From Candidatus Bathyarchaeota archaeon (lineage in GTDB: Archaea; Thermoproteota; Bathyarchaeia; Bathyarchaeales; Bathycorpusculaceae), in NCBI GenBank assembly GCA_937873375.1, contig CALMWK010000061.1, positions 1 through 54,945 on the forward strand: a DNA stretch of 54,945 bases, read 5' to 3'. The notes under the pieces are model-generated. The model did not search any database and was not told the DNA's origin. It saw only the letters and a list, made by a program, of their open reading frames with translations. The position numbers and the translations under genes were made by a program. Below, piece after piece: positions 1 through 54,945 of this stretch (positions are counted from its first letter, which is position 1; the number at the start of each line of letters is the position of its first letter).

Positions 1-107
1 ATGACGCCTTCGATGGGGCAGAAACAAAGGTGATTGCACTCGTCAGGCATGTTTTCTCTACTTCCTTTGAGCATAGTTACTATATTACTATAAACTTGAT
101 AGTTTAA
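1..107 (+). CDS. 3' end of a CDS truncated by the window edge (unknown product)
   Basis: Open frame from base 3 reading DAFDGAETKVIALVRHVFSTSFEHSYYITINLIV then TAA at 105-107; no start in window. Confidence 0.35.
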   Translation, partial: DAFDGAETKVIALVRHVFSTSFEHSYYITINLIV

Positions 108-160
108 ATGCTTTACTTTGAATAGTTGCATTGCAGAAAAACTGGAGGTGATTTGTCAAA

Positions 161-328
161 ATGCATGAAGAATGCGGATGCGAACCTTCCATAAGCTGCA
201 ACTGTCAGCCTCACGGAAGACACTTCCTAACAAAAGAAGAAAAAATTAAACATCTGGAAAACTACGCTCAGGAACTCCAGAAAGAAATCGAAGCAGTAAA
301 CGAACGCATCAAAGAACTACGAAGCTAA
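161..328 (+). CDS. small Cys-rich/coiled-coil protein (55 aa), below the ORF-track cutoff
   Basis: ATG at 161 preceded by ggaggtg (144-150); translates MHEECGCEPSISCNCQPHGRHFLTKEEKIKHLENYAQELQKEIEAVNERIKELRS. Confidence 0.7.
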   Translation: MHEECGCEPSISCNCQPHGRHFLTKEEKIKHLENYAQELQKEIEAVNERIKELRS

Positions 329-424
329 AAACCATCCAGCGGTTTACCAAAGAGACAAACCTGCCCCATTTTTTTATTACAACACCCCCGAAAAATAACC
401 ATTTGCTCTTATGGTACAAGAATG

Positions 425-470
425 CAGTGGTGGGGTGCCCTGATTTGAACCAGAGTCTATAGAGTCCAAG
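425..470 (-). repeat. degenerate copy of the 3' half of tRNA-Pro(UGG); att-like direct repeat
   Basis: cagtggtggggtgccctgatttgaaccagagtctatagagtccaag matches 1938-1984 with a 1-nt deletion and a few substitutions; similarity ends at the anticodon-loop edge. Confidence 0.8.
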
Positions 471-728
471 GGGTCCATAACTGTTGATTGGAACGAGTTT
501 AGGGCGTATTTGGATTCTAAGTATGTCCGGTCCTATGTAACCTCGCTTTTTGAGCATGCACACAAGTACCACCATTTACTGTGTGATGTTAATGGGATTC
601 ATCTCGCTAAGCAGACTGCTAGAAATAGCATTAAATGGTTTACCAATGCTTGGCTTAAGCGGGAACATGTAGAGTTTATGATGCCGAGCTTAAAGCTAAG
701 CTACCGCGCGCGTGAAATCACCGTGTAA
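444..728 (+). pseudogene. fragment of an archaeal tyrosine integrase, no catalytic domain
   Basis: Frame FEPESIESKGSITVDWNEFRAYLDSKYVRSYVTSLFEHAHKYHHLLCDVNGIHLAKQTARNSIKWFTNAWL resembles the N-terminal SAM-like region of archaeal integrases (WxxFxxYLxSKYxxxYxxxLFxYAxKYHHLL); stops before any R..HxxR..Y region. Confidence 0.65.
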
Positions 729-1626
729 GGATTATTTTTGCTACGGTCCCATTTATTTCAGGGTGCTCATTGAGGTAGGCGTAAGTATGGTCTATGATTT
801 CGGCAGTGAACCAAAGTGGAACCGCTCTTTGAGTTATTACCTGATTGTTTTCTGGTATGTACTTCCAGCTGTCGACAATAACTACCACCACGCGCTCTAC
901 TGTTGGCCAAACAAAACTGTCAATTCCCGCGATTTCTTTTGTTATTGGCTGTCCATCTGCTTCAACGTTACCAAAATCAATTGTTTTGTTTGTAACAGGA
1001 GTATCCAGATTATCCTCAAGATAAACAAAAATAAGTGCTATAGTGTTTTGGGAAGCAACTTGTCCGGTATTTGTTAAAGTGATTCTAACTCTTCCTAGCT
1101 CTCGAAATGCTACATAGTCAAGTTTTACTTCAACTTTGGCTTCGAAAACGGCATTAGGCATGTTGATTGAAATAGGTAATGTTACATCGCCTGAAACTGT
1201 AATGTTCTGTTCAACGGTATATTGTTCATAATACGGAATAATGCTGAGTATATGTTTACCATACTCGATATTTCCGCTCTGCAACTCCCCGTTTTGCATC
1301 GTTGTTCCCACGTCTTTGCCATCAATAAGAACTGAAGCGTTATCTACGAATTTGCTTGTTTCTGTATCAGTTATGATTAATGTAATTGTTGCGTGTGGGC
1401 TTGGTGAAAGTGTTGGAGTTGATAACGGTGAAGTTGGTGAAGCTGATGGCGTGGATAATAATGTGGGTTCTGGAGAAGGTTTTTGGGTTGATTGGTCCGT
1501 TGTGGGGTGGTAGCTTATTGCTATAGCTGCTATGATGAAGGCCACTATCAGGAGGGCAATTATTACTTTTATTATTCTCCAGTTTAATCCTGAGAAGTGG
1601 AATTTTAGAATCATCCTATTTACCAA
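718..1626 (-). CDS. membrane-anchored extracellular protein, N-terminal TM, Ser/Pro/Thr linker, PEGA-like domain
   Basis: N-terminal hydrophobic helix IIKVIIALLIVAFIIAAIAI, PSPEPTLLSTPSASP linker, ASVLIDGKDVGTT...GKHILSI PEGA-like stretch. Confidence 0.65.
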   Translation of the reverse strand: MVNRMILKFHFSGLNWRIIKVIIALLIVAFIIAAIAISYHPTTDQSTQKPSPEPTLLSTPSASPTSPLSTPTLSPSPHATITLIITDTETSKFVDNASVLIDGKDVGTTMQNGELQSGNIEYGKHILSIIPYYEQYTVEQNITVSGDVTLPISINMPNAVFEAKVEVKLDYVAFRELGRVRITLTNTGQVASQNTIALIFVYLEDNLDTPVTNKTIDFGNVEADGQPITKEIAGIDSFVWPTVERVVVVIVDSWKYIPENNQVITQRAVPLWFTAEIIDHTYAYLNEHPEINGTVAKIILTR

Positions 1627-1744
1627 ATAATATTATGCATAATAGAATGAATGTTTTTCGGAAAAGCAACTCAATTTACGGAGCGCGTGCTGAACTTTTA
1701 TGTAAGCTGAAAAGACCAACTTTATAGCAATAAGTTCCCTTCGG

Positions 1745-2023
1745 ATGCGCACGGGTGCGAATACAATGACTTCCAAAGGTAATGTTGTTCTTTATTTAGA
1801 CAGAGACTTGGTTGAAAAGTCGAAAGAATATGGCTTTAACTTGAGTAAGACGTTTGAAAACCACTTAAAACACCTAATAACGCAGTTCTCGGAGGGCAAT
1901 TTGGTGAATAACTTTGATTTAGCTAAGAATGAAAAGTCAGTGGTGGGGCTGCCCGGATTTGAACCGGGGTCTATAGAGCCCAAGTCTACAAGCCTGGACC
2001 AAGCTAGCCGACAGCCCCGCTGA
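1745..2023 (+). CDS. ribbon-helix-helix/CcdA-like N-terminal piece of a partitioned integrase, reading through the tRNA gene
   Basis: MTSKGNVVLYLDRDLVEKSKEYGFNLSKTFENHLKHLITQFS (likely start 1766) followed by tRNA-encoded GLPGFEPGSIEPK; same frame as the 444-728 fragment. Confidence 0.6.
   Translation: MRTGANTMTSKGNVVLYLDRDLVEKSKEYGFNLSKTFENHLKHLITQFSEGNLVNNFDLAKNEKSVVGLPGFEPGSIEPKSTSLDQASRQPR
1944..2018 (-). tRNA. tRNA-Pro(UGG), CCA encoded at 1941-1943
   Basis: Reverse complement folds: acceptor GGGGCTG/CAGCCCC, anticodon stem GTAGA/TCTAT with loop CTTGGGC, T arm CCCGG-TTCAAAT-CCGGG, A73, CCA. Confidence 0.93.
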
Positions 2024-2168
2024 AGGTTTCAGAGAACATAATTTGGCAAGCACCATAAAAACCTTAGCCAAACAACAACTGGCTTTAGTTGGAGCCTAAC
2101 AGAATTCTTCTGTAAAAAAGGGTATGACGGCTGTAGCAAATTTTTTTGCAAAAGTTCAGCGGTGTTGT

Positions 2169-2522
2169 TTATTTTCTTCTTACGTCACACTGCAAAACTT
2201 TGGGGCAGACCAAGCATTCGTCGGGTATCTGTCCGCTGCCGCCGACTCCTGCAGGACCCAGCAGTCCACTGAAATGTGCGCATTTTGCTGGGGAATCAAA
2301 AACTTTCGGCGGGTAATCAACGGGTTTTACGTCGACGATTTTCGTGTTTTCGGTGACTATGTCGATTTTGGACATGCAGAACGGGCAAGCGTAGTAGGAT
2401 TGTCGGGTTACGCCTGACTTGTCGGTTAAAACGGTGGGCTTCTCAAACGTTTTTTCGCAGCCCTTGTAGGGGCAACGCAAATGCTCATCGTGTCCGTGCC
2501 CGTGGAACCACTGCAAATCCAA
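2169..2522 (-). CDS. zinc-ribbon / Cys-rich protein
   Basis: CPYKGC...CPFC...CLVC...C pattern in 117 aa ORF. Confidence 0.6.
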   Translation of the reverse strand: MDLQWFHGHGHDEHLRCPYKGCEKTFEKPTVLTDKSGVTRQSYYACPFCMSKIDIVTENTKIVDVKPVDYPPKVFDSPAKCAHFSGLLGPAGVGGSGQIPDECLVCPKVLQCDVRRK

Positions 2523-2651
2523 ATTCTTCTGCCCTCCCTAAACACATCTGGATCATCTGCAATCGTGATTCTTAATAAACATATCCGTCTGTTTGTACAA
2601 CAAAAAAACACAACAAAAACCACCAAAAACACGCTGAAAAACAGAATGTGG

Positions 2652-2725
2652 AGCCTCGAGCGGGCCTTGCTCCCGCGGCCTGCTGCTTACAAGGCAGCCG
2701 CTCTACTGGGCTGAGCTATCGAGGC
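2652..2725 (-). tRNA. tRNA-Thr(UGU), CCA encoded at 2649-2651
   Basis: Reverse complement GCCTCGA...TCGAGGC acceptor, anticodon arm GCTGC-CTTGTAA-GCAGC, T arm GCGGGAGCAAGGCCCGC; T-rich tract downstream. Confidence 0.93.
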
Positions 2726-2974
2726 ATCCCCTAAACGCCCAGAACACACATACATGAAAAACTACACAAATAAAAGTTACTGCTAAAAGTGGTTGGAATT
2801 TCGGGTTGGGTTCGGCTAATTGTTTAAACAGACTGCTTCAAGAACTTTGAGGGCACATTTGAGGTGTAGGTGGTGTTTTCGTCTTTTCGTGCACTGCCAT
2901 TGAAAGCAACAACCTTCATCGTGAACATACACACTCCAAACAATCTAAACGGGAAAAGAACAATAAAAAACTAA

Positions 2975-3137
2975 CGCGCCAAAACCAGCCTTTTTGAGCC
3001 GAATTCCGCCGAAACGCGCCTTTCCCAGCCGCAGACTAAACCCGAATCTGAACCCTGAATCAAAAACTGGGCTCAAAATGGGCAGTTCAAAAGAGGGGGG
3101 AGGGGGTAGATGAAAAGATGGGGACCTATCAGAGGTC
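2975..3137 (-). repeat. copy A of a diverged dispersed intergenic repeat (about 160 bp)
   Basis: Reverse complement aligns with 35875-36036, including CTTTTGAA..CCCAwTTTrAGCCC..TTTTTrATTCAGrGTTCAGATT..TTAGTCyrCGGCTGGrAAAGGC. Confidence 0.65.
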
Positions 3138-3411
3138 GAAAACATGTTCGCAACTACAAATAATAGCCCATGGTTCCGCGCCAAACAGCAGAGCAGAAAA
3201 ACTTCGCTTTTCGGTTGGACAACTTTCAAGCTGCAACCGCAACTTTCAGGCAGATTTGGATGAAGATTCAGCCAAAACCCAAAAACCAAAACATATGTCC
3301 AGAAACATAAAAAAACACTAATCAAACAGATAGTCTTATATACTTTAACGCGATAAATGCACAGAAAACACAGAAATCAATTAACAAACGTCAAAAAGAG
3401 GAATGTGAAAA

Positions 3412-4665
3412 ATGAGCGCAGGAGACATATCATGGGTCCTAACCGCAACCGCCCTAGTAATGCTAATGACACCAGCATTAGGCTTCTTCTACGGCGGATT
3501 AGTCAGAAGAAAAAACCTCGTATCCACCATAGTCCAGTGCCTAGTCATATACGCAGTCATAGCCGTCGTATGGGCACTCTGGGGATACAGCATGGTCTTC
3601 GGACCAAGCATCAACGGAGTCATCGGCGACCTCTCACTATTCGGACTCAACAACATAACCATACACACACCATACGGTTCAATACCTGAACTGCTATTCT
3701 TCGCCTTCCAACTACAGTTTGCCGCTATCACACCCGCACTCATGGTAGGCGCATTCGCGGAACGCATCAAATTCCGCACCTTACTCATCTTCAGCGTACT
3801 CTGGTTAACACTCATCTACGTACCCATCGCACACTGGGTCTGGAACCCCCACGGATGGCTACTCGGCATAGGCGCCATTGACTTCGCAGGCGGCATCGTC
3901 GTCCACATCGCAGCAGGCTTCTCAGCACTCGCAGCAGCCCTCGTCGTAGGCCCGAGACGAAAAGGATGCGTCACACCATGGAAAGACCACATGAAAACCT
4001 TAGATGTAAAAGAAACACCAGAGAAACCAACCAACATCCCCTACGTCATCTTAGGCGCAGCACTCCTATGGTTCGGATGGTTCGGATTCAACGCAGGCAG
4101 CGCACTGGCAGCAAACGAGCTCGCAGTCTCAGCCTTCGTCACCACAAACCTAGCCGCAGCCGCAGCCGGAGTCAGCTGGATGATCATGGACTGGATAATT
4201 AAAGGCAAACCCTCAGCAGTCGGCATATCCATCGGTGTAGTCGTTGGTCTCGTCGCCATAACCCCCGCAGCAGGCTTCGTCAGCGTATCCTCAGCACTAA
4301 TCATCGGCCTACTAGCAGGCGTCATCAGCAACCTCATAGCAGGTTGGAGAGCAGGCAGATCCCGAATAGACGACACCTTAGATGTCTTTGCATGCCACGG
4401 CATGGGCGGACTCTGGGGCTCAATAGCAGTCGGCCTATTCGCCATCGCATCAGTCAACGGCGTAAACGGCCTACTCTACGGCAACCCAGGCCAACTGGTT
4501 GCTCAGCTGATAGCCGTCGGCGTAGTCGTGCCCTTCGCATTCGTAGGCTCGTACTTGCTATTGAAGCTACTCAACAGGTTCTCCCCGCTAAGGGTGAGCC
4601 CAGAAGCAGAAGATGCAGGCTTAGACCTTAGTGAACACGGCGAAGAAGCATACTGCCTAGAATAA
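3412..4665 (+). CDS. amt: ammonium transporter (Amt family)
   Basis: SAGDISWVLTATALVMLMTPALGFFYGGLVRRKN, AHWVWNPHGWL, DFAGGIVVHI, DDTLDVFACHG. Confidence 0.97.
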   Translation: MSAGDISWVLTATALVMLMTPALGFFYGGLVRRKNLVSTIVQCLVIYAVIAVVWALWGYSMVFGPSINGVIGDLSLFGLNNITIHTPYGSIPELLFFAFQLQFAAITPALMVGAFAERIKFRTLLIFSVLWLTLIYVPIAHWVWNPHGWLLGIGAIDFAGGIVVHIAAGFSALAAALVVGPRRKGCVTPWKDHMKTLDVKETPEKPTNIPYVILGAALLWFGWFGFNAGSALAANELAVSAFVTTNLAAAAAGVSWMIMDWIIKGKPSAVGISIGVVVGLVAITPAAGFVSVSSALIIGLLAGVISNLIAGWRAGRSRIDDTLDVFACHGMGGLWGSIAVGLFAIASVNGVNGLLYGNPGQLVAQLIAVGVVVPFAFVGSYLLLKLLNRFSPLRVSPEAEDAGLDLSEHGEEAYCLE

Positions 4666-4716
4666 GCACAGACTCAAAAGCCCAAAAGGCTCCACCCCTT
4701 CCCTTTTTTAGTAACC

Positions 4717-4731
4717 TTCAGTCAAACTGAA
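4717..4731. repeat. inverted repeat TTCAGT-CAA-ACTGAA in amt-amt intergenic region
   Basis: Perfect 6-bp arms, 3-nt spacer. Confidence 0.45.
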
Positions 4732-4834
4732 TTTTGGACATTTTTCAGGTTTAAAACCAAAGCCACAACAAAAAATGGACAAACATTCAAACTACACGAC
4801 ATAAAATCGCCAATAATCCATTTTTCCCAAAATT

Positions 4835-4849
4835 TACATTATAAATGTA
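4835..4849. promoter_or_regulatory. inverted repeat TACATT-ATA-AATGTA upstream of second amt
   Basis: Perfect 6-bp arms about 70 bp upstream of the amt2 start. Confidence 0.4.
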
Positions 4850-4917
4850 TTGTTTAAATATTTGAATGTGGTGAATGAATGTAAAATTAGATAGAAAACT
4901 TGAAAGAAGGCACAAAC

Positions 4918-6195
4918 ATGTCTGCAGGCGATGTTGCATGGGTTTTAATGGCTACAGCTCTCGTCATGGTCATGACTCCAGCGTTGGCTTTCTTTTACGG
5001 CGGATTAGTCCGCAGAAAAAACCTTGTCTCCACGTTAGTTCAATGCATAATAATCTTTGCAGTAGTTAGTCTCATCTGGCTTTTTTGTGGTTACAGCCTC
5101 GTTTTTGGCCCAAGTTTCCACGGCATAATAGGCAACCTGTCTTTGGCAGGACTCACCCATATCGGAATAAACGACGTCAGTCCTTACGCACCAGCCATCC
5201 CTGAACTGCTGTTTTTTGCATTCCAACTAAAATTTGCAGCAATCACACCTGCGTTAATTATTGGTGCGTGTGCTGAAAGAGTACGGTTCCGTTCTTTGCT
5301 CATTTTTGTCGTTTTGTGGTCTATTTTCATTTACTCGCCTATTGCCCACTGGATGTGGAACACCGACGGTTGGTTACGGGCTCTAGGTGCCGTTGACTTT
5401 GCAGGTGGCATCGTTGTGCACATTGCCGCGGGTTTATCTGCTTTGGCGGCTGCGTTGATTGTGGGCAGAAGAAGAGGTTGCGTTTACTGGAAAGACCACA
5501 TGAAAGCTATAGGTGGAAAAGGTGGGAGTGCACCTATGCCTCAGACCACAGAGTTCAAACCCACAAACATTCCCTATGTAATTTTAGGTGCGGGTCTGCT
5601 GTGGTTCGGCTGGTTTGGCTTCAATGGAGGCAGTGCACTTGCCGCAGACAGCTTGGCTGTTTCAGCTGTAGTTGTTACTAACTTGGCTGCAGGTGCAGCA
5701 GCGGTAAGTTGGATGATTCTGGAGTGGATAACTAAAGGGAAACCTTCAGCAGTCGGCATAGCGGTTGGCGCCGTCTGTGGACTGGCAGCGGTTACAGCTG
5801 CGGCAGGCTACGTTAACGTCACTTCTGCAGTAATTATTGGTTTAGCGGCAGGAGTAATCTCTAATCTGGTAGCTAATTGGCGTGCAGGGAGGTCAAGAAT
5901 TGATGACACTTTAGATGTTTTTGCGTGTCATGGCATTGGAGGTATCTTGGGCGCTATAGGTGTGGGATTGTTTGCAACAACGATGGTTAACAACGTGTCA
6001 GGGTTATTCGAAGGCAACATGTATCAATTGGGTGCGCAAATTCTAGCTGTGGGCGTTGTTTCCGCTTTTGCTTTCTTTGGTTCATATCTATTGCTGAAAT
6101 TGGTTAATGTTTTCTCCCCGTTGAGAGTCAGTGCTGAAGAAGAAGATGCAGGGTTAGACTTAAGTCAGCATGGCGAAGAAGCATACAATCTATAA
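4918..6195 (+). CDS. amt: ammonium transporter (Amt family), tandem paralog
   Basis: MSAGDVAWVLMATALVMVMTPALAFFYGGLVRRKN; track ORF begins at 4900, but ATG 4918 aligns with the start of the first paralog. Confidence 0.97.
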   Translation: MSAGDVAWVLMATALVMVMTPALAFFYGGLVRRKNLVSTLVQCIIIFAVVSLIWLFCGYSLVFGPSFHGIIGNLSLAGLTHIGINDVSPYAPAIPELLFFAFQLKFAAITPALIIGACAERVRFRSLLIFVVLWSIFIYSPIAHWMWNTDGWLRALGAVDFAGGIVVHIAAGLSALAAALIVGRRRGCVYWKDHMKAIGGKGGSAPMPQTTEFKPTNIPYVILGAGLLWFGWFGFNGGSALAADSLAVSAVVVTNLAAGAAAVSWMILEWITKGKPSAVGIAVGAVCGLAAVTAAAGYVNVTSAVIIGLAAGVISNLVANWRAGRSRIDDTLDVFACHGIGGILGAIGVGLFATTMVNNVSGLFEGNMYQLGAQILAVGVVSAFAFFGSYLLLKLVNVFSPLRVSAEEEDAGLDLSQHGEEAYNL

Positions 6196-6282
6196 CGGGA
6201 CAAATCTGAGCTTTTTGCTTCATTTTTCAGTTATCTTTTATTTTCAGCTTTTCAAGGCAGATTTTTTGGTAGACTGTAAAAT

Positions 6283-7038
6283 GTGCAAGATTTAAATGTC
6301 AAAGTTCGCCATTTGGTTATATCAAAAATTCATGTGACACTGAACATGTCGTTGCTGACTGAAATCTCCAACCCGTATCTTGCTTCTCTCGCATTGGGCT
6401 TATTCTCTGGGTTGGTGTTCTGCACATCGGCATGTCTTCCATACATTACAAGTTACATTGCAGGTGTCGGGGCAGGCTTCCGTAAAGGCGTAGTCATAAC
6501 AATCATCTACAATGGTGGACGTGTAACCGCCTATGCTTTAATTGGTGCCGCCATAGGAATTTTCAAGCTGTCCATAGGTGACGCAATTTTCACATCATAC
6601 CAAAACTATGCCCTGCTCGCTTTAGGTATAGTTTCCATTGTAATCGGGGTAAACATGATTCTCAAAAGCAGAAAAACCACCTGCACAGAAGGTTGCGCCG
6701 CACAAAACATCAAAAAACCAAACGGAAAAGGTTTAGCTGGAAGATTTGACTTCCAAGCGTTCTCTTTGGGCTTAACCCGAGGCTTAATCGTTTGCCCCTT
6801 GCTGGCACCCGTGCTACTTTACTCAGTTACTTCCTCAACACCAGTCGACAGTTTCCTCTTAGCGTTCCTGTTTGGTATAGGAACAGCTTTATCACCGTTG
6901 ATGCTGATTGGTGGAGTAACAGGCTGGCTACTTAACAAGGCGCCGCTGTTCCGCAAATGGGTATCAATCGCAGGTGGAGTGGTGCTCATCGGGCTTGGGA
7001 TAAGCGCGCTGGTAAACGCAATTACCGTATCACCGTAA
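6283..7038 (+). CDS. CcdA/DsbD-like or TauE/SafE-like membrane protein
   Basis: Six-TM-like hydrophobic profile, GLFSGLVFCTSACLPY and GLTRGLIVCPLLAP half-repeats; likely start ATG 6346 (MSLLTEIS). Confidence 0.75.
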   Translation: MQDLNVKVRHLVISKIHVTLNMSLLTEISNPYLASLALGLFSGLVFCTSACLPYITSYIAGVGAGFRKGVVITIIYNGGRVTAYALIGAAIGIFKLSIGDAIFTSYQNYALLALGIVSIVIGVNMILKSRKTTCTEGCAAQNIKKPNGKGLAGRFDFQAFSLGLTRGLIVCPLLAPVLLYSVTSSTPVDSFLLAFLFGIGTALSPLMLIGGVTGWLLNKAPLFRKWVSIAGGVVLIGLGISALVNAITVSP

Positions 7039-7070
7039 CAACGCGAATAAAACTTTAACCTAAAAAGTGA

Positions 7071-8414
7071 GTGATAAACCCTATGCCAAAACAAAGCCGA
7101 GAAAAAAAATACGTCCCTGAACTTCCCGAAAAAGAAAGTGAAGAACTCCGAAACGCAGCCAAAACCATGTCAGTGAAAGTTATGGCTGACAACATCGAAA
7201 GAATGAAAAAGACAAACCCCACCCGACCCGAAGCCATGCAGTACTACGATGAAGTCGCCAACTTTTTTGGGCAACGCGAAAAAGAGATTCTGGAAGAGAA
7301 AGCCAAAGGCAAAAAAGTCATCGGTTACTTCTGCATGTTCGCCCCAATTGAACTTATTCTAGCGGCAGACGCCATCCCTGTCCGTGTTAACTCAGGCTGG
7401 TACGACACTTCAAAACTCGGTGACCGCGTCGTACCCGTGGAAGTCTGCCCAGTCATACGTTCCACAATCGGAGCCAAAATGGTCAACTTATCACCATATA
7501 TGGAACTAAGCGACGCCATCATAAGCACATTAACCTGCGATGGGATGACTAAACTTAGTGAAGTCATGAGCGACTACACACCCATCATAACCATGTCGCC
7601 GCCACGCGTCAAAGACTCAGCCCAGTCGTTGCACTTGTGGAAAGAAGAAATCAAATCAGTCAAAACACAAATTGAAGAAATAACAGGCAACAAGATAACC
7701 AGCAAAAAACTACGAGAAGCCATAGAGACCATGCAGAGAGCAACTAAAGCCTTCCGTAGACTACAGGACTTGAGGAAAGGCAACCCCGTCATCATGGGCA
7801 GAGATGCCATGCTTGTTAACCAAACCAGTACATGGGATAACATAAAACGATGGACAGAAAAAACCGAAGCCCTCTGCGACGAACTTGAAAAGCTTGTACA
7901 GCAGAAGACTTGGGCTTGCCCACCAGACACGCCCCGAGTGCTGGTTACGGGAACGCCGATGTTCTGGCCTGACAACTGGAAACTACCCACGCTCATTGAG
8001 GAAGCCATGCCTCAGGGAGTGCTTGTTGCTGATGAGCTTTGTTCAAGCGACAGGCTCCTCTACGACCCTGTGGGAATTGACGAGTGGACCATGGATGACA
8101 TGCTTAACGCCATTTCCGAAAGGTACCTGATGGCTTCCACATGTCCATGTTTTACTTCGAAAGATGGAAATGAAGACAGAATCAACTGGCTAATTAACAA
8201 AATCAAAGAGTTCAACGTAAACGGAGTCATATACTACGTGGTTCGAGGCTGCATGCTATACGCCATGGAGTACTCACGCGTCAAAAAAGCCTTAGACAAA
8301 ATGAACATACCCGTCTACTACTTAGACACCGAATACACGCGAGAAGATGTCGGACAGATGAAAACACGAGTGGAAGCGTTCTTGGAAATGCTAACCGCCA
8401 GAGTGGACTTCTAG
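7071..8414 (+). CDS. 2-hydroxyacyl-CoA dehydratase / benzoyl-CoA reductase catalytic-subunit family (HgdB/BcrB/BcrC/BzdN/O-like)
   Basis: GYFCMFAPIELILAADAIPVRV, CPVIRSTIG, TCDGMTKL, RGCMLYAMEY...GIPVYYLDTEYTREDVGQMKTRVEAFLEML pattern. Confidence 0.88.
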   Translation: MINPMPKQSREKKYVPELPEKESEELRNAAKTMSVKVMADNIERMKKTNPTRPEAMQYYDEVANFFGQREKEILEEKAKGKKVIGYFCMFAPIELILAADAIPVRVNSGWYDTSKLGDRVVPVEVCPVIRSTIGAKMVNLSPYMELSDAIISTLTCDGMTKLSEVMSDYTPIITMSPPRVKDSAQSLHLWKEEIKSVKTQIEEITGNKITSKKLREAIETMQRATKAFRRLQDLRKGNPVIMGRDAMLVNQTSTWDNIKRWTEKTEALCDELEKLVQQKTWACPPDTPRVLVTGTPMFWPDNWKLPTLIEEAMPQGVLVADELCSSDRLLYDPVGIDEWTMDDMLNAISERYLMASTCPCFTSKDGNEDRINWLINKIKEFNVNGVIYYVVRGCMLYAMEYSRVKKALDKMNIPVYYLDTEYTREDVGQMKTRVEAFLEMLTARVDF

Positions 8415-8416
8415 AG

Positions 8417-9211
8417 GTGACTGATGTGATAACTGCCGGAGTAGACATGGGCATCCAAACCATCAAGGTAGTCATCCTCAAAGACGGGCAAGTTGTCGCA
8501 AGAAGCAAAGCCGCCTCAGGTTTCGAACCGACTAAAGCGGCAGAGCAAGCCTTCGAAGAAGCACTGAAAACTGCCAAGATTGCAAAAGCTGATGTAGCGC
8601 AAGTGTTGGCAACGGGTTCAGGCATGGACATGGCACCTTTCGCTAATGGCACAACCAGCATGATGGGCACAGACGCAAAAGCAGGAGTTCACCTTTTCCC
8701 CACAGCTAGAACGATAATTGATGTGGGCGCAGAAGAAGCACGCGCCGTAAAATGCGACGAGCGGGGCATCATGATGGACTTCGTGGTTAACGAGCGGTGC
8801 GCTGCGGGTGCAGGCACATTCATCGAAGCCATGGCGCGAGCCCTAGAAGTGAAAATGGAAGACATGGGACCACTCTCGCTTAAGGCAGAACGTGCAAGTC
8901 CCATAAACGCCAGCTGCGTCATATTCGGCGAGTCAGACGTTGTAACGCTTATTCACCGTCAAGAATCCAAACCCGAGATTGCCCGAGCAGTCTTCGATGC
9001 CATGGCGGACAGGGTCTCTGCGATGGTACACAGGCTTGGAGTAAACCCCGAAGTTGTGCTGGTTGGTGGCGTCGCCAAAGATGTAGGCTTTGTGGCGTCG
9101 TTGAAGCGGAAACTTGGAATTAACATCTTGATACCTGAAAACCCCGAGTATGCAGGTGCACTGGGCGCTGCACTTATAGCAGCAAATCGAGCCAAGGGGG
9201 CACAAAAATGA
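8417..9211 (+). CDS. BadF/BadG/BcrA/BcrD-family ATPase (BcrD/BzdP-like)
   Basis: GVDMGIQTIKVVILKDG, ERCAAGAGTFIEAMA, NASCVIFGESDVVTLIHR. Confidence 0.87.
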   Translation: MTDVITAGVDMGIQTIKVVILKDGQVVARSKAASGFEPTKAAEQAFEEALKTAKIAKADVAQVLATGSGMDMAPFANGTTSMMGTDAKAGVHLFPTARTIIDVGAEEARAVKCDERGIMMDFVVNERCAAGAGTFIEAMARALEVKMEDMGPLSLKAERASPINASCVIFGESDVVTLIHRQESKPEIARAVFDAMADRVSAMVHRLGVNPEVVLVGGVAKDVGFVASLKRKLGINILIPENPEYAGALGAALIAANRAKGAQK

Positions 9212-10113
9212 AAGAAACACTCAAAGACGCAAAAGAGTACTGGCGATGGCAAGAGTACCACAGAGTCCTGCCTGATAAAAGTTGGAAAAGTAAAGACACC
9301 ATCACCGCTGGCGTGGATGTCGGTTCAGTTGGCTCCAAAGCGGCAATCATGGTTGATGGCGAAATGTACGCTTGGGCAATTACCCGTACAGGTTCAAACA
9401 GCCCTGACAGCGCCAAAAAAGTCATGGCGATGGTTTTAGATGGCACAGGACTTCAACAAAGTGACATCAAATACACCGTTGGGACAGGCTACGGTAGAGT
9501 AAACGTTCCCATGGCAAATAAGGCGATAACGGAAATTGCCTGCCACGCCAAAGGCGCAAACTACATCTGGGGACCCAAAGTCAGAACCATCCTAGACGTG
9601 GGCGGACAAGACATCAAAGCCATACACTGCGACGAAACAGGCAGAGTCACCTCGTTTTTGATGAACGACAAATGCGCCGCAGGCACAGGCAGAGGCATGG
9701 AAGTGTTCGCTGACCTCTTACAAATTCCCATTGAAGATATAGGCAAAGTATCATTGAGCATCGACGAGGAACCACCACCAGTAAGCTGCACCTGTGTGGC
9801 TTTTGCGAAAACTGAAGCCATCGGCTTGCTTCGGAAAGGCTGGACTAAAGAGAAAGTCTTAGCCGCATACACCCGTGCAATGGCTATACGCATGGCGAAT
9901 CTCATCAACCGTGTGGGTCTGGAAAAAGAATTTGTCGTCACAGGTGGTCAATCCAAGAACATGGGTATAGTTTCAAGAGTTGAAAACATACTTGGGGTGA
10001 AGACGCTTCCGTCGCCGAACTGGCGAGATGGCGGGTTGGATCCGATGGTGGCGGGCGCAACAGGTGCGGCGCTTTTTGCTAATGCGTTGTACCAGAAGTC
10101 TCAGGGTACTTGA
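9208..10113 (+). CDS. BadF/BadG/BcrA/BcrD-family ATPase (BcrA/BzdQ-like)
   Basis: KEYWRWQEYHRV N-terminus, GVDVGSVGSKAAIMVDG, DVGGQDIKAIHCDETG, NDKCAAGTGRGMEVFADLL; overlaps previous stop by 4 nt. Confidence 0.87.
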   Translation: MKETLKDAKEYWRWQEYHRVLPDKSWKSKDTITAGVDVGSVGSKAAIMVDGEMYAWAITRTGSNSPDSAKKVMAMVLDGTGLQQSDIKYTVGTGYGRVNVPMANKAITEIACHAKGANYIWGPKVRTILDVGGQDIKAIHCDETGRVTSFLMNDKCAAGTGRGMEVFADLLQIPIEDIGKVSLSIDEEPPPVSCTCVAFAKTEAIGLLRKGWTKEKVLAAYTRAMAIRMANLINRVGLEKEFVVTGGQSKNMGIVSRVENILGVKTLPSPNWRDGGLDPMVAGATGAALFANALYQKSQGT

Positions 10114-10124
10114 GGTGCTGAAAA

Positions 10125-10412
10125 GTGATTACGCACTACGGCTACATTGACGGTTCAGGAGAATTCTACATAATCATTGACTCGGATAAGTGCAACAGCT
10201 GTGGCGAGTGCGTAAAACAGTGCCCCCAAAACGCGTTGGAAATGGTGACTGAGTTCATAGATTTGGAAGACAAGACGGTGGTGGCTGTGACTGAGCAGCA
10301 TCGGAAAAAAATCAAGTACACCTGTTCTCAATGTAAACCTGAAGAGAACAAAACGCCATGCATACTAGCTTGCAAGCAAAGCGCTATCCAATGCGTCTGG
10401 AAGCCCCAATGA
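10125..10412 (+). CDS. 4Fe-4S ferredoxin (BzdM/BCR-associated type)
   Basis: DKCNSCGECVKQCPQNALEM and CSQCKPEENKTPCILACKQSAIQCVW. Confidence 0.88.
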   Translation: MITHYGYIDGSGEFYIIIDSDKCNSCGECVKQCPQNALEMVTEFIDLEDKTVVAVTEQHRKKIKYTCSQCKPEENKTPCILACKQSAIQCVWKPQ

Positions 10413-10427
10413 AAAATTTCTCAAGGA

Positions 10428-11090
10428 TTATTTGGTCCATTTTTTAAGAAAAAGCTCAGCTTTCGCATTTAAATTACGTCTTGAACTGCCCAGCTGTCGT
10501 TTCACGAACAAGAGCGCCTTCGCTTTTGCCTCAGCGCCCATTTTGTCAAAAAACACGTTAAAGCATTCTATGACTTGTTCAGCAATAACTCGTTTGCACT
10601 CCTCAGTCAGGTGAGGTGTAGTGGAAATTTCTTCAACTCTGAGAAGCTGGTCAGTTATCCGTGGAATAAGGTAGGGCTTTGCAAGCGCAATCTTGCCCGA
10701 GTTGCCCACGACGTTAGCCACTGTGACCATGTAGGGGTTATCCAATAAACTGTAGTACTTGTCGAATATGGCGTCAAACTTTTTGTCCGCGTCAACCGCG
10801 CAAAGGTTAGCAATTACTGCCATGGCGTTCCAGACGAGAATTCGGTAGTCGCTGTCCAAGAGACCTACGAAAGAATCCATATGAGGATAAAGTTTCTGTG
10901 GGTACTTTGCGCTTAAATCCATCAGTACTCTGGCGCAGCCGTATCTCACATTTGCTTTTGAGGAAGAAACTCCACTGAGCACTTGCGGAATCAACTGGAA
11001 GTTCTGCTCAGTCATCTGGCGGAGTTGTTCTTTGGTGACTGTTTTCTCTGCAAGTTTGTGCAGCAACTCGGATTTCACGGAAAACTCCAC
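10428..11090 (-). CDS. HEAT-repeat-like protein
   Basis: Helical repeat pattern: SKANVRYGCARVLMDLSAKYP, DSDYRILVWNAMAVIANL. Confidence 0.6.
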   Translation of the reverse strand: MEFSVKSELLHKLAEKTVTKEQLRQMTEQNFQLIPQVLSGVSSSKANVRYGCARVLMDLSAKYPQKLYPHMDSFVGLLDSDYRILVWNAMAVIANLCAVDADKKFDAIFDKYYSLLDNPYMVTVANVVGNSGKIALAKPYLIPRITDQLLRVEEISTTPHLTEECKRVIAEQVIECFNVFFDKMGAEAKAKALLFVKRQLGSSRRNLNAKAELFLKKWTK

Positions 11091-11204
11091 AAGCGCACCT
11101 TCTCGAGATTGCTACGGTACTCTTTAGTGTATAGTGAATAAAAGCTTTCACTCCCTAAACTGCAAACATTGACTCACAACAAGGGTCTACTTGAACAAAG
11201 TTCT

Positions 11205-11265
11205 GAGAAAAATAAAAAAAGAGCACAAAAGTGCTAAAGGGGGATGCAGGGATTTGCTCCCTACA
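11205..11265 (-). terminator. two hairpins followed by U-tract downstream of 11300-13576
   Basis: On minus strand GTAGGGA-GCAAA-TCCCTGC, then AGCAC-TTTT-GTGCT, then CTTTTTTTATTTTT. Confidence 0.55.
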
Positions 11266-11299
11266 CCCTTAAGAGCTGATTTTTAGTGTTGGCAGTATG

Positions 11300-13576
11300 T
11301 CACTGGGGGAACACGTTTTGCGGTGGTGGAGGAATACCATAGACCAGTGGGTCGGGTGCTTGGTAGTTTATGGTCCAAATTTCTGACCAACCTGCGCCGC
11401 CGTGGTCAAAGTTGCCTGTGTCGCTGCTGTCTTCGACTGATAAACTACCGCTTCGTGATTGTTCAACCCAGAACTCTTGACCAGTGTTGGGGTTTTTGAA
11501 AGCCAAGTATTTCACGTGTAGACGCCAAGTTATCGGCTGTGTTTGGTCTGTGTTACTGTCGTGGTCTGCGTAGTAGTTAACTCTGATTTGATAGGTTCCG
11601 TACAGATTTGTGGAACCCGGTAAAGTCATGCCTTCGGTTGCGTAGTAGTGCTCAGGACCGAAACCATGTGTGTTGTCTATGTCGAGATAGGGACTGTTGC
11701 TGCCATAGCCCATGTTATTGTAGTATATGTGTCGTCCATCAGCGCCTGGTTCCAGAACGTGAAGGTCAACGTCGCTGTTGTCTTGCCCCCATGTTAGCGT
11801 TACAGTTAAAGAAGCTACGCTTGCGTTGCATCTGATGGTGTCTTTGAGGAAGCCAGCCCAGTTATCAAACGTGTTTGTGTCAGTTGCTAGAATAACTACG
11901 TCGTTGTCGCCTGTGTATAGTGGAACTTCTTGCGAGAAAGCACCGTTTTCAACTCTGGCAGTGTATTTTTGGTTGCTTACAAATATTAGAGTAGAGTTAA
12001 TGGCTTCTTGTCCTCCGGTGATTGTTCCTGAAATTGTCGCTTTGTTCTCGGGTGTATCGCGGATGCCGTCGCCGTCAGTGTCTACTGGAGTTGTTCCTGT
12101 GGGAGTAGTGTTTATGTCGGTGAGTTTCACAGTTGGGAACAGTGTATTGTCTGTGAATTTCTTTTCAGCGGACAGGTAGATTCCTGCGTAAGCACCGGGT
12201 GTAGCTGCAAGTTTAGATCCTGCATGATAGAAAATGTTGAACACTAAGCTGCTGGTTCTTGTGAGCCCTGACACGTAGGTTTCGTTAAATCCGTTAGTGT
12301 ATGTGAAAGGTATTTGTCGCATTCTGTCGTTAGTGCCTGAGCCTGGAAAGTTAGGGTCATAAATCTGGAACATGCCATTGGAGTAGCCATATGTGAGTAC
12401 TGCATGACCGCCATCTGCCCATGTCCCGTTGTTGTATCTTGTTTTTAGACCGATGAGTTGGGGTTCGTCTGTTACAAGCATTCCGTGTATCCAGCTTATT
12501 GCCACTTCTCTAGCGTTTGCAGATGCCCAGTTACGTTCTTGTTGGGTTAGTGAACCCCAAATGCCTGAAGTTCCCATTTGAGCTCTTGTTGCAAGTTGTA
12601 TCGCGGTTGCGTCGTCACGCCATTCGCTGGGGGTGCCTTCGATGTATTTATCATGGAGTCCAGTGCCTGTTCCGCCTTTAATGTAGGAGAAGTACCATTT
12701 CGCAAAGCTGACCATACCGTTGCAGTTGCCGCCAGATTCAAGATATGAGCCGTAGTTGGGTATGAACCAACCGTCGGTTGCGGGTCGAAAGCCTGTATCC
12801 ACACTATAGTTTAAGCCTAGGAGTTCCGAGAAGTTCATGTCCACGCTGATTGCCACGAAGTCTGAAAATGATCCAGTGAGGAAAGTTACGGTGTGTGCAG
12901 CTTTGTCCTCTTTGAAGAAGCCTGTTGAGTCAAGTTTGCCTGTCTGCGGGTCGTACCAGTAGAATCGTACAGGTGCGTTGTCATCATTTGTCGCTGTTTG
13001 ATCGTAGGGAAGAGTAACTTCAACAGGTTCGCTGAACATCTTGTATTGGTTCCATGTTGCTGAGCCAGTAGTTTTTATGTTAATTAGCTTGCTTGCTACG
13101 GCAGCGTTTTGGGGCAGTCCATTTACGCTTGAGATTGTGGAGTAGCTAACATCAAATTGTATGGGTTCGGTGGTGGCGGTTCCTGGGACGTCAATTTTCA
13201 TCTTGTACAGGGGGCTGGAGCTGTCAGTTACTTCCACTGTTCCGCCTGAGGAAGTGATTTGTTTAGAAACAACGGAAACGGGGTTGCCTGTGACGAAGTT
13301 AACATTGTTTTGGGCGGGATTCGGGGTAGATGTTGGACCTGTGGTTGGTGTGGAAGTGTGATAGGGCGTGGCTGTGGGTGAAACCGATGGGTTATTACCA
13401 AACAGTGAGTTTAAGGAGCCTGAGAAATAAAGCAAAGTGGGAATGAGCAAAATAGCGATGAGGACTACGGCGATTACGATGGTTTTGCTGTGACCTTTTT
13501 TCGGAGCATACGAAGGTGGTGGAGGTGGTGGAACTTGAAGGGTAAATCTTGGTTTATTCAATTTTGTATACCTCAT
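11300..13576 (-). CDS. membrane-anchored secreted protein with papain/C39-like cysteine peptidase domain and DUF2135/YfaP-like C-terminal domain
   Basis: N-terminal TM after PPPPPPSYAP; ESGGNCNGMVSFAKWY, DGGHAVLTYGY, YDPNFPG as Cys-His-Asp/Asn candidates; LTWGQDNSDVDLHVLEPGADG. Confidence 0.7.
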   Translation of the reverse strand: MRYTKLNKPRFTLQVPPPPPPSYAPKKGHSKTIVIAVVLIAILLIPTLLYFSGSLNSLFGNNPSVSPTATPYHTSTPTTGPTSTPNPAQNNVNFVTGNPVSVVSKQITSSGGTVEVTDSSSPLYKMKIDVPGTATTEPIQFDVSYSTISSVNGLPQNAAVASKLINIKTTGSATWNQYKMFSEPVEVTLPYDQTATNDDNAPVRFYWYDPQTGKLDSTGFFKEDKAAHTVTFLTGSFSDFVAISVDMNFSELLGLNYSVDTGFRPATDGWFIPNYGSYLESGGNCNGMVSFAKWYFSYIKGGTGTGLHDKYIEGTPSEWRDDATAIQLATRAQMGTSGIWGSLTQQERNWASANAREVAISWIHGMLVTDEPQLIGLKTRYNNGTWADGGHAVLTYGYSNGMFQIYDPNFPGSGTNDRMRQIPFTYTNGFNETYVSGLTRTSSLVFNIFYHAGSKLAATPGAYAGIYLSAEKKFTDNTLFPTVKLTDINTTPTGTTPVDTDGDGIRDTPENKATISGTITGGQEAINSTLIFVSNQKYTARVENGAFSQEVPLYTGDNDVVILATDTNTFDNWAGFLKDTIRCNASVASLTVTLTWGQDNSDVDLHVLEPGADGRHIYYNNMGYGSNSPYLDIDNTHGFGPEHYYATEGMTLPGSTNLYGTYQIRVNYYADHDSNTDQTQPITWRLHVKYLAFKNPNTGQEFWVEQSRSGSLSVEDSSDTGNFDHGGAGWSEIWTINYQAPDPLVYGIPPPPQNVFPQ

Positions 13577-13595
13577 TTTTAAACTTTATATGCTC

Positions 13596-13615
13596 GTTCA
13601 CTTGAATATGTGAAC
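13596..13615. promoter_or_regulatory. inverted repeat GTTCAC-N8-GTGAAC upstream of 11300-13576
   Basis: Perfect 6-bp arms beside a TATA-like tataaag. Confidence 0.4.
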
Positions 13616-13822
13616 ATGAAGCATTCCAACGGATGTATCAGCGCCGATTTTTAAGCCTTTCTAACATGCGCCTTCATAAGCCCCATTTAATTTCAAAACC
13701 AAAAACTATTTGCACAACTCAAATTCTCAGAAAAACAAACGCGAAACACTATTCTGGTCAACATCATCTTCTGCACTCTTAAATAGCAGACAAGCACCTG
13801 TTGTTGGAAGGCGATTTGCAAC

Positions 13823-14416
13823 GTGGAATATGTCTTTGCTTTCCAGTTTTGTCAAGCTATTGTAGCCATTACATTCGCCGTGTTTATTTTGGATTTTAAA
13901 AGAAAAGTCGGCATGGTTCCGCTGATAAGTGAGAAATGGACTTATGTTTTAAAGCTGCTTCTTCTGGTTCCCATGTTTGTTTACGCTTATTCACTCATCA
14001 CTTTGGATGGGGTGTTGCCAGTTGGTTTGTTTGGTTTTGGTTTGACTTTGCTGGGCACCTTTCTCGTGGTGAAAGCAAAGGTGGACCTCGCAAGGCACCA
14101 CACTTGGACAGGGTTCTGCATGGACGCTCCAAAACTGGTTGCCCACGGAATATATTCATACATACGACATCCGCTTTATGCTGGGGTGTACCTTTTTGTT
14201 TTCGGATTAATGTCGACGGTTGTACTACGCACAAGTTGGTTTTTGGCTGTGCCTGCCACCGTGGCTTTGGTGTATATTCTGTCTTTTCTGGCGGTTTCAG
14301 CCTCACGGGAAACCAAAATTCTTGAAAAGAAACTTGGGCAAGAATTCGCAGAGTATAAAGAACAGGTTCATTTTTGTCTACCCTTGCGAAAATATGTCAA
14401 ACAAGAAAAAACGTAA
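13823..14416 (+). CDS. isoprenylcysteine carboxyl methyltransferase / phospholipid methyltransferase-like membrane protein
   Basis: HGIYSYIRHPLYAGVYLFVFGL and ETKILEKKLGQEFAEYKEQV. Confidence 0.85.
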   Translation: MEYVFAFQFCQAIVAITFAVFILDFKRKVGMVPLISEKWTYVLKLLLLVPMFVYAYSLITLDGVLPVGLFGFGLTLLGTFLVVKAKVDLARHHTWTGFCMDAPKLVAHGIYSYIRHPLYAGVYLFVFGLMSTVVLRTSWFLAVPATVALVYILSFLAVSASRETKILEKKLGQEFAEYKEQVHFCLPLRKYVKQEKT

Positions 14417-14498
14417 GTAATAACTCGTTTTTAACTCTTAAGGCAGTTAATTGCTCAGAAGCAGATGGGTAAAATTGCGAGAAAATGAATTGTTGTGG

Positions 14499-14574
14499 TG
14501 AGGTCGCTGGGATTTGAACCCAAGATCGCATGCGCCCCAGGCATGTATCCTAGACCAAGCTAGACGACGACCCC
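14499..14574 (-). tRNA. tRNA-Pro(GGG), CCA encoded at 14496-14498
   Basis: Acceptor GGGGTCG/CGACCTC, anticodon arm CATGC-CTGGGGC-GCATG, T arm TTGGG-TTCAAAT-CCCAG. Confidence 0.93.
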
Positions 14575-14885
14575 ACGAGGATAGATGTCAAACAACAACG
14601 CAAGAGCATATTATAAATACTTTGATGAAAAGCCGAAGCGCAGGATTAGTAGAAAGCTCACTTTCATCAATTTCTTATCGCCTATACCAATTGGTAAACA
14701 TCTGAGAAACGAAAAGTAAGAGTGGCAACCCAAAAATTGGAAGTGCAGTATAGAAAAAAGCGTGTTTTTGTTGTTGTTACAGCACAATCACATTACTATA
14801 TTTAGCATTATTTTCATCCTTAGGCTAGGTGTAATTTTTGTCAAAAGCTCAACCTCATCCAGGTCATGAAAACCACCTCTGCAAG

Positions 14886-15011
14886 ATGGTAGAGGATAAA
14901 GTGCCGATAGAAAAAATAAAGCCTCTTGTGAAAAACGCAAAATACATCTGCAAAGGATGCATGCGTACAGCAGCCAAAGCAGAAAATCTCTGCTCCCCTG
15001 AACCCCTCTGA
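14886..15011 (+). CDS. small (41 aa) Cys-containing protein, below track cutoff
   Basis: MVEDKVPIEKIKPLVKNAKYICKGCMRTAAKAENLCSPEPL; CxxC plus downstream C resembles small archaeal zinc-finger proteins. Confidence 0.5.
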   Translation: MVEDKVPIEKIKPLVKNAKYICKGCMRTAAKAENLCSPEPL

Positions 15012-15298
15012 TACAACCAAGAAGAATGCGCCAATCGCCAAAATCGTTGATTACATATTAGTGGAGACTTAAGCATGACACTTCCTTCCTTTTTTCATTT
15101 CGCAGTCAAAATTTTTGAACATTGTTATCTGCGGGTTGGTATAGTTCCCCATTTTTTGTTTGAAATACGTGATTAAAACTTAAATGTTCTAGATAAGGCG
15201 TTTTTGGGTACTTTGTGAATTGGCGTAATATTGTTGATTCATAACTGTTTTTAACTCCGAGTTGGAACTTTTATGTTGGCTTATTAGTTTGAGCGTTA

Positions 15299-17206
15299 TT
15301 GTGTAAACTGGGGGCTATGGAGAAGATGCATCGCAAAGTTGGGTCTGCAGATGAAACATACGCTGATTTATTTGGGAATAAAACGTTGCGGATACTGCAT
15401 GTGGATGATGATTTAGAATTTTTGCCCGTGGCCAAGCAGGTTTTGGAAGAGGAAGGCAATTTTCAGGTTGAAACGGCATATTCCGCTGAAGAAGCATTAA
15501 AGAAACTGCGTGAAAAAGAGTATGACGTAGTTATCACTGATTATCAGATGCCGGGTAAAAATGGCTTGGAACTTCTCAATGAGGTTAGGAGACAGGGGAA
15601 TGATGTACCATTTATCGTGCTTTCCTGTAAGGGAAAAGAGGAAATCGCCGTTGAAGCTTTGAATTCAGGCGTGGAAAGTTTCATAACCAAAGATGGAAAC
15701 CCAGCTGCATATTATGAGGAATTGCAACGCAGCATATGCAGAGCGGCTAAACGGAGAACTGTTGAGAAACTTTTGAATGCGTCTGAGGAGAAATACCGAA
15801 AATTATTCGAGGAAGCTCTGGACGCAATTTTTGTTGCTGACGCCGAAACAGGAATTCTTATTGATTGTAACCAGGCAGCAACGGAATTAGTGGGCAGGTC
15901 TAAGTCAGAGTTGGTTGGTATGCATCAGCGTTTGCTTCACCCAGAAGAAAATTGGGACGTTTCCACCAGCAGTTTCAAGCAGCACCTTACAGATAAAGAA
16001 GGCCAAGTAGTTGAGACACAAGTTATCACCAAAACTGGAGAAATCAAGGATGTCGCAATAAAAGGAAACGTGTTACAGTTTGGCGGCAAAAAAGTGCTTC
16101 AAGGAATATTCAGGGACATAACAGAAAGCAAAAAAAATTACGAAGCAGCCCGTTTTCAATCAGGTTTGTTAAACGCTGTGGGACAAACAATTGTTGCTAC
16201 CAACACAGAGGGGACAATTGTTTACTGGAATTCCGCCGCAGAAAAACTTTACGGAGTACCAAAGTCCGAAGCAGTAGGCAGCACTATTGCGGAAATCACA
16301 GGTGAAAAGCCCAGCCAAAAAGAAACGTTAAAGTTTCTAAATCACTTGAAGTCAGGTAAATCTTGGGTAAAAGAAACTGTTGTAAACCGTCGAGATGGTA
16401 CAGCTTCACCAGTGATTACCACAATTTCGCCGATTTTTAACGAAAAAGGAGAATTTGCGGGGGTTATAGATGTCTCAACGGATATAAGCGAGCAGAAGTG
16501 GATGTTGGCAGTAATGGAAGACGCCGTCACACAGGTGGCTGAACTTAATGAAAAGTTACACATGGTCGAAGGCTTAACTAGGCACGACGTTCGAAACAAG
16601 CTTGCTGCATTGAACGGCAGGATTTACCTGCTTAAAAAAAGAATAACCGATAACAAAGAAGCGCTTACTCACGTACAAGAAATGGAATTAGCCGTTCGTC
16701 AAATCCTGAGAATTCTGGAGTTTGAAAGATTCTATGTACAAGTGGGTTCGGAAGAACTGAAAAGCATCAACGTTGAAAAGCACCTCAGCGAAGCAGCTTC
16801 GCTTTTCACAGACATGAAAGGCGCACAACTAATCAACGAATGCCACGGCTTAACAGTGCTGGCTGATTCCCTGCTGAGGCAACTATTCTATAATTTGATG
16901 GATAACACGTTTAAGTACGGCGAAAAAGTCACCCAAATCAGAGTACACTTTGAAGAAGACAAAGATGCGCTGAAACTCATCTACGAGGATAACGGCGTGG
17001 GAGTGCCTGACGAAATGAGAAGCAAACTCTTCAGCGAGGGTTTCGGAAAGGGCACAGGCTTCGGACTTTACCTGATGAAACGTATATGCGAAGCCTACGG
17101 CTGGACAATACAGGAAACAGGCAAACAGGGAAAAGGTGCACAGTTCACCATGACCATACCTAAAGGCGAGAAGGGAGATAAAAAAACGTACGAGATTGTT
17201 GAGTAA
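15299..17206 (+). CDS. receiver-PAS-PAS-histidine kinase
   Basis: LRILHVDDDLEF...VVITDYQMPGKNGLELL receiver; two PAS S-box regions; RHDVRNKLAALNGR phosphoacceptor; NLMDNTFKYG, DNGVGVPDEMRSKLF, GTGFGLYLMKRI ATPase. Confidence 0.9.
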   Translation: MCKLGAMEKMHRKVGSADETYADLFGNKTLRILHVDDDLEFLPVAKQVLEEEGNFQVETAYSAEEALKKLREKEYDVVITDYQMPGKNGLELLNEVRRQGNDVPFIVLSCKGKEEIAVEALNSGVESFITKDGNPAAYYEELQRSICRAAKRRTVEKLLNASEEKYRKLFEEALDAIFVADAETGILIDCNQAATELVGRSKSELVGMHQRLLHPEENWDVSTSSFKQHLTDKEGQVVETQVITKTGEIKDVAIKGNVLQFGGKKVLQGIFRDITESKKNYEAARFQSGLLNAVGQTIVATNTEGTIVYWNSAAEKLYGVPKSEAVGSTIAEITGEKPSQKETLKFLNHLKSGKSWVKETVVNRRDGTASPVITTISPIFNEKGEFAGVIDVSTDISEQKWMLAVMEDAVTQVAELNEKLHMVEGLTRHDVRNKLAALNGRIYLLKKRITDNKEALTHVQEMELAVRQILRILEFERFYVQVGSEELKSINVEKHLSEAASLFTDMKGAQLINECHGLTVLADSLLRQLFYNLMDNTFKYGEKVTQIRVHFEEDKDALKLIYEDNGVGVPDEMRSKLFSEGFGKGTGFGLYLMKRICEAYGWTIQETGKQGKGAQFTMTIPKGEKGDKKTYEIVE

Positions 17207-17342
17207 TAGCTATTGTGCAGTTTTGTTATCCGTCCCCTCTTATTTATCGATTGAAGAGTCTGTGGCTTGGCTTTTAGCTGAACAACGACACGTGTTAAGG
17301 CACTAAATTTATATCTTTTATAGACGTGACTGAAGAGCAACA

Positions 17343-19016
17343 ATGAGCAAGTTTCAAGACGTACGGTATTATTTGCTAGTTGCAGTAGTTGGTTTGCTAG
17401 CATCCTCCATCTCAATAGCGTTTTATCTGCTATACCTCCAAATTTGGAGTTTTACCCAAAGCATGCTCTCGTACTCAATTATTCTTATTTTGCCCTTGTC
17501 CTTTCTTGCCCTATGTGTGCCTTACTTTTTGGTGAAGCGTTTTGCAGACACAAAAGCCACTGGTTCAGGTACACACACAGTTTTAGAAGCGTACCATCTA
17601 AAGAACGGCGAAATAGACGAAAAAGACACACTGGTTAAACCAACCGCCGCAATGTTAACAATAGGATTGGGTGGAAGCGCTGGACCTGAAGGCCCAAGTT
17701 TCCTTGCAGGCGGAGGCATAGCTTCTGCCTTGTCCAAACGTTTAAAGATTAAACCTGAGTTACGCCGAAGACTGTTCATTGCGGGGGCTGCGGCAGGTTT
17801 AGCGGCTACATTTAGGACCCCGTTGACTGCTGTGCTTTTTGCACTTGAAATCCCCTACAAAAACGATTTGGACCGGGAAACTTTTATCGAGGCTGTCATC
17901 GCATCTGTTCCCGCGTATCTGCTGTCGGTGGCTGTGCTCGGCGTCGAACCGTTCTTTGGCGAAGTTATGAACATGCCCCTTTCGCTGTATGAAATTGGGC
18001 TCTCATTGTTATTAGGGTTGATTTGCGGTTTGTACGCGGTGTTCTTCACTAAAACGTTCTCTTGGACTGAACACATTGGAATCAGGCTGAAGAAGAAAAT
18101 CGGGAATTTCGGCTTGATACTAGTTGGCGCAGCAGTTCTCAGCGTTTCAGGAGTTTTCTCCATATACACCATAGGGATTGGGCTACATTTCGTCAGCGCG
18201 ATTATTCAGGGCACAACATTCAGCATGGTTGCGCTAATCGGAATTGTTTTACTCAAAACCTTCGCCACAGCCGCAACGTTGAATTTTGGAGGAAGCGGAG
18301 GGCTATTCTTTCCCACCATAGTAATAGGGGCAGGCATAGGATACATCTTCGCCTCAATTTTCAACATTAACTTAGCCGTGATGTTCATGGCTGTAGGTAT
18401 GGCGGCACTACTCGCTGGAACCCACAAAGTTCTCTTAACTCCTGTAGCCTTCGTCGTTGAAACGTTAGGCGGCGTATTCGCTATACCGGCGCTGCTCGCA
18501 AGCGGGGTAAGTCACCTAATTTCTGGAAAACACTCATTCTATCCTGTTCAGCCACAAACAAAACTGAAAACTGAAGAGTTGGCTCTTGAAAGATTCTTTT
18601 TGAAGGGCAAAGATTTGATTCCGGAAAAAATGAGGACAGTTACAGCTCTGGAAGTTATGACCAAGAACCCCATAGCCTTGCACCATGGGGTGGCAATTAG
18701 AGAAGCATTGGAAAAGTTTGAAGGAACGAAATTTAGAGTGCTGCCCATAATCGACGAGGACGCTCATGTTGTAGGCATTATTAATCTTGAAGACCTTGGA
18801 TGTGTTGACGTACACCGCCAAGGGATAAGCCTGTCTGAAACGGTGGTGCATAAACCAACACTTATCAGCGGAGAAACCACCCTAGAGCAGCTTGCTCAGC
18901 TTATGATGGAAACCCAGCAGGACCACGTGTTCGTAATCGATAGTAAAGAGGGCTTGATTGGTGTGATATCAGGTATAGATGTTGTCAAGAAAATCTTGGA
19001 ACTCTTGTCAGCATAA
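17343..19016 (+). CDS. CLC-type chloride channel/antiporter with C-terminal CBS pair
   Basis: GSAGPEGPSFLAGGGIAS, AAGLAATFRTPLTAVLFALE, GGSGGLFFPTIVIGAGIG; C-terminal CBS-like repeats. Confidence 0.93.
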   Translation: MSKFQDVRYYLLVAVVGLLASSISIAFYLLYLQIWSFTQSMLSYSIILILPLSFLALCVPYFLVKRFADTKATGSGTHTVLEAYHLKNGEIDEKDTLVKPTAAMLTIGLGGSAGPEGPSFLAGGGIASALSKRLKIKPELRRRLFIAGAAAGLAATFRTPLTAVLFALEIPYKNDLDRETFIEAVIASVPAYLLSVAVLGVEPFFGEVMNMPLSLYEIGLSLLLGLICGLYAVFFTKTFSWTEHIGIRLKKKIGNFGLILVGAAVLSVSGVFSIYTIGIGLHFVSAIIQGTTFSMVALIGIVLLKTFATAATLNFGGSGGLFFPTIVIGAGIGYIFASIFNINLAVMFMAVGMAALLAGTHKVLLTPVAFVVETLGGVFAIPALLASGVSHLISGKHSFYPVQPQTKLKTEELALERFFLKGKDLIPEKMRTVTALEVMTKNPIALHHGVAIREALEKFEGTKFRVLPIIDEDAHVVGIINLEDLGCVDVHRQGISLSETVVHKPTLISGETTLEQLAQLMMETQQDHVFVIDSKEGLIGVISGIDVVKKILELLSA

Positions 19017-19113
19017 AAATGAAGAAAAAACAATTGGTCCCGCAGAAGCCTATTTTACTTCACTTTAGCTTTTGCTTAAAAATTAATTAGTAAGTTGATA
19101 GTTTAGCATTGTA

Positions 19114-19605
19114 GTGTGTATCGTTATGACGAGAAAAGCAGTTATAATAATGGGTTCCGAAAGGGACTTGGATTTTTGCCGCGAGGTAGCCAAACACCTT
19201 AAAGCCTTAACAGTAGATTACGAGTTCCGCGTAGCTTCTGCACATAAAACTCCTGAGAAAGTCCTGGCAATCCTCAAAGAGTTCGCGAACGAGAAAGTCG
19301 TCTACGTAACCGTTGCTGGACGCTCCAACGCGCTGAGCGCTTTTGTTGACTCCAACACCACAAAACCAGTCATCGCATGTCCACCTTACTCGGACAAATA
19401 CGGCGGAGCAGACATCTACTCTTCTCTCAGAGTACCAAGCGGCGTAGGCACAGTAGTAACAATTGAGCCTGACGGCGCAGCAGTTGCAGTTGCAAAAATC
19501 TTCGCGGTCGAAGATAAAGAACTGGAAAAAGCAGTGAAGAAGTACCAGCTGGACAAGAAAGAAGAAATCGAAAAAGCTGACGAGACAATCAAAAGAATGA
19601 AATAG
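19114..19605 (+). CDS. purE: AIR carboxylase PurE, class II-like
   Basis: VIIMGSERDLDFCREVAKHL, RVASAHKTPEKV, VAGRSNALSAFVDSNTTKPVIACPPYSDKYGGADIYSSLRVPSGVG. Confidence 0.92.
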   Translation: MCIVMTRKAVIIMGSERDLDFCREVAKHLKALTVDYEFRVASAHKTPEKVLAILKEFANEKVVYVTVAGRSNALSAFVDSNTTKPVIACPPYSDKYGGADIYSSLRVPSGVGTVVTIEPDGAAVAVAKIFAVEDKELEKAVKKYQLDKKEEIEKADETIKRMK

Positions 19606-19661
19606 CCCGATTCGCCTTTACATTCGGTCCTTATCTACATATGTCTATTGGGGAGTAATTC

Positions 19662-21245
19662 ATGACACACGAGTCTGAAAGAAAAATTCCGCGAACCATG
19701 TCCACTCAGCACCCTGACAACGCCAACACCCCAGAATGGAGCAACGACGAAATCATCAACGGAAACGCAGAGGTCTTTGAAGCCTTCTACGCTTACAATG
19801 CTCTGGGTTGTCAGGAAGTTATGTGGGACTCCGAGGGAAAAGACACAGACACACGTGTGGTAAGAAAACTTGTCCAAAAACACTGGGACTACTTTGCAGG
19901 ACACACCATAGGCGAAGATGTCTACTTAACATACCGCATCCCCAACCCTCAAATCGAGGGTGCAGAAAGAAAATACATCGTAGAAACCCTGCAAAACATC
20001 CCTGTAGCCCACGACGTAGCATCCTTAGCCTACAAAAGAGAAGTAACACCGATTTTTGAGGTAATCTTGCCTTTCACCACAAACGCCAAAGAACTCATAC
20101 TGCTTTTCAACTACTACAAAAAATCCATAGTTGCAGACGAAGACGTAACCCTCTATGAAAACATAAAAACAAAAGACTGGCTCGGCGCTTTCAAACCCAA
20201 AACCATAGAAGTAATACCGCTAGTCGAAGACTTCAACGGCATCTTACACGTCGACAAGATAGTTAGCCCCTACATCGAAGCGATTAAACCCAAACACCTA
20301 AGAGTCTTCATTGCAAGGTCCGACCCCGCACTAAACTATGGACTCTTATGCGCGGTTTTACTCTCCAAAATAGCGCTCAGCAAACTCAAAACAGTAGAAA
20401 AAGAGCACAAGGTAGAGATACATCCTATACTTGGGGTTGGTTCAAGACCTTTCAGAGGGCACCTTTCCCCAGACAACGTTGACAACTTCTTGCAAGAATA
20501 CAAAGGGTTATCAACGGTGACAGTTCAGTCAGCTTTCCGATACGACTACCCAACCGAACAAGTCAAAGAATGCATACAAATCCTCAACCAGAGACTCCCA
20601 AACGGAGAACCCACACCCATAGACCAGCAAGAAGAAAAAATTCTGCTAAGCATACTTGACAAGTGCAAGCTACAGTATGAAAACGAGATTGAGCCGTTAG
20701 CGCCCTTCATCAACTGTGTTGCATCCTATGTTCCTCAACGAAGAGCACGAAAACTCCACATTGGACTCTTCGGTTACAGCAGATGCGTAGCAGGCGTGTG
20801 CCTACCACGAGCAATTGCTTTTTCCGCTGCACTCTACAGCATCGGGCTACCTCCGGAATTCATAGGCATGAAAGCATTAACAAAATTAAACGACGCTGAA
20901 TGGAAACTGCTGCGGAAGTTTTACGTGAAAATGGGGCATGACCTGAACTCTATTGGCGAGTACGTTTCTTGGGGAAACCTGAAAATGCTCATGGAAATGA
21001 GCCATAAAGCAGCTAAAAGAGCAGGTATGAACGAAGAGAAACTGAGAGAGGCTCTTTTAAACAGTTTAGAGGACTTAAAAACGGTGGAAGAGAAATTGTC
21101 AGTTAAGCTTGGACCAAAAGGCGTCAGCCAAAGAAAGCACGAGAACTTCACCAACAACTTCCTGATTTCCCTAATTGAACACGAAGACGTTGAAGCCAGA
21201 AAAGCCCTCTCAGAAGCCGCGAAACTACGCAGATGTCTGGGCTAA
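19662..21245 (+). CDS. ppcA: archaeal-type phosphoenolpyruvate carboxylase
   Basis: IPRTMSTQHPDNANTPEW, VFIARSDPALNYG, GVGSRPFRGHLSPDNV, VQSAFRYDYP. Confidence 0.95.
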   Translation: MTHESERKIPRTMSTQHPDNANTPEWSNDEIINGNAEVFEAFYAYNALGCQEVMWDSEGKDTDTRVVRKLVQKHWDYFAGHTIGEDVYLTYRIPNPQIEGAERKYIVETLQNIPVAHDVASLAYKREVTPIFEVILPFTTNAKELILLFNYYKKSIVADEDVTLYENIKTKDWLGAFKPKTIEVIPLVEDFNGILHVDKIVSPYIEAIKPKHLRVFIARSDPALNYGLLCAVLLSKIALSKLKTVEKEHKVEIHPILGVGSRPFRGHLSPDNVDNFLQEYKGLSTVTVQSAFRYDYPTEQVKECIQILNQRLPNGEPTPIDQQEEKILLSILDKCKLQYENEIEPLAPFINCVASYVPQRRARKLHIGLFGYSRCVAGVCLPRAIAFSAALYSIGLPPEFIGMKALTKLNDAEWKLLRKFYVKMGHDLNSIGEYVSWGNLKMLMEMSHKAAKRAGMNEEKLREALLNSLEDLKTVEEKLSVKLGPKGVSQRKHENFTNNFLISLIEHEDVEARKALSEAAKLRRCLG

Positions 21246-21292
21246 AAAATAAATTGATATAAAGCTTAGAAGAATACTCCTCAACAGCAGAG

Positions 21293-22357
21293 TTGAGTCT
21301 ATCTATGGGCAGCGTCAAAGACCTTGAAGTAATTAAGAAACCTACTCCTGAAGCAATGGGCACAGGAATATTCCACTTTTCTGACCGATACTCCGTTTTC
21401 GACTGGGGCGAAATGCCCGACCACATCGACAAGAAAGGCGAAGCCCTTGCTCTGATGGGCGCCTACTGCTTTGAGCGGCTGGAAGAGAAATGCGTCAGAA
21501 CCCACTACAAGGGCTTAGTTGGCGCTGATGGAAAAACAGTCACTTTCAAAGAGCTGAAGAAACCCAGCAGCATCATGGAAGTCTGCTTGGTAAGTGTGTA
21601 CCGACCTGAAACCTGCGTGGAACAGGGCAAACTCATCTACAATTACAGCGCGTACACGGCGAACCTGAAAAACTGCCTCATCCCACTTGAAATAATCTAC
21701 CGCAACGGTTTACCTGAAGGCTCCAGCGTATTCAAGCGACTAGAACAGGGAAAAGTAACTCCAAAAGACCTCGGCTTAGACCACTACCCCACACCGGGGG
21801 AACATTTCACAAAACCCATATTTGATGTGAGCACTAAACTGGAAGAAACCGACCGCTACCTCGCATGGGAAGAAGCTACAAAAATTGCCGGACTAACCAA
21901 TATCGAAACCGCCGCTGTGAAAGTGGTTCTTGCAAAAGTTAATGAAACCATTAACGAAATTGCCGCCAAAGCGGGGCTTGTCAACGAAGACGGCAAAATC
22001 GAGCTTGCTCTTGATAGCCAAAGACGCCTCATGGTTGTCGATGTCGTCGGAACCTTGGACGAGTGCAGGTTCACTCTGGGCGGGTTCCATGTAAGTAAAG
22101 AAGTTGCCAGACAATTCTACAAGAAAACCCAGTGGTACAAGGACGCGGAAGAAGCCAAGAAAACCGCCGAAGCAAAAGGCATCAAAGACTGGAAGTCCCT
22201 GTGTAAGTCGCAGCCGCCCAAACTTGACCCGCAGTTGAAGGCAATCATTAGTGAGATGTACACTTCAGCGGCTAACGAGATGACGGGGCGCAAATTTTTT
22301 GATTCGCCAAAACTGGCTGAAGTCGTCAAGAAGTATAAGGATTACATGGGCGAGTAA
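21293..22357 (+). CDS. purC: SAICAR synthase PurC
   Basis: FSDRYSVFDWGEMPDHIDKKGEALALMGAYCFERLE; PLEIIYRNGLPEGSS; likely start ATG 21305 (MGSVKDL). Confidence 0.92.
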   Translation: MSLSMGSVKDLEVIKKPTPEAMGTGIFHFSDRYSVFDWGEMPDHIDKKGEALALMGAYCFERLEEKCVRTHYKGLVGADGKTVTFKELKKPSSIMEVCLVSVYRPETCVEQGKLIYNYSAYTANLKNCLIPLEIIYRNGLPEGSSVFKRLEQGKVTPKDLGLDHYPTPGEHFTKPIFDVSTKLEETDRYLAWEEATKIAGLTNIETAAVKVVLAKVNETINEIAAKAGLVNEDGKIELALDSQRRLMVVDVVGTLDECRFTLGGFHVSKEVARQFYKKTQWYKDAEEAKKTAEAKGIKDWKSLCKSQPPKLDPQLKAIISEMYTSAANEMTGRKFFDSPKLAEVVKKYKDYMGE

Positions 22358-22359
22358 GA

Positions 22360-23457
22360 ATGATGCAAAGCAAAATTAAAGAAACCCTAAAAGGATACGA
22401 CCCGCAGAAAGTGCGCATAGGCGTACTCGGTAGCCACTCGGCGCTGGAAATCGCTGCAGGCGCAAAGCAGGAAGGCTTCGAAACCGTGGTTGTCTGCCAA
22501 AAGGGCAGGGAAAAAACCTACACCAAATACTACAGTAACATATTTGACCACGTTATGATTCTGGAAAAGTTCAGCGGCATCACCAAACCAGATGTAGTTG
22601 AACAGCTGACCAAATGGAACACGATTTTTGTGCCCAACCGCTCGTTTAGCGTGTATGCAGGCTACGAAGCAATCGAAGAAAAATTCGCTGTTCCCCTCAT
22701 GGGCAACAGGTACATGCTCAAAACCGAAGAACGCACTGCACCGCGGAACCAGCTGTGGCTGCTCCAGAAAGCAGGAATACGCCTGCCCAGAGCTTTCAAG
22801 TCGCCCAAAGAGATAGACCGTTTGGTAATTGTTAAGGTTCCTGAGAAGGAACGCACCATCGAACGCGCCTTCTTCTACGCTTCCTCACCTGAGGAGTATG
22901 AGAAGAAATCTGAAGAACGCATACACAAGGGCATAATTACCCGTGACGCCCTAAAAGAAGCCGTCATCGAAGAGTACGTCATAGGCGCCAAATTCAACGC
23001 TAACTACTTCTGGTCACCCCTAACCGACGAAATAGACCTGCTGGGTTTTGACAAGCGGGTGCAGACGGACCTTGACGGCATCTTAGACTTGCCCGCCAAA
23101 GAACAACTGGAACTGGGCATACCAACACAGAACATCGAAATCGGACACATGGGCGTAACCATGCGCGAAAGCCAAATAGAAAAAATCTTTGAAGCCGCCG
23201 AATGCTTCGTAGAAACATGCAAAAAAGAGTACCCGCCAGGCATGATTGGCTTGTTTGCCCTGCAGGGTGCGATAACGAAGGATTTGGAGTTTTACGTTTT
23301 CGACGTTAGCCCCAGAGTGCCAGGCTGCCCCTGCGTGGAACCCACCTCGCCTTACATGAAGTACAAGTACGGCACTGAAGTTGGTCCTGGCAAACGTGTG
23401 GCTATGGAGATTAAACGTGCCCTCAGAAAGGGGCGTCTTGACGAAGTGGTAACATGA
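22360..23457 (+). CDS. purP: formate-dependent FAICAR synthetase PurP family
   Basis: GVLGSHSALEIAAGAKQEGFETVVVCQKGREKTY; FVPNRSFSVYAGYEAIE; PGMIGLFALQGAITKDLEFYVFDVSPRVPGCPC. Confidence 0.93.
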   Translation: MMQSKIKETLKGYDPQKVRIGVLGSHSALEIAAGAKQEGFETVVVCQKGREKTYTKYYSNIFDHVMILEKFSGITKPDVVEQLTKWNTIFVPNRSFSVYAGYEAIEEKFAVPLMGNRYMLKTEERTAPRNQLWLLQKAGIRLPRAFKSPKEIDRLVIVKVPEKERTIERAFFYASSPEEYEKKSEERIHKGIITRDALKEAVIEEYVIGAKFNANYFWSPLTDEIDLLGFDKRVQTDLDGILDLPAKEQLELGIPTQNIEIGHMGVTMRESQIEKIFEAAECFVETCKKEYPPGMIGLFALQGAITKDLEFYVFDVSPRVPGCPCVEPTSPYMKYKYGTEVGPGKRVAMEIKRALRKGRLDEVVT

Positions 23458-24539
23458 TAGAAACCGCGGACATGGGCAAAATCCTCGAAAAATACGACCA
23501 GAAAAAGATAGCCATAGGCACGCTGGGTTCGCATTCTTCGCTGAACATTTTCAAAGGCGCACGGGAAGAGGGCTTTCGAACGGTGTGCGTCTGCAAAGAA
23601 AAAGACGTCATAATGTACCAGAAATTCCCCCTCGTCGACGAATTGATAATCGTCAAAGACTTCACGGAGCTACTGACCAAACCGCTTCAAGAGAAACTGC
23701 GCAAACTCAACGTCGTGTTGATTCCTCACGGTTCCTTCACCGCGTACCTTAGCACCGAAGAGCTCCAGAACAGCCTCATGGTGCCCATGTTTGGAAACCG
23801 CAAACTCCTCGACTGGGAAGCAAACCGCAAAAGCCAAGAAGACTGGCTCCGCCAAGCAGGACTCCGACTACCCGCCACATTCAAAACTCCCGAGGACATT
23901 GACCGCTTAATCATCGCGAAGTTGCCAGGTGCAAAAGGCGGCAGAGGCTACTTCTTAGCTAACTCGCCCAAAACGTTCTACAAGAAGTTCAAAGAAATGG
24001 TCAAACGCGGCTTGCTGCAAGGAGACGACGTAGACAAAATTCATTTGCAGGAGTATGCGTTGGGCGTGAACGTTTACCCCAGCTACTTTAGCAGCATAAT
24101 CCAAGATGACGTGGAGTTTTTGGCAGTTGACAGGCGCTACGAATCCGCTGTGGATTCTATAGGTAAGATTCCTGCAAGCCAGCAACTGGACATAGACGTA
24201 AACCCCACCTACACCGTAGTAGGCAACTTCCCCATAGTACTCCGCGAATCGCTGCTGCCTGAGTTGATGCGGATGGGTGACAACGTGCACAAGAAAGCGC
24301 GGGAACTGGCGCCTCCAGGCATCATTGGACCCTTCTGCCTCGAAACCGTCATAACGGATGACTTGAAGATTTTCACGTTCGAAATTTCAGCGCGCATCGT
24401 GGCTGGAACAAACATAGGCATCGGCACTTCGCCTTACGCTTACCTGCGGTACGGCGAGAACGTGTATATGGGCAGACGCATAGCCATGGAAATCAAAGAA
24501 GCCATCAAACAGAAGAGGCTCCACGAAATCGCTGTGTAG
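23454..24539 (+). CDS. purP: PurP-family paralog
   Basis: GTLGSHSSLNIFKGAREEGFRTVCVCKEKD; PPGIIGPFCLETVITDDLKIFTFEISARIVAGTNIG; overlaps upstream purP stop by 4 nt. Confidence 0.92.
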   Translation: MIETADMGKILEKYDQKKIAIGTLGSHSSLNIFKGAREEGFRTVCVCKEKDVIMYQKFPLVDELIIVKDFTELLTKPLQEKLRKLNVVLIPHGSFTAYLSTEELQNSLMVPMFGNRKLLDWEANRKSQEDWLRQAGLRLPATFKTPEDIDRLIIAKLPGAKGGRGYFLANSPKTFYKKFKEMVKRGLLQGDDVDKIHLQEYALGVNVYPSYFSSIIQDDVEFLAVDRRYESAVDSIGKIPASQQLDIDVNPTYTVVGNFPIVLRESLLPELMRMGDNVHKKARELAPPGIIGPFCLETVITDDLKIFTFEISARIVAGTNIGIGTSPYAYLRYGENVYMGRRIAMEIKEAIKQKRLHEIAV

Positions 24540-24550
24540 ACGCAGCAGAC

Positions 24551-25342
24551 TTAACGCAGACAATTAGCCACTATTTTCTCAAAGTTTTCTCGGGACCTGC
24601 CTCTCCTGTAGCTCTTCAGCGCATCAATAATTTCTTTTTTATCCCTTTCACCGAGCACCTCAGCAACTGCTTGGGCTACTTCGCCTGCGCCTGAAAAAAG
24701 GAAATTGCATATGGCTGTGACGTTGGCTGGTTTTCGGGTGTCGCTGGCGGTTTCAAAATCGATAAGCCACGGCTTGCAGTCGTGGTCGATGATGACGTGT
24801 TTGGGTGCTTTGCTCAGTTCCCCATGGTCCAAACCCGCTTCGTCCAGCCGATAGCACTGCTCCAAAACTTCGCCCAACACCTTCTGCACCAGTTTTTTTT
24901 CTTTTTGTGTTTTGAGCCAGTTGGGTAGGTGGTCGCCGTCGATAAGTTGCGTCAACAAGAAGTTTTTGCTTGCCCCAACCAGTTTCGGTCCAACGTCCAC
25001 GGCGTTGGTTTTTGAGAGCATCTGTGCTTCATGCAGCAGGTCAGGTCGGTCAGCATCCATTCTGAGAATCTTCAGAGCCACCCTCTGCCCGTTCAAATGT
25101 GCAATCACAACCATGCCGACAAAGCCCTTGCCCAAGATAGGCACCCGAACCCCGAAAGCGCTGGCGTTTCCTGAGAACTCAACCGCCACTGCTCCGAGGC
25201 TTTGGAGTTCTTCAATGCGGCTTTTGAGTTCGGCTTCGTTGGGTTTAGGAAAGCACAGAACAGAAGCGTAAGGTTCCTGCGTCAACTGTTCCACGGGAAC
25301 TACCAAGGGGTTTTTCAAATAGGCTTTTCTCCACTTCAACAA
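24551..25342 (-). CDS. archaeal RIO/ABC1-like Ser/Thr protein kinase
   Basis: GKGFVGMVVIAHLNGQRVALKILRMDADR, LDHGELSKAPKHVIIDHDCKPWLIDFETAS. Confidence 0.8.
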   Translation of the reverse strand: MLKWRKAYLKNPLVVPVEQLTQEPYASVLCFPKPNEAELKSRIEELQSLGAVAVEFSGNASAFGVRVPILGKGFVGMVVIAHLNGQRVALKILRMDADRPDLLHEAQMLSKTNAVDVGPKLVGASKNFLLTQLIDGDHLPNWLKTQKEKKLVQKVLGEVLEQCYRLDEAGLDHGELSKAPKHVIIDHDCKPWLIDFETASDTRKPANVTAICNFLFSGAGEVAQAVAEVLGERDKKEIIDALKSYRRGRSRENFEKIVANCLR

Positions 25343-25460
25343 ACGCCTGTGTAACGCACGCAGATTATTTAGCAGTCACCTTTAAAGTTTGACCTGTGTC
25401 CCCTTTACGGACAAAAGAAGTCCCGCCGTAGATTCATCTTGCAGGCGTTTTGTGTCAAAT

Positions 25461-25501
25461 AATCTTTACAAACAGGCTTTTAGGCAAACCAAACAATATA
25501 G
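25461..25501 (+). promoter_or_regulatory. candidate promoter box AATCTTTACAAACA...AACAATATAG
   Basis: Shared with 29725-29765 upstream of another propeller protein. Confidence 0.45.
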
Positions 25502-25519
25502 CTGATTGGTGGCTGCGGC

Positions 25520-26956
25520 ATGAACAGGAGTTTAGCATTGTCCCTTGTGGCAGCGTTAATTTCGATTATCCTTGTGGCCTCATTTGTGGCATACGAATTA
25601 GGTTTCAAGAACTCAAGCCCTCCTTCCAGCGCTACACCTCAGCCGACAATTCCGTCTAGTGCTACACCGCAACCAACCATTACGCCTAGTGCCTCACCAG
25701 AGCCAACAACAACCCCTGACACTCCTTTTGGCGTTCTTTGGCAGAGTCCCATAGAGCACTTTGCAAATTCCTTTACGGTCGACGAAGGAAAAGTGTTTAC
25801 GATCGATGAGACAGGTGATTTATACTGTTTTGATAGCCAAAATGGCATGTCCCTTTGGAATAGCACTGCTGGATATTACCGTTCTCGTGGGTTAGTAGTA
25901 TCTGGAAGTCGGGTTTATGCTGGTTTTGGAGGACGTCGAGTTGGTTGCTTAGATAAGAATACTGGAGTGCTGCACTGGATTATCAAGAAGGAAACAGACG
26001 AGATTTTTAACGAATCACCTCAAATCCGCGTTAAGGACGGGCGATTATATGCCACAGCCGATGGCGTTGGTGCCTATGATGCAATTACTGGGGAGCTTCT
26101 ATGGCAAGAAACCTTTGGACGTATAGTGAGTTTGAATGGGACTTGGTCGGTGAGTGGGCTTACCTTGTACGGTGACATAGTTGACGGCAATTGCATTTAT
26201 GCGACAGCGGCTACAGAGGGAGATTACTCAAGAATGTATTTCTTAAAGTTAGATACGGATAATGGAGGTGTCATTTGGCGAAGCATTGTTACTTGGGACG
26301 GAACAGTAATTACTTTTGGTGTTCGTTTTGTTCCGAGCGTTTTGGCAAGTAGTCAGGGCAAAATCATTATAGGGAACATGTGGAGTGGCAGCTCGCTTTT
26401 GTGTTTAGATTCCAATACTGGTAAAAAGCTTTGGAGCATGGATGTAGGGGCAGCTATTTACAGTCCGACTGTCTACAATAATTTGTTACTGTTTTCAGCA
26501 TCAGACGGATACGTCTACGCGGTAAATTTTGCAAACGGCACCGTTGCATGGAAAACCAACGTGGACACCCAGAACCTATTCTCTGTTCCAGACAATTATG
26601 CTTCTCCAAGTCTCTACGTTGACACCCAAAATCAGCGACTGTTCTGGAGTTTTGGAGCAAAACAAGTCGAATCAGGCAATTACACTGGAACATTATGCAG
26701 CCTTGACCTAGCCCATGGCAACGTGATTTGGACGAGGCAGATTCCGACATCGAGCAACGGCTTAGTTGTTAACAATGATAAAATCTTCTTAACTGGCGGT
26801 GGTCTTTGGATTTTTAACGCGTCAACAGGTGACTTAGTTCAGAGTCAACAGTTTGACCACTACGTTTTGCCGCCAATCGTTCTTGGCAACAGAACGTTCG
26901 TGGTTGCAGACCTCTGGCTTTTCGCCTACGGGCAATCTAAAGAAACCAACGCATAA
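25520..26956 (+). CDS. membrane-anchored PQQ-like beta-propeller protein
   Basis: N-terminal signal/TM, SSATPQPTITPS linker, repeated YCFDSQNGMSLW, VGCLDKNTGVLHW, LCLDSNTGKKLWSMD. Confidence 0.88.
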   Translation: MNRSLALSLVAALISIILVASFVAYELGFKNSSPPSSATPQPTIPSSATPQPTITPSASPEPTTTPDTPFGVLWQSPIEHFANSFTVDEGKVFTIDETGDLYCFDSQNGMSLWNSTAGYYRSRGLVVSGSRVYAGFGGRRVGCLDKNTGVLHWIIKKETDEIFNESPQIRVKDGRLYATADGVGAYDAITGELLWQETFGRIVSLNGTWSVSGLTLYGDIVDGNCIYATAATEGDYSRMYFLKLDTDNGGVIWRSIVTWDGTVITFGVRFVPSVLASSQGKIIIGNMWSGSSLLCLDSNTGKKLWSMDVGAAIYSPTVYNNLLLFSASDGYVYAVNFANGTVAWKTNVDTQNLFSVPDNYASPSLYVDTQNQRLFWSFGAKQVESGNYTGTLCSLDLAHGNVIWTRQIPTSSNGLVVNNDKIFLTGGGLWIFNASTGDLVQSQQFDHYVLPPIVLGNRTFVVADLWLFAYGQSKETNA

Positions 26957-27030
26957 AGCGACAAATATTACTATTATGTTATTGTTGGTCTTAACGTTCT
27001 CAGAACCCAGTTCGGATCCAGCGGGGATTT

Positions 27031-27073
27031 GTTCCTGTAGGGGAACAATTTGTTCTTGAGTGAGAGTTAATAG
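27031..27073 (+). promoter_or_regulatory. tandem 16-bp inverted-repeat operators (27031-27046, 27052-27067) abutting TATA-like TTAATAG
   Basis: GTTCCTGTAGGGGAAC-aattt-GTTCTTGAGTGAGAGT-taatag; same arrangement at 43729. Confidence 0.65.
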
Positions 27074-27107
27074 TCACTTTTGCCACGAATGTGCTACGGT
27101 GCATTAA

Positions 27108-28244
27108 GTGAAAGTCTGCTGGGCACTTGGGTTTGTTTTGATTGTAGCTTTGAGCATGTTTTGTGTTGAATCTTCTGAAGCAAAATCTTATGGGACCATC
27201 TACATCCACGCTGATGGAAACATCACACCTTCGTCTGTGCCTATTCAGCGTGAAGGCGACACATATCGCCTCTTAGATGACTTGTATAACAGCCCCATAA
27301 TTCTTGAAAGAAACAACATAGTCTTTGATGGTGAAGGTTATACTTTGGAGGGTGCTGCTCAGGCGATTGCGTTGAACATTACCTGTAGCAACGTGACGGT
27401 CAGGAATTTGCAGGTGTGGAACTGGGAGACTGGAGTCCTCGGAGCCTACAACAACGTCACCATCCAAAACTGCAACCTGACAGGTAACGGGAAAGGATTT
27501 GGCATCTACGCTGACAATTACAGGGTCGCGGGAAACTACATAGCCCAGAATACGTGGGGCATCCGCGTGCAAGGAAACAACGTTGCCGTCACTGGGAACC
27601 AGTTAGTTGGAAACAGCATCGGCATCTGGATATCCTCCTTCCAAGGAAACTACAACCAAAACACCATAGCCTTTAACGTGTTTGAAACGGAAGGGCAAAT
27701 CGCGATTGAAACTGACCTGGGCGGAGAGTTCATGGTCCACCACAATAACTTCATAATCCCTCTTAATCAGGGTCCAATTGTTCAGACAGCGTACTTGGTT
27801 GTTCCAGGCGACGAAACCCAAGTGGTTATGCCTTCGTGGGATAACGGCGTGGAAGGCAATTACTGGAGCAACTACGCTGCGAAATATCCCAATGCCTCTG
27901 AGGTAGACGCCACTGGAGTATACGATTTGCCTTACGTGATTAACGTCGCTCCGAACCTCACAGACCGATACCCGCTGGTCAGAGAAGTTGACGTTTCAGA
28001 GGTGGTTTTGCCGATGGCTACCCCTAGTCCGCAGCCCTCCTTCTCCGCTTCCCCTTCGCTTACGCCAACGCAGACGCCTTCGGTCTCTCCAAACACAATT
28101 CCCTCAGCTTCGCCGACGCCATCTCCTCAACAACAGAACGCAGGTTTACCCATTGAACTCTATGCCCCAGCAGGCTTAGCAGTCATCATCATTGCCCTTG
28201 CAGTTGTATTGTTCTTGCGCAAGCACATCGGCGGCAAGGTTTAA
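27108..28244 (+). CDS. secreted NosD-like right-handed beta-helix protein with C-terminal TM
   Basis: YRLLDDLYNSPIILERNNIVFDGEGYTLEG...NVTIQNCNLTGNGKGFGIYADNYRVAGNYI; Ser/Pro/Thr linker; C-terminal AGLAVIIIALAVVLFLRKHIGGK. Confidence 0.88.
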   Translation: MKVCWALGFVLIVALSMFCVESSEAKSYGTIYIHADGNITPSSVPIQREGDTYRLLDDLYNSPIILERNNIVFDGEGYTLEGAAQAIALNITCSNVTVRNLQVWNWETGVLGAYNNVTIQNCNLTGNGKGFGIYADNYRVAGNYIAQNTWGIRVQGNNVAVTGNQLVGNSIGIWISSFQGNYNQNTIAFNVFETEGQIAIETDLGGEFMVHHNNFIIPLNQGPIVQTAYLVVPGDETQVVMPSWDNGVEGNYWSNYAAKYPNASEVDATGVYDLPYVINVAPNLTDRYPLVREVDVSEVVLPMATPSPQPSFSASPSLTPTQTPSVSPNTIPSASPTPSPQQQNAGLPIELYAPAGLAVIIIALAVVLFLRKHIGGKV

Positions 28245-28255
28245 GGTGGGTGGGT

Positions 28256-28278
28256 GTTCTTCAGGGAGAACTAAATAG
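28256..28278 (+). promoter_or_regulatory. single 16-bp operator GTTCTTCAGGGAGAAC abutting TAAATAG
   Basis: Same motif as 27052 and 43750; also flanked by ggtgggtg...caccccacc. Confidence 0.55.
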
Positions 28279-28294
28279 CACCCCACCTCTATGA

Positions 28295-29638
28295 ATGGTT
28301 GACGGAAGTGAACGTTTGAAAATCAAACCACTTTCCTTGTCAGTTTTGATTCTTTTAGTCTTATCCTCAACTATGGCTGGCTTGCAGTTCATTGATTTGG
28401 CGCAGGGAAACTTTTTTCCAGACCCTGGTCCAGACCTCCCGCGAATCTACATAAGAAGCGACGGAAGTGTTGAACCAGCAACGGCGCCCATCGAGAGGTC
28501 AGGCAGCCTCTACGAACTCACAGATAATTTAAGCATGTACACGATTGAAGTTCAACGCGACAATATCGTTTTTGATGGCTCAGATTACATGATTTGGGGA
28601 AACGAAAGTTGGATGGGAATCGCTCCACACGCTAACGACGCTGGAAACAACGGCATAATCATAACGCGACGAAACAACGTAACCATTACGCGCTTAAACA
28701 TTGAAAAGTGTACCACGGGAGTTAGAATCTCCAACTCTTCAAACATCACCATCATCGACAATATGTTCAGCAACGAAACCGCCAACATGTGCACCGCCAT
28801 CGGAGTAGCAATCAAAGACTCATCGCACATCCTAATTGAGAACAACAACTTCAGCAACATCCACGGTTCAGCTATCGCCTGCAACGGCACAAACAACACA
28901 ATCAGAAATAATACTCTGACCGGCGACGGCATCGACCTTGAAGGCTCATCAAACCTAATATCAGAAAACACAATTGAAACAAGTAACCCGATAACAATGG
29001 ACATAGCCGACTCCAATATAATAACAAGAAACAAAATTTCAGGACCGCCACCGTCTCCCAACCTGCCAAGCCAAGACCAAAACCGCACTGGAGGAGAAGG
29101 CATAGCTCTCTTCAGGAACTGTTCGAACAACGTGATTTTTGGAAACAACATAACCGGATTCGCAGGTCAGGCTATTCGAACAGTTTGGAGCTGCTCAAAC
29201 AACACCGTCTATGGCAACTACATGGCGAATAACGGGTTTGCTGTAGCGCTTCAAGACGGCGCTGTAAACAACACGTTTTATGCTAACACCTTCACCGCAG
29301 ACTCCTGCAAAATCCACATTGACGATGGGGTAGAGGGTACCCGCTGGGACAACGGAACCATAGGCAACTTCTGGGGCGATTATAATGGGACAGACAGCAA
29401 CGGAGACGGCATCGGTGATGCCCCATACATAGTAAATGGGTACAAATGGGACCAAAGGGTAGATGGGTTTGTGAGCTTTGTTTCGGGTCAAGACAATTAC
29501 CCGCTAATGGCTTATTATAACGTCGACGACAACACTTCACCCTCGCCGCCAGTTCCAGAATTCCCAACAGGGATTATTCTTTCACTTACAGCGATTACGA
29601 TGTTGATTGCAGCCATTATAATCAAAAAAAGAAGCTAA
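28295..29638 (+). CDS. secreted parallel beta-helix protein with IPEFP-type C-terminal anchor
   Basis: YELTDNLSMYTIEVQRDNIVFDGSDYMIWG...NITIIDNMFSNET...; C-term PVPEFPTGIILSLTAITMLIAAIIIKKRS. Confidence 0.88.
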   Translation: MVDGSERLKIKPLSLSVLILLVLSSTMAGLQFIDLAQGNFFPDPGPDLPRIYIRSDGSVEPATAPIERSGSLYELTDNLSMYTIEVQRDNIVFDGSDYMIWGNESWMGIAPHANDAGNNGIIITRRNNVTITRLNIEKCTTGVRISNSSNITIIDNMFSNETANMCTAIGVAIKDSSHILIENNNFSNIHGSAIACNGTNNTIRNNTLTGDGIDLEGSSNLISENTIETSNPITMDIADSNIITRNKISGPPPSPNLPSQDQNRTGGEGIALFRNCSNNVIFGNNITGFAGQAIRTVWSCSNNTVYGNYMANNGFAVALQDGAVNNTFYANTFTADSCKIHIDDGVEGTRWDNGTIGNFWGDYNGTDSNGDGIGDAPYIVNGYKWDQRVDGFVSFVSGQDNYPLMAYYNVDDNTSPSPPVPEFPTGIILSLTAITMLIAAIIIKKRS

Positions 29639-29724
29639 AAGAGTAAACTTTTCTCCATATTCTCTGATTCAAAGAGCCATTTTCTGCTCCTTTTAGATTT
29701 TAGTCAAAGAACTTTGAGACAGGA

Positions 29725-29765
29725 AATCTTTACAAACACTCTTTTTAAGATGATCGAACATATAG
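29725..29765 (+). promoter_or_regulatory. candidate promoter box AATCTTTACAAACA...AACATATAG
   Basis: Shared with 25461-25501. Confidence 0.45.
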
Positions 29766-29772
29766 ATAATTC

Positions 29773-32463
29773 GTGGCATCCGAAGTGAAGAGATACTCCA
29801 CGGCGATCTTGCTCATTGTCATTCTCACGTCAACGTTGATCGCCGCTCAGCTTGCAACTGCGGCTTCTGGTTTCAGTGCTTCAGTGCCAATCTTGAATTC
29901 AAAACCTCTGCCGAGTGCCTCACCTGCCCAAGCAACTTCTCTAACTTGGAGCACACAGGAGGTATTGACTGGCGGCTCCTTCGGTACAATCTGTATGATT
30001 CTGGACTCCAACAACAATCCCCGTATCGTGCACGCTGGCAAAGACGGGATGATGTACTACACGTTCTGGGACGGCTCTAACTGGAAAACCCAAAGTGTCA
30101 TTCAAGGGGGCACCCCCAACGCTCTTGTCCTTGACTCTGGTGACAACCCGCACATACTCTTCAAAGGGTCAAACGGAGTAATGTACTACGCGAGCTTGAG
30201 AGGGGCAAACTGGAACTACCAGGTCGTGCCAGAGGGCAATAGATATTCCGTGGTTCTGGACTCGCATGGAAACCCGCATCTTGCTTATGGAACACAGCAA
30301 ATCCGTTCCTCGATAGTACCCACAAACAACTACCATACGTTGAATTACGCGAGCTGGAACGACACAGGTTGGACAACCCAAATCGTTAAGGAGCATATAA
30401 GTGCCTCCGACACCATCAGCCTGATTTTAGACTCAAACGATAACCCATCCATAATGTATGGGGAAGACACCTATTATCCTCCCAGTGGCGGCTATACGAT
30501 AACCGTCAAACTCGCCACTTGGACAGGTTCAGACTGGGACATCCAAACATCTCTGACCAATTTAGACAACATTGGAAGCATGGTTCTAGATTCCAGAGGC
30601 TTCCCTCATTTCGTCTATGCAATAAACTATCCACATGAGTCTGGCGGCAACGTCACATTGGGGTACGCAAGTTGGAACGGAGAGACTTGGAGCAAACAAA
30701 CTATTGTTTCACACGTCCACATGGTAGGACTCTTCATTCAAACCAATCTGGCCTTAGATTCCCACGATAACCCGCACGTTGAATTCTTTAACGGCTCTTT
30801 GATGTATGCCAGCTTGACAGGCTCTAACTGGAATCTTGAGACCGTTGCTCCTGACCAGTTTGCCTACGGCGCAGGTCCGCTAGCCTTGGATACTCACGAC
30901 AGCCCGAACATCTGCTACTGGGTAACCGACATCAGAAACACCACATCCTTTGTAAGCATGCTGATAATTACCACGCCTACTCCTCTGTACAGGCAAGGAC
31001 CGCTGCCAAGACCAACAGAACCAGCACCGTCTGCTCCGCTTGCGTCAGCCTCTCAGCTCTGGGTGCGCCCTTCAAACTGGAGCAGGGTTAATTCTCCAGT
31101 TTTGGCGAACGGTCTAGTCTTTGTGTCATCGGGTAACAGCGGAACCGGAAACTTGGAATTATTATGTTTGAATGCATCAACTGGCGACGAAGTGTGGAGC
31201 CGTCGTTCCTACTACCCGACCTTCACGGTGGCAAACGAATATGTTTACGTCGGCGAAACCATCTACGGGTCTTCGAACCAACCGCAAGGCGTCATATCTT
31301 GCCTAGGCACCTTGACAGGTATGCAGTTGTGGAACTTTTCTGAGGAAACAAACTCAAATTTCGTCTACCCTTTGGTTAGTGGGGACGTAGTTTATGTGGT
31401 TGGGACCGCTAGCTTCATTTATGCTCTTAATGCTTCAACAGGCGAAAAGTTGTGGGGCTTTCTTGGTCCAACAGGTTCTCGCTTTGGCTATGAGCCACTA
31501 TCCTTAGAGGGCGCGAGCCTCTATGCTATGAGCACAGCGTATTCTGGGCTCGACGCTTCTTGGAGTAGCAGCGTCTACGCATTCGACGCTCAAATGGGAA
31601 AATCATTATGGAACTACACAACCAATGGCCTTTTCGGATCAATTATAACTGATGGACAGAGAGTCTACGCCAGTTCCAATGCCGTGGACACTAGAAATAA
31701 CCTTGACGCTTCGCATTCAGGCGGATACATCTATCAAGGCGGAGTTTTAGCTTTGAACGCTTCAAATGGGGCTCTTCTCTGGAATTACCCAATTGACAGC
31801 TCCGTCGGGACACCAATTATTGTGAACGACGCGGTTTACGCTGTGTCCGGCGACGGTGTCCTCTACGCTTTAAACACCTCCGACGGCAGGCCAATCTGGA
31901 GTTACACCGCCGGGACAGGTCTGGGCTCCATACAGTCCGTCGAGGGGTACCTTTATGTTGGGTCTTCCACCGGGGTGCTATGCGTTAATGCCTTAGATGG
32001 AACTATCGTTTGGAATTTTGCAGCCAGCGACTTCACAGGCTCTTCCCCATCCTATCCAGCTTACGCTGACGGCATAGTCTACGTCGGCGCGAATGGACCA
32101 ATGTTTTTCTCGCCTGTAACGCAGTACAACTTTTACGCGGTAAGTGCGTCAACTGGCGAGAAGCTTTGGAACTACACGTTGGGATACGGCGTAGCTTCGG
32201 CGCCCACGATTGAAAATGGTACGGTTTACATAGGCGGGAACTTCGTAACTCGAAGAAGCCCAGACTCTGAAAGCCCAGGTGCCATCATAGCCCTGAAGCC
32301 AAGCATAACGTCTTTGCCGTTGCTGGTGCCCTCGCCTAAACCTTCACCTCAAATTCCAGAGTTTCCCTCATGGAGTATTGTTGTTTTTGTCGTTGCTGTT
32401 TCAGCGTTTTTAATTGCTCTAAAAGCAAAGAAAGCAGGCGCTAGGAACCACGGGACCATTTGA
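29773..32463 (+). CDS. large secreted double-propeller protein (LDSxxNPHI-type repeats plus PQQ-like repeats) with PEFP C-terminal anchor
   Basis: N-terminal repeats LDSGDNPHILFKGSNGVMYYASLRGANW; C-terminal repeats LYALNTSDGRPIWSY; tail IPEFPSWSIVVFVVAVSAFLIALKAKKAG. Confidence 0.88.
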   Translation: MASEVKRYSTAILLIVILTSTLIAAQLATAASGFSASVPILNSKPLPSASPAQATSLTWSTQEVLTGGSFGTICMILDSNNNPRIVHAGKDGMMYYTFWDGSNWKTQSVIQGGTPNALVLDSGDNPHILFKGSNGVMYYASLRGANWNYQVVPEGNRYSVVLDSHGNPHLAYGTQQIRSSIVPTNNYHTLNYASWNDTGWTTQIVKEHISASDTISLILDSNDNPSIMYGEDTYYPPSGGYTITVKLATWTGSDWDIQTSLTNLDNIGSMVLDSRGFPHFVYAINYPHESGGNVTLGYASWNGETWSKQTIVSHVHMVGLFIQTNLALDSHDNPHVEFFNGSLMYASLTGSNWNLETVAPDQFAYGAGPLALDTHDSPNICYWVTDIRNTTSFVSMLIITTPTPLYRQGPLPRPTEPAPSAPLASASQLWVRPSNWSRVNSPVLANGLVFVSSGNSGTGNLELLCLNASTGDEVWSRRSYYPTFTVANEYVYVGETIYGSSNQPQGVISCLGTLTGMQLWNFSEETNSNFVYPLVSGDVVYVVGTASFIYALNASTGEKLWGFLGPTGSRFGYEPLSLEGASLYAMSTAYSGLDASWSSSVYAFDAQMGKSLWNYTTNGLFGSIITDGQRVYASSNAVDTRNNLDASHSGGYIYQGGVLALNASNGALLWNYPIDSSVGTPIIVNDAVYAVSGDGVLYALNTSDGRPIWSYTAGTGLGSIQSVEGYLYVGSSTGVLCVNALDGTIVWNFAASDFTGSSPSYPAYADGIVYVGANGPMFFSPVTQYNFYAVSASTGEKLWNYTLGYGVASAPTIENGTVYIGGNFVTRRSPDSESPGAIIALKPSITSLPLLVPSPKPSPQIPEFPSWSIVVFVVAVSAFLIALKAKKAGARNHGTI

Positions 32464-32529
32464 TGCGTACGACTGAGTAACTTAGGCATCTACCCGGGAG
32501 CTACCTCACCGTTTTTCAACCACGGCAAC

Positions 32530-32730
32530 ATACACTCACACCCACAAGCAGCCGCCCCCAACATAGCACCCATGCAGCTAGTGAAAAACAACCCAACAAA
32601 TCACAACCAAACACCAAACCAAAAACAACCAAAAAACAAATTGCAACCCAAAACACAAACCAAAAAGCAGTGCCACAGCAACCAACCACAACCACACAAA
32701 GAGCAAAAACAAACCTGAGCAGTCACAAAT
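32530..32730 (+). other. A/C-rich, G-poor low-complexity tract upstream of EF-2
   Basis: aacaacccaacaaatcacaaccaaacaccaaaccaaaaacaaccaaaaaacaaattgcaacccaaaacacaaacc. Confidence 0.7.
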
Positions 32731-32775
32731 TTAATAGGGCGACAACCTTACTGAAACACTGTTTGAGTGCACACG

Positions 32776-34923
32776 ATGCCGAGATTCAAGCAAATCGCCG
32801 AAATCCAAAAGCTCATGAGCACAAAAGAGCTTATCCGAAACCTAGGGATAATTGCGCACATTGACCATGGAAAAACCACGCTGGCAGACTCACTGCTGGC
32901 TGGCGCTGGACTTTTGTCGCTTCAGATGGCAGGCGCCGCACGCGTACTCGACTACCTTGAAGAGGAACAGAAACGCAAAATCACCATAAAAACCGCCAAC
33001 ATAACCTTACTCTACAAAGCCCCCGACAGCCCCTACATAATCAACTTGGTGGACACGCCTGGGCACGTGGACTTCACAGGCAAAGTCACCCGAGCACTTC
33101 GAGCAATAGACGGCGCCGTGGTTGTTGTGGATGCGGTGGAAGAGGTTATGGCGCAAACCGAAATGGTCACCCGCCAAGCACTCCAAGAAAGAGTCCGCCC
33201 AGTCCTATTCATCAACAAAGTAGACCGCCTCATCACAGAGCTGCAACTTAACGCGGAGCAAATCCAGAAAAAACTGGACCACATAATCAGCAGCTTCAAC
33301 AACCTAATCGAACTCTACGCCGACAAACCATTCAAAACCAAGTGGAAAATTGACCCCGCCAACGACAGCGTTGCTTTCGGCTCAGCCCTGCACGGTTGGG
33401 GCTTCACCCTGAGCACTGCACGACAAAAAGGCGTAAAATTTTCAGATATCATAGCTGCTTACAAGAACGCAGAACAAGAAAAACTACGCAAAATGCTCCC
33501 AGTTTATGACGCGGTTTTCAGCATGGCAGTAAAGAACATCCCAAACCCGAAGGAGGCACAGGCGTATAGGGTGGAGAAAATCTGGGATGGACACATAAAA
33601 TCCCAAATTGGGCAAGCCCTAGTTGAGTGCAACGATGAGGGACCCGCGGTTGTTTGTGTGACAAATGTGCAGGCAAACCCCGACGGCGGCGTAGTTGCTA
33701 TGGGAAGAGTTTTCTCGGGCACAGTGAAGAAGGGCGACACGCTGCACCTTGTTGATGTTTTGTCGGAGACTGTGGTGAATCAAGTTTACGTTTACATGGG
33801 TGCCCTAAAAGAAGAGGTCAGCCAAGTTTGTGCAGGCAACATCGCAGCCTTAGCCGTTTCAGGTTCAGTTAAAGCTGGCGAAACTCTCGTTGACACAGCG
33901 CATAAAGCAGGCATGGTTCCCTTCGAGAGCATAACGTATGTTTCGGAGTCGGTGGTTACGGTGGCGGTTGAGCCAAAAAACCCCCAAGACATCCCACTGC
34001 TACTGGAAACCATGGATAAACTTGCAACAGAAGACCCAAACCTCGTAGTAAAGGTCAACGAAGAAACTGGCGAGTACCTACTAAGCGGCATGGGGGAGCT
34101 GCATCTGGAAGTTGCCCTCAATCAGCTAAAAAGCGCAGTCAGCGGAACGGCGATAACGTTTTCTTCGCCCAGAGTGGTTTACCGCGAAAGCGTCACAAAA
34201 AAAGGCGCCAACGCCACAGCCACAAGCCCAAACAGGCAGAACAAATTCACGGTACAAGTGGAACCCATACTGGAGAAGTCAGCCAGCCCAGAAGACGCTG
34301 AAGAAGCGGGAAGTATTCTCTCGTTTGATGAGCAACGAAATGTCCTTTGGGATTGCACGGAAAAAACCGAGCAAATCCCTGAGGAAATCTTGGAGCCGAT
34401 TATTGCGGGTTTCGAGTTTGCCTGCAGGGCGGGTCCACTTTGCGGGGAACCTGTGCGGCACGTAAAAGTGAACGTAATTGACTTGGAGCTCAGCAACAAA
34501 ACAGAACTGTGCAGTTCAGTGGAAATCATGCGCGGCATAGGCAAAGCCATATTCGGCTCCTTCTTAGCTGCCAAACCTGTGCTACTGGAACCCGTCTACA
34601 AAACAGACATATCAGTTCCAACAGAGTTAGCTGGGGAATGCCAAAGAATAATCAGCACCAGAAGAGGAAAAATTTCAGCTTTCGAAAACAAGGGACTCCT
34701 AACGACCATCACGGGGTACATCCCAGTCGCGGAAACGTTTGGGTTATCCAAAGAGCTTCGGTCATCCACCTCGGGGCGCGCGTTTTGGCAAAGCAACCTA
34801 AACCACTGGGAACAGGTTCCTGAGAAACTCGCCGCGAAAGTAATCTCTGAAGTAAGACAGCGAAAAGGTTTGGCTTCGCAGGTTCCAGTATCGGGCAGGT
34901 TTGTGGAGGAAAACGAACGCTGA
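32776..34923 (+). CDS. fusA: archaeal translation elongation factor 2
   Basis: NLGIIAHIDHGKTTLADSLL, VDTPGHVDFTGKVTRALRAIDGAVVVVDAVEEVMAQTE, FINKVDRL; track start 32767, ATG at 32776 preferred. Confidence 0.95.
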   Translation: MPRFKQIAEIQKLMSTKELIRNLGIIAHIDHGKTTLADSLLAGAGLLSLQMAGAARVLDYLEEEQKRKITIKTANITLLYKAPDSPYIINLVDTPGHVDFTGKVTRALRAIDGAVVVVDAVEEVMAQTEMVTRQALQERVRPVLFINKVDRLITELQLNAEQIQKKLDHIISSFNNLIELYADKPFKTKWKIDPANDSVAFGSALHGWGFTLSTARQKGVKFSDIIAAYKNAEQEKLRKMLPVYDAVFSMAVKNIPNPKEAQAYRVEKIWDGHIKSQIGQALVECNDEGPAVVCVTNVQANPDGGVVAMGRVFSGTVKKGDTLHLVDVLSETVVNQVYVYMGALKEEVSQVCAGNIAALAVSGSVKAGETLVDTAHKAGMVPFESITYVSESVVTVAVEPKNPQDIPLLLETMDKLATEDPNLVVKVNEETGEYLLSGMGELHLEVALNQLKSAVSGTAITFSSPRVVYRESVTKKGANATATSPNRQNKFTVQVEPILEKSASPEDAEEAGSILSFDEQRNVLWDCTEKTEQIPEEILEPIIAGFEFACRAGPLCGEPVRHVKVNVIDLELSNKTELCSSVEIMRGIGKAIFGSFLAAKPVLLEPVYKTDISVPTELAGECQRIISTRRGKISAFENKGLLTTITGYIPVAETFGLSKELRSSTSGRAFWQSNLNHWEQVPEKLAAKVISEVRQRKGLASQVPVSGRFVEENER

Positions 34924-34946
34924 AACTTGACGTCCCCCCGTTTAAT

Positions 34947-35783
34947 TTGGATGTGACGCTTTGTTGTGGACAGGTTTTTAGGTGGGACAAAGTTGGAGAC
35001 TGGTGGTACGGCGTCGCCAACGATGAGGTCTTCAAGGTTCGCCAGTGCCAAAACAAACTGGAATACGTTAATGCCCAAAGAGAGTTTGTTGAGCACTATT
35101 TTGGTTTAGATGAAGATTTGCAAAAAATCCGAGACAGCATAAACAAAGACCCACACATTTGCAAGGCGCTGGAAGCGTTTTGGGGTTTGCGGCTAATCAG
35201 GCAAGACCCGTGGGAGTGCCTCGCCTCGTACATCTGCGCCACCTACAAAGGCATCCCAGCCATAAAGAACATGCTGCACAAAATTTCGAAAAAGTTCGGA
35301 GAAAAAGTTGTTTTTGAGGGTTACGAGTTTTACATGTTTCCCCAAGCCGAAAAGCTGGCAAACGCCACATTGAAAAGCATAGAGCAGTGCGGGCTGGGTT
35401 ACCGCGCCAAGTATCTGCTGGAGACTTCGAAGCGAATCTTTGAGAACAACGTCGAACTGGAGCGCCTAAAGCAGTTGCCTTACGAGCAAGCCAAAAAGGA
35501 ATTGTGCAATTTCCCTGGTGTCGGCCCCAAAGTGGCTGATTGCGTTCTGCTTTTCTCGCTTGGGAAACATGAGGCTTTTCCCGTGGATGTCTGGGTCAAA
35601 CGCGTCATCCTAAACCACTACAAACACGAGTTGCCCAAAGAGCTTGCCCACAAACTTTCCAGCCAAGCAGGACTCAGCAATTCTGAGTACGCCAAGCTTA
35701 ACGAGTTCGGCAGAAACTACTTCGGCGAATACGCAGGTTACGCCCAAGAATACCTATACCACTATGAGAGGATGCTGCGTTGA
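34947..35783 (+). CDS. 8-oxoguanine DNA glycosylase (OGG1-like, HhH-GPD)
   Basis: LCCGQVFRWDKVGDWWYG, LCNFPGVGPKVADCVLLFSLGKHEAFPVDVWVKRV; frame stays open upstream (LDVPPFNLDVTLCCGQVF), so the true start may overlap the EF-2 stop. Confidence 0.9.
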   Translation: MDVTLCCGQVFRWDKVGDWWYGVANDEVFKVRQCQNKLEYVNAQREFVEHYFGLDEDLQKIRDSINKDPHICKALEAFWGLRLIRQDPWECLASYICATYKGIPAIKNMLHKISKKFGEKVVFEGYEFYMFPQAEKLANATLKSIEQCGLGYRAKYLLETSKRIFENNVELERLKQLPYEQAKKELCNFPGVGPKVADCVLLFSLGKHEAFPVDVWVKRVILNHYKHELPKELAHKLSSQAGLSNSEYAKLNEFGRNYFGEYAGYAQEYLYHYERMLR

Positions 35784-35874
35784 GGGTTTGTTGCTCGGTT
35801 GTTTTGTTTTTTGCTACGGTTTGACCCCCCTCTCTGCAGCCACCTACCCCCCTCTATAAATAGAAACAGAAATC

Positions 35875-36036
35875 GACCCCTGAGGTGTCTCTATCGCTCT
35901 ACCTAACCCCCGCCCTTTTGAAAACCCCAATTTAAGCCCCATTTTTAATTCAGAGTTCAGATTTTTGTTAGTCCACGGCTGGAAAAGGCATAGAAAGGCT
36001 AGAAAAGGCATAATTTGGCTTGAAAAGCAAGTTTTA
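35875..36036 (+). repeat. copy B of the diverged dispersed intergenic repeat; ends in three GGCT-units of exactly 20 bp
   Basis: Aligns with reverse complement of 2975-3137; GGCT starts at 35977, 35997, 36017. Confidence 0.65.
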
Positions 36037-36069
36037 TAGGCACAACAACCCAAGATACACTGGTTAAAG

Positions 36070-37275
36070 GTGGACATTGTGCTTATTAGTGAAGGAAATT
36101 TGCCTCGCGACTCCTTGAAGGGAGATGTTGCGGTGGTTACGGGTGCTGGAAGCGGCATCGGGTACGAAACAGCCCGAGCGCTCATTTGGTTAGGCGCCAA
36201 AGTTGTAATTGCTGAGGTTAACGAGGAAAACGGCAAAGTTGCTGCAGAAAATTTGGAGAAAGAGTTTGGGGCGGGCAAAGCGTTTTTCGTGAAGACGGAT
36301 GTGGGCAACGGCAAAGATTTAGAAGCCCTCGCCAAGCAAGTCATCGCGAAGTGGAAAAAAGTAGACATTATCGTTAACAACGCCCCAGTTCTCCCAACAG
36401 GCACAGTCAAAGACACCCCCATAGACATGTGGGACGCTAGCTACCGCATGAACCTGCGAGGAACTGTGCTCTTGGCGCAAGCTTTCCTCCCCGACATGAT
36501 AAAGCGCAAACATGGCGTATTCGTGTGTACATCTTCGAGTGGAGCGGCACCTTTTGCGGGAGCTTACGAGGTTTTTAAAACCGCTCAAGTAAAACTTGCC
36601 AACACAATCGCAGCAGAAGTAAAAGACACCGGAGTTTACGCCTTCACCATAGAATCTGGCATCGTCAAAACCCAAAGTTTCGTGGAGGGCGGTAGCCAAG
36701 TGGCGTCATTGATGGGTATGACGTTGGAGCAGTTATTGGCGATGAACAAGGCAGTGGTGATTTCACCTGAAGCTGCCGGTGTGGGGTTTGCTGGGGCAGT
36801 GGTTTTGGCTTCAAAGTATCATGGTCAGGAGATGAGTTCTCTTCAGGTTTTGCGTGCAATTGGGATAAATGTTGCAGGCAAAGAAGAGACAGAAACAGCG
36901 TCCAAAGCAGTAGCCATTGAGCGGATAAACGCGCTCTATAAGCAGGTGATGAAGACCTATGCTGAGCGGTCTTATGACTGGAAACACCACAATTTTCTTC
37001 AGAGGGCATGGTTAGCTAAAGAATTCAAACAAAACACTGAAATGTCCATTGACGAAATGCACAACACCTTAATCACGCTGGGAAAGTGTCTTGAGATGAA
37101 GGCTTCGGCAGGTGAGTTCATTGAGCCTTTGAAGAAGTTGGCTGCTTACTACGAGTATCAGAAAGAAGTTCTGAAAAGCTACGCACAATTCTCCAAAAAA
37201 CAAGAAGCAACCCTAGAAGTCATATCAGGGTGGACTCAAGAAGTAAACAACTTGATAGAAGCACTGAACGACTAA
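36070..37275 (+). CDS. short-chain dehydrogenase/reductase with ~130-aa helical C-terminal extension
   Basis: GDVAVVTGAGSGIGYETARALIWLGAKVVIAEV Rossmann; SSSGAAPFAGAYEVFKTAQ; C-terminal helical region after IGINVAGKEE. Confidence 0.85.
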   Translation: MDIVLISEGNLPRDSLKGDVAVVTGAGSGIGYETARALIWLGAKVVIAEVNEENGKVAAENLEKEFGAGKAFFVKTDVGNGKDLEALAKQVIAKWKKVDIIVNNAPVLPTGTVKDTPIDMWDASYRMNLRGTVLLAQAFLPDMIKRKHGVFVCTSSSGAAPFAGAYEVFKTAQVKLANTIAAEVKDTGVYAFTIESGIVKTQSFVEGGSQVASLMGMTLEQLLAMNKAVVISPEAAGVGFAGAVVLASKYHGQEMSSLQVLRAIGINVAGKEETETASKAVAIERINALYKQVMKTYAERSYDWKHHNFLQRAWLAKEFKQNTEMSIDEMHNTLITLGKCLEMKASAGEFIEPLKKLAAYYEYQKEVLKSYAQFSKKQEATLEVISGWTQEVNNLIEALND

Positions 37276-37281
37276 AATGTT

Positions 37282-38322
37282 TTAGTTTATGTTTAGGGTG
37301 CTGAGGATTTCGCGGTAAGCTTTCAGAGCTGATGTTTCGTCTTTGACGTTTTTTATGAGCATGCGTCCACCATTGAACAGGCTAACCTCTAAACCGTTGT
37401 AGTCAAACATTAACGCTAACTGTGATTTTACGCGGACGTGCAGGCCACGCTGCTGGACCGCTTCGCAGACTTGGTTGAGGTTTAGCTTTAGGGGTTTTTC
37501 GGGGTTGATGTTTGCGGTGTTTTGTCCGCACAGCCAAACTAGCCTTTCGCGAAGTTCGGCAGGTAAGGTGCCTTTGCAGGAGGGGCAGTTGGCGCGTTTT
37601 GCTATGTCAATTGTTGTGAAGGACATGTCGTTGAAGTCGCAAATCATCAGCTTATTTTTAAGTGGTGTGCCTACGCCAGTGAGCACTTTTATGGCTTCGG
37701 CTGCTTGCATGGCTCCGATGATTCCAGGCGTGACGCCAAGTACTCCGCGGGTGTCGCATTTGAGCAACTCGTTATCCGACAGATTTGGCAGCACACATTC
37801 TAGGCAGGGTGTGTCTGGTGGAGAGAAAACTGAGAGGTTGCCTTCTATGCCTATGGCTGCGCCGAAAACGTAGGGTATCTTCATTTTTACGCATGCGCGG
37901 TTGATGAGGTAGCGGGTTGCCATGTTGTCCAAACCATCCACCACAAGGTCCACGCCAGAAAGTAGCCGTTCCACGTTGCCTGCATGTACATTCTCCGAGA
38001 CAGGTTCAGCCTTCACCAGTGGATTCAGCTTTGTCAGTTGTTTTGCGGCGACTTCGGCTTTTGGGTAGTCTAAGTCGTCGGTGCTGTAGAGGATTTGCCT
38101 GTGCAGGTTCCGCACCTCTACGATGTCTTGGTCAATCAGCCTCAGGTGCCCAACGCCCGCTAATGCGAGGTAGAGTGAAGATACTGTGCCTAATCCGCCT
38201 ACGCCGACAACGGCAACTTTGGCGTTGCAGAGTTTCTGTTGCCCTTTTGTGCCTAGTTCTTTGAGTATGACTTGGCGACTGTAGAAGTCTTTGGCAAATG
38301 CGTCTTTGTCTTTGATGTTCAT
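37282..38322 (-). CDS. ThiF/MoeB/HesA-family E1-like adenylyltransferase with C-terminal extension
   Basis: YSRQVILKELGTKGQQKLCNAKVAVVGVGGLGTVSSLYLALAGVGHLRLIDQDIVEVRNLHRQILY; CLECVLP, CPSCKG zinc pairs. Confidence 0.92.
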   Translation of the reverse strand: MNIKDKDAFAKDFYSRQVILKELGTKGQQKLCNAKVAVVGVGGLGTVSSLYLALAGVGHLRLIDQDIVEVRNLHRQILYSTDDLDYPKAEVAAKQLTKLNPLVKAEPVSENVHAGNVERLLSGVDLVVDGLDNMATRYLINRACVKMKIPYVFGAAIGIEGNLSVFSPPDTPCLECVLPNLSDNELLKCDTRGVLGVTPGIIGAMQAAEAIKVLTGVGTPLKNKLMICDFNDMSFTTIDIAKRANCPSCKGTLPAELRERLVWLCGQNTANINPEKPLKLNLNQVCEAVQQRGLHVRVKSQLALMFDYNGLEVSLFNGGRMLIKNVKDETSALKAYREILSTLNIN

Positions 38323-38449
38323 TGCGGTTGCCTTCTATTCAAGTATTGTAGAGTGTGGTTTTATATCTGCTTTTTTAGCAAACCACTGCTTGGGTTTTGT
38401 GGAAAACGTTTGGAGGTAATAAAAAGAGTGTTGATTGAAAGGTGCCTGT

Positions 38450-38842
38450 TTAGAAGGCGCTTTCAAGTTTTGCTTTGATTTCTTTGATTTTCTTGGCTAA
38501 CGCTTCCACTTCTGCTGTGTTGCCGAGGGCATTTTGGCAGTCTTTTGCGTAGTCTAGTGCGCTGACGCCGAAGCGGTCGAAGCCTTTTGCGAAGCAGATT
38601 TCTGAGGATTTCATGAAGTGTTCAATGGCTTTTTCGTATTCTTTTAGGGCAAAGGCTGCTTCGCCTGCTTTGTAGTACATGGTTGCTGAGTCGAAGTAGT
38701 TTTGGCCTTTGTAGTATAGTTCGGCTGTTCTTTGGAAAAGGTCTTTCGCCTCGCTGTACTTGCCAGAGTCCATCAGGGCGTTGGCGTCTTTGTGCATTTT
38801 AACATGGTCTTCTTTTACTTTAGGTTCGCTCATAACAGTCAC
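38450..38842 (-). CDS. TPR-like small protein
   Basis: ALMDSGKYSEAKDLFQRTAELYYKGQNYFDSATMYYKAGEAAFALKEYEKAIEHFMKSSEI. Confidence 0.75.
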   Translation of the reverse strand: MTVMSEPKVKEDHVKMHKDANALMDSGKYSEAKDLFQRTAELYYKGQNYFDSATMYYKAGEAAFALKEYEKAIEHFMKSSEICFAKGFDRFGVSALDYAKDCQNALGNTAEVEALAKKIKEIKAKLESAF

Positions 38843-38889
38843 TTGCAGTTCAGTACATTATTCATAGTGCACTCCAATTAAGATTTTTC

Positions 38890-39085
38890 CCTTTTCGGTG
38901 GGTTATTTGTGGTTTTTCTGCTACGCCGTTGTTTTTTGTTTGTAGTTGTAGAATGGTTGCTAGGCACATCTACTTCTAAGAGATTGAGCTGTGGGTTGGG
39001 TTTTGTTGTTGGGGTTTGTTTTGGGTCTGGTTTGGTTGTGTATTGGTTGTGCTGGTTGGGAAAAGCTGTTTTTGGGTTGTGAGTT
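38890..39085 (-). other. G/T-rich on plus = A/C-rich on minus low-complexity tract upstream of TPR gene
   Basis: gtgggttgggttttgttgttggggtttgttttgggtctggtttggttgtgtattggttgtgctggttggg. Confidence 0.65.
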
Positions 39086-39089
39086 GCGG

Positions 39090-40424
39090 TTATTTTTTTC
39101 TTTTGAAGAAAACTGATAGGGCAAGTGTTGCCGTGAATAGGGCTGCGAGGAGTATTGCTGAGGGGAACTCGGGAATTGTGGGTGACGCCGAAGGCGTAGA
39201 TGTTGGAGATTCTGAGGGGCTGGGTGCAAACGTGGATGGTGCCTGAGGGTTTGGTTCAGTCAAAAACGGGATGAAGTTAACGGTGCCCAAGTTGAAGTCG
39301 TTTTTGCTGTCGTAGATTGTTTGGTTTATTGCTTGTGGGTCGGTTGTTCCCCACCAGTTGTGGGCAGCATCTATGTTGCTTGAGGTGCCATACAAGTAAA
39401 GGCTCTCCTGACCGTAGCCTTGGATGTTGTTGTAAATGATAGTTGACGCGGGAGACTGATTCAGTTTGATTCCCACGCCGTTATTGGTAATTGTGTTGTT
39501 TCGAATCGTTGCTTGTGACCACACGGCTATTCCGATTGTGTTGTTTAAAACGAAGTTACTTTCAATTGTCGCTGTGCCGCCTGCACCTGTGCTAATGCCG
39601 GTTAGGCAGCCAGAGACAACGTTTCCAGAGATGAAAACATTGTTGCTGTCCCCGCAAAAAATCCCAACATCATTATTACCAGTAACAGTGTTATTTGAGA
39701 TGAGTAAGCTACCCCGTGAAGAAAAAGCAATCCCGCCACTAGTAAGGTTATTGTTTGAAATTACGGGTGAGCCATCTGAAGTGCCTGAAATTCCAGCGCC
39801 AATAAATGTGTTATTAGAAATTATGGGGGAGCCTCCACTGACAGTTAGCATGAAGTAGAGGTTGTTAGTGTCAGTGAAAAAATTGTTATTTATCTTTGGA
39901 GACGCGTTATTGACCTCCACTGGGGCGCTAAAAACTGCGTGCTCGATTATACAACCAGTAGCCGTCAACTCGTTCCAATTACTACTTAAACTTGTGAATA
40001 CTATTCGACCGCTGAAGTAAATCTTGTCGTCATTGGTTCCCCGTGCATCAAGAGTCCCATTTACTTGCAAATAGGAACCTCTCATGTTTACGGTTGTGCC
40101 TGCTTCAATCGTCAAGGTCACGCCATTATCTACAGCGATTACCCCTGAGAAAACGTATGGGCTGTTTGCTTTAGTCCAAGTAGTGTCTGAGCTTATTATC
40201 CCCTTTACTTCTGTAGAAACTTGCGCCATGCCAAAACGTGCATCCCCAACTAAAACCAACCCACCAACCAGAATAACCACAATCAATATTGCACAAGCAA
40301 GCTTTCCCAAAGTTGCACCCACCCAAAGAGGGCTATTGAAAAACTTAAAGCTTCTCAAAGTTGAACCAGCAAAACACAGCAACAAAGAACCAAACCATTT
40401 AACGGTATGACTCTCTTCCTTCAA
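39090..40424 (-). CDS. secreted beta-helix protein with IPEFP C-terminal anchor
   Basis: Repeats SPKINNNFFTDTNN, SPIISNNTFIGAG, NVFISGNVVSGCLTGIS; tail IPEFPSAILLAALFTATLALSVFFKRKK. Confidence 0.88.
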   Translation of the reverse strand: MKEESHTVKWFGSLLLCFAGSTLRSFKFFNSPLWVGATLGKLACAILIVVILVGGLVLVGDARFGMAQVSTEVKGIISSDTTWTKANSPYVFSGVIAVDNGVTLTIEAGTTVNMRGSYLQVNGTLDARGTNDDKIYFSGRIVFTSLSSNWNELTATGCIIEHAVFSAPVEVNNASPKINNNFFTDTNNLYFMLTVSGGSPIISNNTFIGAGISGTSDGSPVISNNNLTSGGIAFSSRGSLLISNNTVTGNNDVGIFCGDSNNVFISGNVVSGCLTGISTGAGGTATIESNFVLNNTIGIAVWSQATIRNNTITNNGVGIKLNQSPASTIIYNNIQGYGQESLYLYGTSSNIDAAHNWWGTTDPQAINQTIYDSKNDFNLGTVNFIPFLTEPNPQAPSTFAPSPSESPTSTPSASPTIPEFPSAILLAALFTATLALSVFFKRKK

Positions 40425-40494
40425 AAACCAAGAAAAATATAGAGATAAAAGGAACCTCTGTCAAGATATAACGCTATAACAGGGTGATAAAACC

Positions 40495-41031
40495 ATGATC
40501 TCCACACAGAAAACACGGAACCCCGCACTAACACTAGCAGCAGCAGCCGTGTTTGCTGCCCTCGTGTTCGTTGCCACATACTTATTCGTGATAAGCATAC
40601 CCGCCACAAGCGGCTACTTCAACTTAGGGGAAACCATAATCTACATAGCAGCCCTGATTTTTGGACCCGTAGCGGGTGCTCTGTCAGGAGGCATAGGCGC
40701 CATGACAGCCGACGTACTGCTTGGCTACGCCCAATTTGCCCCTGGAACATTAGCAATTAAGGGTATTGAAGGCTTCATTGTGGGCTTCCTCTACCAGAAA
40801 CTCCAAAAACGCATCAAAAACAGCAGTCTAAGCGCCACAATAGCCATAGCCGTCGGCGGGTTAGAAATGGTCGCAGGATACTTCCTCTATGAACAACTGG
40901 TTCTGGGTTATCCCTTTACTCTGGCACTTGCAGAAGTCCCGTTCAACATGGTACAAATGTTGGTCGGCTTAGTCATTGCAGTTCCCGTTGTGCATGCTGT
41001 CCTGCGAATCTTCCCACAACTTAAAAGATAG
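40495..41031 (+). CDS. ECF transporter S component-like membrane protein
   Basis: GYFNLGETIIYIAALIFGPVAGALSGGIGAMTADVLLGYAQFAPGTLAIKGIEGFIVGFLY. Confidence 0.82.
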   Translation: MISTQKTRNPALTLAAAAVFAALVFVATYLFVISIPATSGYFNLGETIIYIAALIFGPVAGALSGGIGAMTADVLLGYAQFAPGTLAIKGIEGFIVGFLYQKLQKRIKNSSLSATIAIAVGGLEMVAGYFLYEQLVLGYPFTLALAEVPFNMVQMLVGLVIAVPVVHAVLRIFPQLKR

Positions 41032-41061
41032 CTCGCAACATTGCTAATTGAGGCTTAACTC

Positions 41062-42072
41062 ATGAAGCTGCCGCCTGGAAAAATCCCCATAGACATACTC
41101 AAAGAAGTCGTCTTCAAAAACCTCGGCGCAGAACGCAAAGAGGTTACTCTTGGACCTAAAGCGGGCGTCGACGGCGCAGTCATAGACCTCGGCGGCAAAT
41201 CGTTAATTGTTTCTATGGACCCGATTACGGGCGCGGTGGAACGCATCGGCTACCTCGCCGTCAACGTGAACGCCAACGACGTAGCCACCTTCGGCGTTGA
41301 ACCTGCTTTTCTTTTTTCGTGTCTGATGCTTCCGGAAGGCGCCGACAAAAAAATGGTGGAAATCATCAGTACCCAAATGAGCCAAGCCGCCGAAAACCTT
41401 GGAATAGCCATCGTGGGTGGGCACTGCGAATCCACGCCCAAGTTGACCCATCCAATCGTGGTGGGCTGCGCCATGGGCATGACAGAAAAAGGAAAATACG
41501 TCACAGCCGCAGGAGCAAAACCCAAAGACAAACTCATCCTAACCAAAACCGCAGGCATCGAAGGCACAGCAATCCTAGCCTGTGACAGAGAAGTGGAACT
41601 CAAAAAAACCCTAACCCCGACAATGCTGTGGAACGCAAAAGACTTCTACAGCCACATAAGCGTCGTAAAAGATGCGTTAACGGCTTGCAGAAGCGGCGGA
41701 GTCCACGCCATGCATGACCCAACCGAAGGCGGCATAGCTGGAGGAATCCACGAGATGGCGGACGCGGCAAACTTGGGCGCTAAAGTTTTTGAAGAGCAAA
41801 TTATGGTGCAGCCCGAAACAGCCAAAATCTGCAAACACTTCAAAATTGACCCATTCCAACTCATCAGTTCAGGTGCCCTGCTCATAACCGCAGAACCCAC
41901 AGCCACAAACAAGATACTTGAAAACTTGAAACAGCAGAACCTTCAAGCTGCAGTTATCGGAGAATTCCTCGAAGATGCAACCCAGCGCCTACTTGTGCAG
42001 AAAAACGGAAAAGTGGAAGCGTTGCCACGGCCAAAGTCTGACCATCTTTGGAAGGCGCTAAGTCGGCAGTAG
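41062..42072 (+). CDS. AIR synthase-related protein (PurM/HypE/ThiL superfamily)
   Basis: GPKAGVDGAVIDLGGKSLIVSMDPITGAVERIGYLAVNVNANDVATFGVEPAFLF; HDPTEGGIAGGIHEMADAA. Confidence 0.88.
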   Translation: MKLPPGKIPIDILKEVVFKNLGAERKEVTLGPKAGVDGAVIDLGGKSLIVSMDPITGAVERIGYLAVNVNANDVATFGVEPAFLFSCLMLPEGADKKMVEIISTQMSQAAENLGIAIVGGHCESTPKLTHPIVVGCAMGMTEKGKYVTAAGAKPKDKLILTKTAGIEGTAILACDREVELKKTLTPTMLWNAKDFYSHISVVKDALTACRSGGVHAMHDPTEGGIAGGIHEMADAANLGAKVFEEQIMVQPETAKICKHFKIDPFQLISSGALLITAEPTATNKILENLKQQNLQAAVIGEFLEDATQRLLVQKNGKVEALPRPKSDHLWKALSRQ

Positions 42073-42813
42073 CCCTCGAACGTTTTCCAGTGCAATCTGC
42101 AAAAACCAGTAGAACATGAAAAAAGGGTAGTAAACCATGTACGCAAAATTTTTTGAGTAAACTAAGCCGCACTTCAGTTCTAATATGGCGTTTGAAACCG
42201 CGTTGCTGGTACTCCAGTTTTCAGGCGGCTTATAATGCAGACAGTAAATGCCGTTGCCAACCACGGTTTTGTAGCCTTTCTTTTTAATCCACTTCATGAT
42301 GTAGGCATCTTCGTAAGTGTGCAGCTCCTCAGGAATTTTTATGTCCGCTACAAGGTCACGGCGAACCAGCGTGTCATGCGTTCCGCCTCGGAGAGTAAAA
42401 CAGTGAAGAGCAACCAAGCTCTGCAATCTTACAAAACGCTTGTCTCTAAGTTTAGGGATGACATCAATGTTTAAGCCCCAAACCGCGCCAACATCACTCC
42501 GTATGCTCTTCTGTGCATTCTCAAACCAGCCACGACTAAGAATGACATCGCTGTCAGCGAACAAGAACCAGTCAGTTTCTACTTGGCTTATGCCTTTCTC
42601 GCGGGCACGAGCTCTGGAACCGTTCATGACGAAAACTTTTACGTTGCCGTATTGCTTGTTGAAGCGGTTGAGGATTTTCAGGGTGCGGTCAGTTGAGAAG
42701 CCGTCAACCACGATGAGGTTGTGCACGGGCACGTTTTCGTAGATGCTGGCTAAGCACTTGACGAGTAGATGTTCGCTGTTTTTTGTCAACATAACAACGT
42801 CGATTGCCTGCAT
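42058..42813 (-). CDS. family 2 glycosyltransferase
   Basis: VVMLTKNSEHLLVKCLASIYENVPVHNLIVVDGFSTDRTLKIL, FLFADSDVIL. Confidence 0.88.
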   Translation of the reverse strand: MQAIDVVMLTKNSEHLLVKCLASIYENVPVHNLIVVDGFSTDRTLKILNRFNKQYGNVKVFVMNGSRARAREKGISQVETDWFLFADSDVILSRGWFENAQKSIRSDVGAVWGLNIDVIPKLRDKRFVRLQSLVALHCFTLRGGTHDTLVRRDLVADIKIPEELHTYEDAYIMKWIKKKGYKTVVGNGIYCLHYKPPENWSTSNAVSNAILELKCGLVYSKNFAYMVYYPFFMFYWFLQIALENVRGLLPT

Positions 42814-42911
42814 CCATGCGCCTCTGTGCTTGTCAAAACCTCACGGTTTGATAAACAGTAACAGTCGAAGCATAAGAATTTATTCAAACTCTAAAGCTAA
42901 AAAAAGGGCAG

Positions 42912-43652
42912 CTACCGAGCTTTCTTGCTGCTTGACAACAGCTGGAACACGGAATAAGCCGTGTAGAAACCGTAGGCGAACACCAATTTTACCAGCAACT
43001 TGAAACTGCTACACCGCACCGCATCCACCACAATGCCAAGGCTACCCCGCAGCGTCCACACTGTCCGCGGTCGAAAATGAAAACAGAACGGGTCATAGCA
43101 GGCAACAACACGGTAGCCTTGCTGGGTTATCCAGTCTTTGATGTAGGCATCTTCAAAAACGTGCAGGTCAGCGGGAATTTTAATGTCCTTGACGGCTTCT
43201 GTGCGGACCAGTGTGTCGTGGGTTCCGCCGCGGAGGTCAAAAATTTTCCGCGTAACCAAAAGAAACATCCGCAACGTCTTCGGGTTTTGGATGGTTGACC
43301 AAACTTCTATGCCCCAAACCGCGCCAACATCTTTGTCCACGTATTTTATGGCTTTCTGGTACCAGTCTTTGCAGAGGACAACGTCGCTGTCAACGAAGAG
43401 GAACCATTCTGAGGTGACGTTTTGGATGCCTTTTTGCCGTGCAGTTGCTCTGGTGCCGCCGTGGTCTTGGATTATGTGGACGTTGTGGTATTTGCCGTTG
43501 AATTTTTGCAGGATTTCCAGTGTGCGGTCGATGGAGCCGCCGTCCACGACTATCAATTTTGCCACAGGCACGTTTCGGTAAACTGAGGTGATGCAGTCTT
43601 CCAGCTTGCGTTCGCTGTTCATGGTCAACAGTACAACGTCAACAGGTTCCAT
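42912..43652 (-). CDS. family 2 glycosyltransferase, tandem paralog
   Basis: VVLLTMNSERKLEDCITSVYRNVPVAKLIVVDGGSIDRTLEIL, FLFVDSDVVL. Confidence 0.88.
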   Translation of the reverse strand: MEPVDVVLLTMNSERKLEDCITSVYRNVPVAKLIVVDGGSIDRTLEILQKFNGKYHNVHIIQDHGGTRATARQKGIQNVTSEWFLFVDSDVVLCKDWYQKAIKYVDKDVGAVWGIEVWSTIQNPKTLRMFLLVTRKIFDLRGGTHDTLVRTEAVKDIKIPADLHVFEDAYIKDWITQQGYRVVACYDPFCFHFRPRTVWTLRGSLGIVVDAVRCSSFKLLVKLVFAYGFYTAYSVFQLLSSSKKAR

Positions 43653-43728
43653 CTGGACGCCTCAGAGGGTATTGTATGGTTTTTGCTGTTCAGACCTAAA
43701 AACCTTGGGACTGTCTACATGTGATAGT

Positions 43729-43771
43729 GTTCCTGTAAGAGAACAAATTGTTCCTCAGGGAGAATTAATAG
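43729..43771 (+). promoter_or_regulatory. tandem 16-bp operators (43729-43744, 43750-43765) abutting TTAATAG
   Basis: GTTCCTGTAAGAGAAC-aaatt-GTTCCTCAGGGAGAAT-taatag. Confidence 0.65.
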
Positions 43772-43811
43772 ACGCGCCAAACTAGGCGTAATTGCAGACA
43801 CTCGCCGAAGG

Positions 43812-44462
43812 ATGAAAAATTTGGATACAAAATTTGCGTTGGCACTAATTTCAGTTATTCTAGTTGCCAGTCTTGCTGCAAACGCCTATTTTTACATTCA
43901 ACAAAACAGTTTTTCCACCGACAATGCATTGCTTCATAATCAAGTAACAGCCTTGCAGGGTCAACTGGCAACAGCGCAACAACAAGCAAACAACCTGCAA
44001 AATGAAAAAGAGAACGTTAATAATCAAATGGCGCTTCTGGAAAGCCAAGAAACCCACCTGAAAAACCAAATAGCGAACCTCCAAAACCAAGTAAGTTGGC
44101 TGCAAAATGAAAATGATAATTTTCAAAGGGAAAATGCCAATCTGAAAAGCCAACTGTACTATCCGCGAGAGCCCCAGTTAGTCACACGACTCGGGGTAAG
44201 TGACGTACTCTATAATCCTCGATATACAGGAAATTCGCTGATACCCCGCTTGTACATACAAGGTGAAGTTTGGAATGCAGGAGACAAAACAGCCTACAAC
44301 TGCCGACTCCACGTCACAATCTACCAAAACAATGTAGCGATAAACGACACCACCATAGAACTCGGAACAATCGAACCATGGTCATTTGTCAGTGTGTCCA
44401 GAAACATTTACTATGAGGGCACACGGTTGACAAACTGGACCATAACCCCTGAATTCGGTTGA
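43812..44462 (+). CDS. membrane-anchored extracellular coiled-coil protein with FxLYD-like C-terminal domain
   Basis: N-terminal TM; LLHNQVTALQGQLATAQQQANNLQNEKENVNNQ coiled coil; YIQGEVWNAGDKTAYNCRLHVTIY. Confidence 0.75.
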   Translation: MKNLDTKFALALISVILVASLAANAYFYIQQNSFSTDNALLHNQVTALQGQLATAQQQANNLQNEKENVNNQMALLESQETHLKNQIANLQNQVSWLQNENDNFQRENANLKSQLYYPREPQLVTRLGVSDVLYNPRYTGNSLIPRLYIQGEVWNAGDKTAYNCRLHVTIYQNNVAINDTTIELGTIEPWSFVSVSRNIYYEGTRLTNWTITPEFG

Positions 44463-44476
44463 CGAAAGCTTGGCAT

Positions 44477-45610
44477 TTAACGTTCTTCGATTGGCACAAA
44501 GTTCCTTTCGTAAACTCCAACATAATTCGACGTGGGACGTATGAGAACGGCATCAGCGTACTGTTCCAATATGTGCGCAGTCCACCCAGAGATTCGGCTT
44601 GACGCGAAAAACGGCGTGAAAAACTCGCTGTGAATATCCAAAGCGTTCAGCACCAACGCGGCGTAGAAATCCACGTTCGGGTAGATCTTTTTCTCACGGT
44701 GAACAACAGCCTGTATCTTCTTACACTTAGCATACAAATCAGCCCGATGCTCATTCTGGCATAAAGCTTTGCTGATTTTCTTAAGATGCTTCGAACGGGG
44801 GTCTTCAGCTAAATAAATGCGGTGACCAAAACCCATTACTCTTTTTCGGTCAAACAGCATACCCTGAATGTACTCCTCAACATCATCAAGGTGAGGCACC
44901 TCTGAAAGCATGTGCATTACACGTTCACTTGCACCGCCGTGAAGTTTCCCCTTCAAAGTTCCAACCGCAGATGTCACCGCAGAATACATGTCTGAAAAGG
45001 TGCTGGCGGTAACGCGCGCAGCAAAAGTCGAAGCGTTAAGTCCGTGGTCAGCATGCAAAATCATATACCGCTCCATCGCATCTTTTTCTTCAGCATCCAA
45101 AGGTTTTCCACGGAACAAATACAGAAAATTCTCAGCAAGCCCATACTCTTCTTTGGGGTCCAAAACTTTCTCGTTTTGACGTATTCGGTGAAAACTGGCA
45201 ACTATGGCGGGAACTTTGGCAGCCAACATTGTGGCTCTTTTTTTGTTAGCTTGCTCGGAATTATCGTCCCGGTTTTCGTCGTATTCTCCAAGGCGGGAAA
45301 CTTCAGTGCGCAAAACTTCCATAGGATGACAGTTCTTCGGTGTAGACCGCAAACTATCAAGAATCGGGTCGGGCAGTTTCATCTCAGACCGCAAATCCGT
45401 CTTCAGCGCTTCAAGCTCTGTTTTGTTAGGGAGCTTATTGTGAATTAGCAGATGGAAAATTTCCTCATAACAAACCTTCCCGATTAGGTCGTCTATGTTG
45501 TATCCTGCATAGTAAAGTGCCCCAAGGGGGTCCACAAAACTTATTCGGGTTTCAGCAGCGGCAACATCCCTTAACCCGCGAATGCAAACTTTTTCTCCAC
45601 TATTAACCAT
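44477..45610 (-). CDS. gltA: citrate synthase family
   Basis: VCIRGLRDVAAAETRISFVDPLGALYYAGYNIDDL, LHADHGLNASTFAARV, GKLHGGASERV, VMGFGHRIY, NVDFYAALVLNALDI. Confidence 0.94.
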   Translation of the reverse strand: MVNSGEKVCIRGLRDVAAAETRISFVDPLGALYYAGYNIDDLIGKVCYEEIFHLLIHNKLPNKTELEALKTDLRSEMKLPDPILDSLRSTPKNCHPMEVLRTEVSRLGEYDENRDDNSEQANKKRATMLAAKVPAIVASFHRIRQNEKVLDPKEEYGLAENFLYLFRGKPLDAEEKDAMERYMILHADHGLNASTFAARVTASTFSDMYSAVTSAVGTLKGKLHGGASERVMHMLSEVPHLDDVEEYIQGMLFDRKRVMGFGHRIYLAEDPRSKHLKKISKALCQNEHRADLYAKCKKIQAVVHREKKIYPNVDFYAALVLNALDIHSEFFTPFFASSRISGWTAHILEQYADAVLIRPTSNYVGVYERNFVPIEER

Positions 45611-45641
45611 TTTTGAATCACCATTTTAACTTGCGGCAGAG

Positions 45642-45659
45642 TCTACACGTACGTGCAGA
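45642..45659. promoter_or_regulatory. near-perfect palindrome TCTACACGTACGTGCAGA upstream of citrate synthase
   Basis: Core CACGTACGTG is a perfect 10-bp palindrome, with TCT/AGA outer arms; begins 32 bp upstream of the ATG. Confidence 0.5.
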
Positions 45660-45870
45660 GTTAAGTAACGCAGACTTTCTGGTTAATAAACACTATACAA
45701 CAGGGGTTCTTTAATGCATACTTTTTCATCGGCGCTTGTGTATCAATCTACTCGTATCACGGATACATCTTTGATCAGTATACAATAAGTATGTGTCTAA
45801 AGCTGAATAATGGTTTTATAGTTCAGGTCTAAATACAAGGGTATTAACCAAGCGGTTAAGTGAAAACTAT

Positions 45871-46911
45871 TTGAAACTCGGTAAAGCTGCGAACATCGCA
45901 ACCCGTTCGCTTACGCCAAACAAACCTCACCATGCCCAGTGGCTTATTACACGAAAATGTAACTATAGGTGCAGAGGATGCAACGTCTGGGGAGAACAAG
46001 ACAAAAACGAGCTCTCAGCCGACGAAATTAAAAAAGGATTAGACATACTCAAAGATTTAGGCATCGTGGAAATCGTGTTCTCCGGAGGAGACCCTCTTCT
46101 CCGTGAAGACGCAGGAGAAATAGTCGAGTACGCCTCACGTCACTTTGTAACAACCGTCTATGACAACGGCAGCATGGCAGCCAAGAAAATTGAGGCGTTG
46201 CGCAACGTGGACTTCGTTGCCATATCCTTAGACAGCATGGACCCCGCAAAAATGGATTACATCAAAGGCGTCAAAGGCTCGTTGGAGAAAGCCCTAAACT
46301 CCATTGAAACGCTGCGCAAAGAAGGAATAAACGTCGCGGTGACGCCGACGATTTCGCAGCAGAACCTTTACGAGATTCTGGATATAACCAAACATTTTAC
46401 GCAGAAAGGAATCCCAGTCTGGTATTGCCTCTATTCTTTTGACCTCTCATCGGATGAAAAACAGCTTTTCAGAATCGGCAAAGCAAACGACGAGTTCGTG
46501 ATAAAAGACAAGCATGCCATGGTGGAACTGTGTGATTCGCTACTAGAGATGAAAAAGAAGAACAAAAACATCCTTGTGACCACTCAACTGCTGAAGGCGA
46601 TGAGGAGTCTCTACGCTGAAGACAAAAGAACATGGAAATGCCGTGCCCTGCAAAACTTCTTCATCATCGACCACATGGGCAGGATTGGTGGATGTCACAA
46701 CCACAACTTTGCGGGTTCAGTTTTTGACTTACCAAAAATGTGGAAAACCAAAGAATTTGATGAGCTACGTGAAACTTACCGAGAATGCACACAGTGTACT
46801 TACTTATGCTACATTTTCTACTCGCTGCACGGAGGACCAAGCGGAAACTTGGCTTTAGCCAAGCAGCAATGGAGAAACGCAAAATTTCTTTTGCGAGGCG
46901 GCAAGCATTAA
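45871..46911 (+). CDS. radical SAM protein with SPASM-like Cys-rich C-terminus
   Basis: HAQWLITRKCNYRCRGCNVWGEQ; IVFSGGDPLLRED; C-term CRALQNFFIIDHMGRIGGCHN...CTQCTYLCYIF. Confidence 0.9.
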   Translation: MKLGKAANIATRSLTPNKPHHAQWLITRKCNYRCRGCNVWGEQDKNELSADEIKKGLDILKDLGIVEIVFSGGDPLLREDAGEIVEYASRHFVTTVYDNGSMAAKKIEALRNVDFVAISLDSMDPAKMDYIKGVKGSLEKALNSIETLRKEGINVAVTPTISQQNLYEILDITKHFTQKGIPVWYCLYSFDLSSDEKQLFRIGKANDEFVIKDKHAMVELCDSLLEMKKKNKNILVTTQLLKAMRSLYAEDKRTWKCRALQNFFIIDHMGRIGGCHNHNFAGSVFDLPKMWKTKEFDELRETYRECTQCTYLCYIFYSLHGGPSGNLALAKQQWRNAKFLLRGGKH

Positions 46912-47180
46912 GCATCCAGTTTTGGCAGAAAACTAAGGACTCCTGCTATGGAGGATGCCAGTTTAGCTTCGATTTGCGGACCCTCTTCGATGTTTACCAA
47001 AGGAGCCATATTGATTAGTTGCGAAATCCCTGAAAAGTTGTCCATTATGAATCGGGGACCTGCGTCTCGCGGTTTTTTCAATTCAAGAACAGATGGTAAA
47101 AGCATTATAAGAAGAAGGATAGGCGCACCCAGAACAAATACCAAGGACACATCGGGCATCATGGTAATCTTTCCGTGCAT
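46908..47180 (-). CDS. small membrane protein in glycosyltransferase operon
   Basis: One strong TM VSLVFVLGAPILLLIMLLPSVLEL; overlaps the end of the adjacent GT2. Confidence 0.55.
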   Translation of the reverse strand: MHGKITMMPDVSLVFVLGAPILLLIMLLPSVLELKKPRDAGPRFIMDNFSGISQLINMAPLVNIEEGPQIEAKLASSIAGVLSFLPKLDA

Positions 47181-48466
47181 ATGGTTTGGTTTGTAATATA
47201 GCTGTTTCCATTGCCTATATGGGTGGTTTTAGCCCAGACGTTATGATTTTTCCCAAGGATTCGTGATATAACGAGGTCTATGAAAGCTTTGGTGCAGATT
47301 GGAATATTGTAAAGAAAAGTGAACATCAGGAAGGGAATCAGCCATTGGATTCTTCGTCGTCCATCTAAGTGCGCTCCGATTCCCACTTCGAAGAACGGCG
47401 CAAAGTTCCCGACGAAACTGTAAAAGGAAATGGGCACGGAAAACCAGAGTATACCAGCAAGTTTTGAGGATTCAAAGAAAATCAGCGGAACACCGACGAC
47501 CAGTGAAACGAGAACTATCAGGGGCATGAAGTACACATTCAACAGAAGTAAACCGTCAATTTTCTCTTTCGCTTTCAAGTTCTTGCTTTTCAAAACGTTT
47601 AACGAATGCTTAAAGCAGCACTGCATGTGTCCCCGTGCCCACCGGTACCGTTGAGTCCAGTAGGCGCGCCAATTGTCCACTGCTTCCTCGTAGCATTCAG
47701 CATCGCCTACGTAAGCAACTCGGTAGCCTGCAAGGTATACCCTAAAAGTCAAGTCCGTATCTTCCGCGAGAATGTTCTCGTCCCATCCCCCTAAATTTTC
47801 AAGCAGACTACGCCTGAAACCTCCCACTGTGCCGCCGAACTGGGGAATTAGTTCTAAGCTGTCGCGTGCTTCTTGGTCAACGCGGTAGCCGCCTATTCGC
47901 TCCAGCGCCACCAGTCGAGTTATGATGTTTTGTGGCTCATTCAAAACAACAACGCGCCCTTGCACTGCACCAACTTTCGAATTTGCAAAAGGCTTTGCGA
48001 GTTTTTCCACTATGTCTTTTTGAGGGTAATAGTCGGCGTCAAAGCAGAGTATTATTTCGCCTTTTGCCTGCTTGAACCCAGCATTCATGGCGGAGGTTTT
48101 GCTTTTGCCGCCTTCGGTTTTGTCTCTGTGCAGCACTTCTATGAAGGGGTATCGTTTTGAATATTCATCAATAATCTGTCCTGTGCCGTCAGATGAGGCG
48201 TCATCCACGACTATAAGCTGCATTTTGTTCTTTGGATAAGTAAGCTCAGCTGTTCGCTGTAGCAATCTTCCAATCACTTTTTCTTCGTTACGTGCTGGGA
48301 TCAGAATGGAAACTGTGGGTTCATAGGTTATGTTTGTGGAGGCACTGTCTGCTTTAGGGATTTTGGCGCGTCTTAGGACTGTAAAGGTGAAAATGTAGTG
48401 CCGCACCAAGTATACTATCATGAGGGCAGTAAGAAATAGGAAAAAGACTTCTAGAATCACAAGCAT
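47159..48466 (-). CDS. membrane family 2 glycosyltransferase (BcsA/HasA/NodC-like)
   Basis: PTVSILIPARNEEKVIGRLLQRTAEL, IVVDDASSDGTGQII, CFDADYYPQKDI, AEDTDLTFRVYLAGYRVAYV, QRYRWARGH. Confidence 0.92.
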   Translation of the reverse strand: MLVILEVFFLFLTALMIVYLVRHYIFTFTVLRRAKIPKADSASTNITYEPTVSILIPARNEEKVIGRLLQRTAELTYPKNKMQLIVVDDASSDGTGQIIDEYSKRYPFIEVLHRDKTEGGKSKTSAMNAGFKQAKGEIILCFDADYYPQKDIVEKLAKPFANSKVGAVQGRVVVLNEPQNIITRLVALERIGGYRVDQEARDSLELIPQFGGTVGGFRRSLLENLGGWDENILAEDTDLTFRVYLAGYRVAYVGDAECYEEAVDNWRAYWTQRYRWARGHMQCCFKHSLNVLKSKNLKAKEKIDGLLLLNVYFMPLIVLVSLVVGVPLIFFESSKLAGILWFSVPISFYSFVGNFAPFFEVGIGAHLDGRRRIQWLIPFLMFTFLYNIPICTKAFIDLVISRILGKNHNVWAKTTHIGNGNSYITNQTICTERLP

Positions 48467-48467
48467 A

Positions 48468-48854
48468 TTAGTTCACCAATGCAGAGGCATGCTGCATTTT
48501 AGGAAAAACGCTTAAGCTCAGGGACCAAAACGGCACAATCCACATGAGATTCAAAATTGGGTAAGTAATTGTGTAGAAAGCGCCGAAGAACTCGCCAAAA
48601 TAAAAAGCGCCCACAGAGTAAAAATTAAAGAAAACAAAGTTCCAAAACAAACCGACAAAATTGCCTATTGCGAGCAATCCAAGTTTTCTGCTCATTGTTC
48701 CGTTCAACTGAAAAGTAAGCGAAGCAAAAAGAAAATCGAATATGAACAGTGTTATGGTTGATTCTAGGCTGATGAAACTAATTGAGGCTATTAGGCATAA
48801 GGTTATCAGTTGTAAAAGAAATAATAGAAACAAACAGTTGACAATAGATTTCAT
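48468..48854 (-). CDS. polytopic membrane protein, hypothetical
   Basis: 128 aa, several hydrophobic helices; 1 nt from downstream GT2. Confidence 0.6.
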   Translation of the reverse strand: MKSIVNCLFLLFLLQLITLCLIASISFISLESTITLFIFDFLFASLTFQLNGTMSRKLGLLAIGNFVGLFWNFVFFNFYSVGAFYFGEFFGAFYTITYPILNLMWIVPFWSLSLSVFPKMQHASALVN

Positions 48855-49153
48855 TTAGCCCGCTCCCTTCCCCACAGCTAAACATGATCTGGATAATCTG
48901 ATTCTAAATCAGACTGTGAAGATTTAAGACTTGTGGAAACCCACATCATAATTTAGAAAAGTAATCATCAAACAAGGCGGCAAGACGCAAAAGCAGCCAA
49001 ACACAAACGGCAGTCCACTTAGCAATTTAACCTATAAATAAGGGGGGTATAGTCTGCTCGAGCAGCAAGCCATGTCGGAAAACTTTTGTAGCGCCACACC
49101 AAAAGAAGTTAAGAAACCACCGACCATCCACGAACCTAAAAGGAAACAACGAA

Positions 49154-50074
49154 GTGACAACTGGAAAAATAACGATTAAGTCGTTGCCTCCATTCAGCTT
49201 TGAGTTGAGCGCAAACATCTTCAGCCATGGCGATGGACAAATCCGCATTTACGCAAACGGCAAATTCACGCAACTCATCCGCATAAACAGCAAACTCATC
49301 CATGTGACTGTTGAGTCGAAAGGCACAGTGGATAAGCCAAAACTCCAAATTTACCTGAAAGCAAATGAGAAACTGACTGAGACGGAAAAGAAGAAAGCGT
49401 CAGAAGCAATCAGCAGCCTCTTCAACTTGAATCTGAACGTAGTGCAATTCTATGGAGATGTAAAACAAGACTCCACCATGACAAAGATAACACAGAAACT
49501 TTGGGGACTAAGAATACCAACAGCCCAAACCGTTTACGAAGCCCTCGTAGACTCAATTGTTGAACAGCAAATCTCGATAAAAGTAGCCAAAGCCTTGGAA
49601 ACGAAAATAATCAGAAAGTTCGGCGACACTCTACACATGGATGGCGAAGTTTACTACGAGTATCCCACCCCACAAGCAATAGCGAACTCACCAGTTGAGG
49701 AGTTGCGTCAATGCGGTTTAAGCCAGCGTAAAGCTGAATACATCCAAGAAGTCAGCAAACTCATCACAGACCAAAAACTGGACTTGGAAAAATTCAAGAA
49801 CTACAGCAACGCAGACCAGATAATCAAGGAGATGGATGAGATAAGAGGCATTGGTGTGTGGACAGCTGAACTCACCATGCTGCGTTCAATGAACATTTGG
49901 GATGCCTTGCCAGCAGACGATTTTGGAATAAGACGGGTAATCTCCCACTACTACTGTCAAGACAAAAAAATCAACAGTGCACAAGCAAGAGAAATAGCAG
50001 AGGCATGGGGAAAATGGAAAGGCTTAGCTGCTTTCTACCTTATCGTGGCAGAAACACTCGCAATCGAAGTATAG
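49154..50074 (+). CDS. AlkA-like 3-methyladenine DNA glycosylase (HhH-GPD)
   Basis: LVDSIVEQQISIKVAKALETKIIRKFG, MDEIRGIGVWTAELTMLRSMNIWDALPADDFGIRRV. Confidence 0.9.
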   Translation: MTTGKITIKSLPPFSFELSANIFSHGDGQIRIYANGKFTQLIRINSKLIHVTVESKGTVDKPKLQIYLKANEKLTETEKKKASEAISSLFNLNLNVVQFYGDVKQDSTMTKITQKLWGLRIPTAQTVYEALVDSIVEQQISIKVAKALETKIIRKFGDTLHMDGEVYYEYPTPQAIANSPVEELRQCGLSQRKAEYIQEVSKLITDQKLDLEKFKNYSNADQIIKEMDEIRGIGVWTAELTMLRSMNIWDALPADDFGIRRVISHYYCQDKKINSAQAREIAEAWGKWKGLAAFYLIVAETLAIEV

Positions 50075-50081
50075 CAGCTTT

Positions 50082-50915
50082 TTATTTTATGAGTCTTCGC
50101 TTCATCAAGTTAATGGCAAGCACAAAAAACACCAACGTGACTACAGCAATCCAAACAATACTCAAGCCGAGCAGTAATTCTGAACTAAGTCCCAGAAAAG
50201 GCTCTATCTTGCCTATAAGCAGTTCTCGTGTCAGGTTCACTACATGGGTCAAAGGCAAAACACCAAACGCAACCGCCTGCAACGCATCAGGCACCAACGA
50301 CAACGGAAAGAACGTTCCGCTCAAAAGAAACATAGGTGTGATGAACAGGAAAGTGGGAAAATTGAAGAAGTCAATATCTGGCGCAACCGCTGTAAAGCAC
50401 ATAGCCAAAGCAGCAAACAGCAGTCCACCGAAAAACGCCAAAACAGGCACCAACAAAAACAGCGGACTGGAAACTAAACCGAAAGCAGCAATCACACCCA
50501 ACACAATTGTCGCGTTTATGGTGGCACGTGTAGCACCCCACAGAAGCTCACCCGCAATAACTTCATCCACACTCACAGGCGTAGCAATTATAGCATCAAA
50601 CGTCTTTTGGAAGTACATGCGCACAAACGACGCGTACGTGCACTCAAAAAAGGAACCATACATAACAGATATGGCAATCAAACCAGGACCAATAAACTGA
50701 AGATACGAACCACCCTCAACACCACCAGTGATGAGCGCACCTAAACCAAAACCAAACGCTGCAAGATACAAAATCGGCTCAAACAACGACGGCAGAAAAT
50801 TCACATGCCACGTCTTCAAGAAAACCTCAAAGTTCCGACGCCACACCTTCCAAACGCGGTAAGTCAACTGTGGCAATCTGGAACCCAACGAACCGGAATT
50901 GCGTTGCTGGGTCAT
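50082..50915 (-). CDS. ABC-2 type transporter permease
   Basis: WHVNFLPSLFEPILYLAAFGFGLG, YGSFFECTYASFVRMYFQKTFDAIIATPVSVDEVIAGELLWG. Confidence 0.9.
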   Translation of the reverse strand: MTQQRNSGSLGSRLPQLTYRVWKVWRRNFEVFLKTWHVNFLPSLFEPILYLAAFGFGLGALITGGVEGGSYLQFIGPGLIAISVMYGSFFECTYASFVRMYFQKTFDAIIATPVSVDEVIAGELLWGATRATINATIVLGVIAAFGLVSSPLFLLVPVLAFFGGLLFAALAMCFTAVAPDIDFFNFPTFLFITPMFLLSGTFFPLSLVPDALQAVAFGVLPLTHVVNLTRELLIGKIEPFLGLSSELLLGLSIVWIAVVTLVFFVLAINLMKRRLIK

Positions 50916-51850
50916 TCTTTGAGTTTCCTCCCAGTCAACTTAAGAAAAACATCTTCCAAGTTTGCATTGCGGATGGTCAGGTTTTTACCAGGAAACTTTT
51001 TGACCACACGTTCGAAGACGCCACGAGGCTGCTTGATGAACACGCGAACCTGCTCGCCGAAAACCTCCACTTCCGCATCAGGCAACTCCGCCTTCAAAAT
51101 TTCCACAACAGCCTCGTCATACTCAACTTCCAAAACATCCTCACCCACATGTTTCCTGATTAACTCCTGTGGTGTGCCAGTTTCGATTATTTTGCCGTTT
51201 TCAATAATCAAAATCCTATCACACAACGCAGCTGCTTCATCCATGTAATGAGTCGTCAAAATAATGGTGACGCCCTGCTTTCTGAGGCTGCGAATTTCAT
51301 CCCAAACAATGTGCCTTCCCTGTGGGTCTAACCCTGTTGTGGGTTCATCCAAAAGCAAAATTCTCGGCTCGTTGATTAACGCTCTAGCCATTATCAAGCG
51401 CCTTTTCATGCCTCCAGACAACGCATTAATTGAAACGTCCCGCTTCTCTTCTAACTGGAAAAACTTTAGCAGTTCCGTAGCGCGTTTTGTAGCTTCATCT
51501 TTAGGTATGTCAAAGTACCGCGCATAAACCTGCAAGTTCTTGATGACTGTAAAATCAGGGTCCAAGTTATCATCCTGCGGAGAAACACCAACCATGGCTT
51601 TTATTTGCCGAGCCTGCGTAGAAACATCCATCCCCGCCACGGTCAGGGTGCCTTCCGTGAGCGGCAAAAAGCAGTAAATCATGCGCACGGTGGTGGTTTT
51701 TCCAGCGCCGTTGGGTCCAAGAAAACCGACGCATTCGCCTTTGTAAACCTCAAAATCTATGCTGTCCACTGCGGTGAAATCGTCGTATTTTTTGGTTAAC
51801 CCAGTTGCTTTTATGAGAACCTCAGAAGAATTCATTCTTGAACACACCAA
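50912..51850 (-). CDS. ABC transporter ATP-binding protein
   Basis: GFLGPNGAGKTTTVRMI Walker A, LSGGMKRRL signature, LLLDEPTTGLDP Walker B. Confidence 0.96.
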   Translation of the reverse strand: MVCSRMNSSEVLIKATGLTKKYDDFTAVDSIDFEVYKGECVGFLGPNGAGKTTTVRMIYCFLPLTEGTLTVAGMDVSTQARQIKAMVGVSPQDDNLDPDFTVIKNLQVYARYFDIPKDEATKRATELLKFFQLEEKRDVSINALSGGMKRRLIMARALINEPRILLLDEPTTGLDPQGRHIVWDEIRSLRKQGVTIILTTHYMDEAAALCDRILIIENGKIIETGTPQELIRKHVGEDVLEVEYDEAVVEILKAELPDAEVEVFGEQVRVFIKQPRGVFERVVKKFPGKNLTIRNANLEDVFLKLTGRKLKE

Positions 51851-51990
51851 CCACGCAATGCCACATGTACATAAGTTTGCGCCAAAACAACGCTATAAAG
51901 CTTCAGGGAAAAGAAAACGCGTAAGGTATCTTGATTAGCTAAAAACTTGAAACAAAAAAAGAAAAGAAAGGGATTTTGTTGGTTTTGTGT

Positions 51991-54705
51991 TTACTTGCGT
52001 TTTCTTAGGAAGACTGCTGCGACTGCGGCTACTACGATGATGACTGCGGCTGCTGCGGCGATTATGTAGATGTCAGTGCTTGGCGCTGCTTCTGGTGGCG
52101 GAGCAACTGAGGGCGACGCTGTTGCTGTTGGAGCTACGGTTGGTGCTGTTGTCGGTGCAACTGTTGGAGCAGTTGTTGGCTGTGCTGATGGTGCTGCTGG
52201 TGCTGGACCGACCATGAAGTAGGTTGTCTGAGTGTCGCCGTAGTATGAGTTTGAGCCTTCGAACATAGCAATGACTTGGTACATGCCTTCAACTGGAGGT
52301 GTCCATGCGACTGCATAGTTACCGTACAGGTCAGTTGTAGTTGTACCGAGGTCTTGATAGTTGCCGTTAGGGTCAATTGCTGCCAGTTTCACTGTAACAC
52401 CGACCGCGTCAGTTGGCATGGGTTTTTGCATGTAGAGGTATTCCATCCATGAGCCTTGGCTTGCGTCCGACATCGCTGGAACAACATTGAATTTGCCGTC
52501 TGTAATTAGTTGTTTGGCGCCTACGGAAACATCAGTGACTGTACCGCGGACCAAGACACTTTGTCCTTGGCTTATTTCAGTTGCGGGAGCGTCAACAGTG
52601 ATTGCGCTTGGACCTTTGCCGATGCAGTAGATTTGCATGTCGTACACGTTAAGGTATACTACCTTGCCGTCAGCGATTGGCATTGGCATTTGACCAAATG
52701 AGCCCATTGCGTACCAACCCATCAAAGTCCAGACTTCTTCACCAGTCATTGCATCGATGCATCGTATTTCAGAGCCCTTGTATAGTGGTATGTTTGGTGA
52801 GTGCTCACTGCTGTAGCAGTAAACTTTGCCGTCTGCAATGCCTGCAACGAATAGAGTGTATAGACCCCATGGAGTTTGGTCACCGCTGTAGGTGTTGTTG
52901 TAGACCCACTTTAGTGCGCCTGTTCTTGTGTCAAAGCAGTGTAGTTCTCCACCATAGCCACCAACATACAGATTACCGTATGCTACATGACCTGGCGCTG
53001 GAGGGTTAGAAACCTGACCGTAGTATTGGAAGTCACGGAAGTTACCAACTGGACCCCAAAGTAGGTTACCATTGTCCATGTCGTATCCTAGCCATTGCAT
53101 TGTTTCTTTGTCAGTCATGGTGAACACGCGATTTTCTGGGTCAACTGGACCAAATGAACGGCTTATGTTGCCTGCTGGTGGTTGATAGGTCTTTGACCAC
53201 AACACAGTACCTCGTGTTGCTGCTTTGAGGCTGACTGCGGTTACAGTGTATGGGATTGTTCCCCAACCAAAGAAGCCCACTGAAGGACTAGTGTAGAACA
53301 GCACCATGTCGTCTGGGACTGCTCGAAGTACGCTAGAGCCTGCGGGCACACCAACCATGGAAACATTCCACAGGTATGCTTCGGGACCGCTCATGTTAAC
53401 GCTCTTGCCTAGTGGTCGGTACTGATAAGAGTTGGTACTAGTTCCAGGTGTAGCAACCAGACCTGTCAGTGGTTGAGCTTCAGAGCTCCATGCTGCCAGC
53501 CATTTGCCAGTTGTGCTAAACTGGTAGTTGATTATCTGGCCTTCTGGACCCAAGACACCTTGGCCATAGCCTCCAAAGAAGCCACCGCCAAAACCAGTAG
53601 GAACGCCAGTCATGTTGAACAGGTATTGTCCGGTTCGCGCGTCATAGTATTTCCAAGTTACGGTTGGGTCGAAAAAGCCACCAGACACAGCTTGTACTAG
53701 GTAGCCGTCTCCGATGACACCGTGTTGGTTCATAGACTCATATAGATAGAGTTGGCCAAATGATGGATTAATCTGGTCGTTAGTCCATAGAGTTTTGCCA
53801 GTAGCAAGGTCAACGCATGTGTATGGTCCATTAGCACCAGTAAAGTCTGAACCGCTGTCGCTAATTGAGGATTTGTAGTAGAGTCTTCCGTACATGATTA
53901 TTGGGTTGGTTAATTTGCCTTGGTATGACAGACCTGTGTAGTATGCTGCGCTTGGAATAGACCAGTAGTCCCCACCGACAATGCCACCATCCTGATAAGG
54001 CTTAGTCCACAAAATGTGAGCACTATTTGGCGCTGAACCTTCGGGTTGCACCTTATCAATGATGTTAGCTCCGCCTAGATAGTTGGATGCGATGCTGGAC
54101 CATGCTGTGTTTTGTCCCTCAATGGGGCGAGTCCAGTAGCTTGTGGGCAGCGAATAGGTTGGAGGTGAAGCCACAGGGGCAGCCTGTACTGTGATTGAGG
54201 TTGATGCAGTGCTGGGCATGTAGTAGTCGCCAATGTAAGCGTTGTTTACGTCATTGGGTATGCCGCTTTCAGGGTGGTATGCACTTGCTGTTTGTCCTGG
54301 GAAGTTGAACGTGAAGCTGTATTTGCCAACTTGGTCAGGAGTAAACAATGTAGCGAAAGCAGAAGTTGCGTCAGAAACATACGGACCAAGAGTCTGTTGC
54401 GCACCATCTGGCTTTGTCACACGAACTGTGAAGCCTGTCCAACGGTCACCACCAATACCGCCAGCGGTAGGTGGAACCTTGTCAAGCCACATCACAATAA
54501 AGCCAGCTTGGCCAACACCAAGAGGGTCAGGCGAAACAACAAGATACGCGTATGTCGGAATGTTCCATGCAGGGCTATGAGCAGCAGCCAAAGGTAAAGT
54601 AGCTAACGCAGTAGAACAGACGAGCAGTATCAACAGCGAAATTGCAGTAATCCTTGCTTTACTTTTCAAAATCCGGTTTGCTAATACTTTTGATTGTATT
54701 TTCAT
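51991..54705 (-). CDS. large secreted PQQ-like beta-propeller protein with Ser/Pro/Thr linker and C-terminal TM
   Basis: YTCVDLATGKTLWTNDQ, LHCFDTRTGALKWVYNN, IRCIDAMTGEEVWTL; C-term IYIIAAAAAVIIVVAAVAAVFLRKRK. Confidence 0.9.
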   Translation of the reverse strand: MKIQSKVLANRILKSKARITAISLLILLVCSTALATLPLAAAHSPAWNIPTYAYLVVSPDPLGVGQAGFIVMWLDKVPPTAGGIGGDRWTGFTVRVTKPDGAQQTLGPYVSDATSAFATLFTPDQVGKYSFTFNFPGQTASAYHPESGIPNDVNNAYIGDYYMPSTASTSITVQAAPVASPPTYSLPTSYWTRPIEGQNTAWSSIASNYLGGANIIDKVQPEGSAPNSAHILWTKPYQDGGIVGGDYWSIPSAAYYTGLSYQGKLTNPIIMYGRLYYKSSISDSGSDFTGANGPYTCVDLATGKTLWTNDQINPSFGQLYLYESMNQHGVIGDGYLVQAVSGGFFDPTVTWKYYDARTGQYLFNMTGVPTGFGGGFFGGYGQGVLGPEGQIINYQFSTTGKWLAAWSSEAQPLTGLVATPGTSTNSYQYRPLGKSVNMSGPEAYLWNVSMVGVPAGSSVLRAVPDDMVLFYTSPSVGFFGWGTIPYTVTAVSLKAATRGTVLWSKTYQPPAGNISRSFGPVDPENRVFTMTDKETMQWLGYDMDNGNLLWGPVGNFRDFQYYGQVSNPPAPGHVAYGNLYVGGYGGELHCFDTRTGALKWVYNNTYSGDQTPWGLYTLFVAGIADGKVYCYSSEHSPNIPLYKGSEIRCIDAMTGEEVWTLMGWYAMGSFGQMPMPIADGKVVYLNVYDMQIYCIGKGPSAITVDAPATEISQGQSVLVRGTVTDVSVGAKQLITDGKFNVVPAMSDASQGSWMEYLYMQKPMPTDAVGVTVKLAAIDPNGNYQDLGTTTTDLYGNYAVAWTPPVEGMYQVIAMFEGSNSYYGDTQTTYFMVGPAPAAPSAQPTTAPTVAPTTAPTVAPTATASPSVAPPPEAAPSTDIYIIAAAAAVIIVVAAVAAVFLRKRK

Positions 54706-54730
54706 TTTTCGATTACTCTCTCCTATTTTA

Positions 54731-54750
54731 CGAGGTGACTTTTCACCTCG
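54731..54750 (-). promoter_or_regulatory. perfect inverted repeat CGAGGTGA-CTTT-TCACCTCG upstream of 51991-54705
   Basis: 8-bp perfect arms, 4-nt loop, 26 bp upstream of the start codon. Confidence 0.5.
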
Positions 54751-54945
54751 TGATGCTTCTAATACAAAAGGCTACGGTTAATAACTTTTTCCCTAAAACC
54801 AACCACGCGCACAAAAAACACCATTATTCAAAAAATAATCAGAATAAAACAAACTTTTGAAAGTTTTTCCCCAAAAATTTATTTATCATTCCAATAAATC
54901 GTCATCAAATATAGGTAGCAAAACATCTAAAAACAAAACCATAAT

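Follow-up and report, generated by a model that had tools for sequence, protein, structure and literature searches.

A probable relic of a suicidal SSV-like integrative element with an RHH-fronted integrase in a bathyarchaeal tRNA-Pro(UGG) gene

The window (the whole stretch of 54,945 nucleotides analysed here, from an uncultured bathyarchaeal archaeon) is most likely to carry, in its tRNA-Pro(UGG) gene, a 1.5-kb relic of a suicidal (SSV-like, partitioned) integrative element, a reading to which a probability of roughly 93% is assigned. Its integrase gene (int) is split at the attachment site (att), with IntN at the intact tRNA gene and IntC at a displaced half copy, both on the same strand; the intact model of this arrangement is an element in the relative G107, which occupies the same tRNA-Pro(UGG) gene and supports the decayed insertion with an att-split integrase proposed in the preliminary description of this DNA. 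The window element itself is a relic and no working member of its kind. Suicidal integrases are a known puzzle, as their own gene is destroyed upon integration and yet they persist.

The half-tRNA repeat and the reading frame across it

The features of the relic and its flank are as follows:

427–470, plus strand: displaced, decayed 3′ half of tRNA-Pro(UGG), the distal att site (35/44 identical to 1941–1984)
444–632, plus strand: IntC remnant of a tyrosine integrase, comprising the att peptide and the start of the core-binding domain (60% identity to the IntC of G107; 63-bit profile match)
633–728, plus strand: in-frame continuation in which sequence comparison detects no integrase homology, the catalytic domain being absent
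718–1626, minus strand: surface protein with a Pro/Ser/Thr-rich stretch and a weak PEGA/carboxypeptidase-regulatory-like region, probable cargo (rare homologs)
1708–1767, plus strand: promoter/leader block of the ribbon-helix-helix (RHH) module, with BRE/TATA-like ACCAACTTTATAGC and SD-like GGGTG (nhmmer 42 bits, E 7e-11; alignments)
1766–1984, plus strand: IntN, a CcdA-type RHH domain and att-encoded linker running antisense into tRNA-Pro, the ORF going on to 2023 (Pfam CcdA; 48 related modules)
1941–2018, minus strand: tRNA-Pro(UGG) gene (ARAGORN), the integration site, its 3′ half restored by the element
2169–2522, minus strand: chromosomal flank gene, syntenic beside tRNA-Pro in G001, G153 and G154 (64–67% identity)

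The repeat contains an ungapped core of 39 nt (432–470 versus 1946–1984) with 34/39 identical positions (87%), a match for which the chance expectation anywhere in 2 kb is about 1e-8. Similarity spans the tRNA from its 3′ end to position 1984; with the anticodon placed by ARAGORN at 1980–1982 on the minus strand, the repeat begins where the anticodon loop has its 5′ edge, the position at which the SSV1 integrase is reported to cut (PMC8371274). A direct half-tRNA repeat (427–470 and 1941–1984) bounds the window element, one of the marks by which a suicidal SSV-like element is recognised. The G+C content between the repeats is 40.5%, versus 46.6% for the whole window.

The preliminary description had noted the decayed repeat of the tRNA 3′ half, its end at the anticodon-loop edge and the in-frame rejoining of the split ORF by crossover, all of which are confirmed: joining 1766–1984 to 471–725 in silico gives an open frame of 73 codons that continues with GSITVDW. 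The single frame which it assigned to both copies holds from FEP (444) onwards and fails before that point, because the distal copy has lost 1 nt and contains a TGA at 441–443.

Directly outside the distal att copy lies a small 55-aa gene (161–328), a homolog of which is also found directly outside the IntC att copy of G107. Farther along the window, two similar neighbouring ORFs of 417 and 431 aa (3412–6195) appear, by eye, to be ammonium-transporter-like.

The distal integrase remnant and the surface protein

The distal frame is 60% identical over 67 columns (E 1e-17) to the catalytic half of the split integrase of G107. Against a profile of 11 relatives it scores 63 bits, while none of 2000 shuffles exceeds 7.7 bits, and it still reaches 48 bits when the three nearest relatives are left out of the profile. 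A partial tRNA pseudogene followed by chance reading frames would agree with the small size and decay of the distal copy, but it leaves this integrase match unaccounted for and can practically be dismissed.

The integrase-like character formerly attributed to the whole of 444–728 is retained for 444–632 on the strength of this profile match, Pfam being blind to the fragment (no Pfam family is detected in the 95-aa distal frame), and is withdrawn beyond 632, where the residues of 633–725 bear no family resemblance (rank 1292 of 1608 shuffles). Catalytic remnants in 633–725 were considered and rejected, as MAFFT placement of pieces of this segment on the catalytic domain is no better than that of shuffles. 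With integrase homology stopping at 632, the suspected loss of the catalytic domain is borne out; the PF16795 domain is deleted from the window, whereas it is present in G107 and scores at the cutoff in G103.

The surface protein (302 aa) has homologs in only 4 other genomes among 260. One of these is located within an intact 12.7-kb split element in the tRNA-Ala(UGC) gene of G103 (L151, G103:C13, 3288–16222), which has an exact 45-nt repeat and a zinc-finger-like IntN; the homolog's position there makes it likely that the window protein is element cargo, as first proposed.

The RHH front and its promoter block

The window IntN matches PF07362 (CcdA) with 24.3 bits, above the gathering cutoff of 22.4, which supports the RHH/CcdA-like front named in the preliminary description; it matches this family only, the fuselloviral integrase N-domain PF07935 being absent upstream of att in the window. 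The model of the RHH monomer has two helices (residues 13–21 and 26–48) with pLDDT near 90 and no strand. A fold search with this small model returned no significant match, the best being chains of DinJ and RelB-toxin complexes (E about 7–8), and a PDB sequence search with the RHH profile returned no meaningful match.

Conservation among 41 loci covers the roughly 58 nt that precede the RHH start, at about 0.8–1.4 bits per column. This block has a sharp edge at the BRE/TATA-like ACCAAACTTATAACA, farther upstream of which conservation is near random (0.1–0.2 bits per column), and it is not detected before zinc-finger-like IntN genes. Two features of the leader were tried and rejected. Although the arms TCGCA/TGCGA pair in 79% of cells, their covariation is no better than shuffled and no hairpin or palindrome is therefore claimed, while a second regulated gene behind the promoter block found no support among the extra blocks, which are mostly decayed or truncated copies.

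The window's genome also encodes a second CcdA-type RHH ORF with no tRNA nearby (L003, G000:C69:19344–19463), which resembles the front of a 362-aa RHH-integrase in G114.

Intact counterparts and congeners

The relatives compared are in large part fragmented metagenome bins. In G107, the same tRNA-Pro(UGG) gene harbours a 15,774-bp element, the half-tRNA repeat of which is perfect between the tRNA 3′ end and the anticodon loop. The IntN of this element is of the RHH type, and its IntC bears the archaeal integrase domain PF16795 (38 bits). A TIR-domain protein is encoded beside its IntN (L044, 16425–17252), while nine other tested proteins of the element have no confident Pfam match. Outside this intact element, a third, diverged half-tRNA-Pro copy (L044, G107:C2, 127–171) suggests repeated integration into this tRNA gene. 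A 9.8-kb element occupies the tRNA-Pro(UGG) gene of G103 as well; its IntC is 65% identical to that of G107, but its IntN is zinc-finger-like, with no similarity to the RHH IntN. No intact version of the window's very element was found among these relatives.

The preliminary description had suggested seeking full-length RHH-att-integrase genes and empty tRNA-Pro(UGG) sites in relatives; unsplit genes of that kind and tRNA-Pro sites lacking the RHH half do occur. Five unsplit genes were found (L045, 383 aa; L046, 364 aa; L047, 394 aa; L048, 334 aa; L063, 307 aa). L046, which is of the window's catalytic type, has a predicted fold like that of archaeal XerA (E 1.3e-4), and the next kind of structure that its model resembles is the catalytic domain of the SSV1 integrase, at a TM of 0.69 on the target, a match that alone is not significant (E 0.16–0.3). 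The RHH half is lacking at tRNA-Pro in five of six congeners (G001, G002, G003, G005 and G006), in which the stretches read contain no second half-tRNA copy. G004 has a broken IntN and two adjoining genes in common with the G107 element.

A parallel relic is present at tRNA-Gln in G192, where IntN is intact, a 91% half-tRNA repeat lies 9.2 kb off and IntC is decayed. In G121 (L169, G121:C179, 477–7784), exact 46-nt half-tRNA-Val repeats are separated by 7.1 kb; an RHH IntN is located at one of them and an RHH-att-PF00589 gene at the other. This is probably the product of tandem insertion, by which an entire integrase gene would be formed again.

We infer that both halves in the window stem from one insertion. 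As IntN is intact and the distal copy strongly decayed, the halves may differ in age, and as the same IntC type follows a zinc-finger-like IntN in G103, IntC alone is no proof of an RHH partner. Successive insertions at tRNA-Pro, with the distal copy and its IntC remnant dating from an older one and the RHH IntN from a younger one, are a possible though rather unlikely origin, consistent with this unequal decay, with accretion at the same site in G107 (the third half-tRNA copy, L044:127), with the RHH-att-integrase hybrid behind the RHH IntN of G121 and with the additional, decayed promoter blocks present on IntN's element side. A single insertion is favoured by the nearest IntC, which comes from the RHH-bearing G107 (60%) and not from the zinc-finger-bearing G103 (49%), and by the half-tRNA-Pro copies in the window, of which none remain beyond the two described.

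Distribution of the RHH module

Of the 48 distinct RHH modules collected, 29 enter tRNA genes, in every case antisense; a further 5 are joined to a full integrase, and 14 show neither arrangement. The tRNA genes hit represent 11 anticodon types (Val, Gln, Pro, Ala, Leu, Thr and Gly). The module is present in 42/400 genomes of the phylum, 12 of these 42 lying outside the class; in one genome scan every named match is Candidatus Bathyarchaeota, and no relatives on viral contigs were found in two scans. The integrase group of the window relic, with its antitoxin-like DNA-binding front, is widespread, and the earlier remark that RHH-fronted integrases are less commonly described needs the qualification that such a front is not rare in this lineage.

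Could the RHH ORF belong to the host, as an ordinary CcdA-like antitoxin or regulator whose end falls by chance in a tRNA gene, with no tie to an integrase? The CcdA family match and the solo position of most such ORFs within 7–20 kb would suit this explanation, but it is highly improbable in view of the exclusively antisense entry into tRNA genes, the five fusions to full integrases and the matching catalytic half at an exact repeat in G107; moreover, no CcdB-type toxin partner is present among the ORFs listed beside the RHH ORF, which itself enters the tRNA gene.

For most solo modules, the surrounding 7–20 kb hold no second half-tRNA copy, from which it follows that front halves commonly outlast their elements. 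Solo copies are broken in G004, G062, G093 and G154. The dN/dS values of the 11 closest pairs are low (0.03–0.33), a level that cannot tell selection before integration from selection after it.

Module exchange and catalytic classes

The RHH parts of G107 (tRNA-Pro, PF16795 class) and G078 (PF00589 and SAM-like class) agree at 71% over 51 residues, whereas their catalytic halves are alike only in a 53-residue stretch (32%). The two IntN of G107, at tRNA-Pro and tRNA-Val, are identical in the first 37 residues. Judged by sequence comparison, two different catalytic classes follow the RHH front, in each case joined to it via the att peptide, and the front of one catalytic class can be RHH or zinc-finger-like. 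This pattern fits the module-exchange model proposed for Thermococcales integrases, as related by a 2021 review (PMC8371274).

L045, L047, L048 and L063 are RHH-att-integrases of the PF00589 class with a SAM-like core-binding domain, and PF00589-type genes contain, or start with, a tRNA-derived att peptide. PF00589-like frames at L112, L113, L116, L117, L119, L127, L128 and L129 start in tRNA-complement-like peptides (GFEPATS, WWAGPDLNR). Such starts suggest that many split integrases may be of the PF00589 class. According to the same review, suicidal integrases belong to PF16795 families alone and arose only once (PMC8371274); contrary to this, the present data suggest that enzymes other than those of PF16795 also have the suicidal layout.

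Comparison with known systems

The SSV1/SSV2, pTN3 and pT26-2 families share with the window relic and its intact relatives an att site within the int gene, a tRNA target bounded at the anticodon-loop edge, a gene split into a tRNA-proximal IntN and a distal IntC, and the PF16795 domain (in the intact relatives). They differ in the front end: here it is an RHH domain of the CcdA type, preceded by a conserved promoter block, whereas SSV2 has PF07935 in that place; no RHH domain is found by profile in the sampled SSV-type integrases (SSV2, Thermococcus prieurii virus 1 and Aeropyrum globular virus 1). XerA, pNOB8 and SNJ2-like enzymes (PF00589 with a SAM-like core-binding domain) have the catalytic class of L045, L047, L048 and L063, but the RHH-fronted ones carry a tRNA-derived att peptide within the gene and occur as split halves. 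CcdA antitoxins (PF07362) and RHH regulators such as F55 of SSV1 are likewise small proteins with an RHH domain and their own promoter; in the window, unlike in these, the RHH domain is followed by the att peptide and the integrase, with no toxin gene. The thaumarchaeal NitEve-E3, as far as its description was available (PMC6563490), is similarly a small integrated element with a split SSV1-like integrase and no viral hallmark genes, and an RHH front end is unmentioned in that part of the description. A literature search, covering papers outside subscription, found no description of RHH-fronted archaeal integrases.

Proposed mechanism and role of the retained half

In the preferred reading, a circular element would have carried a single gene consisting of promoter and leader, CcdA-type RHH domain, att-translated linker, core-binding domain and catalytic domain, where the linker would be read from att, itself complementary to the 3′ half of tRNA-Pro. 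Recombination of att with the anticodon loop of tRNA-Pro(UGG) would restore the tRNA and cut the int gene in two, leaving promoter, RHH domain and att peptide at the tRNA and moving the promoterless catalytic half to the far end, so that integration would silence the catalytic half by parting it from its promoter. Later, the catalytic domain and almost the entire cargo would have been lost by deletion, while the displaced tRNA copy decayed.

The RHH domain is a dimerising DNA-binding fold. In SSV integrases the N-terminal part mediates multimerisation (PMC8371274). By analogy, the RHH domain probably serves integrase assembly and DNA binding, and it may autoregulate its own promoter.

It has been considered in addition that the retained RHH half acts as a resident regulator, or as a dominant-negative partner, against incoming related integrases. 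This addition is doubtful. The conserved promoter/leader block of the half and the low dN/dS would be in keeping with such a role, as would the transcription in S. solfataricus of only the int(N) part of two integrated elements (PMC8371274) and the repression of virus promoters, including its own, by the RHH protein F55 of SSV1 (PMC9608457). Several solo copies are broken, however, the purifying selection may predate integration, the inverted leader arms lack covariation, and no second gene is set clearly behind the promoter block.

As a tentative extension, the promoter-RHH-att half might be built to outlive integration, remaining active at the tRNA and binding the leaders of related int genes or poisoning incoming integrases, and so excluding superinfecting elements. 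If this is true, superinfection exclusion would serve the resident elements and later the host, and the persistence of the RHH half would explain why intact solo RHH halves are found in so many tRNA genes. With solo front halves so plentiful, a post-integration function of IntN becomes testable.
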